From positions 248,001 to 312,000 of the forward strand of contig JARFXO010000005.1 of the NCBI GenBank assembly GCA_029194665.1: a stretch of DNA of 64,000 nucleotides, in the 5' to 3' direction. Position numbers and translations under genes: made by a program. Numbering within the stretch: the first letter of the stretch is position 1; every line of letters begins with the position of its first letter. Below, piece by piece: positions 1 through 64,000 of the stretch. The notes below the pieces were generated by a model that was not told the DNA's origin, ran no database searches, and worked only from the letters and a program-made list of their open reading frames with translations. This stretch comes from Nitrospira sp. GTDB taxonomy: Bacteria > Nitrospirota > Nitrospiria > Nitrospirales > Nitrospiraceae.

Positions 1-1
1 G

Positions 2-2173
2 GCACTCATGGGGGCACGCGATGTCGTCATGAGCACTGGAGACAACCTTGCACTGGCCCGAGTGACAATCGATCTCGCAGATGTTCTGCAGTGGCTCGGC
101 GATCTTCAGAGAGCCAGCGAGGAGATTGACCACGCGGCGTCGATTATCGCACCGCTCGTTGGCGATAGCGAGCCGACCCAGCAGGACATTATTTCTGGCG
201 CCTTGTCATCGGCTCAGAGCATCATGGCTGGGCGGGGGGATCCGGGCGATGCGATGCGTGCTGCTAACCTTTATAGAGCCAAAGTAGAGATCACGTATTA
301 TCGAGGGCTGATCTCGCGCGCGCTTGGTGAATGGGACAAAGCGGAACGTTGCTTCAACCAGGTTCTCCATGAATATCGGCAACTCGGCACGGGTGAGGCG
401 ATAGAATGGCAACTTGCTCGAGTCAAAGTCGGTCGAGGCGAACATCGCGACGCACTCAAAGAATTTTTTCGCATCGAGCCACAGTTTGAACGTGGCGCAC
501 TTCGTCCGAAGTGGGGAGTCCTCAAACGAGCGCAGGCGGAATGTCTGAACGCACTGGGTGATCACGCTGAAGCAATAGGGCTCCTTGGCAAAAGCATTGA
601 GGATCTCACCCACAAACACTTTGATCCGGATGCCCTCTGGCGGTCGCAGCAGCTTCAAGCAACCATTTGGAAAGCGCAAGGCGAATCGACATTAGCTCTT
701 CGTGCATACCACGAGGCCATAGCGACGATCAGTAGCCTGCGCCGCGCACCGCTAGGCTATCGGCTCGATAGCACTTATCTCGCCGACAAGCGGTCGGTCT
801 ATTCGCAAGCCATTGCTGCTGCACTGCAGGCAGACGCACCTGCTGACTGTTGCCGCTTCATTGAAAATCTTAAATCTCGTACTCTCACCGCAATATTGAG
901 CATCCCACGAGCAAAGAATGAGCAGCGGGGCAACTTGGAAAGTGCGTTCGATGAGCTGACAGCGCGGCTTGACGCGCTAGAGTATCAGGCCTACCGCGAT
1001 GGGTGGAGGACGGAGCTACGCTCTGCATACCGCGACCTGATGCGACAGCGTAAAGACCTCATCGAGCGGATACGGATCAGCGATACGCGTTGGCGTAATC
1101 TGTCCCAGCCTATTGCACTCGATGTAGGAGCGATTGTGGCAACGCTGTCGAAGCGATCCCAAGCCGCTCTCACTTTGTACTATGATGCGCCGGAGCTCGT
1201 ATCGGTCCTCATATATGATGGTGAGATTCGCGCCAAACGGATCATGCTCGCACCGGAGATCCCGAGCAAGCTTGCTGATTATGCCCGGAATCTCCAAAAG
1301 CCAAACCCTGATCCCTTCAAGCACGACTTTTCAGTTGAGTATGCGATTGATGCAGAGAATCTGATTCCACCTGATTTACTAGAGCGAGCGCTCGCGGCCA
1401 GATCTTTGGTAGTGATTCCGCATGGTCTCCTTCACCTGGTTCCCTGGGGGATGTTGATGCATCAGGGGGCGCGATTGTTCGAGCGCGTGCCCGTCGGTAT
1501 CCTTCCCAATCTGACTGTCCTTCAGCGTGACGGACAGGTGAGTCGACCGCAGCTCGCCGGACTAGTTGGCGTCCCAGCTTATCCTGATTTCGAAAGCCTT
1601 CAAGATCTACCGAGTATTCAAGAGGAGATTGAAACGATCCGCTCAGTGTACAAAGCCGCCAATATCCCCGTGCGAGGCCCACTGCTCGGCGAAGGTGCGA
1701 CTGAAGATGCTTTCTGGAACTTGGTTCGTGGAGTAACTGGACGCGGAAATCTTCTCCACGTTTCCTGCCATGGCGTAATATTGCCTAATGAGCCAATGGG
1801 ATCGGGGCTGCTGTTAGCCGATGCGAAGCTCGATGCCGCAGAAGTGGCGCGCAACCAACTGCCATTTGACGAAGTCATACTCAGCGCATGCAGCACTGGT
1901 TGGCGGCCAAACCAGGTTGGTGATGTCATATTGACTGCGGATGAAATACTCGGGATCCCGGCGGGATTCCTGGAGGCGGGTGCAAGAACGGTTCTGGTGA
2001 GCATCCCTAAAGCGGAAGCGCGTGCGGCATTAATGTTAACAACGTATTACCACCAGCAACGGGCATCCAGCATTCCACCGATTATGGCCTTCCAAGCTGC
2101 ACAAAGACACATGTTGGAGCGAAGCGTGCCCTCCAGTACCTGGGCAGGTTTCGCCCTGTACAGCGACGTTTGA
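2..2173 (+). CDS. TPR-CHAT caspase-like protease, 5' end outside window
   Basis: The N-terminal half is helical and repeat-like, typical of TPR arrays (for example the RALGEWDKAERCFNQVL unit near residue 105, counting from the ATG at 8). The C-terminal third is a CHAT domain, a caspase-clan cysteine protease fold. The catalytic pair is visible: His588 in the LLHVSCHG motif and Cys628 in the LSACSTG motif. In this family the TPRs usually sense or dock a partner and the CHAT domain cleaves a target. The frame is open to the left edge and the protein starts inside the repeat region, so the real start is probably upstream; the ATG at 8 has no supporting ribosome-binding site in view. It is followed after 18 bases by the hydrolase gene, which suggests one operon with the ubiquitin-like genes. 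Its substrate is not predictable from the sequence. Confidence 0.85.
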   Translation, partial: ALMGARDVVMSTGDNLALARVTIDLADVLQWLGDLQRASEEIDHAASIIAPLVGDSEPTQQDIISGALSSAQSIMAGRGDPGDAMRAANLYRAKVEITYYRGLISRALGEWDKAERCFNQVLHEYRQLGTGEAIEWQLARVKVGRGEHRDALKEFFRIEPQFERGALRPKWGVLKRAQAECLNALGDHAEAIGLLGKSIEDLTHKHFDPDALWRSQQLQATIWKAQGESTLALRAYHEAIATISSLRRAPLGYRLDSTYLADKRSVYSQAIAAALQADAPADCCRFIENLKSRTLTAILSIPRAKNEQRGNLESAFDELTARLDALEYQAYRDGWRTELRSAYRDLMRQRKDLIERIRISDTRWRNLSQPIALDVGAIVATLSKRSQAALTLYYDAPELVSVLIYDGEIRAKRIMLAPEIPSKLADYARNLQKPNPDPFKHDFSVEYAIDAENLIPPDLLERALAARSLVVIPHGLLHLVPWGMLMHQGARLFERVPVGILPNLTVLQRDGQVSRPQLAGLVGVPAYPDFESLQDLPSIQEEIETIRSVYKAANIPVRGPLLGEGATEDAFWNLVRGVTGRGNLLHVSCHGVILPNEPMGSGLLLADAKLDAAEVARNQLPFDEVILSACSTGWRPNQVGDVILTADEILGIPAGFLEAGARTVLVSIPKAEARAALMLTTYYHQQRASSIPPIMAFQAAQRHMLERSVPSSTWAGFALYSDV

Positions 2174-2191
2174 GACAGAGAGGACCTCAAA

Positions 2192-3568
2192 ATGGGTTCA
2201 CCGATGAACGATGTTATCGTGCTGCTACCCGGTATTATGGGGAGCGCCCTAGCAAAAGGAGGACACCCCGTATGGGATCTTTCGCCAGGAGCGATCGGCC
2301 GCGCGGTGTTCTCGTTGGGAAGTAGCATAGATATTCTGAAACTGACGAGTGATGCATCGACCGGGGATGGTGTCACTGCGACTCGGGTATTGCCAGATGC
2401 TCATATCGTTCCGTTCTGGTGGAAGATAGATGGCTATGCTGATGTTGTTAAATTCATCAGGTCGAAGTTCGATGTCGCGCCAGGCGAGAATTTCGTTGAG
2501 TTTCCGTACGATTGGCGTCTCGACAATAGCATCTCGGCTCAACGGCTGGCGGAAGTGGCGATGAACCGACTGGAGAGCTGGCGGACATTGCATCCAAGTG
2601 CCCAACTCATTCTCATTGGTCACTCCATGGGAGGATTGGTGGCTCGCTACTTCCTAGAGGTGCTTGGCGGGTGGCGCCACACGAAAATGCTAGTTACTCT
2701 CGGGACGCCGCACCGTGGCTCAGTCAAGGCGCTCGACTTTCTCGCCAACGGTTTGCGAAAGAAGATCGGCCCAGTAACGCTAATTGAACTCACTGCGCTC
2801 ATTCAGTCTTTTCCTTCCGCGTACCAGCTTCTCCCAATCTATCCATGCGTAGGCGAGGAGGAACACGAGTTGCAAGCACTCGAACACCTGAATATCAAGA
2901 CCTTGGGTAGCCTTGACATGGAACGTGCACGCGAGGGAATCGCATTCCACAGAAAAATCGAAAGATGCATAAAAGTCAATGAGCGTGACCCGATGTACAT
3001 AGCATCTCGCTATAGGCTACTTCCGGTGGTCGGCACGTACCAACCCACCTTTCAGAGCGCCCTCTTGACCGATGATGGAGTGAGGCCGCTCTATACATAC
3101 AAGGGGCAGACAATGCTAGACGGTGACGGCACGGTGCCGCGGCTATCGGCGACTCCCATTGAGCTGAGTAAGTCGAAGGTCGAGACCTTTGTCGCCTGTC
3201 CGCACGCTAGCCTTCAAAACTTTGATCCTGTGCGAGTACAGTTACGTGCCGCGCTTGAGGATGTCGACATAAGCGAGTTGAAGGCGGTTGGGCCTGAAGC
3301 AATCAGTATCGATCTACTGGACGCGTACTCGACCGGGGAAAGCTTCTGCGTCCGGGCGCGGTGCGAGTCCTCCGAAGGCCCCATGCAGGCAGTACTAACT
3401 AACTTGGAGACTTCTGTGACAACCGAGCACGAGTTCGATGCACGCGTTTCTAAAGATGGCTGGCAGGAACTTTGGGTTCCGTCACTGCAGCCCGGGGCCT
3501 ACCGCATCCGAGTGGCTGCAGACGACAACGCGGAGCCAATCGAGGATTTGTTCGTAGTGCTCGAATAG
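2192..3568 (+). CDS. LCAT-like alpha/beta hydrolase (lipase/acyltransferase fold)
   Basis: 458 residues. It opens with IVLLPGIMGSALA, the oxyanion/lid start typical of lecithin:cholesterol acyltransferase-like hydrolases. The FPYDWRLD motif follows, then the nucleophile elbow GHSMGG with Ser145. The Asp-containing DGDGTVPRLS segment (Asp310/312) and His338 in CPHASLQ complete a plausible Ser-Asp-His triad. About 90 C-terminal residues form a beta-rich, immunoglobulin-like tail. No signal peptide is seen, so a cytoplasmic or membrane-surface role is likely. The start has a good ribosome-binding site (GAGAGGACC), almost the same leader as the E1 gene. Family members cleave or transfer acyl groups on lipids. 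Inside this operon it could be a membrane-damaging effector, which is inference only. Confidence 0.8.
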   Translation: MGSPMNDVIVLLPGIMGSALAKGGHPVWDLSPGAIGRAVFSLGSSIDILKLTSDASTGDGVTATRVLPDAHIVPFWWKIDGYADVVKFIRSKFDVAPGENFVEFPYDWRLDNSISAQRLAEVAMNRLESWRTLHPSAQLILIGHSMGGLVARYFLEVLGGWRHTKMLVTLGTPHRGSVKALDFLANGLRKKIGPVTLIELTALIQSFPSAYQLLPIYPCVGEEEHELQALEHLNIKTLGSLDMERAREGIAFHRKIERCIKVNERDPMYIASRYRLLPVVGTYQPTFQSALLTDDGVRPLYTYKGQTMLDGDGTVPRLSATPIELSKSKVETFVACPHASLQNFDPVRVQLRAALEDVDISELKAVGPEAISIDLLDAYSTGESFCVRARCESSEGPMQAVLTNLETSVTTEHEFDARVSKDGWQELWVPSLQPGAYRIRVAADDNAEPIEDLFVVLE

Positions 3569-3619
3569 GAACTTTGTTGAAACGCTATTCTTCTTTTCTA
3601 CCGACGTATGGAGAAAACC

Positions 3620-3808
3620 ATGACTAATAGAGACCCAAATGCAGTCGGTAAAGCTTTGCAGACTATGGCCAAGGGGCAACAGGACGCTGAAGAACTAGTT
3701 TACGACCCTCATTCGGGCACGCTGGAAGTGGCTAGGAAGGGTGAAGTCATAGAAGATCGAGATCGGGTGCCAGCTACTGTGATGGCACGGGAAGGGTTCT
3801 TTTGCTGA
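3620..3808 (+). CDS. 62-residue protein ending Gly-Phe-Phe-Cys; candidate modifier of the E1/E2 system
   Basis: A short gene lies between the hydrolase and the E1-like gene. The ATG at 3620 is preferred over the one at 3608 because GGAG sits six bases upstream. The protein is charged, with no membrane segment. Its central LVYDPHSGTLEVARKGEVI stretch reads like two beta strands, and the C-terminus is AREGFFC. There is no di-glycine tail, but a single Gly lies three residues from the end, so trimming by the neighbouring JAB peptidase is conceivable. Position next to an E1 is typical of ubiquitin-like or peptide modifiers, but at 62 residues it is short for a full beta-grasp fold. It may instead be a substrate, an antitoxin-like partner or a peptide tag. 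I do not recognise a family. Confidence 0.65.
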   Translation: MTNRDPNAVGKALQTMAKGQQDAEELVYDPHSGTLEVARKGEVIEDRDRVPATVMAREGFFC

Positions 3809-3827
3809 ATTAAGAGAGAGGATCAAA

Positions 3828-5045
3828 ATGCAGGCCCTGCAGCCTAAGGCGATCTTGTTCTGCCATGAGATCGAAGCTTTGCAGATATCTGGCTGTTCTT
3901 CCGGAGTGGGAGTTGCTCACCTCCGAGATGAACAGGAAGGTATCCCGGAAGTTATTCATCTCTCGCTGGCGGAGTCAATTTCGTACATTTCGGACAAACG
4001 TAGGTTGCCGCTCGAGTGGTATTTAAAGTGTCGCAATGGCGAGGAACAAGCAAGCCGAATGTTACTTCCTCACGCGACCGTCTTGATCGATACGGAATCT
4101 TCTCCAGCAAGAGCGCGCTGTGTCCTTCGCCTGAGTGCAAGCCAGACGGTCGACTGTACCGTTGAAATCGTGCAGACTGGCGCTCAAGCTTTTACGCGAA
4201 ACGCACCCATTCTTGAGACAGGTACTCTAGCTCACACTACAGTGCTCTGCATTGGCCTTGGCAGTGGCGGTTCGGCTGTCATCGACCAGCTAGCGCGCTC
4301 TGGAGTCGGACGCTTCATCCTCTGGGATATGGACCGGATCGAAGCTCACAACGTAGGGCGGCATGTGTGTACGCTGCGTGATTTGGGAAGGAGGAAAGTC
4401 TTCGCAGTTCGGGACCACATACTTGCCATCAATCCAATGGCCAAAGTCGATTGTTTTCATAAAGATGTACTACAGCAGCCAAATTTGGCTGGTGAACTCG
4501 ACCAAGTCGTAATGGAGGCCGACTGTGTCATCGTGGGAACCGACAACAACGCCTCCCGTTTTGCCATCAACGACTCAGCCTGGCGCAGCCAAAAGACCGC
4601 ACTGTACGGGAGAGCATTTACACGAGCCTCGGGTGGTGACGTGATTCAAGTAATTCCGCCTGAATCGCCGTGTTACTCCTGCCACGTTGGGGGACGCATT
4701 GTAACGGAGGAGATTTCATCAACTCGAGACGTCGTTCGTGTGGCCTATGCTGATAAAAGTGTACCCATCGAGCCCGGACTTATCATCGATATCCAGCCGA
4801 TCGCTAATATGATCGCGCGTCTATGCCTGCTCCGACTTTGCGAAAAGTTCGACTCTTCATTAAAGAGTTTCGCTAGCGAAATGACGGCTCCACTCTATTT
4901 GTGGGCTAACCGCAGAGAGGATCAGTTTGTGAGGTGGCAACCGATGGAGCGCTCCTACGATAGGCTATCAGTTCTACGCTGGTACGCTATTTCTGTTCCC
5001 CGAGATAAGGAGTGTCCAACATGCGGGAACTTTGGCGCAGCTTAG
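3828..5045 (+). CDS. E1-like (ThiF/MoeB-fold) activating enzyme
   Basis: 405 residues: an N-terminal domain of about 130 residues that I do not recognise, then a ThiF/E1 adenylation domain. The nucleotide-binding loop is GLGSGGSAV (Gly143-Gly148), followed by the WDMDRIEAHNVGRH segment, where the Asp and Arg contact ATP in this family. Two Cys pairs, Cys282/Cys285 and Cys396/Cys399, match the structural zinc site of ThiF/MoeB proteins. No obvious separate catalytic Cys stands out. E1 enzymes adenylate the C-terminus of a ubiquitin-like protein or peptide, and the 62-residue product just upstream is the nearest candidate. The gene has a strong ribosome-binding site (AGAGAGGATC) and its 3' end overlaps the JAB gene by 25 bases, indicating coupled translation. 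Confidence 0.88.
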   Translation: MQALQPKAILFCHEIEALQISGCSSGVGVAHLRDEQEGIPEVIHLSLAESISYISDKRRLPLEWYLKCRNGEEQASRMLLPHATVLIDTESSPARARCVLRLSASQTVDCTVEIVQTGAQAFTRNAPILETGTLAHTTVLCIGLGSGGSAVIDQLARSGVGRFILWDMDRIEAHNVGRHVCTLRDLGRRKVFAVRDHILAINPMAKVDCFHKDVLQQPNLAGELDQVVMEADCVIVGTDNNASRFAINDSAWRSQKTALYGRAFTRASGGDVIQVIPPESPCYSCHVGGRIVTEEISSTRDVVRVAYADKSVPIEPGLIIDIQPIANMIARLCLLRLCEKFDSSLKSFASEMTAPLYLWANRREDQFVRWQPMERSYDRLSVLRWYAISVPRDKECPTCGNFGAA

Positions 5046-5986
5046 GTTACCGAGGAACCAAGGATACCGAGGGCCTCGACACACCGACAAAGGAGTTTCG
5101 CAAGGTCATAATCTACAAGTCCGAAGCGGACCGTTTGGCTTTGCTCGCTCTTCAGTATCTCGAAACGGAGACCGGTGGAGATCTTTTTGGATATTGGACT
5201 CACACTGGGTCGCCGATCGTTTCGTATGTGATCGGTCCTGGACGGCAAAGCAAGCATAATCGGACGAGCTTTTACCAGGACGAGAACTATCTCCGTGATG
5301 TCGGGACCGAACTTTACGATCAACATGGGCTTCAGCACATCGGTGAATGGCACTCCCACCACCGCCTAGGCTTGAACCGACCTAGTCAGGGCGATATGGA
5401 TACCGTGCGTTCAGGCATGAGCCAGAAACACTGGTCTCGTTTCTTATTGTTAATTACGACCGTCGAAGGCGAGAACATAGGGATGGTCCTCCAAAACTAC
5501 TTTCTTTTTTCAGATAGCGCCAGGGACCCCGACCCTCTACGGATTTTCAGTCTGCCAGGTGTGAGCCCGTTTCGGAGATCTGGAGATGACGCTCGAGAGG
5601 AAGAACTTCGTCGTGATAGCGAGATATTTTGGCGACCCGGCCCCTTTACTCCTGGGACGCGGCGATTGGCAGACGAAGTTTTCAAGAGCACGTGGTTCAC
5701 AAGTGCCGAAGGAAAGGCACTCCTCGTGCGAATCGCCAAACAATTCGCATCGGCCGGTATAAGCTGCCGAATGATTCCAACAGATGACGGACAAACCCTA
5801 AAGTTGGAGTTGCCAGATGCTACGCTTGTTCTTGGCTCGCAGTTTCCAAACGAGCCACCGCAGTGGATAGCCTCTAAGCAGCCCAGCAACTATCCACCCT
5901 GGTCACCGGGCGTGGAACTGGTGGATTGGTACATAACAACAAAACAGAAGTATGCTTTCGGAAACTGTGGTCAAGAAAGGAAATGA
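5021..5986 (+). CDS. JAB/JAMM metallo-isopeptidase with C-terminal E2/UBC-like module
   Basis: 321 residues. The N-terminal 150 residues carry the full JAMM zinc signature: Glu50 in the ETGG context, His111-Ser-His113 in EWHSHH, then Ser122 and Asp125 in RPSQGD. JAMM enzymes remove or mature ubiquitin-like tags. From about residue 200 the protein changes: a helical link, then strands with SQFPNEPPQW, which resembles the FPxxPP turn of ubiquitin-conjugating (UBC/RWD) folds. No active-site Cys motif follows it, so this second module is probably a non-catalytic adaptor (inference). The ATG at 5021 is chosen over the GTG at 5012 because AGGAG lies eight bases before it. It overlaps the E1 gene upstream, and its stop overlaps the E2 start in ATGA. 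Confidence 0.87.
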   Translation: MRELWRSLGYRGTKDTEGLDTPTKEFRKVIIYKSEADRLALLALQYLETETGGDLFGYWTHTGSPIVSYVIGPGRQSKHNRTSFYQDENYLRDVGTELYDQHGLQHIGEWHSHHRLGLNRPSQGDMDTVRSGMSQKHWSRFLLLITTVEGENIGMVLQNYFLFSDSARDPDPLRIFSLPGVSPFRRSGDDAREEELRRDSEIFWRPGPFTPGTRRLADEVFKSTWFTSAEGKALLVRIAKQFASAGISCRMIPTDDGQTLKLELPDATLVLGSQFPNEPPQWIASKQPSNYPPWSPGVELVDWYITTKQKYAFGNCGQERK

Positions 5987-6429
5987 TCGGCATGGAAGCG
6001 AAGACGAGGCTCGAAAATGAAAAGCAGGCACTGAGAAGATACTTCCCCAAGTTCAAGATTCAGGATCCCGATGGACTCAAAGCCGGCGTGATCGGTCGTA
6101 TGGTCTCCAATAGTGGGAAGGAATATGTTGTCTGGCTCTCGTTAGAGGGTTTTCCCAACAAAGCGCCGAAGATGTACATAATTTCCCCTGATCCCTTATT
6201 GGCTTGTGATGGTAGGCCACTAGCAAGCCTCGCAATGAGTTCCAGGATGCATTTGCTTCAGCCCGATGATCATGGGCATCCACAGATATGTCATTATAAC
6301 GATCAGTTTTGGCACCCTAAGGTGGCGCTCTATAAGATACTAATGAAGGCTCGTATATGGCTAGAAGCTTACGAGCAACACTTAATCCATGGTGACCCGA
6401 TCGACACATACTTGTCACATATGCAATGA
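5983..6429 (+). CDS. E2-like (UBC-fold) conjugating protein
   Basis: 148 residues. A helix and strands lead to LEGFPNKAPKMYII, matching the FPxxPP turn of E2 enzymes. Then comes HPQICHYNDQFWHP, which mimics the E2 HPN-x-Cys region with candidate catalytic Cys103 and the downstream Trp-Pro. Two C-terminal helices follow (ILMKARIWLEAYEQHL). This is close to the 'prokaryotic E2' families found beside bacterial E1 and JAB genes. The start is the ATG in the ATGA overlap with the JAB stop, preceded by AGAAAGGAA; a longer frame starting at 5926 lies inside the JAB gene and is not needed. Expected role: take an activated modifier from the E1 as a thioester and pass it to a target. Confidence 0.78.
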   Translation: MIGMEAKTRLENEKQALRRYFPKFKIQDPDGLKAGVIGRMVSNSGKEYVVWLSLEGFPNKAPKMYIISPDPLLACDGRPLASLAMSSRMHLLQPDDHGHPQICHYNDQFWHPKVALYKILMKARIWLEAYEQHLIHGDPIDTYLSHMQ

Positions 6430-6435
6430 CGATTT

Positions 6436-6816
6436 ATGAATGAATTGGAATTTCTCATGTGGTTCTTTTTACTGCCCATATGTCTTGCTGTAATCGTTGT
6501 TGTGCTAAAGGTCGCTTTCTGGTTTTGGTTCATATACCGCGTTGGCCGGGGCGCGGGCCAGGTTGTTCAACTTTACAATCAAGCCGTTGAATCTTGGTTC
6601 GTCCAGATTGCACGTGCCATTCAGGAGGGGCAGCGGCAGGACGCGATCATCGCGCTGCAGCGTCAAGCGGTTGCGGAGATCCACCACCTACCCCGTCACG
6701 AGCGAAGAGTACACCAACAGAGACTATCCGACGTCATGTCCGAGAGAGTCAGGTTGAATACCAGGACTGGCGAGTGGGAGGAGGAGTCACAAGCATCCAA
6801 CCTTGTGCAAGGCTAG
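6436..6816 (+). CDS. Small membrane-anchored protein
   Basis: 126 residues. The first 40 form one long or two short hydrophobic segments rich in Phe, Trp, Leu, Ile and Val, followed by a positively charged stretch. The remaining 85 residues are helical and hydrophilic, predicted to sit in the cytoplasm. No enzyme motif is seen and no family is recognised. It lies six bases after the E2 gene and two bases before the AAA+ gene, so it belongs to the same operon. It could hold the conjugation or AAA+ machinery at the inner membrane, or be the protein whose integrity is monitored; both are inference. Confidence 0.7.
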   Translation: MNELEFLMWFFLLPICLAVIVVVLKVAFWFWFIYRVGRGAGQVVQLYNQAVESWFVQIARAIQEGQRQDAIIALQRQAVAEIHHLPRHERRVHQQRLSDVMSERVRLNTRTGEWEEESQASNLVQG

Positions 6817-6818
6817 CG

Positions 6819-9293
6819 ATGCATGGAGGCGAACCATTGAAGCAACTTGCCATGGAGGGCAATCGCGCTTTCTCACTTGGCCTCAACAATGTGAACTTCC
6901 GGGTTGAGCGCATCTCGAACAATCGCATAGGGGGCGCAAGCGGCACACTCATGGTCAAGTTGTGGGCACTCCAATCACCGTTCGAGGGGGGGAAGCTGAA
7001 CGGTTATATCGTGGGAGTTAGAAAATTACAGCCTCTGAATGGGGGTGACTCGATTCGCGACCTCAATGTAACTGTCACTGCGGAAACCATACCGAACGGC
7101 TACTACTATCCCATCTTGACCCTTGAGGAGCGTGACTCTGATTCACCGAATGGTTGGTATATCATGGATTTACATGCGTTTGATAAACCCGCCTTTTTCG
7201 GGAAGCGGCTAATAGCGAAAGGCATGCGCCTCCAGTCTTCTTCTGCGGTGGAGGTTAGTCTTTCAGAAATCAGCAACCAGACAAGAGAAGCCACGGGTCT
7301 ACTTAGAGTAAGCGTGTGGGCGACGAGCGAACCCTATAGCGGTGGTGCAATCACCGGGTTTAGGCTCGGAAGTGAGGAGCTTGGCACGCTGGCGGGCGGA
7401 AAGAGCTATCGCGACCTCGCCTGGAGGCTAGATCGCACGCCCGTAACCGAGACGGCAAAGTTTGCTGTCCTCCTCTTGGAAGAAAAGCGAATGGACGAGC
7501 AGAAATCTTGGCACCTGCAAGACTACTGTAGCGTGGGCATGACGCCCATCGTTACGCCACTCGAAAATGAATTCGCGCAATCTAAACGGCCCCTGGCTGC
7601 TGCGCAGGCTGCGAGCGCCGCCGCCTCTCCAACTACTCGCGCGGAGCCAGAAATCAAGGAGGAAGATATCATTGGTCAGGGACGCGCCAAGGCTGCCTTG
7701 CACGAGATCATAGCGTTCGCAGCTGTCAACGAAGAACGTCGCCGTCGAGGTCTCAGCGTGCCACGATTGACGCTGCATGCGGCCTTCATGGGCAGTCCTG
7801 GTACTGGCAAAACAACCTTCGCACGCTTTTATGCACAGCAGATCCGAGCGCTGGGGTTGCTCCAATGTGGCCACCTTATTGAGGTCTCGCGTTCCGATCT
7901 CGTAGCAGAGTATATGGGGCAGACAGCTGTGAAGACTGCGAAAGCTATTGAGTCTGCGCTTGGCGGCGTGCTCTTTATCGACGAGGCGTATGCTCTCAAA
8001 CAGCACAAGGAGGACGGGTACGGAGACGAGTGTATCGATACACTCGTCAAGAAGATGGAAGATCATAGGGACGAGCTGGTTATAATCTTCGCCGGCTACA
8101 GTGCAGAGATGCGGGAATTCCTTCGGCAGAACACGGGGCTTGAGAGCCGTGTTCCAAACGTGATTGAATTCGAAGACTTTGATGACACCGATCTCGGAAT
8201 GATCCTTGACTCGTTCTGCAAGCGGGAAAGAGTCTCGCTTCCGACAGAATTGCGTGATCACGTCGTGGAGCAAATTGCAGCGCGGCGGCATGGACGCACA
8301 TTCGGTAACGCGCGCGACGTGCGCAACATTTTTGAACGAGCCCTGGCGAGGCAGGCCGTTCGCCTCGGCGAGAGAGATCTCAAAGCGGTCACAGGTGAGG
8401 AACTCTCGCGGTTTGAGCTTTCCGACTTCAAACCCGACTCCGAAGACAATGCATCTAAGCCGCATGAGCGAATTATTGCCAGCGGCAGTGCCTTGGAGCA
8501 ACTGCTCGGCCTTGTGGGGCTTGCGAACATAAAGCGTGATGTGCGTGAAACGACAGCACTAATTCGCGTCGAGCGTGTGCGACACCGCGGTCGCGGACTG
8601 TCTGCATTCGGCCTACATCGCTTGTACGCCGGAGCGCCCGGTACAGGAAAGAGAACGGTTGCACGTCTTTTCGCCGTATTCCTGCGCGAAAGTGGCCTTC
8701 TAGCACGTGGCCATATCATCGAGGTCTCTCGCGCGGATTTGATAGCGGGTTATGTGGGACAGACTTCACTGAAGACGCGGGAGCGGGTGGAGGAGGCGAT
8801 GGGCGGCGTCCTCTACGTTGACGACGCGCCCTCGCTCTGGAGGCATAAGGAGAAATACGACATAGACGCCATTGAAGCTATCATTGATGCTGCCGAGGCC
8901 CATCGCGATAAGGTGGTGGTCATCCTGGCGGGTGACATCATTGAGTTGAACGGCATGTTTGAACAAGACCCACGACTGCGACGTGTGTTTCCGACACCAG
9001 TAGAGTTTAATTCCCCCAGCACGGACGAACTGCTCGAGATTGGTTGTCAAATGGCGGCAGCAAGTGGCGACCGACTCGATGCCCTTGCCCGTTCAGAACT
9101 TCGAACCCAGATAGATGTCGCACGAGCGGGTATCGTGCGATTCGCCAATGGCAACGCGGTTCGAGATTTATTGGAGCGAGCGTACAAACGCCGTGCGCTC
9201 CGGTTAGAGAAACTGGGTGACCTGTCCAGCCTTACCCCGAGCCTCTTGCACGCTCTGGAACGCGAAGACTTTGTGTCAAGTAGGGACACGTAG
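6819..9293 (+). CDS. Double CbbX-type AAA+ ATPase with tandem N-terminal beta modules
   Basis: 824 residues from the ATG at 6819. A longer frame back to 6594 would run inside the membrane-protein gene. Residues about 12-125 and 130-245 are two copies of one beta-rich module (compare VKLWALQSPFEGGKLNGY with VSVWATSEPYSGGAITGF), unknown to me by name. Then come two AAA+ domains of the CbbX/SpoVK type. The first has GSPGTGKT (Lys331) and Walker B FIDEA (Asp388, Glu389), so it looks active. The second has GAPGTGKR (Lys611, then Arg instead of Thr) and YVDDA (Asp669 in place of the catalytic Glu), so it probably binds but hydrolyses ATP poorly. AAA+ motors of this class remodel or unfold partner proteins, consistent with handling tagged proteins in this operon. 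Confidence 0.85.
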   Translation: MHGGEPLKQLAMEGNRAFSLGLNNVNFRVERISNNRIGGASGTLMVKLWALQSPFEGGKLNGYIVGVRKLQPLNGGDSIRDLNVTVTAETIPNGYYYPILTLEERDSDSPNGWYIMDLHAFDKPAFFGKRLIAKGMRLQSSSAVEVSLSEISNQTREATGLLRVSVWATSEPYSGGAITGFRLGSEELGTLAGGKSYRDLAWRLDRTPVTETAKFAVLLLEEKRMDEQKSWHLQDYCSVGMTPIVTPLENEFAQSKRPLAAAQAASAAASPTTRAEPEIKEEDIIGQGRAKAALHEIIAFAAVNEERRRRGLSVPRLTLHAAFMGSPGTGKTTFARFYAQQIRALGLLQCGHLIEVSRSDLVAEYMGQTAVKTAKAIESALGGVLFIDEAYALKQHKEDGYGDECIDTLVKKMEDHRDELVIIFAGYSAEMREFLRQNTGLESRVPNVIEFEDFDDTDLGMILDSFCKRERVSLPTELRDHVVEQIAARRHGRTFGNARDVRNIFERALARQAVRLGERDLKAVTGEELSRFELSDFKPDSEDNASKPHERIIASGSALEQLLGLVGLANIKRDVRETTALIRVERVRHRGRGLSAFGLHRLYAGAPGTGKRTVARLFAVFLRESGLLARGHIIEVSRADLIAGYVGQTSLKTRERVEEAMGGVLYVDDAPSLWRHKEKYDIDAIEAIIDAAEAHRDKVVVILAGDIIELNGMFEQDPRLRRVFPTPVEFNSPSTDELLEIGCQMAAASGDRLDALARSELRTQIDVARAGIVRFANGNAVRDLLERAYKRRALRLEKLGDLSSLTPSLLHALEREDFVSSRDT

Positions 9294-10313
9294 CCCGCGA
9301 TTACGACGAAAGGAATCCTGCGAGAATTGGTCCTGGACATTACGAGTGCCATAGCCAGGCAATAGGCGTCGTTCGCCGATTCGGGCAAAACTGCAGGCAA
9401 AGGACCGATGAGCGAGTAGTGTCTGAATAGGCGAAGTGCTCGGAACCGAGCGCCCTCGATTCCAACGTCGGAGCTCCTGACGCGGAAGCCGGTAGGCCCA
9501 ATGTGGGCCCATCCAAGCAGCGACCGATGGCTTGTCGCTTCCGTAACCACGTTTCCTCCTTGATCGTAGCAGGCCGTCGTCGCAAAAAAAAGGACTGATT
9601 CCTTCAACGGCCTCAGTCAGAGCGTGAAGTACGCCTGAATCCGCTCGTGTTAGGCGCGCAACGCGTTCATGAACTACGCAAGCTTGTCGGTGCTGGCGAT
9701 AGTGCGACGACAGAGAACGGCGAGACGAGTGCTCATGAGTCATCTCCCTTGGATGAAGGGGAGTCTTGATGGTCTGATTCCTGGTTGCAACCGGTTGCAG
9801 ATTTGCGGATTTCTTGCCCGGTTTTGCCGTGATTTGCCGAGCTATCTTGTTGATATTGTTGATGTGACGATGGATCCGGTTCAATTCGAAACCCGTCATC
9901 CACCCCAACACGCTTCGAGTTTCCAATCACTGCTGGTCTCATTGACGCGCGGCAGAATTGCGGCGAGCCTGAAAGCCAACTGCACGCGGGAGTGGACCTG
10001 GCACTCATACGCGAATTCAAAGAAACGGTGGCGGTAGGGGGCCACCGAGTCCCTTGATTTCGAGAAGCCCTTTTCAGCGAAGCTCTCAATGCCTACTTGG
10101 CCGGCGAGGAAGGTCAGGGGAAGGCCATGCTTCGGGATTTCATCAACGCCACCAGCGGAGTCGAAGAACTGGGCGCCACCCTGCAGGTACCAAGCAAGAG
10201 CTTACACTGCATGCTTTCATCTACTTATCCCATTGTCCGCTCATCTTCTCGCCCTGTTGCCGTTACCCATCCCTTCCGATAGAGTGAGCCTGCGGAGTCT
10301 GGGAGCTTGCTAA
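9294..10313 (+). other. Gene-poor boundary region between accessory operon and chromosome
   Basis: About one kilobase without a convincing intact gene. The first 700 bases hold open frames in several phases, none of which I recognise. One frame on the opposite strand begins near 9735 with a reasonable GGAG-ATG start but meets stops within 20 codons, so it may be a decayed gene. The last third contains an antitoxin-like pseudogene. The region looks like an old insertion or deletion junction at the edge of the accessory operon. Confidence 0.5.
9992..10282 (+). pseudogene. Broken HigA-like antitoxin/XRE-type regulator remnant
   Basis: Translating one frame gives LIREFKETV, then an in-frame stop at 10055-10057, then FREALFSEALNAYLAGE, LRDFINATSGVEELG and VPSKSLHCML. 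From memory, this order matches small helix-turn-helix regulators or antitoxins whose C-terminus reads ...LRDYINAT...KSLMRMLGPSGNP. The usual GNP-containing end is missing and the frame degenerates after about 10226. The internal stop plus the lost C-terminus mean it is not functional. Its toxin partner, normally upstream, is not visible. Confidence 0.6.
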
Positions 10314-10844
10314 ATGGAATTCAGCTCGGCGCGGGGTACAGAGTCGGAGCCTCGCGTCACCGTATTGCCACGCGATGAGGCGCGGGAGCATTTGCTCGCG
10401 ATCGCGGATATTCTGGCCAAGGCGCTGGACACGACGGTCAAGATTCCCGGTACGTCGTGGTACCTCGGGTTGGATCCGCTGTTAGGACTCATTCCTGGCA
10501 TTGGCGACGTCCTGGCCAATCTCATTGGAACGATCATCCTTGGGCTGGCCACGCGTTTACAACTTCCCCGGATTGTGCTGGCCCGCATGAGTCTCAATCT
10601 CTTGATCAATGGCGCGGTCGGGGCAGTCCCGTTTGTGGGAGATATTTTCTCGATCTGGTTCCGGAGTCATGCGAGAAATGCCGCGCTGCTTCGCGAGGCT
10701 GCGATGAAACCGGATCGTGAGACTCGCACTGATTGGTTCTACGTGGCTGGAATCATCGGAGGCACGGCAGCCCTCTTGATAGCGACAATTGCTTTCGTGG
10801 TCTGGCTGGTCGTCAAATTCTGGAGGATGATTGCGGGTGGATAG
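10314..10844 (+). CDS. DUF4112-family membrane protein
   Basis: 176 residues. It contains the family signature twice in spirit: LDPLLGLIPGIGDVLANL near residue 55 and GAVPFVGDIFSIWFRS near residue 105, both Gly-Pro-Gly-Asp turns flanked by hydrophobic stretches. A C-terminal transmembrane helix (IIGGTAALLIATIAFVVW) follows. The function of DUF4112 proteins is unknown; they are small membrane proteins common in diverse bacteria. The ATG at 10314 is the only good start. The gene stands alone between the pseudogene region and the helicase. Confidence 0.85.
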   Translation: MEFSSARGTESEPRVTVLPRDEAREHLLAIADILAKALDTTVKIPGTSWYLGLDPLLGLIPGIGDVLANLIGTIILGLATRLQLPRIVLARMSLNLLINGAVGAVPFVGDIFSIWFRSHARNAALLREAAMKPDRETRTDWFYVAGIIGGTAALLIATIAFVVWLVVKFWRMIAGG

Positions 10845-10921
10845 GAAAGGGAGGTCGAGTATGGTATACAACGAACCTTCCTGAGTGACTATGTTTGCGG
10901 ATACCTCTTTCGCATACCTCC

Positions 10922-12949
10922 ATGGAACGAGAAGTCAAAACCTATGTGTTGAAGCGGCCTTGTGAGGATCCCGCTCCACGCAAGTTATCCATCAACTATG
11001 CTGCTGCGTTGAACGCTCAGCAACTGGCGGCGGTGACGGCGGGCGATGGTCCATCGTTAGTCATCGCAGGGGCTGGGAGCGGGAAGACGCGTACATTGGT
11101 CTATCGGGTGGCCTATCTGATTGATTCCGGCGTGGATCCCTCAAATATTCTCCTCCTCACGTTCACGCGCAAGTCCGCGCAGGAGATGTTGGATCGCGCC
11201 GGTGAGCTGATTGGGACCAGTAGTCATCGGGTTTGTGGTGGGACGTTCCACTCGGTGGCCAATCTCTTGCTGCGTCGGTACGGTCGATCGATCGGCATCG
11301 AGCCTGGATTCACGATCTTGGATCGTGGCGATGCGGAGGACCTCATCGCGCTTGTGCGGGCGCAGCTGGGGCTCAATGAAAAGGACAAGCGCTTTCCTCG
11401 CAAGGGGACCATCATGGAGATGTTCAGCAAGAGCGAGAACACGCTGCACAGTCTCGACGAGATCATTCTGGAGGAGTTCAGCCACTTCGCGGATCACTCG
11501 GAGGATCTCGGGCGACTGCTTAGGGCCTATGAAGCCGCGAAGCGCCAGAAGCAACTGTTGGATTACGACGATCTGCTGGTCATGTTGCGGCAGCTGCTGT
11601 TGCTGGACGAAGCGGCTCGGGCGAACATCTCCCGTCAGTATCGATATATCCTCGTCGATGAATATCAAGATACGAATCGCTTGCAGGCCGAAGTCATCCG
11701 CCAGCTGGCAACGACGCATCAAAATGTAATGGTGGTCGGCGACGATTCTCAATCGATCTATGCATTCCGGGGCGCGACGTTCAAGAACATCATGGATTTT
11801 CCAGTGCTGTTCCCCGGCACGACGATCTATAAACTCGAGGAAAATTATCGCAGCACCCAGCCGATCTTGAATTTGGCCAACTGTATTATCGAGGAGGCGG
11901 CGGAGAAGTATACGAAGCGTCTTTTTACGAGAAAGATGGATGGACCACTGCCTGCTCTGGTGGAAGCAGCCGGGGAAAATGCGCAGTCGCGCTTCATCGC
12001 GCAAAAGATTCTGGAGCTTCGGGAAGAAGGTGTGCCGCTGGATGAGGTCGCAGTCCTGTTTCGTTCGAGCTTCCATTCATTTGATCTGGAGATCGAGCTC
12101 TCCCGCAAGGGGTTGCCCTTCATCAAGCGTGGTGGGGTAAAGTTTATCGAGACGGCCCATGTCAAGGATCTGCTGGCACATGTGCGGGTCGTTGCCAACC
12201 CCCTTGATACCGTCAGCTGGCATCGCGTGCTGATGCTGGTGGAAGGCGTAGGGCCGAAGAAGGCTCAAGATCTGCTCGCGGCGATCATGAAGGCTGAGCG
12301 ACCGTTCGACGTCCTGCGCGGGGTGAGCGGACGTTCTGGGCAAGGGCTCAAGAGCTTGGCCAATGCGCTGGAAGGTCTGGCCGGGTCGGATGAGCGACCA
12401 CCCGCCGAACAGGTCAATCATATCTATGAGTACTACCTTCCGATTCTCAAGGAACAGTACGACGACTACCCGAAGCGCACGAGGGATCTCGATCATCTGC
12501 ACACGATCGCTGAGAACTACGCCGGCATCGACGAGTTTCTCGCTGATCTGGCGCTGGAGCCGCCGGACGGCAGCGCGGTGGATGTGGAGGCGTCCGATCG
12601 GGAGGATGAACGGCTGGTGCTCTCGACGATTCATTCCGCGAAGGGATTGGAGTGGCAATGCGTCTTTGTGATTTGGGTGGTGGACGGCAGGTTTCCATCC
12701 GTCTATTCGTTTCTCGCGGAGGATGAATTGGAAGAAGAGCGACGGTTATTCTATGTGTCTGTCACCCGGGCCAAGCGGCATTTGTTTTTAACGTACCCCA
12801 TCAACGTATATGACAAGACCAGCGGAATGTTGCTTTCGAAGCCATCACGGTTCTTGGACCATGTGTCCTCGGACCTTCTTGATACACTGGCCTTGGTAGA
12901 GGAAGGTGGACGAGAAGACTGGGGGATTGAGCGAGGACCGTACTATTGA
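10922..12949 (+). CDS. UvrD/PcrA/Rep-family superfamily 1 DNA helicase
   Basis: 675 residues with all SF1A helicase motifs in order: AGAGSGKTRTL (motif I), LLTFTRKSAQEM (Ia), LVDEYQDTN (II), VVGDDSQSIYAFRG (III), LEENYRS (IV), LSTIHSAKGLEW (V) and LFYVSVTRAKRHL (VI). This is a 3'-5' translocase that unwinds DNA during repair or replication restart. It is slightly shorter than E. coli UvrD and lacks an obvious UvrB-binding tail, so I do not assign uvrD, rep or pcrA. The ATG at 10922 is preferred over a TTG at 10895; neither has a strong ribosome-binding site. The stop overlaps an alternative TTG start of the next gene. Confidence 0.92.
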   Translation: MEREVKTYVLKRPCEDPAPRKLSINYAAALNAQQLAAVTAGDGPSLVIAGAGSGKTRTLVYRVAYLIDSGVDPSNILLLTFTRKSAQEMLDRAGELIGTSSHRVCGGTFHSVANLLLRRYGRSIGIEPGFTILDRGDAEDLIALVRAQLGLNEKDKRFPRKGTIMEMFSKSENTLHSLDEIILEEFSHFADHSEDLGRLLRAYEAAKRQKQLLDYDDLLVMLRQLLLLDEAARANISRQYRYILVDEYQDTNRLQAEVIRQLATTHQNVMVVGDDSQSIYAFRGATFKNIMDFPVLFPGTTIYKLEENYRSTQPILNLANCIIEEAAEKYTKRLFTRKMDGPLPALVEAAGENAQSRFIAQKILELREEGVPLDEVAVLFRSSFHSFDLEIELSRKGLPFIKRGGVKFIETAHVKDLLAHVRVVANPLDTVSWHRVLMLVEGVGPKKAQDLLAAIMKAERPFDVLRGVSGRSGQGLKSLANALEGLAGSDERPPAEQVNHIYEYYLPILKEQYDDYPKRTRDLDHLHTIAENYAGIDEFLADLALEPPDGSAVDVEASDREDERLVLSTIHSAKGLEWQCVFVIWVVDGRFPSVYSFLAEDELEEERRLFYVSVTRAKRHLFLTYPINVYDKTSGMLLSKPSRFLDHVSSDLLDTLALVEEGGREDWGIERGPYY

Positions 12950-12987
12950 TCACGGTTCTTTGGTCGCGCGTCATTCTTCACGCCTGT

Positions 12988-13872
12988 ATGAGTCACCTCG
13001 CAATCCGATTGTTTCTGCTGTGGTGCTGCTGGTCCGGTCCATCCTTTTTCGCCGAGATCGCCGTTGCATCCCTCAAGGAAGACGCCGGTGCAGGACAAAC
13101 GTGGGCGCGTCTTCTCGCCGAGGCGGAACGCTTACAGTTACCGACGAAGTTTCTGAAGACGCTTCCATCGGACTTTATTCATTTTGACTTCGATGATCTT
13201 CGGACCTACGCCGCCGAGTACCATCCCGGCGAACACCGGATGGTTCTCAATCGTTCGCTGTCCTTCAACGCTGCCGGAAGGATGCTCAGGCCTCTCGGCA
13301 AAATGACGCACAGGGAATTGGAAGTGCTGTACCATGAGCTATTTCATGCCTACATGGATTATCTCGAAGCGGCTGAAGCGGCATCCGGCGAGACCGGTCA
13401 CCGTTCAGCAACGCTTCTGCATTTCGCGAGAGAGCAGCAAGCCTGTCGTTACGCAGAGGTGGAGATCGCCCCGATTGCTCTGCGAAAGGATGAGACGGAA
13501 TCACGCTATTTGACGCAGGCAGAATCGTGGGAAGCGCTGAACGAAACATGGGCGGTCTTTATCGGCTGGGCGGTCTGGAATCAGCTTGAAGCGCGGCGCA
13601 AGACCGGAAAATCAATGGTTCACGAGCGGGAGCAGGGCGACCAATGGATACGACGATTCAAAACGGCATTCGAGAACGGGGAGCTTCGAGGGTACTATGT
13701 CCCTGAAGATCCGGACGAACGGCGCATCGCTCAGAAGCGATATTTGGCCAAACCATCACAATTGACGTTGAAAGAAGCAATGACTTTAATGAAACAAGTC
13801 CTGGGTTTTCAACGCGATGTTATTGAGAGGATCGAAGTGTCAGTTGAGTCATCTCGGACATCTGCTTGTTAG
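12988..13872 (+). CDS. Exported protein with HExxH-like zinc-protease motif
   Basis: 294 residues from the ATG at 12988; a TTG at 12946 would add 14 residues and overlap the helicase stop. The N-terminus (LAIRLFLLWCCWSGPSFFA) is a signal-peptide-like hydrophobic segment, so export is likely. Residues in VLYHELFHAYMD match the HExxH zinc-binding and catalytic core of metallopeptidases, and a later Glu in ALNETWAVFIGWA may be the third ligand (gluzincin-like, inferred). I do not recognise a named family. It sits directly after the helicase and before the tRNA cluster. Confidence 0.7.
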   Translation: MSHLAIRLFLLWCCWSGPSFFAEIAVASLKEDAGAGQTWARLLAEAERLQLPTKFLKTLPSDFIHFDFDDLRTYAAEYHPGEHRMVLNRSLSFNAAGRMLRPLGKMTHRELEVLYHELFHAYMDYLEAAEAASGETGHRSATLLHFAREQQACRYAEVEIAPIALRKDETESRYLTQAESWEALNETWAVFIGWAVWNQLEARRKTGKSMVHEREQGDQWIRRFKTAFENGELRGYYVPEDPDERRIAQKRYLAKPSQLTLKEAMTLMKQVLGFQRDVIERIEVSVESSRTSAC

Positions 13873-13876
13873 ATTC

Positions 13877-14119
13877 TCAAGGGAGGGGCGATTCAAAAAG
13901 CACTTGAACCGGATTCCCCTCTTGACATGACGGAAGTTCATCAATAGAATCCAACATTTCGTGATCTAGCCTATCCGAGCACTTCAACGAATCAATCTTT
14001 TGAGGATTGAGGAAGAAAGCGGTGCACGCGTAGGCCCATTTGTCTTTGTTGAGCGGTTGATCGACGAGAGCGTCCGCTACGTGTGCTGCAATTTGGTTTT
14101 GTATAGAACAATGACACAT
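13877..14119 (-). CDS. Possible small hypothetical protein (weak)
   Basis: An 80-codon open frame on the reverse strand, converging on the metalloprotease gene. The composition (HVADALVDQPLNKDKWAY, then IDSLKCSDRLDHEML) looks protein-like rather than random, and nothing competes on the other strand. However, there is no ribosome-binding site before the ATG, and the start abuts the tRNA-Tyr gene. It may be a gene remnant. No family is recognised. Confidence 0.3.
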   Translation of the reverse strand: MCHCSIQNQIAAHVADALVDQPLNKDKWAYACTAFFLNPQKIDSLKCSDRLDHEMLDSIDELPSCQEGNPVQVLFESPLP

Positions 14120-14122
14120 CGC

Positions 14123-14208
14123 GGGCAGGTACCCAAGCGGCCAAAGGGGGCAGACTGTAAATCTGCTGGCTTATGTCTTCCAAGGTTCGAATCCTTGCCT
14201 GCCCACCA
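14123..14208 (+). tRNA. tRNA-Tyr (anticodon GTA)
   Basis: Acceptor stem GGGCAGG pairs with CCTGCCC. The anticodon loop CTGTAAA gives GTA, and the T-loop GGTTCGAATCC is standard. A long variable arm is present, as expected for bacterial tRNA-Tyr. The CCA end is encoded. First of three tRNA genes in a row. Confidence 0.95.
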
Positions 14209-14318
14209 AACCAAGCGTCGCTCGTACCGGCGAGCTTGTGAGTGGGCGAGCCGGATAAACACCTTAACAATATAAATAATGATGCAAAGGGCGCTTGAGC
14301 GAGGAAAGTTAAGAAGAG

Positions 14319-14393
14319 GCGGGCGTAGCTCAGTGGTAGAGTTCCAGCCTTCCAAGCTGGCTGTCGTGGGTTCAAATCCCATCGCCCGCTCCA
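14319..14393 (+). tRNA. tRNA-Gly (anticodon TCC)
   Basis: Acceptor stem GCGGGCG pairs with CGCCCGC. The anticodon loop CTTCCAA gives TCC, and the T-arm GTGGGTTCAAATCCCAT is normal. The encoded CCA ends at 14393. Confidence 0.95.
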
Positions 14394-14461
14394 AACCGAG
14401 CTTGCTCGACCCGGAGCGCTAGAGAATGGGGCGCGACGAGAGAAGGCCAATAGTGTTGATG

Positions 14462-14537
14462 GCCCACGTAGCTCAGTTGGTAGAGCACGTCCTTGGTAAG
14501 GACGAGGTCACGCGTTCGATCCGCGTCGTGGGCTCCA
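14462..14537 (+). tRNA. tRNA-Thr (anticodon GGT)
   Basis: Acceptor stem GCCCACG pairs with CGTGGGC. The anticodon loop TTGGTAA gives GGT. The D-arm AGCTCAGTTGGTAGAGC and T-arm are canonical, and CCA is encoded. The Tyr-Gly-Thr-tuf order is the classic bacterial tRNA-tufB arrangement. Confidence 0.95.
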
Positions 14538-14754
14538 GGCAGAGTTTGCTCTATCCGAAGCGTTACTTATGATGTGCGACGGGACGGGCGCCTCAAGTGC
14601 CTAGTCATGAATCTAGGGCTTGACCAGACCAGGAGCCAAATAGGATTGCTCTCAGTGGCCGGATAAAGGTCTCAAGTCTGAGTTCTTGGGTTGACGAAGC
14701 TTGCTCATGCCGCCGCTTCCGAATGTGCGGCGGAGAGGTAAAGAGGGGTGACAT

Positions 14755-15960
<1,206 letters not shown>

Positions 15961-16052
15961 GGAAGCTGGCAGGCGGACGGGAGTCAGTCTGACGCGAGAG
16001 GTTCTGGACGTGTCAGGAGGCAGTCCTGGCAGCTGATATCGGGGAGAAAGAG

Positions 16053-16202
16053 ATGCGCGAAATCATCGACATGGCTTGTACGCTCTGCAAACAACGGAAT
16101 TACTCGTCCATGAAGAACAAGAAAAACGATCCGGATCGGTTGGAACGCAGCAAATTTTGTAAGTTTTGCCGAAAGCACACGCCTCATAAGGAAGTGAAAT
16201 AG
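16053..16202 (+). CDS. rpmG: Ribosomal protein bL33
   Basis: 49 residues, starting at an ATG eight bases after GGGGAG. Two Cys pairs (CTLC and CKFC) form the zinc ribbon of the Cys-containing L33 type. The sequence [16 protein letters not shown] is characteristic. L33 sits near the E site of the 50S subunit. Its place between tuf and secE is the normal bacterial order. Confidence 0.95.
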
Positions 16203-16270
16203 GTGTTGAGTGTGGGAGTGAGAGTCAAATTACTTAGATCTCAGCACTCGTTATTCAGCACTGAGAAAAG

Positions 16271-16345
16271 AGGGGCATGGTGTTAATGGCAGCACATCGG
16301 TCTCCAAAACCGAGAGTCTGGGTTCAAATCCTAGTGCCCCTGCCA
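16271..16345 (+). tRNA. tRNA-Trp (anticodon CCA)
   Basis: Acceptor stem AGGGGCA pairs with TGCCCCT. The anticodon loop CTCCAAA gives CCA, and the T-arm CTGGGTTCAAATCCTAG is normal. The encoded CCA ends at 16345. The position between rpmG and secE is widely conserved in bacteria. Confidence 0.95.
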
Positions 16346-16661
16346 AACCAAGCTTGCTCGTACCGTCGGCCTCCCAATCGAGGCCGACGAATAAATACCG
16401 CAAGTGAAGTTTGGCGTTTAAGGAGACGTGCTCGTACCGGCTGCAATGGACGGTTCTTGGCAGGCGGATGATGCAGCGATGGGTGTTGATTTTTATATGA
16501 GAGCTTGCTCGTACCGGAGCGCTTGTGATGTGCGCGACGGGATAAACGCCTTTGGTGGGTTTGGGTTGTTTGAAGATGGCTTGCTCGTTCGGTCGGCCTC
16601 CCAACCGAGGCCGAGGGGGATGAAGCCCGCAGGTGTTTAGGAAGACGAAACGGAGTAGCTG
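16346..16661 (+). repeat. Repeat-bearing spacer between tRNA-Trp and secE
   Basis: 316 bases with no convincing gene. It holds four copies of a GCTTGCTCGTACCGG-like core, at 16352, 16428, 16503 and 16579. Two of them are followed by an inverted repeat built on GTCGGCCTCC...GAGGCCGA. Similar cores follow tRNA-Tyr, tRNA-Gly and tRNA-Thr (near 14218, 14400, 14544) and another lies before tuf (14699). The hairpins could act as transcript ends or processing signals. Confidence 0.65.
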
Positions 16662-16856
16662 ATGTTTAAGCGCATGACAGAGTCGGTTCGGCTGTTCGTG
16701 ACGGATGTGCGAGCAGAGCTGAAAAAGGTTTCCTTCCCGAGTCGTGCGGAGACTATCGGCTCAACGACGGTCGTGATCGTGTTCTGCATCTTGATGTCAG
16801 TGTATTTGTCCGTCGTTGACTCATTCCTCTCATGGTTGGTCGGCAAATTCATCTAA
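16662..16856 (+). CDS. secE: Preprotein translocase subunit SecE
   Basis: 64 residues. A short amphipathic N-terminus contains VRAELKKVSFPSRAET, the conserved SecE cytoplasmic motif, followed by a single transmembrane helix (VVIVFCILMSVYLSVV). This is the short one-helix SecE that clamps SecY. It precedes nusG as in most bacteria. Confidence 0.95.
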   Translation: MFKRMTESVRLFVTDVRAELKKVSFPSRAETIGSTTVVIVFCILMSVYLSVVDSFLSWLVGKFI

Positions 16857-16917
16857 GCCTGCCGAGAAGAGGTCAGTGGAATTCAGCGGTAATTCATCGA
16901 AGACCTGAGGGTGGTGC

Positions 16918-17454
16918 ATGACAAAGAACTGGTACGTCATCCATACGTACGCTGGTTTTGAGGGGCGAGTAAAGACCAGCCTCATGGAGCGTGCAAATCA
17001 AATGGGGCTTGTCGAGAAGGTTGGGCAGGTGCTCGTTCCGACAGAGGACGTGATTGAAATCAAGGACGGGAAGCGACGGACTTCTCGACGAAAGTTCTTC
17101 CCCGGCTATGTCCTCGTAGAGTTGGAGTCTCCATTAGGGGATGAGACGTTGCAGATGATCAAGGAGACCCCGAAAGTTACGGGGTTCGTCGGTGGAGGCG
17201 CAGTTCCGACTCCTCTGACCAATGAGGAAGTGGAGTCTTTGCTCAAGCAGGTCGATGCGGGACAGGCCGAGCCTCGGGAGCAGATCAAATTTATTAAAGG
17301 TGACAACGTTCGCATCATCGATGGTCCCTTCCTTGGGTTTAATGGTCTGGTTGACGAAGTCGATCAGTACCATAGTCGGGTGAAGGTGATGGTGAGTATC
17401 TTCGGCCGGTCGACTCCGGTTGAATTAGGCTTCTTACAGGTGGAACGGATTTAG
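16918..17454 (+). CDS. nusG: Transcription elongation/antitermination factor NusG
   Basis: 178 residues. The NGN domain begins with KNWYVIHTYAGFEGRVK, and the KOW domain contains FIKGDNVRIIDGPFLGFNG. NusG binds RNA polymerase clamp regions and couples transcription to Rho or the leading ribosome. Normal length, located between secE and rplK. Confidence 0.97.
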   Translation: MTKNWYVIHTYAGFEGRVKTSLMERANQMGLVEKVGQVLVPTEDVIEIKDGKRRTSRRKFFPGYVLVELESPLGDETLQMIKETPKVTGFVGGGAVPTPLTNEEVESLLKQVDAGQAEPREQIKFIKGDNVRIIDGPFLGFNGLVDEVDQYHSRVKVMVSIFGRSTPVELGFLQVERI

Positions 17455-17534
17455 GCTGATCGATCCATGTCAGTGGAGGTCACTGATTGAGGCCTGAATA
17501 TTGATTTCCGGTCGCGAAGGAGAAAGAGGACGAA

Positions 17535-17960
17535 ATGGCGAAGGAAGTTTCGGCACAGATCAAGTTGCAAATTCCGGCCGGCAAGGCCAATCCTGCTCCT
17601 CCTGTCGGCCCCTCCTTGGGTCAGCATGGAGTCAACATTATGGAGTTTTGCAAGCAGTTCAATGCCAAGACTCAGAAGGAAGGGGACAGTATTATTCCCG
17701 TCATCATTACCGTCTACAAGGACCGTACCTTCAGCTTCATCATGAAGACGCCCCCGGCTTCGGATCTTCTCAAGAAGGCCGCAGGCATCATTAAAGGATC
17801 CGGTGTGCCGCAGAAGGATAAAGTTGGGAAAATCACCAGAGAGCAGTTGAATGAAATTGCGCGGAAAAAGATGGCCGATCTGAACGCGGCGGATGTGGAG
17901 GGGGCGGCAAAAATCATCGAAGGGACCGCCCGTAGCATGGGAGTTGTCATTCAAGGTTAA
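17535..17960 (+). CDS. rplK: Ribosomal protein uL11
   Basis: 141 residues. The N-terminal proline-rich [18 protein letters not shown] motif and C-terminal rRNA-binding domain are standard. It forms the base of the GTPase-associated centre with L10 and L12. Its start at ATG 17535 follows GGAGAAAGAGGAC. Confidence 0.97.
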
Positions 17961-17986
17961 TTTCGAGATCGAAGGAGCGTCCGGCG

Positions 17987-18679
17987 ATGGGAAAGAAAAT
18001 GAATGCGGCGATCAAGAATGTCGAGCCGCGCGTCTATGGGTTGCGTGAGGCCGTTGAGGCAGTCAAGCGATCGGCCTATGCGAAGTTCGACGAATCGGTC
18101 GATCTCGCGCTCAGGCTGGGAATCGATCCGAAGCGCTCGGATCAACTGGTTCGAGGGACGGCTTCGCTTCCCCACGGAACGGGGAAAACGGTTCGCGTTC
18201 TGGTGTTTGCCAAAGGCGAAAAAGAGCAGGAGGCGCGGCAAGCGGGGGCCGACTATGTTGGAGCCGACGACTTGATGGAAAAAATCAAGGGTGGATGGAT
18301 GGATTTCGATTGCGCGATTTCCACGCCGGACCTGATGGCTTCCGTCGGAAAACTCGGTAAGGTGCTCGGACCTCGTGGGCTGATGCCCAATCCGAAGACC
18401 GGCACCGTGACCTTCGAAGTTGGAAAAGCGGTCGGTGACATCCGGAAGGGGCGTGTGGAGTTCAAGGTTGAAAAGGCCGGGATCGTGCACGTCCCGGTCG
18501 GAAAGGTATCCTTCGATCCGGCGAAGCTGTATGACAATGCCTCGGCCATCATTGAATCCGTCATCAAGGCGAAGCCCACCTCATGCAAAGGGCGTTATCT
18601 CAAGAGTGCCACGATCGCAAGTACGATGGGTCCTGGTGTGAAACTGGATACCGTTGCCCTGACGAAGCAGTGGAGCTAA
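17987..18679 (+). CDS. rplA: Ribosomal protein uL1
   Basis: 230 residues. It contains the [13 protein letters not shown] and [19 protein letters not shown] segments typical of L1. L1 forms the mobile stalk at the E site and in many bacteria represses its own rplK-rplA message. It follows rplK by 26 bases with a GAAGGAG ribosome-binding site. Confidence 0.97.
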
Positions 18680-18757
18680 GGACCGTTCAATCCGGGTCGT
18701 TAATCGTCGGACCGGTTACCGTGTAACGAATCACGAGTAACGACGAGAGAGGGAGCA

Positions 18758-19693
18758 ATGAAGAAGGAAGAGAAGGTTACGGCAGTGGCGGAGTTGACCG
18801 AAAAATTCGGTCGCGCGCGGCTGGCTATCTTGACGGAATGCGTCGGTCTTCCGGTCAACCAAGTCACCGAGCTCCGCAAGCAGCTCCGCGGGGCCAAGGC
18901 GGAATATCGAATCGTAAAGAACACGCTCGCGGCGCGTGCCGCCGAGGGGACGATATTGGCCGGACTTAAGGCACATCTCAAGGGTCCGACCGGGGTGGTC
19001 ATCGGCTATGACGATCCGGTGTTGCCGACAAAGGTGCTGAAGGATTTCATCGGCGCGGAGAAGCGCGAAGAGAAGATTCGGATGACGGCCGGTGTGCTGG
19101 AAGGCAAAATTCTCCAGCCGGCTGAGCTGGCCGCCGTTGCGAAGCTGCCGAAGAAAGAAGCGCTCGTGGCCTTGCTACTGTCGGCCATGCAGGGGCCGAT
19201 TCGTGGCGTGGTCTACACACTGAGCGCGGTCTTGTCGAAGTTTGTGCGAGTTGTTGCAGCCATTCAAGATAAACGGAAAGGAGAAGGGGACATGCCGGCT
19301 ACGGAAGGGAAATTATCGCAGGAAGAATTGATCAAGGCGATCGAAAGCATGAGCGTGCTCGATCTGGCCGAACTGGTGAAGGGGCTTGAGGCGCGGTTTG
19401 GCGTCACGGCGGCGGCGCCGGTCGCGGTGGCGGCGGCTCCGGCGGCGGGCGGTGGTGCAGCGGCTCCTGCTGAGGAGAAGACGTCATTCGACGTCATTCT
19501 CGCGTCGGCGCCGGCCGACAAGAAAATCCAGATCATCAAAGTGGTGCGGGAGCTGACGAGTCTCGGCCTGAAGGAAGCCAAGGATCTCGTGGAGGGTGCG
19601 CCGAAACCCGTCAAGACCGGGGTGGCCAAGGAAGAAGCCGACACGACGAAGAAGAAGCTCGAAGAGAGCGGTGCCAAGGTCGAAATCAAGTAA
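18758..19693 (+). CDS. rplJ: Ribosomal protein uL10 fused in frame to bL12
   Basis: The frame from ATG 18758 runs 311 residues without a stop. Residues 1-178 are L10 (start [17 protein letters not shown], then the [21 protein letters not shown] core), ending in [12 protein letters not shown] where L10 proteins normally stop. From residue 179 the frame continues straight into complete L12. L10 anchors L12 dimers on the ribosome stalk, so a covalent L10-L12 product would be unusual. An internal ribosome-binding site in front of the L12 Met allows free L12 to be made as well. A lost stop codon through assembly error is the simplest alternative. Confidence 0.85.
19292..19693 (+). CDS. rplL: Ribosomal protein bL12 (internal start inside the L10 frame)
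   Basis: 133 residues from the ATG at 19292, preceded by AAAGGAGAAGGGG, a strong ribosome-binding site. It has the N-terminal dimerisation helices ([18 protein letters not shown]), an Ala/Gly-rich hinge, and the C-terminal factor-binding domain with [17 protein letters not shown] and [11 protein letters not shown]12 recruits EF-Tu and EF-G. It is needed in several copies per ribosome, so independent initiation here is expected even though the upstream L10 frame reads through. Confidence 0.88.
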
Positions 19694-19703
19694 AAGTGTC
19701 ATC

Positions 19704-19758
19704 GGTCACTGGTCAATCGTCTGAAGCACGGTTGCATGATCCCCGATGACCAGTGACC
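19704..19758 (+). promoter_or_regulatory. Inverted repeat between rplL and rpoB (possible attenuator or RNase III site)
   Basis: GGTCACTGGTCA at 19704-19715 is perfectly complementary to TGACCAGTGACC at 19747-19758, with a 31-base loop. No T run follows, so it is not a simple terminator. In E. coli the same gap holds an attenuator and an RNase III site that lower rpoB output relative to L12. A similar role here is inferred from position. Confidence 0.55.
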
Positions 19759-19792
19759 TCTGTTCACCGCCAACCAGCGTGGAGGAGTAGGA

Positions 19793-22700
19793 ATGTCCGA
19801 AACGACGTTACAAGAATTCGTCGAGCGGAAAGATTTTTCTCGCATCCGAACCAATATCGATATTCCAGATCTGATCGAGATTCAGAAGCGTTCCTACGAA
19901 GAGTTTTTGCAGTTCGAGGTTGAATCGGAGAGACGGAAGGATCACGGATTGCAGGCAGCGCTGGCCAGCGTGTTTCCGATTCCGGATTATAACAACACGG
20001 CCGTGCTCGAATTTTCGAGCTATACGTTGGGGACGCCGAAGTATGACGAACGCGAATGTCTGGAGCAGGGTATGACCTTCGCCGTTCCGTTGAAGCTGCG
20101 CGTCCGTCTGGTGGTGCTCGATAAGGAGGATAAGGGGCCTCGCAAGAAAGTGCTCGATGTGCGTGAGCAGGAAGTCTATGTCGGTGAATTGCCCCTCATG
20201 ACCGAGCGAGGGACCTTTCTTGTCAACGGGACCGAGCGAGTCGTCGTCAGTCAGCTTCATCGGTCGCCGGGCGCGTCGTTTACGCATGACAAGGGGCGAA
20301 CCCATGCGAGCGGCAAGGTCTTGTACTCGGCTCGCATTATTCCCTATCGGGGCTCCTGGCTAGATTTCGAGTTCGATGCCAAGGATATTCTTTACGTGCG
20401 GATCGATCGCCGTCGGAAAATGCCGACCACCATTCTGTTGAAAGCCTTCGGCTTTTCGAGCGACGACCTGCTGAAGATGTATTACCCTGTCGAAGAAATT
20501 CGCGTGTCGAAGGGAAAGATGTTCCGCAAGCTGGATCCGGAAATCCACCACGGACTTCGGTGCTCCGTCGAGGTGACGGACAAGGGCGGGAAGGAGCCGT
20601 TGGTGCGAGAAGGGGCCAGGCTGACGAAAGGCCTGATTGCCAAGCTGAAGGCCTCGGGAGTGAAGGAAATCCCCTTACTGCCCGCGGAGTTGGTGGGGCG
20701 GGCGGTTCTCACGGAATTGGTCGACTCGAAGCAGAACCAGTTGGCGGAGAAAAATCAACGATTGACGGCGGAGATCGTCGAGCAGATCGCTGAAAGCGAT
20801 GTGGAAGAATTCAAGGTCATTTATCTGGACATGGCGACTGCGACACCTGTGATTCTTGACACATTGGAGATGGAGAAAATCGGCTCGAAGGAGGAAGCGA
20901 TGGTTGAAATCTACCGTCGCCTCCGTCCGGGGGAAACGCCGTCGGTCGACACGGCGAGAGCGTTGTTCGACAACCTATTTCTGAATTCCAAACGCTACGA
21001 TTTGTCTCCGGTCGGCCGGCTCAAGCTGAACAAGAAGCTTGGTTTGGACTTGCCGCTCGAGCAGCGCACCCTGACTGCTCAGGACATCGTGGAAGTCATC
21101 CGCTACCTGGTCAATCTGAAGATCGGCAAGGGGGAAATCGACGACATCGATCACTTGGGTAATCGCCGTGTGCGATCCGTCGGTGAACTCCTTGAAAATC
21201 AATTCCGGCTGGGCTTGGTGCGGATGGAGCGAAGCATCAAGGAGCGCATGAATCTTCTTGATATGGAAACGGTGCTGCCGCATGACTTGATCAACGCCAA
21301 ACCGGTTGTCGCGGCCGTCAAGGAGTTTTTCAGCAGCAGTCAGCTGTCTCAATTCATGGACCAAACCAACCCTCTGGCTGAAATCACGCATAAACGGCGT
21401 CTGTCGGCCCTTGGTCCAGGCGGGCTCACGAGGGAGCGGGCCGGGTTCGAAGTTCGAGACGTACACCCTTCCCACTACAGCCGTATTTGCCCGATCGAGA
21501 CGCCGGAAGGTCCCAATATCGGATTGATCACATCTCTGGCGACCTACGCACGGATCAACCAGTTCGGATTCATTGAGGCACCGTATAGGAAAGTCGTCAA
21601 GGGACGTGTGACCGATGAAATAGAGTTTCTCTCGGCGATCGAGGGTGACAAATACATCATCGCTCAGGCTAACTCAAAATTGGATGGCGCGGGCAGACTG
21701 ATATCGGAAACGGTCTCCTGTCGCCACGGAGGAGACTTTGTCCAGGCCACTCCGGATAAGATTGAGTACATGGACGTGTCACCGAAGCAAGTCGTGAGCG
21801 TCGCGACTGCACTCGTGCCGTTCCTGGAGCATGACGATGCCAACCGTGCGCTGATGGGTTCAAACATGCAGCGGCAGGCGGTTCCCCTCGTGACATCCGA
21901 AGCTCCTCTGGTTGGGACCGGGATGGAATCGGTGGTGGCGCGAGATTCCGGGTATGTGATCCAGGCTCGTCGCGCCGGAGTTGTTGAAAGCGTCGATGCC
22001 ACCCGCATCGTCGTACGGGCCGATTCAAAGGACGGTAAGAAAGGGAAAGATTCCGGGCTGGACGTCTATGACCTCATCAAATTTCAGCGCTCGAACCAAA
22101 ATACCTGCATCACCCAGACACCCGTCGTTCGCCTCGGCCAACCGGTCAAGAAAGGACAGGTGCTTGGGGATGGGCCGGCGATTGATCATGGAGAACTCGC
22201 GCTGGGCAAGAACGTTCTCGTGGCGTTCATGCCCTGGGGCGGTTACAACTTCGAGGACGCGATATTACTCAGCGAAAAATTGGTTCGAGAGGACGCTTTC
22301 ACCTCGATCCACATCGAAGAGTTTGAGGTAGAGGCCCGGGATACCAAATTGGGGAAAGAAGATGTGACGCGGGATATTCCCAATGTCGGAGAAGAGGCGC
22401 TGAGAAATTTGGACGAGAGCGGGATCATCCGCATCGGTGCCGAAGTGAAGCCGGGCGATATTTTGGTCGGAAAGGTGACGCCCAAAGGCGAGACCCAGCT
22501 GACCCCGGAAGAGAAGCTGCTCCGCGCGATCTTCGGTGAGAAGGCCGGCGATGTGAAGGATACATCGCTCACCGTGCCTCCGGGAGTGGAAGGGATCGTG
22601 GTCGATGTCAAAATCTTCTCTCGCAAAGGACTCGACAAGGATGAGCGGTCGAGGAGCATCGAGACCGACGATCAAATGAAGTTGCAGCGCGATCACCACG

Positions 22701-23749
22701 AAGAGCTGCGGATCATCGACGAAGAAAAGACGAAGAAGATTCGAAAGTTATTGCTCGGCAAGGTGGTCGGTCGCGATCTGATGGATCCTGAGGGCGGCGA
22801 TGTCATCTTGAAGAAGAAGGGTAAGCTGACGGCGGAGGTCCTCCGGCGGTTGCCCGACGATACGGTGCGACACATCATCCTGAGCGATCCTGATGAGCAA
22901 ACAGAACTGGAAGATGTCGAGCGACGGGCGAAGGAACAGATCGAAATCCTCCAGACGCTGTACGACGAAAAGGTCGGGCGTTTAAAGCGAGGGGATGAGC
23001 TGCCCCCCGGCGTCATCAAGCTCGTGAAGGTCTACATCGCGATGAAGCGCAAGATTCAGGTCGGGGACAAAATGGCCGGCCGACACGGCAATAAAGGTGT
23101 CGTGTCTCGGGTCCTCCCTGAAGAAGATATGCCCTATCTACCGGATGGGACCCCGGTGGAAATCGTGCTGAATCCTCTGGGGGTGCCGTCCCGTATGAAC
23201 GTTGGGCAAATTCTGGAGACTCATCTCGGATGGGCGTCTAAGGCCTTGGGCATTCAAGTGGCCAGCCCTGTATTCGACGGCGCCGCGGAGAAGGAAATTA
23301 AGGATCTGCTAAAAAAGGCCAAATTGCCGGCGAGCGGCCAGTCGCAACTCATCGACGGCAAGACAGGTGAGCCGTTCGGCAGTCCGGTCACCGTTGGGTA
23401 CATGTACGTGCTGAAACTCCACCATCTGGTGGACGACAAGATCCACGCACGGTCCATCGGCCCCTATTCGCTCGTGACACAACAGCCTCTAGGCGGCAAG
23501 GCTCAGTTCGGAGGACAGCGGTTGGGAGAAATGGAAGTCTGGGCGTTACAGGCCTATGGGGCGGCATCGACGCTGCAAGAATTCCTGACCGTCAAATCGG
23601 ACGATGTGCCGGGTCGATCGCGCATGTACGAAGCGATTGTCAAAGGTGAGCCGTTCCTCGAACCAGGTTTACCGGAGTCGTTCAATGTGTTGGTCAAGGA
23701 GCTGCAGAGCTTGGGACTTGATGTAGAGCTGGTCAAGACGCAGGACTAA
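19793..23749 (+). CDS. rpoB: RNA polymerase beta subunit
   Basis: 1318 residues. Landmarks include the rifampicin region with [20 protein letters not shown] and [21 protein letters not shown], and the catalytic-side motifs [11 protein letters not shown] and [13 protein letters not shown]. The C-terminus ([18 protein letters not shown]) is the classic beta end that joins beta'. The rifampicin-binding residues look like the sensitive consensus. It is preceded by GGAGGAG, follows rplL and lies 46 bases before the rpoC start. Confidence 0.98.
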
Positions 23750-23795
23750 CCGCTTGTGTGCCGGTCGAAGGCCGGCATCAGAGGAGGTCATTACC

Positions 23796-26700
23796 TTGGA
23801 AGGCGTATATACATTGTTTGAAAAACAACGGGATTCGGTGTCGTTCGATTCGATGCGAATTCGCATTGCATCGCCCGAGAAAATCCGATCGTGGTCCTAT
23901 GGCGAAGTCAAGAAGCCGGAAACGATCAACTATCGGTCGTTCAAGCCGGAGAAAGATGGGCTATTTTGTGCCAAAATCTTCGGTCCTACCAAGGACTGGG
24001 AGTGCAATTGCGGAAAGTACAAGCGCATGAAGCACCGTGGGATCGTGTGCGACAAATGCGGTGTCGAGGTGATTCAATCAAAGGTTCGGCGCGAACGGAT
24101 GGGGCATATCGAGCTGGCTGCCCCTGTCGCCCATATTTGGTTTCTGAAGGGTGTCCCAAGTCGGATCGGCACCCTACTGGATATGAGCCTCAAGCAGCTC
24201 GAGAAAATTCTCTATTTTGAGAGTTATGTGTGTGTGGATCCGGGTTCAACCGATCTGACAGAGAAAGAGTTGGTGCCGGAAGATAAGCTGCGTACCCTTG
24301 TTTCTGAGTTCGGTTCGAGCGGGTTTAAGGTCGGCATCGGCGCAGAGGCCATCCGCGACTTGCTGAGAAAGATCGATATCAACGCGTTGTGGGACGAATT
24401 GCAGGTCAAGGCAAAAGCGTCAACCTCGGCAGCCATGAAGAAGAAGTACGCCAAGCGTTTGAAAGTGCTGGAGGCGTTCCGCAAATCCGGGAATAAGCCG
24501 GAGTGGATGATCATGGATGTCATTCCGGTGCTGCCTCCGGAGTTGCGCCCACTGGTTCCGCTCGATGGAGGACGGTTTGCCACGTCCGATCTGAACGACC
24601 TTTACCGTCGTGTCATCAATCGAAATAATCGGTTGAAGCGATTGATGGAGCTGAAGGCGCCGGGCGTCATCATCAGGAACGAGATGCGGATGTTGCAAGA
24701 AGCGGTGGATGCCCTCTTCGACAACGGCCGTCGAGGGCGCGCGATTCGTGGCCCGAATAAACGTCCGCTGAAATCCTTGAGCGACATGCTGAAGGGAAAA
24801 CAGGGACGGTTCCGGCAGAACCTGCTCGGAAAGCGCGTCGATTATTCAGGCCGTACCGTAATCGTCGTCGGGCCGGAGTTACGCCTCCATCAGTGCGGGT
24901 TGCCGAAGAAAATGGCGCTGGAATTGTTCAAGCCGTTCATCTTTCACAAGCTGGAAGCCAGAGGCGCGGCAACCACCATCAAGAGCGCCAAGCGGCTGGT
25001 CGAAAAGGAACGGCCGGAGGTTTGGGATGTCCTCGATGAAGTGATCCGAGAACATCCGGTCTTGCTGAATCGAGCCCCGACGCTCCATCGGTTGGGTATT
25101 CAAGCGTTTGACCCAGTGTTGGTCGAAGGCAAGGCGATCAGATTGCACCCGCTTGTCTGTGCGGCGTTCAACGCGGACTTCGACGGCGATCAGATGGCGG
25201 TGCACGTCCCGCTATCCGTGGAGGCACAGGTGGAAGCGCGGGTTCTCATGATGTCCATCAACAACATTCTCTCGCCGGCCAACGGAAAGCCGATCGCGGT
25301 GCCGTCGCAGGATATGGTATTGGGCTGTTATTGGTTGACGAAGGAGCGGATAGGCGCCAAGGGCGAGGGGAAAGTGTTTGGGTCTCCTGAAGAGGTCAGG
25401 ATCGCCTTCGATGCGAGGGAAGTGGAAGAGCATGCTCGAGTCAAGGTGCGCCTGGCTGGTTCGCTGGTACAGACGACCGTCGGGCGTGTCTTGCTGTCCG
25501 AAATTCTTCCTCCGGGCTTGCCGTTCGGGAATGCGAACAAGCTCATGACCAAAAAGGAAATGACGAAACTCATTGATGCCGTGTATCGGCAGACCGGTCA
25601 TCGAGATACGGTCGAGTTTCTGGATAAGATCAAAGACATTGGCTTCGCCTATGCGACGAGAGCCGGCTTGTCGATCTGCATCGACAATATGCATATCCCG
25701 AGTAAGAAGGAAGACTTCATCGGGAAAGCGCAGCGCGAGGTGAACGAGATCGAGAAACAGTATTCAGAGGGCTTGATCACGAACGGCGAACGGTACAACA
25801 AGGTGATCGACATTTGGGCGCACGTCACCGAGCAGGTAGCCAACGAGATGATGAAGGAGCTTGGCGCCGGAGGTGATCCGGCGAAGGCCGAATCGTTCAA
25901 CCCGATCTTCATGATGGCCGATTCCGGTGCCCGCGGCAGTTCGCAACAGATTCGACAGCTGGGCGGCATGCGCGGGCTGATGGCCAAACCGTCCGGTGAG
26001 ATCATTGAAACCCCGATCACCGCTAATTTCCGTGAAGGGTTGACGGTGTTGCAGTACTTCATCTCCACTCACGGTGCTCGTAAGGGTCTTGCCGATACAG
26101 CGCTGAAAACCGCCAATTCAGGGTATCTGACGCGTCGATTGGTCGATATCGCGCAGGACGTCATTATCAACGAGCTCGATTGTGGAACGCGCGACGGTAT
26201 TATGGTCAGCGCCTTGGTCGAAGGCGGTGAAATCATCCAACCGTTGGAGGAGCGCGTCCTTGGCCGATTAGCGGCAGAGGATATTCGTGACCCCGTCACA
26301 GGGGAAATCATCGTGTCTTGGAACGAAGAGATTAACGAAGACCTGACGAAATCGATCGTTGAAGCCGGAGTCGACCGTGTGAAGATTCGGTCCGTGCTGA
26401 CCTGTCAATCCCCGCGTGGTGTCTGTCGTGCCTGTTACGGTCGCGATCTGGCGCGAGGGCGGTTGGTGGAAAAAGGCGAACCGGTCGGGGTCATTGCCGC
26501 GCAATCCATCGGCGAGCCAGGCACACAGTTGACGATGCGGACCTTTCATATCGGCGGCACGGCCAGCAAGGTCGTGGAGCAAACGGTGCTTGAGGCGAAG
26601 CATGCAGGCCGAATTAAGTTTATGAGTTTCGATGCCAAAAAGAATGCCGATATCCACAATGCCGGTATTGCGGTGCGCAATAAAGAGGGTGAATGGGTCG

Positions 26701-27968
26701 TGATGAATCGCAATACGAAGGTTGCGATTGTCGATGACAGTGGACGGGAACGTGAGAAGTACCCCGTGGTGTATGGGGCCAAGATCAAGATTAAAGACGG
26801 CGATCCGGTGATCGTCGGCCAGAAATTAGTCGAGTGGGATCCGTACTCGTTGACGATCTTAACGGAGGTCGGTGGGAGGGTGGCGTACGGTGATATCGTC
26901 GAAGGCGTCACAATGAAAGACGAATTCGACGAAGTGACTGGCTTGTCGCGCAAGGTCATCATTGAACATACCGGTCAGACGCTTCGCCCCCGTGTATCGA
27001 TTAAAGATGAAAGCGGCAAGACGGCCAAGGTGCCCGGTGGATCCAATGCTGTGGCCAGGTACCTATTGCCGGTTGGGGCGCATATCTTCGTCGAAAAAGG
27101 GGCCATGGTCTATCCTGGTGATGTCTTGGCAAAGATTCCTCGTGAAACGACGAAGACCAAGGACATCACGGGTGGTCTTCCGCGTGTGGTGGAACTTTTC
27201 GAGGCAAGAAAGCCGAAAGAACAGGCGGTCATCACCGAGATCGACGGAGAAGTCTCCTACGGCGGTTTCGTGAAAGGCCAACGCAAAGTCCTGGTCGACA
27301 ATAAGATGGGCGATGTGAAGGAATACTTTATTCCCAAGGGCAAGCACGTCAATGTCCATGAGGGCGACTGGGTGCGGGCAGGGGAGCCGTTGATGGACGG
27401 ATCAGCGAATCCGCACGACATCCTTGACGTGCTGGGTCCGAACGAATTGCAGAAGTACCTTGTGGACGAAGTTCAGGACGTCTATCGATTGCAAGGAGTT
27501 TCGATTAACGACAAGCACATCGAGATCATCGTGCGGCAAATGTTACGCAAGGTACGGGTCGAGGATCCTGGAGATACCCAGTTCTTGCCGGGCAGTCAGG
27601 TCAGCAAGAGCGTCTTCGAAAAAGAGAACGAACGGGTGCTCGCCAACGACGGGAAGCCGGCCTTGGGCAAGCCCGTGTTGCTTGGAATTACCAAGGCGGC
27701 TCTTACGACAGACAGCTTTATTTCTGCGGCATCGTTCCAGGAAACAACCCGCGTTCTCACTGAGGCAGCGATCAATGGACGTGAAGATAATTTGTTGGGC
27801 TTGAAGGAAAACGTCATTGTGGGCCGGTTGATTCCAGCAGGATCAGGGTTTGAGGAATACCGAGATACGTTCGTCATCAGTGAAAAATCGGAGGCAGCAG
27901 CTATAGGGGCTACACCTGTTGTGTCAGCTGATGTGGTTGTCCCAGCGGTGTCAGGAGATGCTGCGTGA
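23796..27968 (+). CDS. rpoC: RNA polymerase beta' subunit
   Basis: 1390 residues. The TTG at 23796 is taken as the start because GAGGAGGT sits seven bases before it and the product then begins like other beta' proteins ([20 protein letters not shown]). The first zinc site is [20 protein letters not shown], and the second lies around [13 protein letters not shown]. The catalytic magnesium motif [12 protein letters not shown] is intact. It completes the core polymerase with rpoB, and a fresh promoter follows it. Confidence 0.97.
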
Positions 27969-27998
27969 TCTTCGGTAAGCATTCAGAATGCCGCCTAC

Positions 27999-28027
27999 TT
28001 GACAGTGGGAGGTCTCGTCATTATAAT
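27999..28027 (+). promoter_or_regulatory. Consensus sigma-70 promoter for the rpsL operon
   Basis: TTGACA at 27999-28004 and TATAAT at 28022-28027 are both perfect, with a 17-base spacer. It lies 58 bases before the rpsL start codon and just after the rpoC stop, so it should drive rpsL-rpsG-fusA-tuf and perhaps the following ribosomal genes. Confidence 0.85.
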
Positions 28028-28084
28028 CCGGCGGCTCAGCAGTTGACGGTTGGTGCTCGTTCGTTTTGAAAGGGTTTGAACTCG

Positions 28085-28456
28085 ATGCCGACAATCAATC
28101 AGTTGGTTCGGAAGGGACGAATCTTCGTAAGAGCAAAGACGAAGAGTCCTGCTCTCAAGTCCTGTCCTCAGAAGAGGGGCGTGTGTCTTCGCGTATACAC
28201 GACGACGCCGAAGAAGCCGAATTCGGCGTTGCGGAAAGTTGCGCGTGTACGTCTCACGAACGGTATGGAAGTGACAACGTATATACCCGGTGTGGGACAC
28301 AATCTTCAGGAGCATTCGATCGTGCTTGTGCGTGGAGGTCGTGTCAAGGACCTGCCTGGTGTTCGGTACCATTTGGTCCGCGGTGCGTTGGATGCGGTGG
28401 GTGTGGCGGATCGGAAGCAGAGTCGTTCGAAGTATGGAGCGAAGCGGCCTAAGTAA
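28085..28456 (+). CDS. rpsL: Ribosomal protein uS12
   Basis: 123 residues from ATG 28085 ([12 protein letters not shown]). The decoding-centre loop [14 protein letters not shown] and the [12 protein letters not shown] end are intact, with lysines as in streptomycin-sensitive strains. A frame start nine bases earlier would only add three residues. First gene of the str operon. Confidence 0.97.
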
Positions 28457-28501
28457 ATTCTGGGAAGTCTGTAAATCATCACACTGATTGGATAGATCGC
28501 T

Positions 28502-28972
28502 ATGCCACGCAGTAGGTTTTTAGGGCAACGAGAAGTGCTTCCCGATGTTCGGTACCGCGATAAGCTGGTCGGGAAGTTTATTAATACTCTGATGAGTAAC
28601 GGGAAAAAGAGTACGACGGAACGGATATGCTATGGAGCATTTGATTTTATTCAGGAGAAGACCGGCGGCGACCCGCTGAAAGTGTTTAAGGCAGCTGTGG
28701 ATAATGTGAAGCCGATTGTTGAGGTCAAGTCTCGTCGGGTGGGAGGTGCTTCCTATCAGGTTCCGGTTGAGATCAGGCCGGCACGCCGAGTCTCGTTGGC
28801 GCTTCGCTGGTTATCGCAGTTTGCCCGCACGCGCGGTGGGAAAAGTATGCGTGAAAAGCTCGCAGCCGAGTTGTTGGATGCATCGAACAATACGGGGGCT
28901 GCGGTCAAGAAGCGGGAAGACGTACATCGGATGGCGGAGGCCAATAAAGCGTTCGCTCATTATCGTTGGTAG
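28502..28972 (+). CDS. rpsG: Ribosomal protein uS7
   Basis: 156 residues, starting [12 protein letters not shown]. It contains the [16 protein letters not shown] signature and ends in [14 protein letters not shown] as in other bacterial S7. S7 nucleates assembly of the 30S head and often represses its own operon. It is separated from fusA by a structured spacer. Confidence 0.97.
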
Positions 28973-28980
28973 CGTCGTTC

Positions 28981-29075
28981 TGTGCTGCAGTTGAGCCGCG
29001 CTGCGATCCGCAGTTCTGGTGCTCCACACGTCGCAGCGGTATGAGGCGGCTTCATCTGCAGCACAACTGTTTTTA
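28981..29075 (+). promoter_or_regulatory. Long nested hairpin between rpsG and fusA (attenuator/terminator-like)
   Basis: Three nested complementary pairs are visible: TGTGCTGCAG (28981) with CTGCAGCACA (29056-29065), AGCCGC with GCGGCT just inside, and GCTGCGA (29000) with TCGCAGC (29031). The outer arm is followed by ACTG and a run of five T. This is a strong structure with a short T tract, placed directly before the fusA ribosome-binding site. It could end part of the transcription, be processed, or bind S7 as translational feedback. Confidence 0.6.
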
Positions 29076-29086
29076 GAGGGGTTGAA

Positions 29087-31156
29087 GTGGCTCGTCAGAC
29101 ATCATTAGAGCGCACAAGAAACATCGGGATCATGGCTCACATTGATGCAGGCAAAACTACGACCACCGAGCGGATTCTCTACTATACGGGCATGACTCAT
29201 AAGATGGGTGAGGTCCATGAAGGTGCGGCCACGATGGATTGGATGGAGCAGGAGCGAGAGCGAGGCATCACCATTACGGCTGCCGCGACGACCTGCTTTT
29301 GGCGCGATCACCGCATCAATATTATCGATACGCCGGGCCATGTGGACTTTACGATCGAGGTGGAACGCTCGCTGAGGGTACTCGATGGAGCGGTGGCGGC
29401 ATTCGATTCCGTGCAGGGGGTTGAGCCTCAGTCTGAGACGGTTTGGCGTCAGGCGGATAAATACCACGTCCCCCGTATTGCCTTCATGAATAAGATGGAC
29501 CGGATCGGGGCTGATTTTTATGGTAGCGTTCAATCCATTATCGATCGGCTCGGGGCAAAGCCGGTTCCCATTCAGATTCCCATCGGACGTGAAGCTGAAT
29601 TTCGAGGATCCATCGATCTGGTTAGGATGAAGGGGTACTTTTACGATGATGAGACCCTGGGTGCGAAGTACAAGGTCGATGAAATTCCCGGCGATCTCCT
29701 TGCTCAAGCAAAAGAGTACCGCGAGAAGATGCTCGACGCAGTCGCAGAATTTGATGACCAGGTGATGGAAAAGTATTTGAATGGTCATCCGTTGACGGAA
29801 GAGGAAGTGATGCGCGCGATCAGGGCTGGGACTATTTCGATGAAAGTTATCCCCGTGCTTTGCGGGTCAGCCTTCAAAAACAAAGGTGTGCAGCAGCTAT
29901 TGGATGGTGTCGTCGACTACCTGCCGTCCCCACTCGATATTCCTCCCGTGCTGGGGGTGGATCCACACAGTAACAAGGAAGTGGCAAGGAAGGTGGACGA
30001 TAGTGAGCCGTTTGCGGCGCTCGCATTTAAGATCATGTCTGACCCATTTGCCGGTCAATTGACCTATTTCCGTGTCTATTCCGGGACCTTGAAAACCGGT
30101 ACACCGGTCTTGAATGTGACGAAAGGAACAAAGGATCGGATTGGGCGTATCTTGAAAATGCACGCTAACAAGCGAGAAGAAATCGATGAAGTGCACGCAG
30201 GGGACATCGTCGCAGCAGTAGGGCTCAAGGGAGCCACGACGGGAGATACCTTGGCGGATGAGAAGCAGCCGGTGTTGCTCGAGGTTATGAAGTTTCCTGA
30301 GCCGGTTATTGCGATGGCGATTGAGCCGAAGACTAAGCAGGACCAGGAGAAGATGGGTTTTGCGCTTCAGAAGTTAGCGCAGGAAGACCCTTCATTCCGT
30401 GTGCGAACGGACGAAGAAACAGCGCAGACGATCATTGCCGGGATGGGGGAGCTTCATCTCGAAATTATCGTTGATCGGATGTTACGCGAATTCAAAGTTG
30501 AAGCGAATGTCGGGAAGCCTGAAGTGGCGTTCAGGGAAACGATCCGACGGAAGGCTGAGGCTGAGTCGAAATATATCAAGCAGACAGGGGGTCGTGGGCA
30601 ATATGGTCACGTCGTCTTGACGGTCGAACCGTCTGAGGCCGGGAAAGGATTGGAGTTTGTCAACAAGGTCGTAGGCGGGGCAATTCCAAAGGAATATATT
30701 CCTGCCATTGAAAAAGGTGTCCGGGAGCGGATGGAAACAGGAGTGGTTGCCGGCTATCCGTTGCGAGATGTAAAAGTGACCGTGATTGACGGGTCCTATC
30801 ATGACGTCGATTCGAATGAGATGGCGTTTAAGATCGCGGCCTCGATGGGCTTTGCGGATGCTTGCAAAAAAGCCGATCCTGTCTTGCTTGAGCCGATTAT
30901 GAAGGTCGAAGTTCTGGTTCCTCAGGAATTTATGGGAGATGTCATCGGTAATTTGAATGGGCGAAGGGGGAAGGTGCAGGGGATGAAGGTTCGCGCCGGC
31001 GCTCAGGCAATCGACGCCACCGTGCCTCTGATGGAGATGTTTGGCTATGCCACCGACCTTCGATCTCGGACGCAGGGCCGCGCAACCTACAGTATGGAAT
31101 TCGATCGATACGATCAGGTGCCGAAGAATATTGCGGAAGCCATCATCAAGAAATAG
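29087..31156 (+). CDS. fusA: Elongation factor G
   Basis: 689 residues from GTG 29087, after AGAGGGG. G-domain motifs are [24 protein letters not shown] and NKMDRIGAD. The domain IV/V region ([12 protein letters not shown], then [21 protein letters not shown]) is complete. EF-G drives ribosome translocation with GTP. It lies between rpsG and the second tuf, the standard str order. Confidence 0.98.
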
Positions 31157-31186
31157 CGGATCGGGAATCAGGGGAGGGAGTGGGTT

Positions 31187-32392
<1,206 letters not shown>

Positions 32393-32431
32393 GAGAGTTA
32401 TTGGTCGGTTGGCAGCTTAGGGGTGAATGAA

Positions 32432-32743
32432 GTGAAAGTCGATCAGCGGATCAGAATCAGATTGAGGGGCTTTGACTATCGAGTGCTGGATCAATCGGTC
32501 ACGGAAATTGTGGATACTGTTCGGCGCAGCGGAGCCAAGGTAGTGGGTCCGATTCCGCTCCCCACCAGGATTGAAAAAATTACCGTGCAACGGTCGACGC
32601 ATGCCGATAAGAAATCTCGCGAGCAATTTGAGATGCGTACACACAAACGGTTGCTCGACATTATGGAGCCCACGCCTGAGACCATGGATTCTTTGATGAA
32701 GCTGAATCTGGCGGCGGGAGTGGATGTCGAAATAAAGCTATGA
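32432..32743 (+). CDS. rpsJ: Ribosomal protein uS10
   Basis: 103 residues from GTG 32432, chosen over GTG 32423 because the AGGGG ribosome-binding site is then well spaced and the length matches the family. Motifs include [10 protein letters not shown] and [16 protein letters not shown]10 also pairs with NusB in antitermination. It opens the S10 operon; no separate promoter is evident before it. Confidence 0.95.
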
Positions 32744-32791
32744 GTTCTGAACGCTAAGTGGTGAGTTGCAAATCTCAACGCCCAGCGCTGG

Positions 32792-33418
32792 ATGGATATG
32801 ACAAACGGACTGATCGGAAAGAAGCTCGGCATGACCCAAGTGTTCGATGAGAGTCGTTTGACGCCGGTGACGGTGATCGCGGCGGGTCCCTGCCGAGTCG
32901 TGACGGTGAGGACGAAAGAACGAGATCGATATGAAGCGGTTCAGCTTTCCTTCGGTGAAGTCAAAGAGGGTAGGCTGTCGAAGCCGGAATTCGGGCATCT
33001 GAAGAAAAATCAAGCACCAGCCAGTCGTGTGTTACGTGAGTTTCAAAAGGACGGCGAGCCGACGGTCGGACAGGTGGTGACGGTCGGTATGTTCAAGAAG
33101 GGCGACTGGGTCGACGTGATCGGGATATCAAAAGGGAAGGGATATCAGGGTGTCGTGAAGCGGCATCACTATGCCGGCGGTCCTGAATCGCATGGGTCCA
33201 TGTTTCATCGGGCTCCCGGTTCTATCGGAGCAAGTTCGTTTCCTTCTCGCGTGTGGAAGGGAAAGACCCTGCCGGGTCATATGGGGTCTGAGCGGGTCAC
33301 GGTTCAGAGGCTGAAAGTCATCGAGTCGCGATCCGAGGAAAATCTCCTCTTTGTCCGCGGGGCCGTTCCGGGGGCCACGAACGGCGTCGTTGTCGTGCGA
33401 AAGTCGAAGAAGAGTTAG
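32792..33418 (+). CDS. rplC: Ribosomal protein uL3
   Basis: 208 residues (the Met two codons later is an equally possible start). It begins GLIGKKLGMTQVFDE and contains the GPESHGSMFHRAPGSIGASS peptidyl-transferase-side loop. The stop is separated from the rplD start by one base. Confidence 0.96.
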   Translation: MDMTNGLIGKKLGMTQVFDESRLTPVTVIAAGPCRVVTVRTKERDRYEAVQLSFGEVKEGRLSKPEFGHLKKNQAPASRVLREFQKDGEPTVGQVVTVGMFKKGDWVDVIGISKGKGYQGVVKRHHYAGGPESHGSMFHRAPGSIGASSFPSRVWKGKTLPGHMGSERVTVQRLKVIESRSEENLLFVRGAVPGATNGVVVVRKSKKS

Positions 33419-33419
33419 T

Positions 33420-34043
33420 ATGCCTACTATTGATCTGCTTGATTTACAAAAAAAGAAGGTGGGAACAGTCGATCTATCCCCGCAAGTATTCGGCTGCGAG
33501 CCTCGTGTTGCATTAGTGCATGAAGCGGTCGTTATGCAACGAGCCTGTGAGCGCAGGGGGACCGCCTCAACGTTGCGACGCGGCGAGGTGAGTGGCTCCG
33601 GTAAGAAGCCATGGAAGCAAAAGCACACGGGACGTGCAAGGGCTGGGTCTCTTCGCTCTCCCGTCTGGCGCCATGGAGGGAGTGTTTTTGGACCGAAGCC
33701 TCGAAGCTATGCCTATTCCATGCCGAAGAAGAAATATCGCATGGCGCTGCAGAGTGCCTTATCGGCTAAAGTAGCGGAGGGCAAACTGTTTGTCGTGTCG
33801 AATCTTTCCCTCCAGCAACCTCGGACGAAATTATTGGCGCAAGCGTTTAGGCAATTCACCGAGGGTGGCCACACCTTGGTGATCGTCGGGAAAGAACAGT
33901 CGGATATCTTGAAGGCTGCGGGCAATTTGACTGCCGTGAAAGTGCTCAGTGCAGATCAGTTGAACGTGTACGATGTTGTTCGCGCTGAAGTGATCATGCT
34001 CGCCGAGCGAGAGCTTGGTCCTGTGAGCGAGGTGTGGTCATGA
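33420..34043 (+). CDS. rplD: Ribosomal protein uL4
   Basis: 207 residues from ATG 33420 (MPTIDLLDLQKKKVGT). The GSGKKPWKQKHTGRARAGSLRSP loop reaches the exit tunnel; it is intact. In E. coli L4 represses this operon. Its stop overlaps the rplW start as ATGA. Confidence 0.96.
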   Translation: MPTIDLLDLQKKKVGTVDLSPQVFGCEPRVALVHEAVVMQRACERRGTASTLRRGEVSGSGKKPWKQKHTGRARAGSLRSPVWRHGGSVFGPKPRSYAYSMPKKKYRMALQSALSAKVAEGKLFVVSNLSLQQPRTKLLAQAFRQFTEGGHTLVIVGKEQSDILKAAGNLTAVKVLSADQLNVYDVVRAEVIMLAERELGPVSEVWS

Positions 34044-34333
34044 GCGTTGATAGCCACAGGGTCTTGATCCGGCCGTTATTGACGGAGAAAATTACGGGCC
34101 TTCGTGAAAAAACGAATACGGTTGGTTTCGCGGTTCATCCTGACGCGAATCGCATCCAAATCAGGCAGGCCGTCGAAACATTGTTGAAAGTCAAGGTTGA
34201 TAAGGTCAACATCATGAATATACGTGGAAAAGTCAAACGACTCGGTCGCTTCTCAGGTAGGCGGTCGGACTGGAAGAAGGCACTGGTGACCCTCAAGGAA
34301 GGGGAGAAACTCGAGCTGTACGAAAGCGCCTAG
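34040..34333 (+). CDS. rplW: Ribosomal protein uL23
   Basis: 97 residues from ATG 34040, overlapping the rplD stop. The RPLLTEKITGLRE start and the KVDKVNIMNIRGKVKR strand-loop are typical. L23 lines the tunnel exit and docks trigger factor and SRP. Confidence 0.96.
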   Translation: MSVDSHRVLIRPLLTEKITGLREKTNTVGFAVHPDANRIQIRQAVETLLKVKVDKVNIMNIRGKVKRLGRFSGRRSDWKKALVTLKEGEKLELYESA

Positions 34334-34397
34334 TGGAGCTCGATAGTTTGCTCGTTCAAGAAGTTTGGCAAGAAGTCCGGAAGGTGGGAGCGTTATC

Positions 34398-35240
34398 ATG
34401 GGGCTGAAATCGTATCGTCCAACATCTCCAGGTCGCCGGGGTATGACGGTTGTGGTGACCGAGGAGTTGACCGACAAGAGGCCGGAAAAATCCTTGACTG
34501 CTTTTCATCTTCGAAGTGGAGGGCGGAACAACGACGGTCGGATGACCGTGCGGTTTCGTGGGGGGGGACACAAGCGGCTCTATCGAACGATCGATTTCTT
34601 GCGCGATAAAGTCGGGGTGCCGGCACGAGTGGAAGCGATTGAGTACGATCCGAATCGATCCGCAAGAATCGCCCTCTTGAAGTATCGAGACGGGGAGAAG
34701 CGGTATATCCTGGCTCCCGTCGGCCTACGCGTGAACGATGGAATAGAAGCCGGTCCACAGGCGGAGATCCGACCTGGGAATGCATTGCCGTTGGCCAACA
34801 TGCCTCTTGGTACGACCATCCACAATCTTGAATTGAAGGCTGGAAAGGGAGGCCAGTTGATTCGAAGTGCCGGCGGATTTGCGCAAGTCATGGGGCGGGA
34901 TGGCGATTATGTGCAGGTGCGTCTGAAATCAGGGGAAATGCGTAGGATTTTGGGAATCTGTATGGCGACCGTCGGACAAGTCGGAAACGTCGATCACGAG
35001 AATGTCAGCGTTGGGAAGGCCGGGCGGACTCGTTGGAAAGGGAAAAGACCACACGTGCGAGGGGTCGTCATGAACCCTGTCGATCATCCTCATGGAGGCG
35101 GCGAGGGGAAATCCGGACAAGGAAATCCGCATCCTGTCTCCCCATGGGGTCTTCCGACCAAGGGCTATAAGACCAGACAGAACAAGAGAACGGAAAAGTT
35201 TATTATCGCTCGGCGTAAGTCAGGAGTGCGAAATGCCTAG
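34398..35240 (+). CDS. rplB: Ribosomal protein uL2
   Basis: 280 residues from ATG 34398 ([19 protein letters not shown]). The [19 protein letters not shown] motif and the [15 protein letters not shown] loop with the key His near the peptidyl transferase centre are present. Overlaps rpsS by eight bases. Confidence 0.97.
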
Positions 35241-35520
35241 ATCGGTAAGCAAAGGGGCGTTTGTCGACGGTCATCTCCTCAAAAAAGTCGAGCAAATGAA
35301 TCAGACGAAGGACCGCAGGTTGATTAAGACATGGTCGCGACGATCGACCGTCGTTCCCGACATGATCGGCCATACGTTTGCGGTTCATAACGGGAAGAAA
35401 TTCATCCCCGTGTTTGTCACGGAGAACATGGTCGGCCATAAACTGGGTGAGTTTGCGCCGACTCGCTTTTTCAAGGGGCACGGTCAGGCCAAGACCGAAA
35501 AGGCCGTTGCTCTGAAGTAG
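35233..35520 (+). CDS. rpsS: Ribosomal protein uS19
   Basis: 95 residues from ATG 35233, with CAGGAG just upstream inside rplB. It begins [19 protein letters not shown] and contains [21 protein letters not shown] frame back to 35092 lies within rplB and is not coding. S19 sits in the 30S head with S13. Confidence 0.96.
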
Positions 35521-35604
35521 GACGTTAGCACGTTAATCGTGATTCGTTAAACGCGCGAGAGGTTTCGTTGAACGGTTAAGGTTTGACGAATAACGAGGAA
35601 CATA
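35521..35604 (+). repeat. Palindromic intergenic repeat before rplV
   Basis: 84 bases rich in CGTTAAT, CGTTAA and GAATAACGAG elements in both orientations (for example GTTAATCGTGATTCGTTAAACG). A very similar spacer stands before rpsD (45976-46055) and a weaker relative before rplJ (about 18700-18745). No gene is present. Confidence 0.55.
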
Positions 35605-35961
35605 ATGACTGAAGCACGTGCCATTCTGAGATTTGTTCGTGTTGCGCCGCGCAAAGCCAAGCCGGTGATCGATATGATTCGCGGAAGGGAGGTGCCGATG
35701 GCTTTGGCTATTCTGAAGCACACCCCTCGCCATGCGGCGCGGGTAGTTGAAAAAATCGTTCGTTCCGCTGTGGCAAATGCTGAGCTGAAGGAGATGGGCG
35801 ATAGTGAATCCATGGTCATTTCCAAGGCGTTCGTTGATTGCGGTCCGACCTATAAACGTGTGCGTGCGAGGTCGATGGGACGAGCTAATGCAATTCAAAA
35901 ACGCACGAGTCACATTACGGTCGTCGTGGGGACACCTGAAATTCAGGACAAGCGGAAGTAG
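35605..35961 (+). CDS. rplV: Ribosomal protein uL22
   Basis: 118 residues. It starts TEARAILRFVRVAPRKAKPV and contains ARSMGRANAIQKRTSHITVVV, the beta-hairpin that lines the exit tunnel and contacts macrolides. No resistance-type deletion is seen. Confidence 0.96.
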   Translation: MTEARAILRFVRVAPRKAKPVIDMIRGREVPMALAILKHTPRHAARVVEKIVRSAVANAELKEMGDSESMVISKAFVDCGPTYKRVRARSMGRANAIQKRTSHITVVVGTPEIQDKRK

Positions 35962-35991
35962 CTCACTTCTCTCTATTGAGGCATACAACGC

Positions 35992-36663
35992 ATGGGTCAA
36001 AAAACACATCCGATCGGTTATCGACTGGGCTACAACTATACCTGGAGTTCTCGCTGGTATGCCGGAAAGGATTACGCCGCGCTGCTCCATCAGGACGTCA
36101 AGATCAGGAAAATGGTCAAGGGTCGGCTGTATCATGCCGGTGTATCGAAAGTCGAAATCGAACGGTCCGGCGATCAAACCAGAGTGATCATCCATACGGC
36201 TCGTCCCGGTATCATCATCGGACGCAAGGGAGCTGAGGTCGATAAGTTGAAGACCGACCTTGAAAAACAGTACGGAGGGCAGGTCTACATCACGGTCAAG
36301 GAAATCAAGAAGCCTGAGCTCGATGCACAGCTGGTCAGTGAAAATGTCGCGACTCAGCTGGAGAAGCGCGTCGCCTTTCGGAGAGCTATGAAGCGAAGCG
36401 TTCAGTCTGCCCTGAGGCTCGGTGCCCAGGGAATCAAGATCATGGTGGCTGGTCGCCTGGGCGGCGCCGAAATCGCCAGGACGGAGTGGTATCGAGAAGG
36501 ACGTGTGCCGCTGCATACGCTTCGCGCCGAAATAGATTATGGATTTGCCGAAGCCCATACAACCATGGGACAGATCGGAGTGAAGACCTGGATCTACAAA
36601 GGAGAGCTTTTGCCTGTTCAGCCGATCAAGGCCGAATCATCTTTAGATCGACGGTTTGGGTGA
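35992..36663 (+). CDS. rpsC: Ribosomal protein uS3
   Basis: 223 residues. It begins [28 protein letters not shown]. The KH domain has [18 protein letters not shown], and the C-terminal domain has [26 protein letters not shown]3 forms the mRNA entry tunnel and its helicase activity. Confidence 0.97.
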
Positions 36664-36675
36664 GGAGATCGAGCC

Positions 36676-37092
36676 GTGTTAGCGCCTAAGAAAGTCAAAT
36701 TCAGAAAAATGCAGAAAGGCCGGATGACCGGGAAGGCCTATCGTGGGGGGCAGATTACCCTAGGAGAATTTGGTCTGAGAGCACTGGAACCAGGGTGGGT
36801 GACCAGCAGGCAAATTGAGGCCGCGCGTATTGCCATTACTCGGTATGTGAAACGGGGAGGGCAGGTATGGACGCGTATTTTCCCCGATAAGCCGATCACC
36901 AAAAAGCCGGCGGAAACTCGAATGGGCAAGGGAAAGGGCAATCCTGAATACTGGGTTGCTGTCGTGAAACCCGGCAGGATTCTTTATGAGATGGACGGCG
37001 TCACTCAGGAAACAGCTCGAGAAGCTTTCCGGCTTGCATCACACAAATTACCCATTGCCACGAAGTTGGTCATTCGCGGAGAGTTTGGGTAG
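36676..37092 (+). CDS. rplP: Ribosomal protein uL16
   Basis: 138 residues from GTG 36676 ([17 protein letters not shown]). The [20 protein letters not shown] and [18 protein letters not shown] motifs are standard. L16 helps place tRNA at the A site. Confidence 0.97.
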
Positions 37093-37123
37093 GTTTTCAA
37101 GGATCTGAAGAGGAGCAGGGGAT

Positions 37124-37339
37124 ATGGCGTTGGACGTCAAAGAGCTCCAGCAGTTAGGGGCAGGCGAACTTGTAGACAAAGAAAAACAGCTTGTGCAAGA
37201 GCTGTTCAATCTCCGTTTTCAGTTCGGCTCCGGGCGGCTCGAGAATCCCATGCAAATTCGGAAAACGAAGCGGGACATTGCGCGGGTGAAGACTGTTCTC
37301 CGGCAAGTGAAGGCTCGATCAGAGGGGGCTAAAAGGTAG
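37124..37339 (+). CDS. rpmC: Ribosomal protein uL29
   Basis: 71 residues, all helical. It contains QELFNLRFQFGSGRLENP and RKTKRDIARVKTVLRQ, both diagnostic. It sits at the tunnel exit beside L23. Confidence 0.95.
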   Translation: MALDVKELQQLGAGELVDKEKQLVQELFNLRFQFGSGRLENPMQIRKTKRDIARVKTVLRQVKARSEGAKR

Positions 37340-37347
37340 GGGGCTCT

Positions 37348-37614
37348 ATGGCTGAGGTGGCAAAGCGTCGGCATTGGTATGGCGACGTCGTCAGTAACAA
37401 GATGCAAAAGACGGTCGTCGTCGTGGTTTCGAGATCGGTCGTGCATCCGGTCTATAAGAAGGTTCTCAAGCGTGTGACCAGACTGAAGGTCCACGATGAA
37501 AGTGGCACGTGTAAAGTGGGAGATCGGGTCAAGCTCGTGCAGACCAGGCCATTGAGCAAGCAAAAGAACTGGCGCGTTGTTCAAGTCATGGAAAAGGGTC
37601 AACCTGAAAAGTAA
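37348..37614 (+). CDS. rpsQ: Ribosomal protein uS17
   Basis: 88 residues. GDVVSNKMQKTVVVVVSRSV and VGDRVKLVQTRPLSKQKNWRVV are the OB-fold signatures of S17. It follows rpmC by eight bases. Confidence 0.96.
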   Translation: MAEVAKRRHWYGDVVSNKMQKTVVVVVSRSVVHPVYKKVLKRVTRLKVHDESGTCKVGDRVKLVQTRPLSKQKNWRVVQVMEKGQPEK

Positions 37615-37676
37615 GCAGCAGTATTTCTTCCGGTTCCGTTTGTTGTCGAGCGTAGGATGAGCGTAGGAATTGAGCG

Positions 37677-38045
37677 ATGATTCAGAACTACACATATATG
37701 GATGTGGCTGATAATTCGGGTGCGAAACAGGCCATGTGCTTTCATGTTTTCGGAGGGACGAGACGCCGGTATGCGTCGCTCGGAGATATCGTGGTGGTGG
37801 CAGTCAAGGAGGCGATCCCTCAGGCCAGTGTGAAGAAGGGCGATGTGAGTCGGGCCGTCATTGTCCGAACGACCAAGGAGGTTCGTCGCGAAGATGGGTC
37901 CTATATTAAGTTTGATCGAAACGCGTGCGTCTTAATCAACAAAGAGGGCGAGCCGATTGGAACGCGTATTTTCGGCCCCGTTGCCCGCGAGCTCCGCTGG
38001 AAGAAATTCATGAAGATCATTTCTTTGGCACCTGAAGTATTGTAG
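37677..38045 (+). CDS. rplN: Ribosomal protein uL14
   Basis: 122 residues. It begins [20 protein letters not shown] and contains [23 protein letters not shown], as in all bacteria. It lies under the subunit interface near L19. First gene after a 62-base gap at the S10/spc operon junction. Confidence 0.97.
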
Positions 38046-38067
38046 GGCAGAACGAACGAGAGGCATC

Positions 38068-38397
38068 GTGGAAGTACTCCGAAAAAGCAGAATCCGAAAA
38101 GGGGATACGGTCGTGGTGGTTGCTGGCCGTGAACGAGGCAAGACCGGGAAGGTTCTGTCGATCGACCTGCGGGCCGGGAAGGTGGTCGTGGAGAAGCTGA
38201 ATATCATCAAGCGACACACGAAGCCGAACCAGAAGGCGAAGCAGGGAGGCATTCTGGAGAAAGAGGCACCGCTTCAGGTTTCCAACGTCATGTTTCTCTG
38301 TCCGGTCACACAGAAGCCTACCCGGATCGGGATTCGAGTTTTGGAAGACGGGCGACGCGTGCGTTTTAGCAAGAAGTCCAACGAGACCGTGGAATAG
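38068..38397 (+). CDS. rplX: Ribosomal protein uL24
   Basis: 109 residues from GTG 38068, after AACGAGAGG. The KOW motif [21 protein letters not shown] is clear, followed by [16 protein letters not shown]24 initiates 50S assembly. Confidence 0.96.
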
Positions 38398-38405
38398 GTT
38401 ACGCA

Positions 38406-39050
38406 ATGGCCAAGGAACCGAAAAGCCGACCTGGTAAGCTGTCAGAGCGAAAATCCTCGAAGAAAGAGCCGGCTCCGCAACTGGACCAGGGAAGCGAGGA
38501 GTCCAAGTTCCGACCACGGCTTCGTGACATGTATGCGCAGCAGGTGGTCCCCGCACTCATGAAGGAGTTTGGGTACAAGAACATCATGCAGGTTCCCAGG
38601 CTTGAGCGTGTAGTGTTGAACGTTGGAATGGGTGAGGCGATTCAGAATGTAAAGCTCTTGGAGAGTGCTGTGACGGAATTGGGAATGATCACCGGTCAAA
38701 AGCCGGTCGTGACTCGAGCCAAGAAGGCCATCGCCGGATTCAAGCTTAGGCAAGGATTGCCCATCGGTGCGAAGGTGACGCTTCGTAGCCGGCGGATGTA
38801 TGAGTTTTTCGATCGACTAGTGACACTAGCGCTTCCTCGAATACGAGACTTTCGCGGTGTCTCTCCCAAGGCCTTTGATGGTCGGGGGAACTATACCCTT
38901 GGCTTAAAAGAGCAGCTCATCTTCCCTGAAATCAAGTACGATGAAGTGGCCTCGATCCATGGAATGGACATTACGGTTGTTACCACAGCCAGGACGAACG
39001 ACGAAGGGAAAGCTCTTTTGAAGCACCTGGGTATGCCGTTCCGTGCGTGA
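38406..39050 (+). CDS. rplE: Ribosomal protein uL5 with N-terminal extension
   Basis: 214 residues. The usual L5 body begins near residue 38 ([22 protein letters not shown]), so about 35 charged, Lys/Glu-rich residues are extra compared with the common 180-residue form. Core motifs GMGEAIQN and [17 protein letters not shown] are intact. The start at ATG 38406 sits eight bases after rplX. A shorter product from an internal start cannot be excluded. L5 binds 5S rRNA. Confidence 0.95.
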
Positions 39051-39095
39051 AAACGGCATGCCTCAACAGCGACTGTTTGAACGGAAGGAGTGCTT

Positions 39096-39281
39096 GTGTC
39101 ACGATTGGCACTAAGAAATAAGGCGGCGACGAAACAAAAGTTCTCCACGCGGAACTATCATCGGTGTGGAGTCTGCGGTCGGGTTCGCGGATATCTCCGT
39201 CGGTTTCGGATGTGCCGAATCTGCTTTCGGGTGATGACACTGCGCGGAGAGATTCCCGGAGTGCGAAAATCCAGCTGGTAG
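39096..39281 (+). CDS. rpsN: Ribosomal protein uS14, zinc-binding type
   Basis: 61 residues from GTG 39096, five bases after [28 protein letters not shown] carries the two Cys pairs of the short, zinc-containing S14 form. It replaces the longer Cys-free version found in enterobacteria. Confidence 0.95.
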
Positions 39282-39330
39282 CCGGTGTGCTCGTGCCGGT
39301 GACTGACAATGGAGGATAGAAGGATATAGC

Positions 39331-39726
39331 ATGGTTACCGATCCGATCGGCGATCTTCTTGTTCGTTTAAAGAATGGCGCACAACGTCGTTATGAAACCG
39401 TCACGGTTCCTACCTCAAAGCTGAAGCGTGCTATTTTGGAGATCTTGAGGAAGGAAGGTTATGTTGATGCGATCGAGGATGGAGTTCATGACGGACATCC
39501 CGTTCTGACTGTGCGTCTCCGATACGTGGGCGAAGGGCAGCCGATGATTACCGGGCTGGAGCGTGTCAGTAAGCCGGGACGTCGCGTCTATGTCGGAAGT
39601 CAGGATATCAAGAAAGTCCGCAATGGGATCGGTGTGTCCATCCTTTCTACATCAAGAGGCGTCATGACCGACCAGGAATCCCGTAAGAGTCGTCTTGGGG
39701 GAGAGGTTCTCTGCTCGGTATGGTAG
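39331..39726 (+). CDS. rpsH: Ribosomal protein uS8
   Basis: 131 residues. It begins [19 protein letters not shown] and ends with [30 protein letters not shown]8 binds the central domain of 16S rRNA and in E. coli represses the spc operon. Confidence 0.96.
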
Positions 39727-39769
39727 GCGGCTGAGTCGCGTCGATCTCGATCAAAGGGTATAACAGACC

Positions 39770-40306
39770 ATGTCCCGTATTGGAAAAAAGCCGATTGCAA
39801 TTCCGGGTGGAGTAGAAGTCAAGGTTGCCGGGTCAACCGTATCTGTCAAAGGCCCATTAGGTAAGCTGGATTGGTCGCTCGTGCAAGGGGTGGACGTTGC
39901 CGTCAATAATGGCCAAGTCGCTGTTGGGCGATCGACTGACGATCGTAAATTGAGAGCCTTGCATGGGCTGACCCGTGCGGAATTGAGCAACATGATCCAC
40001 GGTGTCACCAAGGGGTATGAACGTTCGCTTGAAATCACCGGAGTGGGTTACAAGACCCAAATTCAGGGTCGTACATTAAGTTTCAATGTGGGTTATATCA
40101 ACCCAGTGATCTATGAGGTGCCGACGGGTATCGATGTGAAGGTGGACAAGCAAACGCTCATCAACATCAAGGGAGTTGATAAGCGTTTGGTGGGCCAGGT
40201 GGCGGCTGATCTGCGTGCCATTAAGCCGCCGGACGTCTACAAACAAAAGGGCGTTCGCTACGCGGGCGAGACATTGCGAAAGAAGGAAGGTAAGACCGGA
40301 AAATAG
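39770..40306 (+). CDS. rplF: Ribosomal protein uL6
   Basis: 178 residues. The N-terminus MSRIGKKPIAIPGGVEV and the C-terminal PPDVYKQKGVRYAGETLRKKEGK are diagnostic. It lies near the factor-binding site of the 50S. Confidence 0.97.
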   Translation: MSRIGKKPIAIPGGVEVKVAGSTVSVKGPLGKLDWSLVQGVDVAVNNGQVAVGRSTDDRKLRALHGLTRAELSNMIHGVTKGYERSLEITGVGYKTQIQGRTLSFNVGYINPVIYEVPTGIDVKVDKQTLINIKGVDKRLVGQVAADLRAIKPPDVYKQKGVRYAGETLRKKEGKTGK

Positions 40307-40315
40307 GAACTGGCC

Positions 40316-40681
40316 ATGAATGCTGCAGACAAAGTTCGACAGCTTGATCGACGGCGCCGACGAGTGAGGCGTACGATTTCTGGGACGGGAGAACGACCAC
40401 GCCTGAACGTATTTCGGAGCGCGAGCCATATTTATGCTCAAATAATCGACGACATTCGAGGCGCTACACTGGCGTCCGCGTCATCGCTTGATAAATCATT
40501 ACGTAAGTCTCTCAAGTCGACCGGTGGAATTGAAGCGGCCAAGGCGGTAGGGAAATTGATCGCCGATCGTGCCAAGGTCGCTCAGGTCAGCACTGTGGTT
40601 TTTGATCGGGGAGGCCGGATGTATCACGGCCGAGTCAAAGCCCTTGCGGATGCGTCGCGTGAAGGGGGCTTGCAATTCTAG
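40316..40681 (+). CDS. rplR: Ribosomal protein uL18
   Basis: 121 residues. The basic N-terminus ([23 protein letters not shown]) binds 5S rRNA, and the C-terminal [23 protein letters not shown] is standard. Confidence 0.96.
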
Positions 40682-40764
40682 ATTGGCTGGAGACCAGGTG
40701 AGCACAGCAAGCGTGTGACCTATGCGCCGAACGGTAACTGAACTTAGGACTGCGGGGTAAGAGC

Positions 40765-41274
40765 GTGCGAGTCAATCCCGATGAGTTAAGCTTGAAGGAT
40801 AAAGTCGTATTCATCAATCGCGTTGCCAAAGTGGTGAAAGGTGGGAAGCGGTTCAACTTCTGTGCGCTTGTCGTGGTCGGTGACGGTCATGGCTGGGTTG
40901 GGATAGGCAAGGGGAAAGCCGCTGAAGTCCCGGTGGCGATTTCAAAGGCCGTCGAACAAGCCAAGAAACACCTCGTTCACGTCGCGCTGAAAGGCGGAAC
41001 CATCCCTCATGAGGTGCATGGGTTGTTTGGGGGAGAGCACGTATTGCTTAAGCCGGCCGTCGACGGTACCGGAATTATCGCCGGAGGGGCGGTTCGTGCC
41101 GTCGTGGAGTTAGTCGGTGCGCATAACGTCATCGCAAAAACGTTGGGCCGTGGGAACCCCTTCAATGCGGTTCGCGCGACGCTAGATGGGCTTACCCAAT
41201 TGAGAAACTTGGATGATGTTCTGCGCTTCCGTAGGCAAGCGGTTGCCGAAGGGCGAGAAAGGGCTACAGTGTGA
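40765..41274 (+). CDS. rpsE: Ribosomal protein uS5
   Basis: 169 residues from GTG 40765. [25 protein letters not shown] and the [20 protein letters not shown] region are typical. S5 helps decoding fidelity and mRNA unwinding. The stop TGA overlaps the rpmD ATG. Confidence 0.97.
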
Positions 41275-41492
41275 TGGATTCCGCAAAGACTGCAAAAGCT
41301 CCCAATCATGATGTTCAAACTGTGCGGGTGACATTGCGACGTAGCGCCATCGGAACACCTGAACGGCATCGCCTTGTCTTGCGTGGTCTGGGTCTTCGAC
41401 GTATTCGACAGACGGTTATCCGTCCGGACACGCCTCAGGTGCGAGGAATGATCCGTAAAGTCGGCTATCTGCTTGAGGTTGGAAAGCCATGA
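41274..41492 (+). CDS. rpmD: Ribosomal protein uL30
   Basis: 72 residues from the ATG in TGATG (a GTG three bases earlier is an alternative). It contains [25 protein letters not shown] and ends in [13 protein letters not shown]. The N-terminus is about 10 residues longer than in E. coli. Overlaps rplO. Confidence 0.94.
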
Positions 41493-41938
41493 ACCTCCAT
41501 GATCTGGCTCCCGCACAAGGAGCAAAGAAGCGACGAAAACGCATAGGACGAGGGCCTGGGTCCGGTCACGGGAAGACCGCCACAAAAGGTCATAAGGGAC
41601 TGTTGGCTCGATCAGGGGGTGGCAAACGTCCGGGATTTGAAGGCGGACAGATGCCCTTGGTACGCCGACTGCCCAAGTTCGGCTTCACCAACCCGGCACG
41701 GACGGAATATGCAGTCGTCAACATTAAGAGTTTTGAACGATGGGTCGGAAACGAGCCGGTCACGCCACAAGCCATGGTTGATGCCGGACTAGTGAAGCGA
41801 AAAAAGTTGCCGATTAAAATTCTTGGCAATGGCGAGTTGAAGAGATCGCTCGTTGTTCAGGCGCATAAGTTCAGTAAATCGGCTGAAGCCAAGATCCAAG
41901 CGGCCGGAGGGCGAGTCGAGGTCATCGGCGGTGCTTGA
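41489..41938 (+). CDS. rplO: Ribosomal protein uL15
   Basis: 149 residues, starting at the ATGA overlap with rpm[30 protein letters not shown] and the [14 protein letters not shown] motif are classic. Its end overlaps the secY start by eight bases. Confidence 0.97.
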
Positions 41939-43250
41939 ACGGCTCCTGACCAGTTTTCAGAATATCTTCAAGATCCCCGAGCTGCGGACTCGTGTTCTCT
42001 TTACGCTCGGCATGCTTGTGGTGTATCGGATCGGGTCTCACATCCCGACTCCTGGCATCAACGGTGAGGCCCTTTCCGAGTTTTTGCAAAAACAAGGGGG
42101 GGCCTTGTTGGGGTTCCTCGATATTTTCTCAGGCGGTTCATTATCCCGCCTGACGATTTTTGCGCTGGGCATAATGCCCTACATCAGCGCATCGATCATC
42201 CTCCAACTGTTGACGGTCGTCATCCCGCATTTGACCAAATTGGCCAAGGAGGGCGAACGAGGTCGGAAGAAGATCATTCAATACACCCGGTTTGGGACGA
42301 TCGGCATTGCCCTGATTCAGGGGTTTGGTATTGCGGTTGGACTGGAACAAATGAATCAGGGAGCGTTCGTGCTCAATGCGGGATGGGGATTCCGTCTCAT
42401 GACGGTCATCACGTTGACGGCCGGCACGGGGTTCCTGATGTGGCTCGGTGAACAGATCACTGAGCGAGGGATCGGCAATGGCATCTCTTTGATCATTTTT
42501 GCCGGGATTGTCGCCAGGCTGCCTGCGGCCGTGGCACAGACCTACAATCTGTACGAAATCGGTCAGCTCAATGCGTTTGTATTGATCGGATTGACGGTTT
42601 TGATGATCGGCGTCGTCGCCGCCATTGTTTTTTTGGAGAGTGGGCGCCGGAAAATTCCGGTGCAGTATGCAAAGCGGGTGATCGGGCGACGGGTCTATGG
42701 AGGACAGAGTACACACATTCCATTGAAGATCAATACGGCCGGGGTCATTCCACCCATATTTGCCTCGTCGATCATCGCATTTCCTGCGACCATTGCGGGG
42801 TTCTTTGAGACGCCATGGGTGAAATCGATCGGGGCGCAGCTGGCCCCTGGATCGCTGCTCTACACCTTGATGTATGTAGGGCTCATCATCTTTTTCTGTT
42901 TTTTCTACACGGCAGTGGTCCTTAACCCCGTTGATATGGCCGACAACATGAAAAAGTACGGAGGTTTTATTCCTGGTATCAGGCCTGGTCAACGAACCTC
43001 CGACTATATCTACAATGTCCTCACGAAGATTACATTTGCCGGCGCTATCTATCTGGCCATCGTCTGTGTAATTCCGGAATTTCTCATTTATAAGCTGAAT
43101 GTGCCTTTTTATTTTGGCGGCACCTCCCTGTTGATCGTTATTGGCGTGGGCCTGGATACGGCCCAGCAAATTGAATCCCATATGTTGATGCGGAATTACG
43201 AGGGATTTTTAGGCAAGGGTATGGCTCCGTTGCGCGGGAGGAGCGGGTAG
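41931..43250 (+). CDS. secY: Preprotein translocase subunit SecY
   Basis: 439 residues from GTG 41931 (product begins [20 protein letters not shown]), overlapping rplO. A longer frame back to 41853 lies within rplO. Ten transmembrane helices can be traced. The plug/pore region (GGSLSRLTIFALGIMPYISASII) and the cytoplasmic loop after GRRKIPVQYAKRVIGRR are intact. It forms the inner-membrane protein channel with SecE, encoded at 16662. Confidence 0.97.
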   Translation: MLERLLTSFQNIFKIPELRTRVLFTLGMLVVYRIGSHIPTPGINGEALSEFLQKQGGALLGFLDIFSGGSLSRLTIFALGIMPYISASIILQLLTVVIPHLTKLAKEGERGRKKIIQYTRFGTIGIALIQGFGIAVGLEQMNQGAFVLNAGWGFRLMTVITLTAGTGFLMWLGEQITERGIGNGISLIIFAGIVARLPAAVAQTYNLYEIGQLNAFVLIGLTVLMIGVVAAIVFLESGRRKIPVQYAKRVIGRRVYGGQSTHIPLKINTAGVIPPIFASSIIAFPATIAGFFETPWVKSIGAQLAPGSLLYTLMYVGLIIFFCFFYTAVVLNPVDMADNMKKYGGFIPGIRPGQRTSDYIYNVLTKITFAGAIYLAIVCVIPEFLIYKLNVPFYFGGTSLLIVIGVGLDTAQQIESHMLMRNYEGFLGKGMAPLRGRSG

Positions 43251-43254
43251 GGAC

Positions 43255-43911
43255 ATGCGGCTTGTGTTTCTCGGTGCTCCGGGTGTTGGGAAAGGTACGC
43301 AGGCTGATAAGGCTGCCGTTCAGTATCGCATTCGTAAGATTTCAACCGGTGATTTACTTCGGGAGGCGGTTCGGAATAGGACGCCCCTTGGCCTTGAAGC
43401 CAAAGAGCATATGGATCAGGGAAGGTTGGTTCCAGATTCAGTCGTCATAGGACTGGTACGGGAGAAACTTGCTGATTCATCACATGCCAATGGGTTTATT
43501 CTCGATGGATTTCCAAGGACGGTTCATCAGGCTGAAGCGCTCGCGAAGGTGCTTGCTGAACGAGGCCTTCAGCTGGATCGAGTGATTCATTTCAGGGTTT
43601 CACGAGAAGAAATTGTCAAGCGGTTGAGCGGGCGCCGGAGCTGTCCCAAGTGCCAGGCGACCTATCATGTGGAGTTCGCGCCATCCAAGAGTGGCAATTT
43701 CTGTGAACGTTGTGGAGCAGCGTTGGTTCAGCGAAGCGATGATCAGCCGGAAGCGATCGAGATGCGTCTTCGTGTATATGAAGAGCAGACAGCGCCCTTG
43801 ATCACCTTTTATGAGGACAAGCAAGTTTTGTCGCATCTCAATGGCGCCGAACCGGTTGAGACGGTCTATCACAATCTCGTGAGAGAGCTGACGGCATACC
43901 AGACGGCATGA
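43255..43911 (+). CDS. adk: Adenylate kinase with zinc-binding lid
   Basis: 218 residues. The P-loop is GAPGVGKGTQ, NMP-binding DGFPRT is present, and the lid contains CPKCQATYH...CERCG, a four-Cys zinc site as in Gram-positive-type enzymes. It interconverts ATP, AMP and ADP. Starts four bases after secY and overlaps map by ATGA. Confidence 0.97.
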   Translation: MRLVFLGAPGVGKGTQADKAAVQYRIRKISTGDLLREAVRNRTPLGLEAKEHMDQGRLVPDSVVIGLVREKLADSSHANGFILDGFPRTVHQAEALAKVLAERGLQLDRVIHFRVSREEIVKRLSGRRSCPKCQATYHVEFAPSKSGNFCERCGAALVQRSDDQPEAIEMRLRVYEEQTAPLITFYEDKQVLSHLNGAEPVETVYHNLVRELTAYQTA

Positions 43912-44666
43912 TCATTCTGAAAACGCCCTCCGAGATTACGGTGATGGCCGAGGCGTCAAGAGTGGTAGCTGAAGCGCTCGCGATTGTGAGGAAAGCAGTC
44001 TGTCCAGGTATCAGCACGGATGAGTTGGACTGTATTGCCGAGGAAGCGATACGGGCCAGGGGGGCAGTTCCAGCGTTCAAAGGCTACCGGAACTATCCCA
44101 AGACCCTTTGTGCATCCGTGAACGAACAGGTCGTTCACGGTATCCCTTCGAAGCGAAAGCTAAAGGAGGGGGATATCATCGGATTGGATCTCGGTGCTAT
44201 TGTGGGTGGGTTCTATGGGGATTCTGCCGTGACGGTAGCGGTTGGGCGGATTCCAGAAGCGACAGAAAAACTGGTTCGAGTGACGGAAGAGGCACTTTAT
44301 CTTGGGATCAAGCAGGCTGTGGTCGGCAACCGTTTGACAGACATTTCGAACGCTGTGCAACAACATGTCGAATACGCTGGCTACTCGGTTGTCACCGAGT
44401 TTGTGGGCCATGGGATTGGTCGGCAATTGCATGAGGAGCCTCAAGTTCCCAACTATGGGAAGCCGAGTCAAGGGCCTCGATTGCAACCAGGTATGGTGCT
44501 GGCGATCGAACCAATGGTGAACATGGGTCGGAGTGCCGTGCGTGTGCTTGGGGATCGGTGGACAGCAGTCACGGTAGATGGAAGCCTATCTGCTCACTTC
44601 GAACATACGATCGCCGTCCAAGCCAGCGGAGCGCCTCGCATTTTGAGCCAATTGGAGACAACCTAG
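43908..44666 (+). CDS. map: Methionine aminopeptidase, type I
   Basis: 252 residues. All five metal ligands can be assigned: Asp in [10 protein letters not shown], Asp in FYGDSAVTV, His in [12 protein letters not shown], Glu in [10 protein letters not shown] and Glu in AHFEHTIAV. It removes the initiator Met from new proteins. Co-translation with adk and infA is usual in bacteria. Confidence 0.97.
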
Positions 44667-44698
44667 AGTCGGTTCATCAGGAAAGAATACAGCAGGAC

Positions 44699-44917
44699 GT
44701 GGCAAAAGAAGACATTATTGAAGTCCAAGGCTTGGTGGCGGAGACGCTTCCCAACGCCATGTTTCGGGTCAAGCTGGATAACGGCCATGTCATACTGGCT
44801 CACATCTCTGGGAAAATGCGGATGCATTTTATCCGTATCCTGCCCGGCGACAAGGTCACGGTGGAAATGTCACCATACGATTTGACCAGGGGCCGCATCA
44901 CCTATCGCTTCAAGTAA
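44699..44917 (+). CDS. infA: Translation initiation factor IF-1
   Basis: 72 residues from GTG 44699 ([20 protein letters not shown]), the usual length. The OB-fold [25 protein letters not shown] is diagnostic. A longer frame from 44558 lies within map. IF-1 occupies the A site during initiation. Confidence 0.96.
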
Positions 44918-44935
44918 CGGGAGTGGCGAATTGTC

Positions 44936-45049
44936 ATGAAGGTCAAATCATCAGTGAAGCCCATATGTGCCAAATGCAAGGTTGTCCGTCGTCGGGGGGT
45001 CGTGCGGATTTTATGCAAAAACCCACGCCATAAGCAGCGACAAGGATGA
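44936..45049 (+). CDS. rpmJ: Ribosomal protein bL36
   Basis: 37 residues from ATG 44936 ([17 protein letters not shown]). Ligands CAKC, a third Cys in [14 protein letters not shown] and a His complete the zinc site. This is the standard zinc-containing L36. Confidence 0.96.
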
Positions 45050-45067
45050 AGAAAAGTGCCGAGCCGT

Positions 45068-45141
45068 GAGTGTTGAGTTCGGAGCCGGCATTATAGCGGA
45101 TCCCAATGAGGAGACATTTCACAGCATAGAACTCAACGCTC
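45068..45141 (+). repeat. Inverted repeat between rpmJ and rpsM
   Basis: GAGTGTTGAGTTC at 45068-45080 pairs with GAACTCAACGCTC at 45129-45141 with one G-U position, enclosing 48 bases. Related GAGTTC/CTCAACGC strings occur near 32745-32785 and CTCAGCACT strings near 16240-16265, suggesting a dispersed intergenic repeat family. Confidence 0.55.
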
Positions 45142-45165
45142 CGCACTTAGAACTGGAGGGGAGGA

Positions 45166-45564
45166 ATGGCACGTATTGCCGGCATCGATTTGCCACGGAA
45201 TAAGCGGACGGATATCGGGTTGACCTACATCTATGGAATCGGACGCATGTCGGCTCAGAAGATTCTCAATGAAGCGGGAATCGATGGAGCGGTCCGGGTC
45301 AAAGACCTGAGCGAAGATAGGATCGTCAAGTTGCGTGAAATCATCGAACGTGATTACAGGGTCGAAGGAGACCTACGCAAAGAGGTGTCGTTGAATATCA
45401 AGCGGTTGGTTGATACGGGGACCTATCGAGGGTTGCGTCATCGCAAAAGCCTGCCGGTCCGCGGACAACGAACCAAAACCAATGCTCGGACACGTAAAGG
45501 ACGGCGCGCAGGCGTCAGTAGCAAGCCGAGACCCACGGTGACCAAAGGGGCCTCGAGCACCTAG
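45166..45564 (+). CDS. rpsM: Ribosomal protein uS13
   Basis: 132 residues. It begins [26 protein letters not shown] and contains [26 protein letters not shown]. The C-terminal tail is about 10 residues longer than in E. coli. S13 bridges the head to the 50S. Start of the alpha operon genes. Confidence 0.97.
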
Positions 45565-45591
45565 TCTGCAGAAACAGCCGAAGGAGTTCGC

Positions 45592-45975
45592 ATGAGCGTC
45601 AAAAAAGGGAAAAAGAAAGAACGTCGGATAGTCCAAAGTGGAGTGGCACATGTTCAGGCCTCATTCAACAATACGATTGTGACTATCACTGACATGAGCG
45701 GAAACACGGTGGTGTGGGCAAGCGCAGGCAATCAAGGGTTCAAAGGATCGAGGAAGAGTACCCCCTTTGCTGCTCAGCGAGCCGGGGAGACCGCAGCGCG
45801 AAAAGCCATGGAAAGCGGAATGCGGCAAGTCGATGTGTATGTGAATGGACCAGGGTCCGGTCGCGAATCGGCGATCCGTTCACTCCAAGGAGCGGGTTTG
45901 CGGATCAATCTGATTCGCGATGTCACGCCGATCCCGCATAATGGTTGTCGACCTCCCAAACGTCGGAGAGTCTAA
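45592..45975 (+). CDS. rpsK: Ribosomal protein uS11
   Basis: 127 residues. [30 protein letters not shown] and the C-terminal [19 protein letters not shown] are standard. It lies on the 30S platform near the E-site mRNA. Confidence 0.97.
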
Positions 45976-46055
45976 GGGACGTGAAACGTTAATCGTTAAA
46001 CGTGAATCGAGGGGCGATTAACGAGTAACGTCTAACGGTTAACGAAGAACGAGGA
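45976..46055 (+). repeat. Palindromic intergenic repeat before rpsD
   Basis: About 80 bases made of repeated AACGTTAATCG, CGATTAACGAGTAACG and GGTTAACGAAG strings, able to form several alternative hairpins. It is the closest relative of the spacer before rplV (35521-35604). It ends at the rpsD ribosome-binding site. Confidence 0.55.
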
Positions 46056-46062
46056 GGGAGCA

Positions 46063-46689
46063 GTGGCAAAGTATCGTGGTCCAGTCTGTCGGTTGTGTCG
46101 ACGAGAAGGGGAGAAGCTGTTTCTCAAAGGCACGCGTTGTATGACGGAAAAGTGCGCGGTCGAGCGCCGGAGTTATCCGCCTGGCCAACATGGGCAGGGG
46201 CGACAGCGCACTTCTGACTATAGTCTGCAGCTGCGCGAAAAGCAGAAGCTGCGTCGGATCTACGGCCTTCAGGAACGCCAATTTCGCGGCGTCTTCGAAC
46301 GTGCAGAACGACAGACCGGCGTTACGGGCGACGCCTTGTTGCGTTTGCTCGAATGTCGCGTGGACAATGTGGCCTATCGATTAGGATTCGGTGCATCGCG
46401 CAAGCAAGCTCGCCAGATGGTGAGTCATGGTCATTTCACCATCAATGGTAAGAAGATTACGGTGGCTGGGGCGCTGGTGAAACCGGGAGATGTGATCGAA
46501 ATTCGTGAACGGAGTCGCGACTTGGCCGCAATCCAGGCGGCATTGGACTCGGTTGACAGTCGAGGCATTCCTGAGTGGCTTGAGCTTGACAAAGGCGCGT
46601 TCAAGGGCACTGTTCGCGCGTTGCCGGCCAAGGAGCAAATCGCGTTGCCGGTCAACGAACAGATGGTCGTGGAATTATACTCACGATAG
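46063..46689 (+). CDS. rpsD: Ribosomal protein uS4
   Basis: 208 residues from GTG 46063, after GGAGGGAG. The N-terminus has CRLCRREGEKLFLKGTRC..KC, a zinc-binding Cys cluster. The S4 domain VDNVAYRLGFGASRKQARQMVSHGH follows. S4 starts 16S assembly and usually represses the alpha operon. Confidence 0.97.
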   Translation: MAKYRGPVCRLCRREGEKLFLKGTRCMTEKCAVERRSYPPGQHGQGRQRTSDYSLQLREKQKLRRIYGLQERQFRGVFERAERQTGVTGDALLRLLECRVDNVAYRLGFGASRKQARQMVSHGHFTINGKKITVAGALVKPGDVIEIRERSRDLAAIQAALDSVDSRGIPEWLELDKGAFKGTVRALPAKEQIALPVNEQMVVELYSR

Positions 46690-46771
46690 TCTGCTGTTCT
46701 GAGCTGGGTTGTTCCGAAATCGGGGGTTATCTCTCGATGTTCTAGTCACTCGATGGTATGGAGGGTGGGTC

Positions 46772-47773
46772 ATGATCAAAGCGATGAAAGACTTTCAGAT
46801 CCCCATGCGGGTGGAAGTCGACAAGGATGCACATTCTCCCACATTTGGACGATTCACCACGGAAGCGTTTGAACGGGGGTTTGGCACCACAATCGGTAAT
46901 GCCCTCCGTCGCATATTGTTGTCGTCGCTCACAGGGGCAGCGGTGACCACTGTGAAGATTGAAGGGGTCGTGCACGAGTTTTCGACGATTTCTGGTGTGG
47001 CGGAAGATGTCACAGCAATCATTCTGAATATCAAGAGCTTGCGTTTGGCGCTCCACACGGGGAAACCGAAAACGATACGGTTAAAAAAGAAGGGGCCTGG
47101 AGAAGCAAAAGGGTCGGACATTCTTCACGATGGCGACGTGACGATTCTGACGCCTGATTTGCATATGGCCACTCTCGACAAGGATGCGACCCTGGACATC
47201 GAGATGACGGTGAAACATGGTCGTGGTTACGTGCCAGCCGAGCGTAACAAAGAAGAGGGATTGCCGATCGGGGTGATCGCCATCGATTCCATTTTCTCTC
47301 CGATCAGGAGGGTCAATTTCCATGTTGAGAATGCGAGGGTCGGCCGTATGACCGACTATGACAAACTGACGATGGAGATCTGGACCGACGGCACTATCAG
47401 CCCTCGCGATGCCCTCTCTACTGGGGCCGGGATATTGCGTGAACATCTGGATATTTTTATCAATCCGGAGGAGCGCAGCGATGGGAAGAGCGAAGCGGGC
47501 TACGAGGAATCTCAGCGGGAAGTGAACAAGAATCTCACTCGAAGCGTGAACGAGTTGGAGTTGTCCGTTCGTGCGGCCAATTGTCTGAAGAATGCGAATA
47601 TCAAGACAATCGCCGACCTTGTGCAAAAGTCGGAAGGTGAGATGCTCAGGACAAAAAACTTCGGGAAAAAATCCCTCAACGAAATTAAAGAAATTCTGTC
47701 GGAAATGGGACTTTCGTTAGGAACAAAGATAGAGGTCGGGACTCCACACAATGGAAGCCCAAAAGCTGAATGA
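46772..47773 (+). CDS. rpoA: RNA polymerase alpha subunit
   Basis: 333 residues from ATG 46772, after GAGGGTGGG. The N-terminal dimerisation domain has [25 protein letters not shown]. The C-terminal domain, which binds UP elements and activators, has [22 protein letters not shown] and [16 protein letters not shown] frame back to 46709 has no family match. Confidence 0.98.
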
Positions 47774-47797
47774 CGCGTTCCAATCAAGAGGATTACC

Positions 47798-48229
47798 GTG
47801 CGACATAGAAAAAAGGGGCGACAACTTGGGCGGCAGACGAAGCACCGGGGAGCATTGTTTCGGAACTTAGTGACCTCGTTGTTAGACCAAGAGCGTATCG
47901 AGACCACCGGAGCCAAGGCGAAAGAGGTGCGAGGGTTTGCCGATCGCATGATCACCCTTGGCAAGGAAGGTACTCTGCAGGCGCGCCGTCGAGCCTTAGG
48001 ATTTCTTCACAGTAAGGCCGTTGTGTCTAAACTATTCAGTGATGTGGCGACACGATTCAAGGATCGATCCGGTGGGTACACCAGGATCATCAAAACTCGT
48101 CGCCGTATTGGCGATGCGGCTGAAATGGTTGCTATCGAATTAGTAGCTCGTCAGGAGCCAACCATAAAGAAAAAGTCCGATGCTCGTACCACTCAACCCG
48201 CACCCACCGAGGTCGGAACATCGCCGTAG
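47798..48229 (+). CDS. rplQ: Ribosomal protein bL17
   Basis: 143 residues from GTG 47798 ([24 protein letters not shown]). [23 protein letters not shown] is typical. It has a C-terminal tail of about 20 residues beyond the E. coli core. It is the last gene of the ribosomal block. Confidence 0.97.
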
Positions 48230-48265
48230 TATTCTAAGTTACGACTATTCTGCTGGCGCCATCGA

Positions 48266-48298
48266 GACTCCCATGTGTCAACACATGGGAGTCTTTTT
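48266..48298 (+). terminator. Rho-independent terminator after rplQ
   Basis: A perfect 12-base-pair stem, GACTCCCATGTG with CACATGGGAGTC, has a TCAA tetraloop and is followed by TTTTT. It lies 36 bases past the rplQ stop and should end the long ribosomal operon. Confidence 0.93.
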
Positions 48299-48395
48299 AT
48301 TTTCAGTTCACCGGAGGCCGTTTACTTGGCAGACCGTGCATGCTACGATCGTGCCAGGTGTCGCCCTGCATCTACCAGGGGGGAATTTCTAGCGC

Positions 48396-48968
48396 ATGTG
48401 GGAGCTTGTAGCGAGACGGGCTCTTCTCGCCTTGAGTGTGCTGTTAGCCACATTTCTCGGCTATCTTCTCTTCCGAAACGCAGATTCAGCGTCGAGTAAC
48501 CGACCCATCGCTCCAGAGTCGATTGAACAAGCGGATGCGAAGATCATGGAGTTCACCTTTACACAATCACAAGGCGATGTCGTTCAGTGGCAGGTGCAGG
48601 CTAAACAGGCCCGATTATTCGAGCAAGATAAGCGTGCCGTTCTGCGTGACGTTGCCCTCACCTTTTACGGCGCAGGAGGGGATGAGGTGACTGTGTACGG
48701 GGAAGAGGGAACGCTGGATACCGCGACCAAGAATTTCAGGCTGGCAAATCGTGAAACGCCCATTGTCGTGGAGACGACGAGCGGCTATACGATTTATACC
48801 AACCACTTGATATGGATTGACCAGACACGAGAAATCCGGACGCAAGATCCTGTGCGAATGGTAGGGCATGGGTTGGAGGTGAGGGGACAAGGACTGCTTG
48901 GGCGGCTGGAATCCGAAGAATTTGAGATTCTACAGGATGTGCATGTGGATTTGGCTCCTTCTTCTTAG
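48396..48968 (+). CDS. lptC: LPS export protein LptC
   Basis: 190 residues. One N-terminal membrane anchor (LLALSVLLATFLGYLLF) precedes a periplasmic beta-jellyroll with repeating strands such as YGEEGTLDTATKNFRL and GYTIYTNHLIWIDQTREI. LptC passes LPS from LptBFG to LptA. The start follows AGGGGGG. Its end overlaps lptA, and the order lptC-lptA-lptB-rpoN supports the name. Confidence 0.88.
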   Translation: MWELVARRALLALSVLLATFLGYLLFRNADSASSNRPIAPESIEQADAKIMEFTFTQSQGDVVQWQVQAKQARLFEQDKRAVLRDVALTFYGAGGDEVTVYGEEGTLDTATKNFRLANRETPIVVETTSGYTIYTNHLIWIDQTREIRTQDPVRMVGHGLEVRGQGLLGRLESEEFEILQDVHVDLAPSS

Positions 48969-49548
48969 CGTCTGCTTTGTCGGGTCCACGTCGGCAGCTC
49001 CCTCAACGGAATCGGTGAACCTCAAGAGGAGCATGGAGGCTCCTGGTGTCTCGACCACCATCACATCAAAGAAAATGACGGTACGAAACCAAGACAGCCA
49101 AGCCATTTTCGAGGAAACGGTTGTCCTGACCAGGGGACCTCTGATCGTCCATTCCGATAAGATGGTTGTGTTATTCACTCCCCGAAACCGCACCTCTGCG
49201 CGGCCGTCAGAAGAGGGGACCGATCATCCTGAATCCCGTCGGAATCCCACGGCTCCCAAAGAACCTAACACAGCCTCGACGATGTCGAATCGTTCCGTGA
49301 GTCGTGTCGAGGCGACCGGGGACTCTCATCGTGTCCGGATCCAATACGAGAACGGCAACGCGACTTGCCAAAAAGCCGTATATTTCGTTGATGGAGAGAA
49401 AATCGTGTTGACGGGCGAACCCGTAGCTTGGGAGAAGGGTACACGTGTCAGCGGTAAACAGATTACGATTTTCTTAGCAGAAGAGCGGAGCGTGGTGGAG
49501 GGAGGCTCACACGTCCGTATCGAAGGAGAGGGACAGAACCAGCCATGA
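48943..49548 (+). CDS. lptA: LPS transport periplasmic protein LptA
   Basis: About 201 residues from ATG 48943 (an ATG at 48937 is also possible), overlapping lptC by 26 bases. A signal peptide ([18 protein letters not shown]) leads into an OstA-like fold: [35 protein letters not shown], then [25 protein letters not shown] low-complexity Ser/Pro-rich insertion of about 45 residues interrupts the fold. LptA bridges the periplasm for LPS. Overlaps lptB by ATGA. Confidence 0.85.
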
Positions 49549-50327
49549 CCCGGAGTGCTCATGCAGAATGTGACGCGCTCGTGGAGCCGATTGCAGCCTC
49601 GCAGCGGGATTGTCTACGTGCTACTGGATTGGTAAAAAGTTTCCGTGGCCGCAAAGTCGTCAAAGGTGTCGCCGTCGAGGTGTATGCCGGCGAGGTGGTT
49701 GGACTGCTCGGTCCGAATGGAGCGGGCAAGACCACAATCTTCGACATGATGGTCGGCTTGTGCCAGCCAGATGAAGGGGAGATCACCTTCATCGGTGAAT
49801 CAGTGACCAACCTCCCGATGTACAAACGAGCGCGTCGGGGAATCGGCTACCTACCTCAAGAATCGTCCGTTTTTCGACGGCTTTCGGTGGAAAATAATGT
49901 CTTGGCGATTCTCGAAATGCTGGGGTATGCTCGTAAAGAGCGAAGCCAACGTGTGGATGCCTTACTCAAAGAATTGGACCTCATCAATATACGAAAGAGC
50001 ATGGCCTATGCCCTCTCAGGTGGAGAACGCCGACGTTTGGAGATCACTCGTGCGCTAGCGGCCACACCGTCGTTCATGCTCTTGGATGAACCATTTGCAG
50101 GGATCGATCCGATTGCCGTCGCGGACATTCAGCAGATCATTACACGGTTGAAAGAAAAAAAGATCGGTATATTGATTACTGATCACAATGTACAGGAAAC
50201 GCTTTCAATCGTTGACCGTGCCTACATTATCAATGAAGGATTGATCTTGGAGGCCGGGACTCCCGAAGCCATTGTGCAGAGTCCAACGGCCCGAGCCGTG
50301 TATCTTGGCGAGCAGTTCAAGTTGTAG
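49545..50327 (+). CDS. lptB: LPS export ABC transporter ATPase LptB
   Basis: 260 residues. Walker A is GPNGAGKTT, the signature motif is [11 protein letters not shown], and Walker B is [13 protein letters not shown] followed by the switch His in ITDHNVQET. The N-terminus is about 20 residues longer than E. coli LptB. It powers LPS extraction with LptFG, which are not in this window. Confidence 0.95.
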
Positions 50328-50346
50328 GGGAATAGCAGAAGCATCG

Positions 50347-51855
50347 ATGAAACTCCGGCTGGTTCCACAACTCTCGCAAAAGCTCATCATGACGCCTCAA
50401 CTGCAGCAAGCGATTAAGCTGCTGCAGCTGTCTCGACTTGAGCTGCAGCAGAGCCTCACTCAGCATCTCCTGGAAAACCCGTTGCTGGATGAAATTCAAT
50501 CCGATGTCGACGAGGGCGAGTCCTTGGTCACCGAGGAGAAGGTTGAAGCTCCCCCCGCACCGGAAGGACAGGATCGGTCAGAGGCAGGGGTTGAAACACG
50601 TGAAGAACAAGGGTCGCCGGAGGAGTTTTCCGCTTCCGGATGGGAAGAATACTTCGGCAGAGATCGACGGAGCGGCGAGTCTGAATACTCCGCGGCACAA
50701 GATGAGCTTCCTTCGTACGAGCAAACCGTGGCGAAAGCGACGTCCCTCGAGGAGCATCTGCTCTGGCAATTGTCCTTGTCCGGCCTCGGTGATCGAGAAA
50801 AGGAACTTGGTCGTTTGATCATCGGCAATCTAGATGATGATGGTTATCTACGTATCCCATCGTCTGAGGTCGTGGCCGGGACCGGTTTTAACGAATCCGA
50901 GGTTGAATCCGTGCTCAAGGACATCCAGACTTTCGATCCGACCGGGGTTGCTGCCAGAAATCTTCCCGAATGCCTTTTGTTACAACTCGGGCATTTAGGT
51001 CGGAATCCATTTGGGTCCCTTGGGTCTCCACCCGGCGCGCTGAAAGGATCGGTTATTGAAAGCATCGTCTTGCATCATTTGAAGGACTTAGAAAAAAAAC
51101 AATATGCCAAGGTTGCGAAGGTCTTGAATATCACGATCGAGGAAGTCTTCCAAGCCACCAAAATCATTGGAGAACTTGAGCCCAAACCGGGGAGGCCGTT
51201 CGCAAGTACTCAGAACTACGTTATCGTGCCTGATGTGTTTGTAGTCAAGAATGAGGGGGAGTGGGTTGTGCTGTTAAACGACGATGGGCTGCCACGCATG
51301 AGGATCAGTCCGTATTACAAACAGCTTATTTCTTCCGGACAGGGTGGATCTCCGGAAACCAAAGCGTATATGGATGAAAAATTGCGAGCCGCTCAGTGGG
51401 TTATTCGGAGCATCGAGCAACGGAATCGGACAATCGTGAAAGTGGTTTCCAGCATCGTCAAGTTTCAAGAGAAATTTTTTGATCACGGCGTCCAATATCT
51501 CAAGCCCTTGGTTCTCAAGCAAGTGGCGGAAGATATAGGGATGCATGAATCCACGATCAGTCGTGTGACGGCCAATAAATATATGTATTGCCCACAGGGC
51601 ATGTTGGAACTCAAGTTCTTCTTCAACGCTGGACTTCAGCGGGCGGATGAGCCCTCAGGCATGCATTCCTCCGTTTCAGTCAAGGATATGATCAAAACAA
51701 TGGTGGCTGAAGAGGATACGGAGCGCCCCTTGAAAGACGAAGAAATTGCCGCTCGGCTTCGAAAGCAGGGGGTGCTTATCGCGCGGAGGACTGTGGCTAA
51801 ATATCGGGGGGAGTTGAACATCTCATCCGCCAGCCAGCGCAAACGATTTTTTTGA
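50347..51855 (+). CDS. rpoN: RNA polymerase sigma-54 factor
   Basis: 502 residues from ATG 50347. Region I is the Gln/Leu-rich LIMTPQLQQAIKLLQLSRLELQQ, followed by an acidic region II. The core-binding and helix-turn-helix parts lead to the RpoN box ARRTVAKYR near the C-terminus. Sigma-54 directs activator-dependent promoters such as nitrogen and pilus genes. It follows lptB by 19 bases, a common neighbourhood. Confidence 0.96.
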   Translation: MKLRLVPQLSQKLIMTPQLQQAIKLLQLSRLELQQSLTQHLLENPLLDEIQSDVDEGESLVTEEKVEAPPAPEGQDRSEAGVETREEQGSPEEFSASGWEEYFGRDRRSGESEYSAAQDELPSYEQTVAKATSLEEHLLWQLSLSGLGDREKELGRLIIGNLDDDGYLRIPSSEVVAGTGFNESEVESVLKDIQTFDPTGVAARNLPECLLLQLGHLGRNPFGSLGSPPGALKGSVIESIVLHHLKDLEKKQYAKVAKVLNITIEEVFQATKIIGELEPKPGRPFASTQNYVIVPDVFVVKNEGEWVVLLNDDGLPRMRISPYYKQLISSGQGGSPETKAYMDEKLRAAQWVIRSIEQRNRTIVKVVSSIVKFQEKFFDHGVQYLKPLVLKQVAEDIGMHESTISRVTANKYMYCPQGMLELKFFFNAGLQRADEPSGMHSSVSVKDMIKTMVAEEDTERPLKDEEIAARLRKQGVLIARRTVAKYRGELNISSASQRKRFF

Positions 51856-51898
51856 TCACTGTTGCTTCGCATCCAACCAGGTCTAATTGGAGGTGGGC

Positions 51899-52237
51899 AT
51901 GAAGCTGAGAATCACAGGTCGCCACATGGATATCACGCCAGCGCTTAGAAGCTATGTGGAAACCCGGTTCGGTCGCCTGGATCGGTACGGATTGAAGGTC
52001 GGATCGCTTCAAGTGGTATTGGGAGTCGAGAAGCTCCAGCATAAGGCGGAAGTCACTGGCGCGGTCAGTGGCAAGCGAGTGCAAGCCAAGACATCAACGC
52101 CGGAAATGTATGCCACGATCGATGCGCTCGTCGACCGTGTGGATGCGCAGTTTCGGAAATGGAAAGATCGTCTTGTCAATCATAAGCCGACCAAACCGAA
52201 GAGATCACGATCGAGTTCCCATGTGAGTCTTTCGTGA
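51899..52237 (+). CDS. hpf: Ribosome hibernation promoting factor (short form)
   Basis: 112 residues from ATG 51899, after TTGGAGGTGG. LRITGRHMDITPALRSYVETRFGRLDRY and the later DIDALVDRVDAQFRKWKDRL-like helix match the YfiA/HPF fold. It blocks tRNA and mRNA sites on idle ribosomes. Lacks the long-form dimerisation domain. Position behind rpoN is typical. Confidence 0.93.
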   Translation: MKLRITGRHMDITPALRSYVETRFGRLDRYGLKVGSLQVVLGVEKLQHKAEVTGAVSGKRVQAKTSTPEMYATIDALVDRVDAQFRKWKDRLVNHKPTKPKRSRSSSHVSLS

Positions 52238-52404
52238 AATCTCGCTCCCTTCCATCCTTGGCATACTCAATGGTGCCCGAGCGGCTTGACGAAACTAGTG
52301 TATCCATGGAGGCACAGGGCGCTTCGCCTCGCTGAATCGGGGTGAGACTGGCAGCGACTCTCAGCGGAGTATCTCGGGCATGCCCACCGAGGCAAGTACG
52401 ATCT

Positions 52405-53283
52405 ATGGCCCGGCTGAATCTGGTCATAATAAGCGGGTTGTCCGGTTCTGGTAAAACGTATGCCCTCAAAGCATTTGAGGACGCCGGATATTTCTGCATC
52501 GATAACCTTCCCCTTGCCCTCCTCCCGACTTTTGTTGATCTCTGCAATCAGCAGCATAGCGAAATTACTAACGTTGCTCTTGGGATTGACGTTAGAGAGC
52601 GTGCGTTCTTTTCGGATTTCGGCAATATCCTGAAAAGGGTGCAAACGCTTGGCCATGCCGTTCAGTTGCTTTTCCTTGAGGCTCGTGAAGAAGTATTGAT
52701 CAGGCGCTTTTCAGAGTCCAGGCGCCCCCATCCACTGTTGCCGGATCTCCCCGTCTTGAATGGGATCCGGTTCGAAAAGGAACGTGTAGCTGAGCTCCGG
52801 CGCCAGGCTGATCGAATCATCGATACTTCCGATCTGACGGTCCATGGGCTTGGTGAGTTACTTGCTAATCAATTCCTAGGCGGACCTTTTGAGAGACGAC
52901 TCACGATCTCGATCATGACCTTCGGATATAAGTTTGGGGTGCCGTATGATATCGATTTGTTGTTTGATGTGCGATTTCTTAAGAACCCATTTTTCGTGCC
53001 TGAGCTCAAGCCTCTCTCCGGAGACGATCCGCTGGTCCGAACCTTTGTTCTGACAGACCCCGAAGCCGTTTCACTCATGGAGCACCTCGAAGGCCTGCTG
53101 AAGTTTCTCTTGCCGCTATTCCAAAGAGAGCGCCGCAGTTATCTGACCATCGGTATCGGATGTACCGGTGGACGCCATCGCTCGGTGGCGGTTGCTAGTC
53201 GTCTCCAAGAAAGCCTCTTCGCGCTGGGATACGAGGTCGGCCTCAAACACCGAGATATCGACAAGATACAGACTGCTGTTTGA
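52405..53283 (+). CDS. rapZ: RapZ/YvcJ-family P-loop nucleotide-binding protein
   Basis: 292 residues from ATG 52405 (MARLNLVIISGLSGSGKTYALKA). Walker A is GLSGSGKT. CIDNLP and the C-terminal IGIGCTGGRHRSVAVA motif define the family. In E. coli RapZ directs RNase E to the small RNA controlling amino-sugar synthesis; in other bacteria the role is less clear. A GTG 63 bases upstream is an alternative start. Confidence 0.93.
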   Translation: MARLNLVIISGLSGSGKTYALKAFEDAGYFCIDNLPLALLPTFVDLCNQQHSEITNVALGIDVRERAFFSDFGNILKRVQTLGHAVQLLFLEAREEVLIRRFSESRRPHPLLPDLPVLNGIRFEKERVAELRRQADRIIDTSDLTVHGLGELLANQFLGGPFERRLTISIMTFGYKFGVPYDIDLLFDVRFLKNPFFVPELKPLSGDDPLVRTFVLTDPEAVSLMEHLEGLLKFLLPLFQRERRSYLTIGIGCTGGRHRSVAVASRLQESLFALGYEVGLKHRDIDKIQTAV

Positions 53284-53325
53284 GCCACAGCCATTGTGAT
53301 CCTGCCGTGCCCCCCGGTCGGTTCC

Positions 53326-53353
53326 TTGACAGGTAGAGCATACTGACTATACT
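53326..53353 (+). promoter_or_regulatory. Sigma-70-type promoter for the MerR-like gene and pil operon
   Basis: TTGACA at 53326-53331 and TATACT at 53348-53353, spacer 16. Transcription would start near 53360, almost on the GTG codon at 53361, so the first message may be leaderless. Confidence 0.75.
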
Positions 53354-53360
53354 TACTCTT

Positions 53361-53612
53361 GTGAGCAACCAAAGGCGTTATGACAGTGTAAGTACTACAG
53401 TGTACAATCCTAAGTACAGGTCCAATGAAGCAAGCTACAAGGCCAATCAAGTATGTGCATTGTTTGACATTTCCAAGGCGACACTCTTTCGTTGGGAACG
53501 GGAAGGTGTCATTACCCAACCCGCTCGCGATTGGAGAAATTGGCGGCTCTATACAAGAAAGAATGTAGACGAAATTGAGAAGGTTATCCGTGTCCGAAAG
53601 GCTGTCGCGTAA
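53361..53612 (+). CDS. Small MerR-like helix-turn-helix protein
   Basis: 83 residues from GTG 53361. The C-terminal 50 residues read ANQVCALFDISKATLFRWER..., ending in NWRLYTRKNVDEIEKVI, which is a winged helix-turn-helix of the MerR type without an effector domain. Such short proteins often regulate the adjacent genes. It lies 15 bases before pilM under the same promoter, so a role in pilus expression is inferred. The N-terminal 25 residues are unordered, and a later start is possible. Confidence 0.75.
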   Translation: MSNQRRYDSVSTTVYNPKYRSNEASYKANQVCALFDISKATLFRWEREGVITQPARDWRNWRLYTRKNVDEIEKVIRVRKAVA

Positions 53613-53627
53613 AGTGGCAGGTAACGC

Positions 53628-54734
53628 ATGTTGACTTCACTGAAGAAGCTCGTGGAAACCGATGTCATAACGATGCTGACCCCTCGCAGACAGTTAGTGG
53701 GGCTCGATATCGGATCGAGTGCGATTAAGGTCGCTCAACTCAAGGAAAGTAAGGGACGGTACTTTCTCCAAAAGTTCGGCGTGAAACCGCTTGAGCCGGA
53801 AGTGATTGTAGATGGGACGGTCATGGACGAAGGACGTGTGGTTTCGGCCATTGGAGAATTATTCGAGGAAGCCAACGTCAAGAATAAGCACGTCGCGATA
53901 TCGATTTCAGGTCACGCTGTCATTGTGAAGAAGATCACATTACCACCCATGCCTGATGAAGAATTGGAAGGACAGGTGAAATTGGCAGCGGAGCAGTACA
54001 TCCCCTTCGACATCAACGAAGTGAACATCGACTTTCATGTCTTGCCGACGGATGCGTCAGAAGATCAGCAAGAGGATATGTCGGTGATTCTTGTTGCCGC
54101 TAAGAAAGACAAGATTAATGAATTGACCGAACTCGTCAAGGCAGCTGGACTTATCCCAATGGTCATGGACGTTGATGCGTTTGCGGTTGAGAATATGCAC
54201 GCGATTAATTATCCGATGGCGAAGGAAGAAACGACGGCCTTGGTGAATCTCGGCGCGAGCGTGATGAATGTGAACATTGTCCGTGCCGGTTCTTCGTTGT
54301 TTACGCGTGATATCCCGTTGGGGGGCAATAGGTACACAGAAGCGATTCAACGCGAGATAGGGCTCTCCTTCGAGGAAGCTGAAGAGAGCAAGAAAAAGGA
54401 CCGAGGAGGTGATTCCGGCGGGGTATCGGTTACCGGTGTTATGGACAGTGTCAATGCGGAAGTCGCGTCCGAGATCGCTAGAACGATTGACTACTTCAAG
54501 ACCTCGTCCACCAACGCTGAGCTCAGTCGTGTGCTGGTCTGTGGTGGCGTAGCCCGGGCAAAAGGGCTGATTCAACAGCTCGGCGATCGGATGCAACTGC
54601 CTGCAGAAATGGCTGATCCCTTCGCTGAAATAGATGTTACAGGGTGCGACATCGATCCTGACCTACTGGCGGACTTGGCCCCATCGGCAGCCGTCGGTGT
54701 CGGGTTGGCCTTGAGAGCGGTGGGGGACAGATGA
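53628..54734 (+). CDS. pilM: Type IV pilus assembly ATPase-fold protein PilM
   Basis: 368 residues. An actin/FtsA-like fold with VGLDIGSSAIKVAQLKES at the phosphate-binding loop and LVCGGVARAKGLIQQL near the end. PilM is a cytoplasmic ring component that binds the PilN N-terminus. First gene of pilM-N-O-P-Q, overlapping pilN by ATGA. Confidence 0.95.
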   Translation: MLTSLKKLVETDVITMLTPRRQLVGLDIGSSAIKVAQLKESKGRYFLQKFGVKPLEPEVIVDGTVMDEGRVVSAIGELFEEANVKNKHVAISISGHAVIVKKITLPPMPDEELEGQVKLAAEQYIPFDINEVNIDFHVLPTDASEDQQEDMSVILVAAKKDKINELTELVKAAGLIPMVMDVDAFAVENMHAINYPMAKEETTALVNLGASVMNVNIVRAGSSLFTRDIPLGGNRYTEAIQREIGLSFEEAEESKKKDRGGDSGGVSVTGVMDSVNAEVASEIARTIDYFKTSSTNAELSRVLVCGGVARAKGLIQQLGDRMQLPAEMADPFAEIDVTGCDIDPDLLADLAPSAAVGVGLALRAVGDR

Positions 54735-55288
54735 TTCGCATTAACCTCCTTCCAGGTGGGCCCAAAGGAAAGTCAGCCAAACCTCAATATGACGTACGCG
54801 CACAGGCACTGCTCGGCGTCGGGATGGTCCTGGTCGCGCTGGCCGGGTGTTGGTGGTATTCGGCTTCATTGGACAGTGAGCTTGAGGCTCGACAGGAGGA
54901 AAAGCGAGATAAAGAAAAGCAAGTTGCCCAGCTGAAAGAACAGGTCAAGCAAGTACAGGATTTTGAACGAAGAAAAAAGTTACTCGAGGACAAGAATCGG
55001 ATTATAGACCAGCTTGAGCAATCCAGAATGGGTCCGGTGAAGGTGCTCGATCATGTGAGTCAGAGTTTAGAGCCGCTTAAAGTATGGCTCACGAAACTGG
55101 GTGTGGCATCCGATACGGTTGAGTTGGAAGGGAAAGCGTTAACCAACGACGACGTAGTGGAATTCGTGAACAACTTGCGACGCACAGAGTATTTTGCCGG
55201 CATCAATCTGCAGGAGAGTAAGGCCGCAGTAGAAAACAAAATTAACTTGTACCAGTTTCGTTTAGCCTTTCGTCTAAAGGGATCCTGA
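54731..55288 (+). CDS. pilN: Type IV pilus inner-membrane protein PilN
   Basis: 185 residues. It begins MIRINLLPGG, the INLLP motif that docks in PilM. A transmembrane helix (LLGVGMVLVALAGCWWY) and a coiled coil of about 50 residues follow, then a periplasmic ferredoxin-like domain. It pairs with PilO. Confidence 0.94.
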   Translation: MIRINLLPGGPKGKSAKPQYDVRAQALLGVGMVLVALAGCWWYSASLDSELEARQEEKRDKEKQVAQLKEQVKQVQDFERRKKLLEDKNRIIDQLEQSRMGPVKVLDHVSQSLEPLKVWLTKLGVASDTVELEGKALTNDDVVEFVNNLRRTEYFAGINLQESKAAVENKINLYQFRLAFRLKGS

Positions 55289-55932
55289 TGGGGTTACCGC
55301 AGATCAAGCTTGATGCGCTTCGCAATGTGCCGGCGTCCCAAAAGGCCGCGCTTTTATTCTTGCTCGTCGGCGGCATGATTGCTGGCTTCTATTTCTACAT
55401 TGCAGAACCCAAGTCTGCGACCATCACGGCGCTCGAGGCAGAAAACAGTAGGCTGGAGGGTGAAATTCAAACACTCACAATCAAAGTGAAACATCTCGAC
55501 GAATTAGTCGCGGCGAACAGACAGCTCGAAATTGAATTGGCTAAGAAGAAGGAACGTCTTCCCCCGGAAGAAGAAGCGATCATGTTGCTGAAGCAGGTGT
55601 CTGACCTCGGGGTACGATTGGGGCTCGATATCAAACTCTGGAAACCAGGTGCCCAGACTGAAGATGGGTCGAAGCTTTTCGTCAAGATGCCGGTCAGTGT
55701 GGAGGTGGCCGGGGTCTATCACACTGCCGCACTATTTTTCGATCGGATCAATCGACTTCCTCGGATAATTACGGTGTCGGGGCTTAAGATGGGGTCTCCG
55801 AGGATTGAACAAGGACGAATCGTATCACAAACGACATTTGACCTGGTGGCTTACGCCGCGCCTCAGGAAAAGCCGGTTTCCGGAGCATCTCCTGCGGCTA
55901 ATGCTCCCAAAGTAGCCCAAGTTGGGAAATAG
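55288..55932 (+). CDS. pilO: Type IV pilus inner-membrane protein PilO
   Basis: 214 residues, start overlapping the pilN stop in TGATG. A membrane helix (ALLFLLVGGMIAGFYFYI), coiled coil and periplasmic domain (VSVEVAGVYHTAALFFDRINRLPRIITVSGL) match PilO. It aligns the inner-membrane platform with PilP. Confidence 0.94.
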   Translation: MGLPQIKLDALRNVPASQKAALLFLLVGGMIAGFYFYIAEPKSATITALEAENSRLEGEIQTLTIKVKHLDELVAANRQLEIELAKKKERLPPEEEAIMLLKQVSDLGVRLGLDIKLWKPGAQTEDGSKLFVKMPVSVEVAGVYHTAALFFDRINRLPRIITVSGLKMGSPRIEQGRIVSQTTFDLVAYAAPQEKPVSGASPAANAPKVAQVGK

Positions 55933-55947
55933 CGAAATCGTGACACC

Positions 55948-56571
55948 ATGCATGTGTTGAATATCAGAAGGAAGCCTAAAGAATATTCTCTGATAGTTGG
56001 TGTCAGCCTGGTATGCGCCTGTGTCACCCTTTCGGGGAGTATAGATGCACAAGCCGAGTCTTCTCCTCTTCCTGGCCTGACGACTCCGATGCGGCAAGAT
56101 GCTCTCACGCTGTCTTCTGTACCAGAAATCCAGAGGACGGCTCCCCAAGCTGGAGAAGCGCCCACGTCTGGGCCAGGTACTCCGGTGGCTTCCCAGCTTT
56201 CCGTACCGGACGGGATGGTTGGAGGTGGGTATGATCCTTCCGGTCGTCGAGATCCATTTGCTCCTATCGTCCAGGAGCTTCAGCCCGGGAAAACGGATAC
56301 AACTCTTCCACCATTGCAACGCGTGACCCTGACAGAGCTCAACCTTATTGCCGTCGTATGGGGGGCATACGGCTATACCGCTATGGTGCAGACACCAGAA
56401 GGACATGGGTACACCGTTCGACGGGGAACAAGGATCGGGCAAAACAACGGAGTAGTCAGCGCAATTACCGAGCGTGGCATCATTGTCCAGGAACGGTTCA
56501 CTGATGTGTATGGCAAGAAGCAGGAGCGAGAACATGTCAAGCTCTTACATCCCAAAGAGGGCTCAGAATGA
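55948..56571 (+). CDS. pilP: Type IV pilus protein PilP
   Basis: 207 residues. A hydrophobic N-terminus (LIVGVSLVCACVTLSG) includes a Cys suited to a lipoprotein signal. A Pro-rich linker leads to GRRDPFAPIV and a beta domain (LTELNLIAVVWGAYGYTAMVQTPEGHGYTVRRGTRIG), all typical of PilP. It links PilNO to the secretin. Overlaps pilQ by ATGA. Confidence 0.92.
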   Translation: MHVLNIRRKPKEYSLIVGVSLVCACVTLSGSIDAQAESSPLPGLTTPMRQDALTLSSVPEIQRTAPQAGEAPTSGPGTPVASQLSVPDGMVGGGYDPSGRRDPFAPIVQELQPGKTDTTLPPLQRVTLTELNLIAVVWGAYGYTAMVQTPEGHGYTVRRGTRIGQNNGVVSAITERGIIVQERFTDVYGKKQEREHVKLLHPKEGSE

Positions 56572-58544
56572 AACCACTACCTTTGCCGGCGGATAATTCT
56601 CGAACTGTCGGATCTTTCATCGAAGTCTTGGCGCTGTCGATCGCCGCTCTGTCCATAATTGCCCAGACGCCTGCGTTGGCCGAAGAGATCGACGTGCTAA
56701 AGCGGAGTGATGCCAGGCGAGCCGAAACGGCTAGGACACGATTGCTGGCCCAGGCCGTGACCGCTATTGAGGTCCGCCCCAAAGCGGATCTGGTGACCGT
56801 AGTAGTTGCCGGGGATGGCCAACTATTTCCTGAAGCCAATTTTTTAGATGAATCCCGCTTAATCGTTGATATTCCGGCGGTCTCGTCCACCCTTAGACGA
56901 TCAGTAGTGCCGGCCGACCACTATCTGCTCAAAAAAATCAGGGTGGGACACCACGCTGATAAGGTTCGACTGGTGTTCGATGTCCCCGAGCGCCCGGTTT
57001 TGTCTATTGCTCGCGAAGATAATAAGGTATTGATCACATTGAGGCCGAGCGAGCGGAAAATGTCCTCTGTTGTTGCTGCGTACGTCGATGGGGGAAAGAT
57101 CGGCCCATTCCACCCCCAGACCCGTAAGGGGCTATTCGTGCCGGGCGATCGCGTGGTCAAGAGAGCGACGCGAATCGTGCGGCCCCTCCCGTCTCAGTTT
57201 ACGGTGCAGCGGGTTCAGATGGTTGGAGAAAGTGTTCCTGCTGAAAAGGATGACAGGTCCGATGACATTGTGGCAGGGCAAACACGATTTGTTGGTCGGC
57301 GTATCTCCCTCGATTTTCAACAGGCTGACATTACGAACATTCTTCGATTGATCGCCGAGGTCAGCGGCTTCAACATTGTCGTTGGAGAAGGCGTCAAGTC
57401 CAAGGTCACCATGAAGCTGGTCAGTGTGCCTTGGGACCAGGCGTTGGATATGCTCTTGAAAATGAACGGGCTCGGCATGATTCGTCAAGGTAGCATTGTG
57501 TGGGTCGATTCGCTGGCAAACATTGCCAAGCAGCAGGATGAAGAAGCACGGGCTAAGGATTCCAAGACGAAAGCGGAGGAACTGGTCGACCGTGTCTTCT
57601 ATATCAGGAATCTCCAGGCCCAAGAGGTTATGACATCGCTGCGACAATATTTAAGCCCACGGGGTGTCATGCAATTCAATCAGGGTAGCAACGCACTGAT
57701 TGTGCGAGAGACCGAGACAAAGTTGGCAATCGTCAAACAGCTCGTAGAGGGACTCGATCTGGAGGTCCCTCAGGTTCAGATTGAGGCGCGCATTGTTCAA
57801 GCTGATACCGTTTATGCTCGAGGGTTAGGGATTCAGTGGGGATTCCAGGCGGGGAATGCCACACCAACCGATTTCTTTGGCGTCTCGAATCTTATCGGGC
57901 CATTTGCAGCAGGTGCGAATGGGGCTAGTACCATACCGAAAACTTTCTTGGTTAATCTACCGGCTCAGGTTGGTGGATTGCCGGCGGTCCCTGGGATTGG
58001 GTGGACCTTTGGGAAACTAAATGGTGATTTCGGACTGGATATGCGGCTCTCCGCCGGAGAATTGCTAGGCTTGACCAAGGTGATCGCAGCGCCGAAGATC
58101 ACCACATTGGACAAGCGTGAAGCCAAGATTTCTCAAGGCGAATCGATCCCATTCCAAACGACATCCTTACAGGGTACGCAAACAACGTTTGTCGATGCGA
58201 ATTTGGAATTGAATGTCACACCTCAGATCACGTCACGCGATCCCAAGGAAGATGGGAAGCGAATCTTAATGCGTGTAAGGGCAACGCGGAATGCGGTCGG
58301 GGCACGGAGCAACCCTGCCGGCCCCAGCATCGACCGACGGGAAGCCACCACGCAGGTGATTGTGAGGGATGGTGAAACAATGGTGATCGGCGGAGTCTTC
58401 GTCGACACGCAAGCCAACAACGTGCAAGGTATTCCCTATCTCTCTCGTATGCCGGTTCTTGGTTGGTTGTTCAAGAACAAATCCGAATCAGTTTCAAAGC
58501 AAGAGTTGCTCATTTTTCTCACGCCAAGCATTATCAAGACCTAG
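56568..58544 (+). CDS. pilQ: Type IV pilus secretin PilQ
   Basis: 658 residues. Order: signal-like N-terminus; one AMIN domain (about residues 65-165) for peptidoglycan binding; an STN/N0 domain (SLDFQQADITNILRLIAEVSGFNIVV); an N1 domain; and the secretin core starting VPQVQIEARIVQADTVYARGLGIQWG and ending in PVLGWLFKNKSES..ELLIFLTPSII. It forms the outer-membrane pore for pili. A terminator follows. Confidence 0.96.
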   Translation: MKPLPLPADNSRTVGSFIEVLALSIAALSIIAQTPALAEEIDVLKRSDARRAETARTRLLAQAVTAIEVRPKADLVTVVVAGDGQLFPEANFLDESRLIVDIPAVSSTLRRSVVPADHYLLKKIRVGHHADKVRLVFDVPERPVLSIAREDNKVLITLRPSERKMSSVVAAYVDGGKIGPFHPQTRKGLFVPGDRVVKRATRIVRPLPSQFTVQRVQMVGESVPAEKDDRSDDIVAGQTRFVGRRISLDFQQADITNILRLIAEVSGFNIVVGEGVKSKVTMKLVSVPWDQALDMLLKMNGLGMIRQGSIVWVDSLANIAKQQDEEARAKDSKTKAEELVDRVFYIRNLQAQEVMTSLRQYLSPRGVMQFNQGSNALIVRETETKLAIVKQLVEGLDLEVPQVQIEARIVQADTVYARGLGIQWGFQAGNATPTDFFGVSNLIGPFAAGANGASTIPKTFLVNLPAQVGGLPAVPGIGWTFGKLNGDFGLDMRLSAGELLGLTKVIAAPKITTLDKREAKISQGESIPFQTTSLQGTQTTFVDANLELNVTPQITSRDPKEDGKRILMRVRATRNAVGARSNPAGPSIDRREATTQVIVRDGETMVIGGVFVDTQANNVQGIPYLSRMPVLGWLFKNKSESVSKQELLIFLTPSIIKT

Positions 58545-58569
58545 AGTCTGCTTCATTTCTGTGATCGGC

Positions 58570-58607
58570 AAAAGCCTGGGGATGCGATTCAGCATCACCA
58601 GGCTTTT
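58570..58607 (+). terminator. Terminator after pilQ
   Basis: AAAAGCCTGG and GATGC pair with GCATC and CCAGGCTTTT across one G/A mismatch, with a GATTCA loop. It sits 25 bases after the pilQ stop and is A/T-flanked on both sides, so it may work in both directions. Confidence 0.85.
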
Positions 58608-58646
58608 GCTTTTGTGCCATGGTGATCGCGACAACTCCCGACCCGA

Positions 58647-59900
58647 ATGGTGGCACTCCGCCAGGAACGTGACCGCCTTTTTAGTTCGTCGGGGCTGTGT
58701 TACGATACTTCTCCCTTTGATGTTTCATACGCGGCTCGGGAACAGAATCGACGTGAAATTCTCAGGCTTCATCAGCGACTGGGTTACGAAGTGATTCCAA
58801 CCTCAACGGTTAAGGTTTCTCTAGCTGAAAGGAGCTACGAGGTCACCATCCGAGCCGGACTTGTAGAGAGGCTTGGAAGAGAATTGAAGAAATATGGAGT
58901 ACAAGGAAAGGTCGGAGTTGTGACGGATCGGCATGTCGCTCGGCACTACCTGAAGAGTAGTCTGAAGGAAATCAAGAAGCATGGAATTGATTCCGTTCCG
59001 ATCATTCTGTCTCCAGGAGAGCGATCGAAAACGCTGAAGACCGTGGAGCAGATCCTTGACGTGTTGGCACGTCATCGATTCGAGCGGTCGTCCATGCTCT
59101 TGGCGCTCGGCGGTGGTGTTGTGGGCGACATGGCCGGCTTTGCTGCTTCGATCTACCAGCGTGGTATTCCCTACATTCAGGTGCCGACGACTCTTGTGGC
59201 GCAGGTCGATTCGAGTGTCGGAGGAAAGACGGGCGTCGATCATCGGCTCGGGAAGAACCTGATCGGGTCATTTCATCAACCGTGCGCCGTATGGATAGAT
59301 CCGTTTACTCTTCATACCTTGCCCACTCGGGAATTGGTTGCTGGGCTTGCCGAGGTCATTAAGTACGGGATCATTGCGGACAAGTCCTTCTTTGCCTATC
59401 TGCGGCAGCACATGTCTGAGCTGCGGAGACAATCGCCCGGCATCGTTGCGGCAGCAGTGAAACGATCCTGCGAGATAAAGGCCGAAGTGGTGGCTGCGGA
59501 TGAACGAGAATCCGATCGCAGACGGATCCTCAACTATGGCCATACCATCGGCCATGCCCTTGAGGCGTTGGGGGGGTATAAATCGTTCGTCCATGGAGAA
59601 GCGGTGGGGATAGGATTAGTGCAGGAGGCCGAGCTGGCCTGCTTTCAGGGAATTTGTTCTCGTACAGTAGTCGAAGAGATTCGGCGCACTGTGAAGGAGG
59701 CGGGGTTAAGTGACTGTATGCCGAGGTGGAAACCGCAGAGGATATGGAAGGCCATGCTTCATGACAAAAAAGTCTCGGAAGGGCGAGTCATTGGAGTGTG
59801 GCCGGAACGTATCGGACAGGTACGGATAGGACCGATTGAAAAATCCGTGTTTGAGCAATGGTATGCGGTTTCACGAGTCTCTCTTCACGGTCATGCCTAA
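58647..59900 (+). CDS. aroB: 3-dehydroquinate synthase with unusual N-terminal extension
   Basis: 417 residues from ATG 58647. The enzyme proper begins near residue 49 (VIPTSTVKVSLAERSYEVTI), where a GTG at 58791 could also start. NAD and metal motifs are LGGGVVGDMAGFAASIYQRG, QVDSSVGGKTGVDH and LNYGHTIGHALEALGG. It makes dehydroquinate in the shikimate pathway. The extra 48 residues (RQERDRLF..., then TSPFDVSYAAREQNRREIL) resemble the C-terminus of shikimate kinase, the usual upstream gene, as if aroK had been deleted down to its tail. That resemblance is by eye. Confidence 0.93.
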   Translation: MVALRQERDRLFSSSGLCYDTSPFDVSYAAREQNRREILRLHQRLGYEVIPTSTVKVSLAERSYEVTIRAGLVERLGRELKKYGVQGKVGVVTDRHVARHYLKSSLKEIKKHGIDSVPIILSPGERSKTLKTVEQILDVLARHRFERSSMLLALGGGVVGDMAGFAASIYQRGIPYIQVPTTLVAQVDSSVGGKTGVDHRLGKNLIGSFHQPCAVWIDPFTLHTLPTRELVAGLAEVIKYGIIADKSFFAYLRQHMSELRRQSPGIVAAAVKRSCEIKAEVVAADERESDRRRILNYGHTIGHALEALGGYKSFVHGEAVGIGLVQEAELACFQGICSRTVVEEIRRTVKEAGLSDCMPRWKPQRIWKAMLHDKKVSEGRVIGVWPERIGQVRIGPIEKSVFEQWYAVSRVSLHGHA

Positions 59901-59998
59901 CTACGCATCGCTTGCCCCAAGGACGGAGTCAACATGAACCCATCTATTGTGTAGAGGGCGTTTGGCCATCGGGGAGAGGCCGGTTTTGTCGGAGTTCT

Positions 59999-61786
59999 AT
60001 GCGGACGTTGCGAATCGCGATGGCACAGATGAACCCAACTGTCGGGGATCTAACCGGCAATGTCCACCGCATTACGACCTGGCTGCGAGACGCGAAGAAG
60101 GCCAGAGCCGACGTAGTTGTATTTCCTGAGCTGGCCATTACCGGTTATCCGCCCGAAGACCTGCTGCTCAGGTCGCAGTTTGTGACGGATAACCTACGGG
60201 CACTGAACGAGATCACGCAAGTCTGTCGCGGTTTGGTTGCTGTGGTAGGGTATGTTGGGCAGGAGGAGCAAATCGACCCGCATTCGCCCCGGCGGTCGAT
60301 CGTCTCAGCCGGGCGGCATACGCTCTACAATGCGGCAGCATTGATCGCCGATCGCAAGTTAGTCGGTAGTTATAGAAAGTGGTGTTTACCCAACTATGGG
60401 GTGTTCGATGAAAGCCGCTATTTTCGTCCCGGGCTGAGAGTCCCGTTGCTCCTCGTTAACGGCACGACAATCGGAGTGAGTATCTGCGAAGATATTTGGT
60501 TGCACGAAGGGCCTACTCGGGTACAAGCAGCGGCTGGTGCTGAGGTGATCGTCAATATCAATGCCTCGCCCTTTCATGTCGGCAAAAGTCGTTTAAGGGA
60601 GCAGATGCTGGCGACGAGAGCGAGGGAACAGGGAGTCATTGTTACATATACGAACATGGTTGGGGGGCAAGACGAGTTGGTCTTCGACGGGAACAGCTTG
60701 ATTCTAGACCAATCAGGGAATGTGATCGCACGTGGTCACGCGTTTCGGGAAGAGTTACTTGTGGCCGATTTGAACGTGGATGCCGTTTCACGTGGACCTG
60801 CGGCGAGCGGGCGTAGGGCGGCATTGACCGGAAAAGTTGGTTCAGCCGTCGATCGTCTCGTGGTGAACGAGACGGCGGTAAAAAAGAAGCATCGGCCTCG
60901 ACTCGTGTCAGGGCTAGCGGAGGCATTGGCTGAGATCGAGGAGGCGTATCACGCTCTGGTACTGGCCGTGAAAGATTATGTCCAAAAGAATGGATTTACG
61001 CGAGTGGTGATCGGGCTGAGCGGCGGAGTAGATTCGGCAGTGACCGCGGCAATCGCTGTGGATGCCCTTGGTGCCAAGCAAGTGCTCGGTATCTTCATGC
61101 CGTCTCCGTACACCTCACATGAAAGTGAAGAGGATGTTGTGGAACTCGTACGGTGTCTCGGCATCGACTTGAATACCATCCCGATTACCCCGACATTTGA
61201 AGCCTATCGACAGTCTCTGGTACCGTCATTTGTCGATTGCTCGGAGGACATCACCGAGGAAAACCTCCAGGCTCGCATTCGCGGCAATCTACTCATGGCT
61301 GTATCCAATAAGTTCGGGCATCTGGTTCTGGCCACTGGAAACAAAAGCGAGGTAAGTGTGGGGTACTCGACTCTGTACGGCGACATGGCCGGTGGGTTCG
61401 CCGTCATTAAGGATGTTCCGAAGACGATGGTCTACGGCCTGGCGCGGTTCCGCAATGAACGTGGTCCGTCGCCTGTGATTCCCAAAGGTATCCTGGACCG
61501 ACCTCCGACCGCCGAGTTGAGGCCGAATCAAAAGGATGAAGATTCTCTTCCTCCGTACGCCGTTCTCGATCCCATTCTTCAGGCGTATGTCGAAGAAGAC
61601 CGCTCGCTCGACGACATCGTCGAGGCAGGATTCGATCGCGCGACGGTTTCACGCGTGGTCCGGATGGTCGATAGCAGCGAGTTCAAGCGACGTCAGGCAC
61701 CTCTTGGCGTCAAGATCACTCACCGCGCCTTCGGCAAGGACCGACGAATGCCGATTACGAACGGCTACCGCATCAAGCAGCCATAG
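59999..61786 (+). CDS. nadE: Glutamine-dependent NAD+ synthetase
   Basis: 595 residues from ATG 59999 (MRTLRIAMAQMNPTVGDL), four bases after GGAG. A longer frame back to 59858 overlaps aroB. The N-terminal nitrilase-type amidase has the Glu in VVFPELAITGYPPEDLL, Lys in SYRKWCLPNYGVFDE and Cys in GVSICEDIW. The C-terminal synthetase has the PP-loop LSGGVDSAVTAA and ATGNKSEVSVGYSTLYGD. It converts deamido-NAD to NAD using ammonia from glutamine. Confidence 0.96.
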   Translation: MRTLRIAMAQMNPTVGDLTGNVHRITTWLRDAKKARADVVVFPELAITGYPPEDLLLRSQFVTDNLRALNEITQVCRGLVAVVGYVGQEEQIDPHSPRRSIVSAGRHTLYNAAALIADRKLVGSYRKWCLPNYGVFDESRYFRPGLRVPLLLVNGTTIGVSICEDIWLHEGPTRVQAAAGAEVIVNINASPFHVGKSRLREQMLATRAREQGVIVTYTNMVGGQDELVFDGNSLILDQSGNVIARGHAFREELLVADLNVDAVSRGPAASGRRAALTGKVGSAVDRLVVNETAVKKKHRPRLVSGLAEALAEIEEAYHALVLAVKDYVQKNGFTRVVIGLSGGVDSAVTAAIAVDALGAKQVLGIFMPSPYTSHESEEDVVELVRCLGIDLNTIPITPTFEAYRQSLVPSFVDCSEDITEENLQARIRGNLLMAVSNKFGHLVLATGNKSEVSVGYSTLYGDMAGGFAVIKDVPKTMVYGLARFRNERGPSPVIPKGILDRPPTAELRPNQKDEDSLPPYAVLDPILQAYVEEDRSLDDIVEAGFDRATVSRVVRMVDSSEFKRRQAPLGVKITHRAFGKDRRMPITNGYRIKQP

Positions 61787-62484
<698 letters not shown>

Positions 62485-62545
62485 CGCGGTAAGGGGTCCA
62501 GGCACTAGAACAGGATCGCGGAGGAACTTCATAAGGAGGACGGGG

Positions 62546-63955
62546 ATGAACGTGCGGGAGGTATTGGAGTTCGCCAAGAAACACAGGGTCCAGATGGTCG
62601 ATCTGAAATTCGTCGATCTGCCTGGAATGTGGCAACATATGACCATCCCTGTGAGCGAGCTGACGGAGGGGCTGTTCAAGGACGGGTCCGGCCTTGATGG
62701 GTCGTCGATTCGCGGCTGGAAGGCCATCAACAACAGCGATTTGTTGATGGTGCCGGACCCTGCCACGGCATGCCTGGATCCCTTCACCGCGGTCCCGACG
62801 CTCAGCCTGACCGGAAATGTCGCGGACCCGATTTCTCGGGAGAATTACGAACGTGATCCCAGGTTTATCGCGCAAAAGGCTGAGAAGTATCTCCAGAGTA
62901 CCAAGATCGGCGACAACTCATTCTGGGGGCCTGAAGCCGAGTTTTTTATCTTCGATCATGCTCGTTACGACCAAACCAGCCACAGCGGCTTCTACTATAT
63001 CGATTCGGAGGAAGGCGCCTGGAACATGGGGCAAGAGGGGATCAACCTGGGGGGGAAGATTCGGCATAAGCAGGGGTATTTCCCAGTGGCTCCAGCTGAT
63101 ACCCAGCAAGATATCCGGAGCGAGATGGTCCTGGAGATGGAAAAGGTCGGCATTGAGGTCGAGAAGCATCATCACGAGACAGCCTCGGCTGGGCAGGCCG
63201 AAATCGATATCCGATTTGATTCTCTCGTGCGAACCGCGGACAAGATGATGCTGTACAAGTACATCGTCAAAAACGTGGCGCGTCGACATGGGAAGACGGT
63301 GACATTCATGCCGAAGCCGCTCTTCAGTGATGCCGGATCGGGGATGCACACCCATCAGAGCATCTGGAAAGATGGGAAACCGCTCTTTGCCGGGAAAGAC
63401 TATGCCGGCATCTCACCGCTCTGTTTACATTATATCGGTGGCATCCTGAAGCATGCGCCGGCGCTGGCAGCCTTTACGAATCCGACGACGAACTCCTACA
63501 AACGCATCACCCCGGGGTTCGAAGCGCCGGTGCTGCTGGCCTATTCCAGCCGGAACCGATCGGCCGGCATCCGCATTCCAATGTACTCTCCAAGTCCGAA
63601 AGCGAAGCGGATCGAAGTGCGGTTTCCCGATCCATCCTGTAATCCCTATTTGGCATTCTCTGCGATGCTCATGGCGGGGCTCGACGGCATTCAAAACAAG
63701 ATCAACCCAGGCGAGCCGGCCGAAAAAGACCTCTACGATCTCGATCCGAAGGAGGCGGCGAGTATTCCGACCATGCCGGGTAGTTTGGATGAGGCGATCA
63801 ACAGCCTAGAACGGGACCACCAGTTTCTCCTTAAAGGGGAAGTGTTTACCGAGGATCTGATCGAGGCCTGGATCGGCTATAAGCGAAGCAAGGAGATTGA
63901 TCAGATGCGCGTGCGGCCACACCCCCACGAGTTCTTTCTCTATTACGACGTCTAG
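62546..63955 (+). CDS. glnA: Glutamine synthetase type I
   Basis: 469 residues, the normal GSI length. [27 protein letters not shown], the ATP-site [17 protein letters not shown], and NRSAGIRIP are intact. Tyr397 in [11 protein letters not shown] is the adenylylation site of the regulated GSI-beta type. It joins ammonia to glutamate. The start at ATG 62546 follows AAGGAGG. The pair glnB-glnA is likely co-transcribed. Confidence 0.97.
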
Positions 63956-64000
63956 CTGTAGGGAGCCGTCGTCGGACACAGGTGGAGGGTTAGCGTTTCC

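Follow-up and report, generated by a model that had tools for sequence, protein, structure and literature searches.

A four-gene core encoding a JAMM/JAB isopeptidase (JAB), an E2-like enzyme, a protein of about 60 residues and an E1-like enzyme was found within a 64,000-nucleotide stretch of Nitrospira sp. DNA (contig JARFXO010000005.1, positions 248,001 to 312,000; hereafter the window) and recurred in about a dozen phyla. The best explanation for this core is a peptide-tagging E1-E2-JAMM cascade with a ~60-residue modifier outside the beta-grasp fold, in which the other genes of the window array have partner roles, a reading to which we assign a probability of roughly 60%. Families, motifs, tail conservation, linkage, fusions and repeats were read from sequences and structural models, and from these we infer the chemistry, the target, the coupling and the role.

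To our knowledge, E1-E2-dependent modifiers share the beta-grasp fold, the known exceptions being the CD-NTase of CBASS and MccA. On balance, we lean towards seeing in the core a new class of modifier, which would make it the first E1-E2-JAMM pathway to have its own peptide tag outside the beta-grasp fold (composed of helix, hairpin and C-terminal Gly-Phe), with tandem and E1-fused precursors as for ubiquitin, a spread over about a dozen phyla, exchangeable AAA+ unfoldases and toxic effectors, and a sister CBASS form that moved conjugation to the CD-NTase tail. If this is true, the pathway would be defined by its enzymes rather than by the ubiquitin fold, would provide a small system for studying E1-E2 chemistry, and would connect bacterial AAA+ proteins with tagging by peptides. 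The tail-less related CBASS clade makes the modifier idea directly testable.

The eight-gene array of the window

Eight nearly contiguous genes were present on the + strand (Table 1; ORF layout, starts checked). The compact array described in the earlier note was borne out, with genes for the E1, the JAMM protein, the E2, the small protein and the CHAT, LCAT-like, membrane and AAA+ proteins all found, and profile scans of the eight proteins agreed with its statement that no cyclic-nucleotide synthase is present, CD-NTase being absent. Adjacent genes were separated by 18 nt (CHAT/LCAT), 51 nt (LCAT/small protein), 19 nt (small protein/E1), 6 nt (E2/membrane protein) and 2 nt (membrane protein/AAA+), or overlapped by 25 nt (E1/JAB) and 4 nt (JAB/E2).

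Table 1. Features of the array in the window (positions of the window; E-values are those of Pfam matches).
Feature	Position	Strand	Description
TPR-CHAT caspase-like protease	1..2173	+	C-terminal 723 of the 861 aa of the whole gene; CHAT 3.7e-37
LCAT-like alpha/beta hydrolase	2192..3568	+	LCAT 4.7e-17; GHSMGG nucleophile motif (by eye)
62-aa putative peptide modifier	3620..3808	+	helix, LVYDPHSGTL hairpin, C-terminal EGFF-C tail
E1-like adenylyltransferase (ThiF/MoeB/UBA5 class)	3828..5045	+	own N-terminal domain, two CxxC pairs; ThiF 5.3e-33
JAMM/JAB isopeptidase (Rpn11/CSN5-like)	5021..5986	+	probable C-terminal E2/RWD-like domain; Prok-JAB 1.1e-05
C-terminal domain of the JAB protein	5657..5983	+	helix, four strands, helix (secondary structure)
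E2-like conjugating enzyme	5983..6429	+	invariant Cys (codon 6289-6291, QICHY), upstream His (6250-6252)
Small membrane protein	6436..6816	+	hydrophobic N-terminal segment (by eye)
Double AAA+ protein (SpoVK/CbbX/EccA class)	6819..9293	+	AAA 6.5e-26, two stretches

The TPR-CHAT gene had been correctly identified but not in its full extent, as the window edge cuts the protein; the gene starts at position 3588 of locus L003, 413 nt upstream of window base 1. Its product possessed the His motif HVSCHG and the Cys motif LSACST (read by eye). The LCAT-like gene may start at the ATG at 2192 or alternatively at 2204, while the ATG of the JAB gene at 5021 is preceded by AAGGAG. The cassette gave no signal as a compositional island (GC 0.540 versus 0.544 in the rest of the window). 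A faint likeness to the modifier hairpin was seen in the C-terminus of the membrane protein (NTRTGEWEEES); it stays an impression, since the sequence fails the hairpin patterns used.

Recurrence and distribution of the four-gene core

With the JAB alone as query, 80 loci were collected from genome_contigs, and matches to the E2, the small family and the E1 were all present in 70 of them, including three (L086, L090 and L091) whose small proteins are tail-less. Two more (L071 and L082) possessed a small ORF whose tail is GWA, overlooked by the profile and read by eye, and the remainder consisted of four loci cut by contig ends and four belonging to a CBASS clade; the split of the 76 complete loci was likewise made by eye. 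The array is therefore not a chance grouping, as its core recurs in distant genomes. The eight-gene set as one system, the reading of the earlier note, did not hold: the full set was not found again in 88 loci, the window's own included, so that for the set as a whole the outcome named there as refuting (rare co-occurrence of the eight genes) was observed.

In two loci found with the E2 alone (L110 and L121), the small protein adjoins the E1. These were among six longer stretches fetched around E2-profile matches, three of which contained the small protein (L110, L121 and L109, the contig of L021), with no small-protein match in the three stretches with more distant E2s (L111, L112 and L113). 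A divergent cassette occurred in the same phylum as the window (L005/L111). There, a small ORF without tail or profile match precedes the E2, and it was left out of the counts.

According to their coordinates, all 18 small-profile matches in ten whole genomes fell inside cassette loci, and the small protein had no match in the plasmid collection. Matches to the E2 at E<=1e-4 were scarce, with 3 of 245 genomes in the window's own phylum, 5 of 296 in Bacteroidota, 1 of 244 in Cyanobacteria and 3 of 346 in Actinobacteria, counts that include the seed genomes and in which several weak matches resemble other E2 families. A single-sequence search with the JAB retrieved 4 of 245 genomes of the own phylum. 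The core cassette is patchily distributed among bacteria.

Enzymes of the core

The E1 and JAMM assignments were confirmed by profile, motif and predicted fold. Across 68 rows of the E1 alignment, residues G143, G145, G148, D167, N175, R178, K190 and D239 and both CxxC pairs were invariant or almost so. No Cys outside the two pairs was invariant (C181 was present in 65% of the 68), and an E1 thioester is not supported because only the CxxC cysteines are invariant.

The best structural matches of all to the E1 model of a relative were UBA5 (Z 27.9) and MoeB (Z 27.2). BubCD (Z 24.6) was also among the structural matches, and MccB was matched well by both the E1 profile and the model (Z up to 25.0). 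The good match to MccB and the conserved tail on a peptide would suit a RiPP-like pathway, in which an MccB-like, adenylating E1 makes a peptide antibiotic or signal from the small protein as its precursor. This appears highly improbable, as UBA5 and MoeB were the best model matches, as the core also encodes its own E2, in which Cys and His are invariant, and an isopeptidase of the JAMM type (Rpn11/CSN5 class), neither of which is expected in RiPP clusters, and as the helix-hairpin is conserved across phyla in a way that typical RiPP cores are not.

The E2-like assignment stood on its motif, Cys122 and His109 being invariant in 40/40 alignment rows, and on weak profile matches. These comprised a PADLOC E2 match of the window protein (1.2e-3) and a profile search of the PDB, whose best 60 of 111 matches were nearly all of E2/UBC or RWD type but weak (best 0.0021); a UQ_con match was obtained for only 3 of 40 family members. 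In Pfam, the window E2 and the small protein were unmatched up to E = 1, and the membrane protein had only a chance-level match.

The JAMM site (E53 in ETGG, H114, H116, S125 and D128) was invariant in 43 rows, and the JAB matched an Rpn11 homolog structurally (Z 17.5), its JAB-domain match beginning at about residue 28 of 324. The C-terminal domain of the protein is probably a catalytically dead E2-like (UEV/RWD-like) domain, and an iterated E2 profile reached the JAB proteins of five loci. Taken with its small protein, this set of enzymes very probably constitutes a conjugation-type system.

The small protein as candidate modifier

The 62-residue protein had been listed as a member of the array, its role as a conserved partner in the core being overlooked. 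Its family is conserved and has no Pfam or NCBIfam model; scans of 37 members against both gave only single weak matches, and a Multi_ubiq match in one member (0.02) was taken as chance. A PDB profile search returned six matches up to E = 1, the best of which (7.5e-07, 6.8e-06 and 0.07) were designed SAKe proteins aligned at the hairpin columns. The family is predicted to form a helix and a hairpin without a beta-grasp fold. In the AF2 model of a relative naturally fused to its E1 (L017), the tag part forms a helix, a hairpin and a short helix, and the junction GFF is among four segments with pLDDT <50.

A C-terminal Gly-Phe-(Ala/Phe) was nearly invariant (G in 53/55, F in 52/56, A or F in 53/56), and among 57 members counted, 54 had 0-6 or 8 residues behind it; in the window protein, GFF occupies residues 59-61 of 62. 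The tail is not Gly-Gly, and a C-terminal Phe or Ala would be unusual for an E1 substrate. With patterns chosen after the family had been seen, tail and hairpin occurred together in 49 of 61 family ORFs versus none of 6970 other like-sized ORFs of the same loci, among which the tail pattern was found in 3 and the hairpin pattern in 62. The loci behind these tail statistics came from a single set of JAB patterns, with related Bacteroidales and Caldisericota making up many of the rows. The E1 gene directly follows 54 of 82 family members, and a further 13 are joined to the N-terminus of the E1 itself. Tandem copies, as in ubiquitin precursors, were present in three loci (L012, L021 and L080), each copy with a tail or tail-like end. 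From these sequence features, the small protein is probably the modifier. A description of this peptide family was not recognised among the open-access journal papers searched.

A CBASS-linked sister clade

In the E1 tree, a CBASS-linked clade in which a CD-NTase is present was related to the E1 of the window. Its small-protein relative is fused to the E1, with the helix-hairpin kept as an N-terminal domain and the tail absent. The CD-NTase follows the E1 and ended in FG(S/A)(T/Q)FG(Q/A) in 6/6 loci, a seventh match (an overlapping frame in L008) having been dropped from the count. The helix-hairpin part probably has a role related to the E1, because the E1s of this clade keep it.

This retention would also fit a small protein that serves the E1 as a regulatory or docking subunit, the modifier being encoded elsewhere or being the C-terminus of an effector, as with the CD-NTase of CBASS. 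Such a role agrees with the position of 67 of 82 family members, adjacent to or fused with the E1, and with accessory proteins of some operons that carry the hairpin alone. We nevertheless judge it unlikely: the most conserved position of the family alignment, the Gly, lies in the tail, at the end of standalone proteins; the tail falls at a low-confidence junction in the fusion model; tandem copies exist, and open frames in L013 place the small protein ahead of non-E1 proteins; and where a CD-NTase occurs, the tail is the part that is missing.

Proposed tagging cascade

Under the preferred peptide-tagging reading, the JAB would first trim the residues after Gly-Phe-(Phe/Ala), or cut the tag out of precursors that are tandem copies or E1 fusions. 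The exposed C-terminus of the tag would then be adenylated by the E1 and the tag moved onto the invariant Cys of the E2, aided by the putative dead E2-like domain on the JAB and probably also by docking of the tag helix and hairpin. The E2 would join the tag to a target, from which the JAB may remove it again. In the window, the AAA+ motor would handle the tagged protein, and the CHAT protease and the lipase-like hydrolase would form a toxic effector pair. In the version conjectured in the earlier note, the AAA+ protein would sense the tagging and release the CHAT protease or the hydrolase. The favoured role is an anti-phage or stress response.

Comparison with known systems

In type II CBASS (Cap2 E1-E2 and Cap3 JAB acting on the CD-NTase), E1, E2 and JAMM functions are grouped in one operon, as here, and the modified C-terminus is that of the CD-NTase, not of a beta-grasp protein; the window array differs in having no CD-NTase, separate E2 and E1 genes, and a dedicated candidate tag of ~60 residues. 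MccB, the ThiF-class enzyme of microcin C7 biosynthesis that is matched in class by the E1 profile and by the E1 model of a relative, adenylates the C-terminus of a seven-residue peptide (MccA), but without an E2 or an isopeptidase. Pup shares with the proposed window system a short tag of non-ubiquitin fold and a link to an AAA+ protein (an unfoldase in its case), whereas its ligase is glutamine-synthetase-like instead of E1/E2 and its C-terminus is GGE/Q.

In the Bil system (BilABCD, ISG15-like), modifier, E1, E2 and JAB share one operon and the JAB processes the precursor (PMC11354881). The window array similarly brings together a candidate modifier, E1, E2 and JAB, but BilA consists of two ubiquitin-like domains, in contrast to the helix and hairpin with a GF(A/F) tail of the window type, and no ubiquitin-like family match was obtained in profile scans of the eight window proteins. 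Bub uses the ubiquitin-like protein BubA, whereas no ubiquitin-like protein was recognisable in the window array. In a partial comparison, the likeness to Bub lies in the E1 fold (BubCD) and the operon idea (PMC13373217).

Sporadic and mobile neighbourhoods of E1, E2 and JAB were classified as types 6a-6e by Iyer et al. (2006), with separate JAB, E1 and E2 genes plus a small protein in type 6d and dead E2-like domains in type 6e (PMC1779556). In that study, the identified modifiers are beta-grasp proteins, the small 6d protein having a C-terminal Gly, and the 6d JAB bears an N-terminal alpha+beta extra domain (PMC1779556), while here the tail is GF(A/F), the model has no beta-grasp and the extra domain of the window JAB is C-terminal and probably E2-like. 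Type 6a is an E2-E1-JAB triple fusion with a metallo-beta-lactamase; the window has three separate genes and no such match among its eight proteins.

The enzyme classes are identical to those of Bil, Bub and type II CBASS, and together with the BubCD match and the CBASS link of the related clade this could indicate one of these systems in diverged form. That appears quite improbable, as the array possessed neither a CD-NTase nor a recognised ubiquitin-like gene, the E2 is separate from the E1, and the modifier model of the relative has no beta-grasp.

Candidate partner genes

The CHAT, lipase-like and AAA+ genes seem to be interchangeable partners of the core. In single-sequence searches of the 88 loci (E 1e-3), relatives of the LCAT or of the window-type AAA+ protein were found only in the window's own locus. 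A CHAT protein was detected within the fetched flanks of 6 of 88 loci, the window's included, by a profile built from four of these six.

It is possible, though doubtful, that the core performs peptide tagging while the CHAT, LCAT, membrane and AAA+ genes simply happen to lie beside it in a mobile island. The complete set was not met with again, LCAT-CHAT pairs occurred without the cassette on two rhizobial plasmids, and upstream of the array lie ORFs that match tyrosine-recombinase, DDE transposase and DUF72 families. Against this, gaps of 2-51 nt and overlaps run through all eight genes, two of the five other CHAT loci were actinobacterial with the small-E1-JAB-E2 order of the window, and AAA+ partners of another class recurred elsewhere. 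As for the CHAT and LCAT proteins acting as effectors of the core in a conflict response, we see even odds.

A Clp-type AAA+ relative was present in 29 of 88 loci, in the same gene run in 24. Most cases of this association fell into a single part of the E1 tree, centred on Bacteroidota, and it may thus be one event. The Clp loop was scored 11/12. Partners in other loci were Clp-type AAA+, dynamin-like or CBASS genes and, once, type III-B CRISPR genes. In the latter case (L013), Cmr3, Cmr4, Cmr6, CARF, Cas2 and viperin genes surround one close relative, whose E1 frame is interrupted. A CRISPR link as a rule was rejected, as the Cmr and CARF seeds matched only this one of 88 loci; the viperin seed matched it and, weakly, L059. 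The type III-E Craspase component Csx29 is a TPR-CHAT protease too, with weak profile similarity to the window protein (36.6 bits versus a cutoff of 300), and no Cas effector (gRAMP-type) match was found among the eight window proteins.

The N-terminal region of the window AAA+ protein had no match in the plasmid collection; it has no Pfam family and, by eye, is apparently duplicated. The second Walker B motif of this protein reads VLYVDDAP.

The window locus and its surroundings

All eight genes of the plus-strand array, in which the earlier note had recognized a candidate ubiquitin-like conjugation system, were borne out, in a genome of 4.8 Mb. Neighbouring genes are separated by 2 to 51 nt, except at two places where they overlap. 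The locus was rightly flagged, and its main interest is the small peptide more than the eight-gene list. The window begins within the CHAT gene, whose start lies 413 nt further upstream and whose full-length product has 861 residues. Among the domain assignments proposed, CHAT with TPRs, LCAT, ThiF, Prok-JAB and two AAA stretches were recovered with Pfam, whereas the E2 and the 62-residue protein had no Pfam match; the match of the membrane protein was at chance level. The nearest NCBIfam families of the AAA+ protein were SpoVK, CbbX and EccA.

Upstream ORFs had Pfam matches to a DDE transposase (IS630-type by our reading), a tyrosine recombinase, an AAA_16 ATPase and DUF72, and another, without Pfam match, reads as MobC-like. 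Downstream, a UvrD-type helicase was followed by tRNA genes (see Table) and then, by reading of the ORFs, by a translation and transcription region (EF-Tu, ribosomal proteins, RpoB). Island insertion could be favoured at this tRNA-rich site.

Recurrence of the core cassette

The core cassette comprises JAB, E2, a small protein of about 60 residues and E1. In the plasmid collection, the E2 query matched two Bradyrhizobium barranii records at one place each; in the one record examined, JAB, E2 and E1 were adjacent, and the E1 N-terminus resembled the 62-residue protein (E = 0.001, single comparison). A two-row JAB alignment, used to scan genome_contigs, retrieved 141 relatives, 80 loci of which were analysed. 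ORF calling across 88 loci, including that of the window, yielded 14,678 ORFs, and the profiles were then iterated, retrieving 82 small-family members in 71 loci, 88 E2s in 81, 90 JABs in 88 and 89 E1s in 82.

E2, small family and E1 occurred together in 70 of the 80 genome_contigs loci, including L086, L090 and L091, in which the small form lacks the C-terminal Gly-Phe-(Ala/Phe) tail; six had E2 and E1 without a small-family profile match, and four were cut. Two of these six (L071 and L082) had a 56-residue ORF with a GWA tail ahead of E1, the other four being CBASS-type. By our reading, a tailed small protein is present in 69 of the 76 complete loci. The commonest gene order was JAB-E2-small-E1 (41 loci in plain form), while the order of the window, small-E1-JAB-E2, was common to three loci. 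The organisms named in the E1 tree belonged to about a dozen phyla. Among six longer stretches around E2-profile matches, the small protein was present in L109 (the contig of L021), L110 and L121, and was not found in L111, L112 and L113, which carry more distant E2s.

The small protein as a putative tag

The small protein is probably the tag of the system (probability of roughly 0.75). Fifty-four of the 82 family members were encoded directly upstream of E1 and 13 were fused to its N-terminus, including the tail-less L086 and L091; the other 15 were tandem copies, copies before other open frames, extra copies near the cassette or hairpin-only proteins. Two copies in a row were encoded in L012, L021 and L080. 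The most conserved residues of the alignment lay in the tail (G in 53/55 rows, F in 52/56, then A in 31 or F in 22 of 56) and in the hairpin (T in 52/56), with 0 to 6 or 8 residues following the tail in 54 of the 57 members counted. A tail-plus-hairpin pattern, picked after the family had been seen, matched 49 of 61 family ORFs against 0 of 6970 other like-sized ORFs. In the genome holding the window, the family profile found one copy, at the expected place; its 18 matches across ten further genomes all lay inside cassette loci by coordinates.

AF2 modelled the L017 tag-E1 fusion (mean pLDDT 83.8, pTM 0.77) with the tag part folded as helix, hairpin and short helix. Residues 61-63 (GFF) were one of four segments below 50 pLDDT, which fits a flexible, cleavable junction without proving it.

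A hairpin motif like that of the tag (e.g. LVYNPVTGMF) also opens several tail-less proteins near the cassette (see Table), by our reading membrane or Ig-like proteins; the hairpin is perhaps a recognition element common to both.

Comparison with the CBASS clade

A SMODS nucleotidyltransferase and a SAVED protein accompanied the core in six loci (L008, L085-L089), in which JAB, E2 and E1 are separate genes. Their six E1s formed one branch of the E1 tree (100/99), from which the L012 and L013 E1s were omitted as too short. The window and L045 E1s fell on the CBASS-clade side of the first fork, paired weakly (87/22), the window row being long. In this clade the helix-hairpin part was fixed on E1 and the tail was absent, as seen in L008, L085, L086, L087, L089 and L091. 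The nucleotidyltransferase ended in FG(S/A)(T/Q)FG(Q/A) in 6/6 cases, and in L087 it formed a single open frame of 770 residues with E1. The CD-NTase C-terminus is the site of action of the E1-E2 enzyme in type II CBASS. Most simply read, the tail would serve as the substrate and the helix-hairpin would mediate docking.

E1, E2 and JAB enzymes

Judged from their sequences, these genes very likely encode a conjugation-type E1-E2-JAMM core. E1 profile matches included MoeB, ThiF, MccB and UBA5, and over about residues 190-482 the L017 model matched the structures of UBA5 (Z 27.9, rmsd 2.0, 233 aligned), MoeB (Z 27.2), MccB (25.0) and BubCD (24.6). No invariant Cys was present in 68 E1s beyond two CxxC pairs, so that transfer straight from the adenylate to E2 would be possible. 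The Cys of E2 was invariant, as was a His 13 residues before it, and the residue directly after the Cys was His in at least 90% of rows.

The window JAB model (mean pLDDT 85.0, pTM 0.65) matched a Caldiarchaeum Rpn11 homolog (Z 17.5, rmsd 2.5, 144 aligned), as well as CSN5, BRCC36 and Cap3, roughly over residues 28-200. Its C-terminal part (helix, four strands, helix) and the detection of JAB proteins in five loci by the iterated E2 profile, which may have absorbed JAB rows during iteration, suggest without proving a dead E2-like domain.

Some E1s ended in a modifier-like tail (DDGFFG, DNIFAS, AAGFFG and similar; see Table). A simple pattern, picked after seeing them, matched 12 of 70 E1s and, among the other long ORFs, 5 of 428, raising the question of whether they are pseudo-substrates or self-conjugated E1s. 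Another cassette variant was observed in L009 (Mesorhizobium sp. AR10 plasmid), where the protein annotated as a Phd antitoxin aligned with E2 but without its Cys, and JAB is followed by an ORF that reads like a metallo-beta-lactamase and a patatin-like phospholipase. In the retrieved stretch L107 (G417), a 492-residue protein matched the E2 profile (3.8e-8) and its N-terminus reads like a nucleotidyltransferase, making a synthase-E2 fusion possible.

Features in the window and in the retrieved loci, with their positions
Feature	Locus	Position
tRNA genes	window	14123-14537
tRNA genes	window	16271-16345
Hairpin-motif protein	L025	12809
Hairpin-motif protein	L041	11763
Hairpin-motif protein	L044	7462
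Hairpin-motif protein	L046	12861
Hairpin-motif protein	L051	12878
Hairpin-motif protein	L054	6565
Hairpin-motif protein	L058	7768
Hairpin-motif protein	L061	5019
Hairpin-motif protein	L073	12789
Hairpin-motif protein	L079	6313
Hairpin-motif protein	L080	15470
E1 with modifier-like C-terminal tail	L015-L020, L026, L028, L042, L043, L045, L047; also L121	
Cassette variant: 57-residue protein, E2, Phd-antitoxin-annotated protein, E1, JAB, further ORF(s)	L009	6964-11870
Cassette relative among type III-B CRISPR genes	L013	1-17900

Partner genes

Relatives of one Clp-type AAA+ protein were present in 29 of the 88 loci, and in 24 they belonged to the gene run that holds the core; most of these loci fall in the Bacteroidota-centred portion of the E1 tree. 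The (I/V/L)G(F/L) tripeptide was absent from the D2 segment in 11 of the 12 relatives readable by pattern (17 of 29 were not readable), and ClpP docking is therefore doubtful; those beside Bacteroidota cassettes (L027-L083) may work without ClpP.

CHAT proteins were detected in the retrieved core flanks of the window, L051, L042, L043, L060 and L027 with a profile built from the first four of these six loci, and Pfam confirmed CHAT in L042, L043 and L051. Dynamin-like GTPases were found in L012. LCAT relatives occurred in 32 plasmid records; in the five whose neighbours were examined, the next gene was annotated as CHAT in Bradyrhizobium sp. 27S5 and Rhizobium acidisoli, NACHT in Sphaerospermopsis, a TPR protein in Rhodococcus and an ATP-binding protein in R. 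johnstonii. LCAT-CHAT is therefore probably an independent module that was added to the tagging cassette in the window, and LCAT next to CHAT or NACHT is possibly an effector module in itself; no E1 or E2 was annotated in the LCAT-CHAT and LCAT-NACHT stretches (plasmids L117 and L119; also L118). Judging from gene order and company, it is plausible, at about even odds, that tagging controls CHAT and LCAT as effectors and that the role is defence.

A close relative of the cassette, with an interrupted E1 frame, was located in L013, from the Pseudomonadales MAG giving the two best JAB matches, among matches to Cmr3, Cmr4, Cmr6, CARF, CARF-HEPN, Cas2 and viperin. This locus carried five tag-segment copies and a short CRISPR-like repeat array, and some of the copies lay in open frames with a Cas2-like protein and a long uncharacterised protein.
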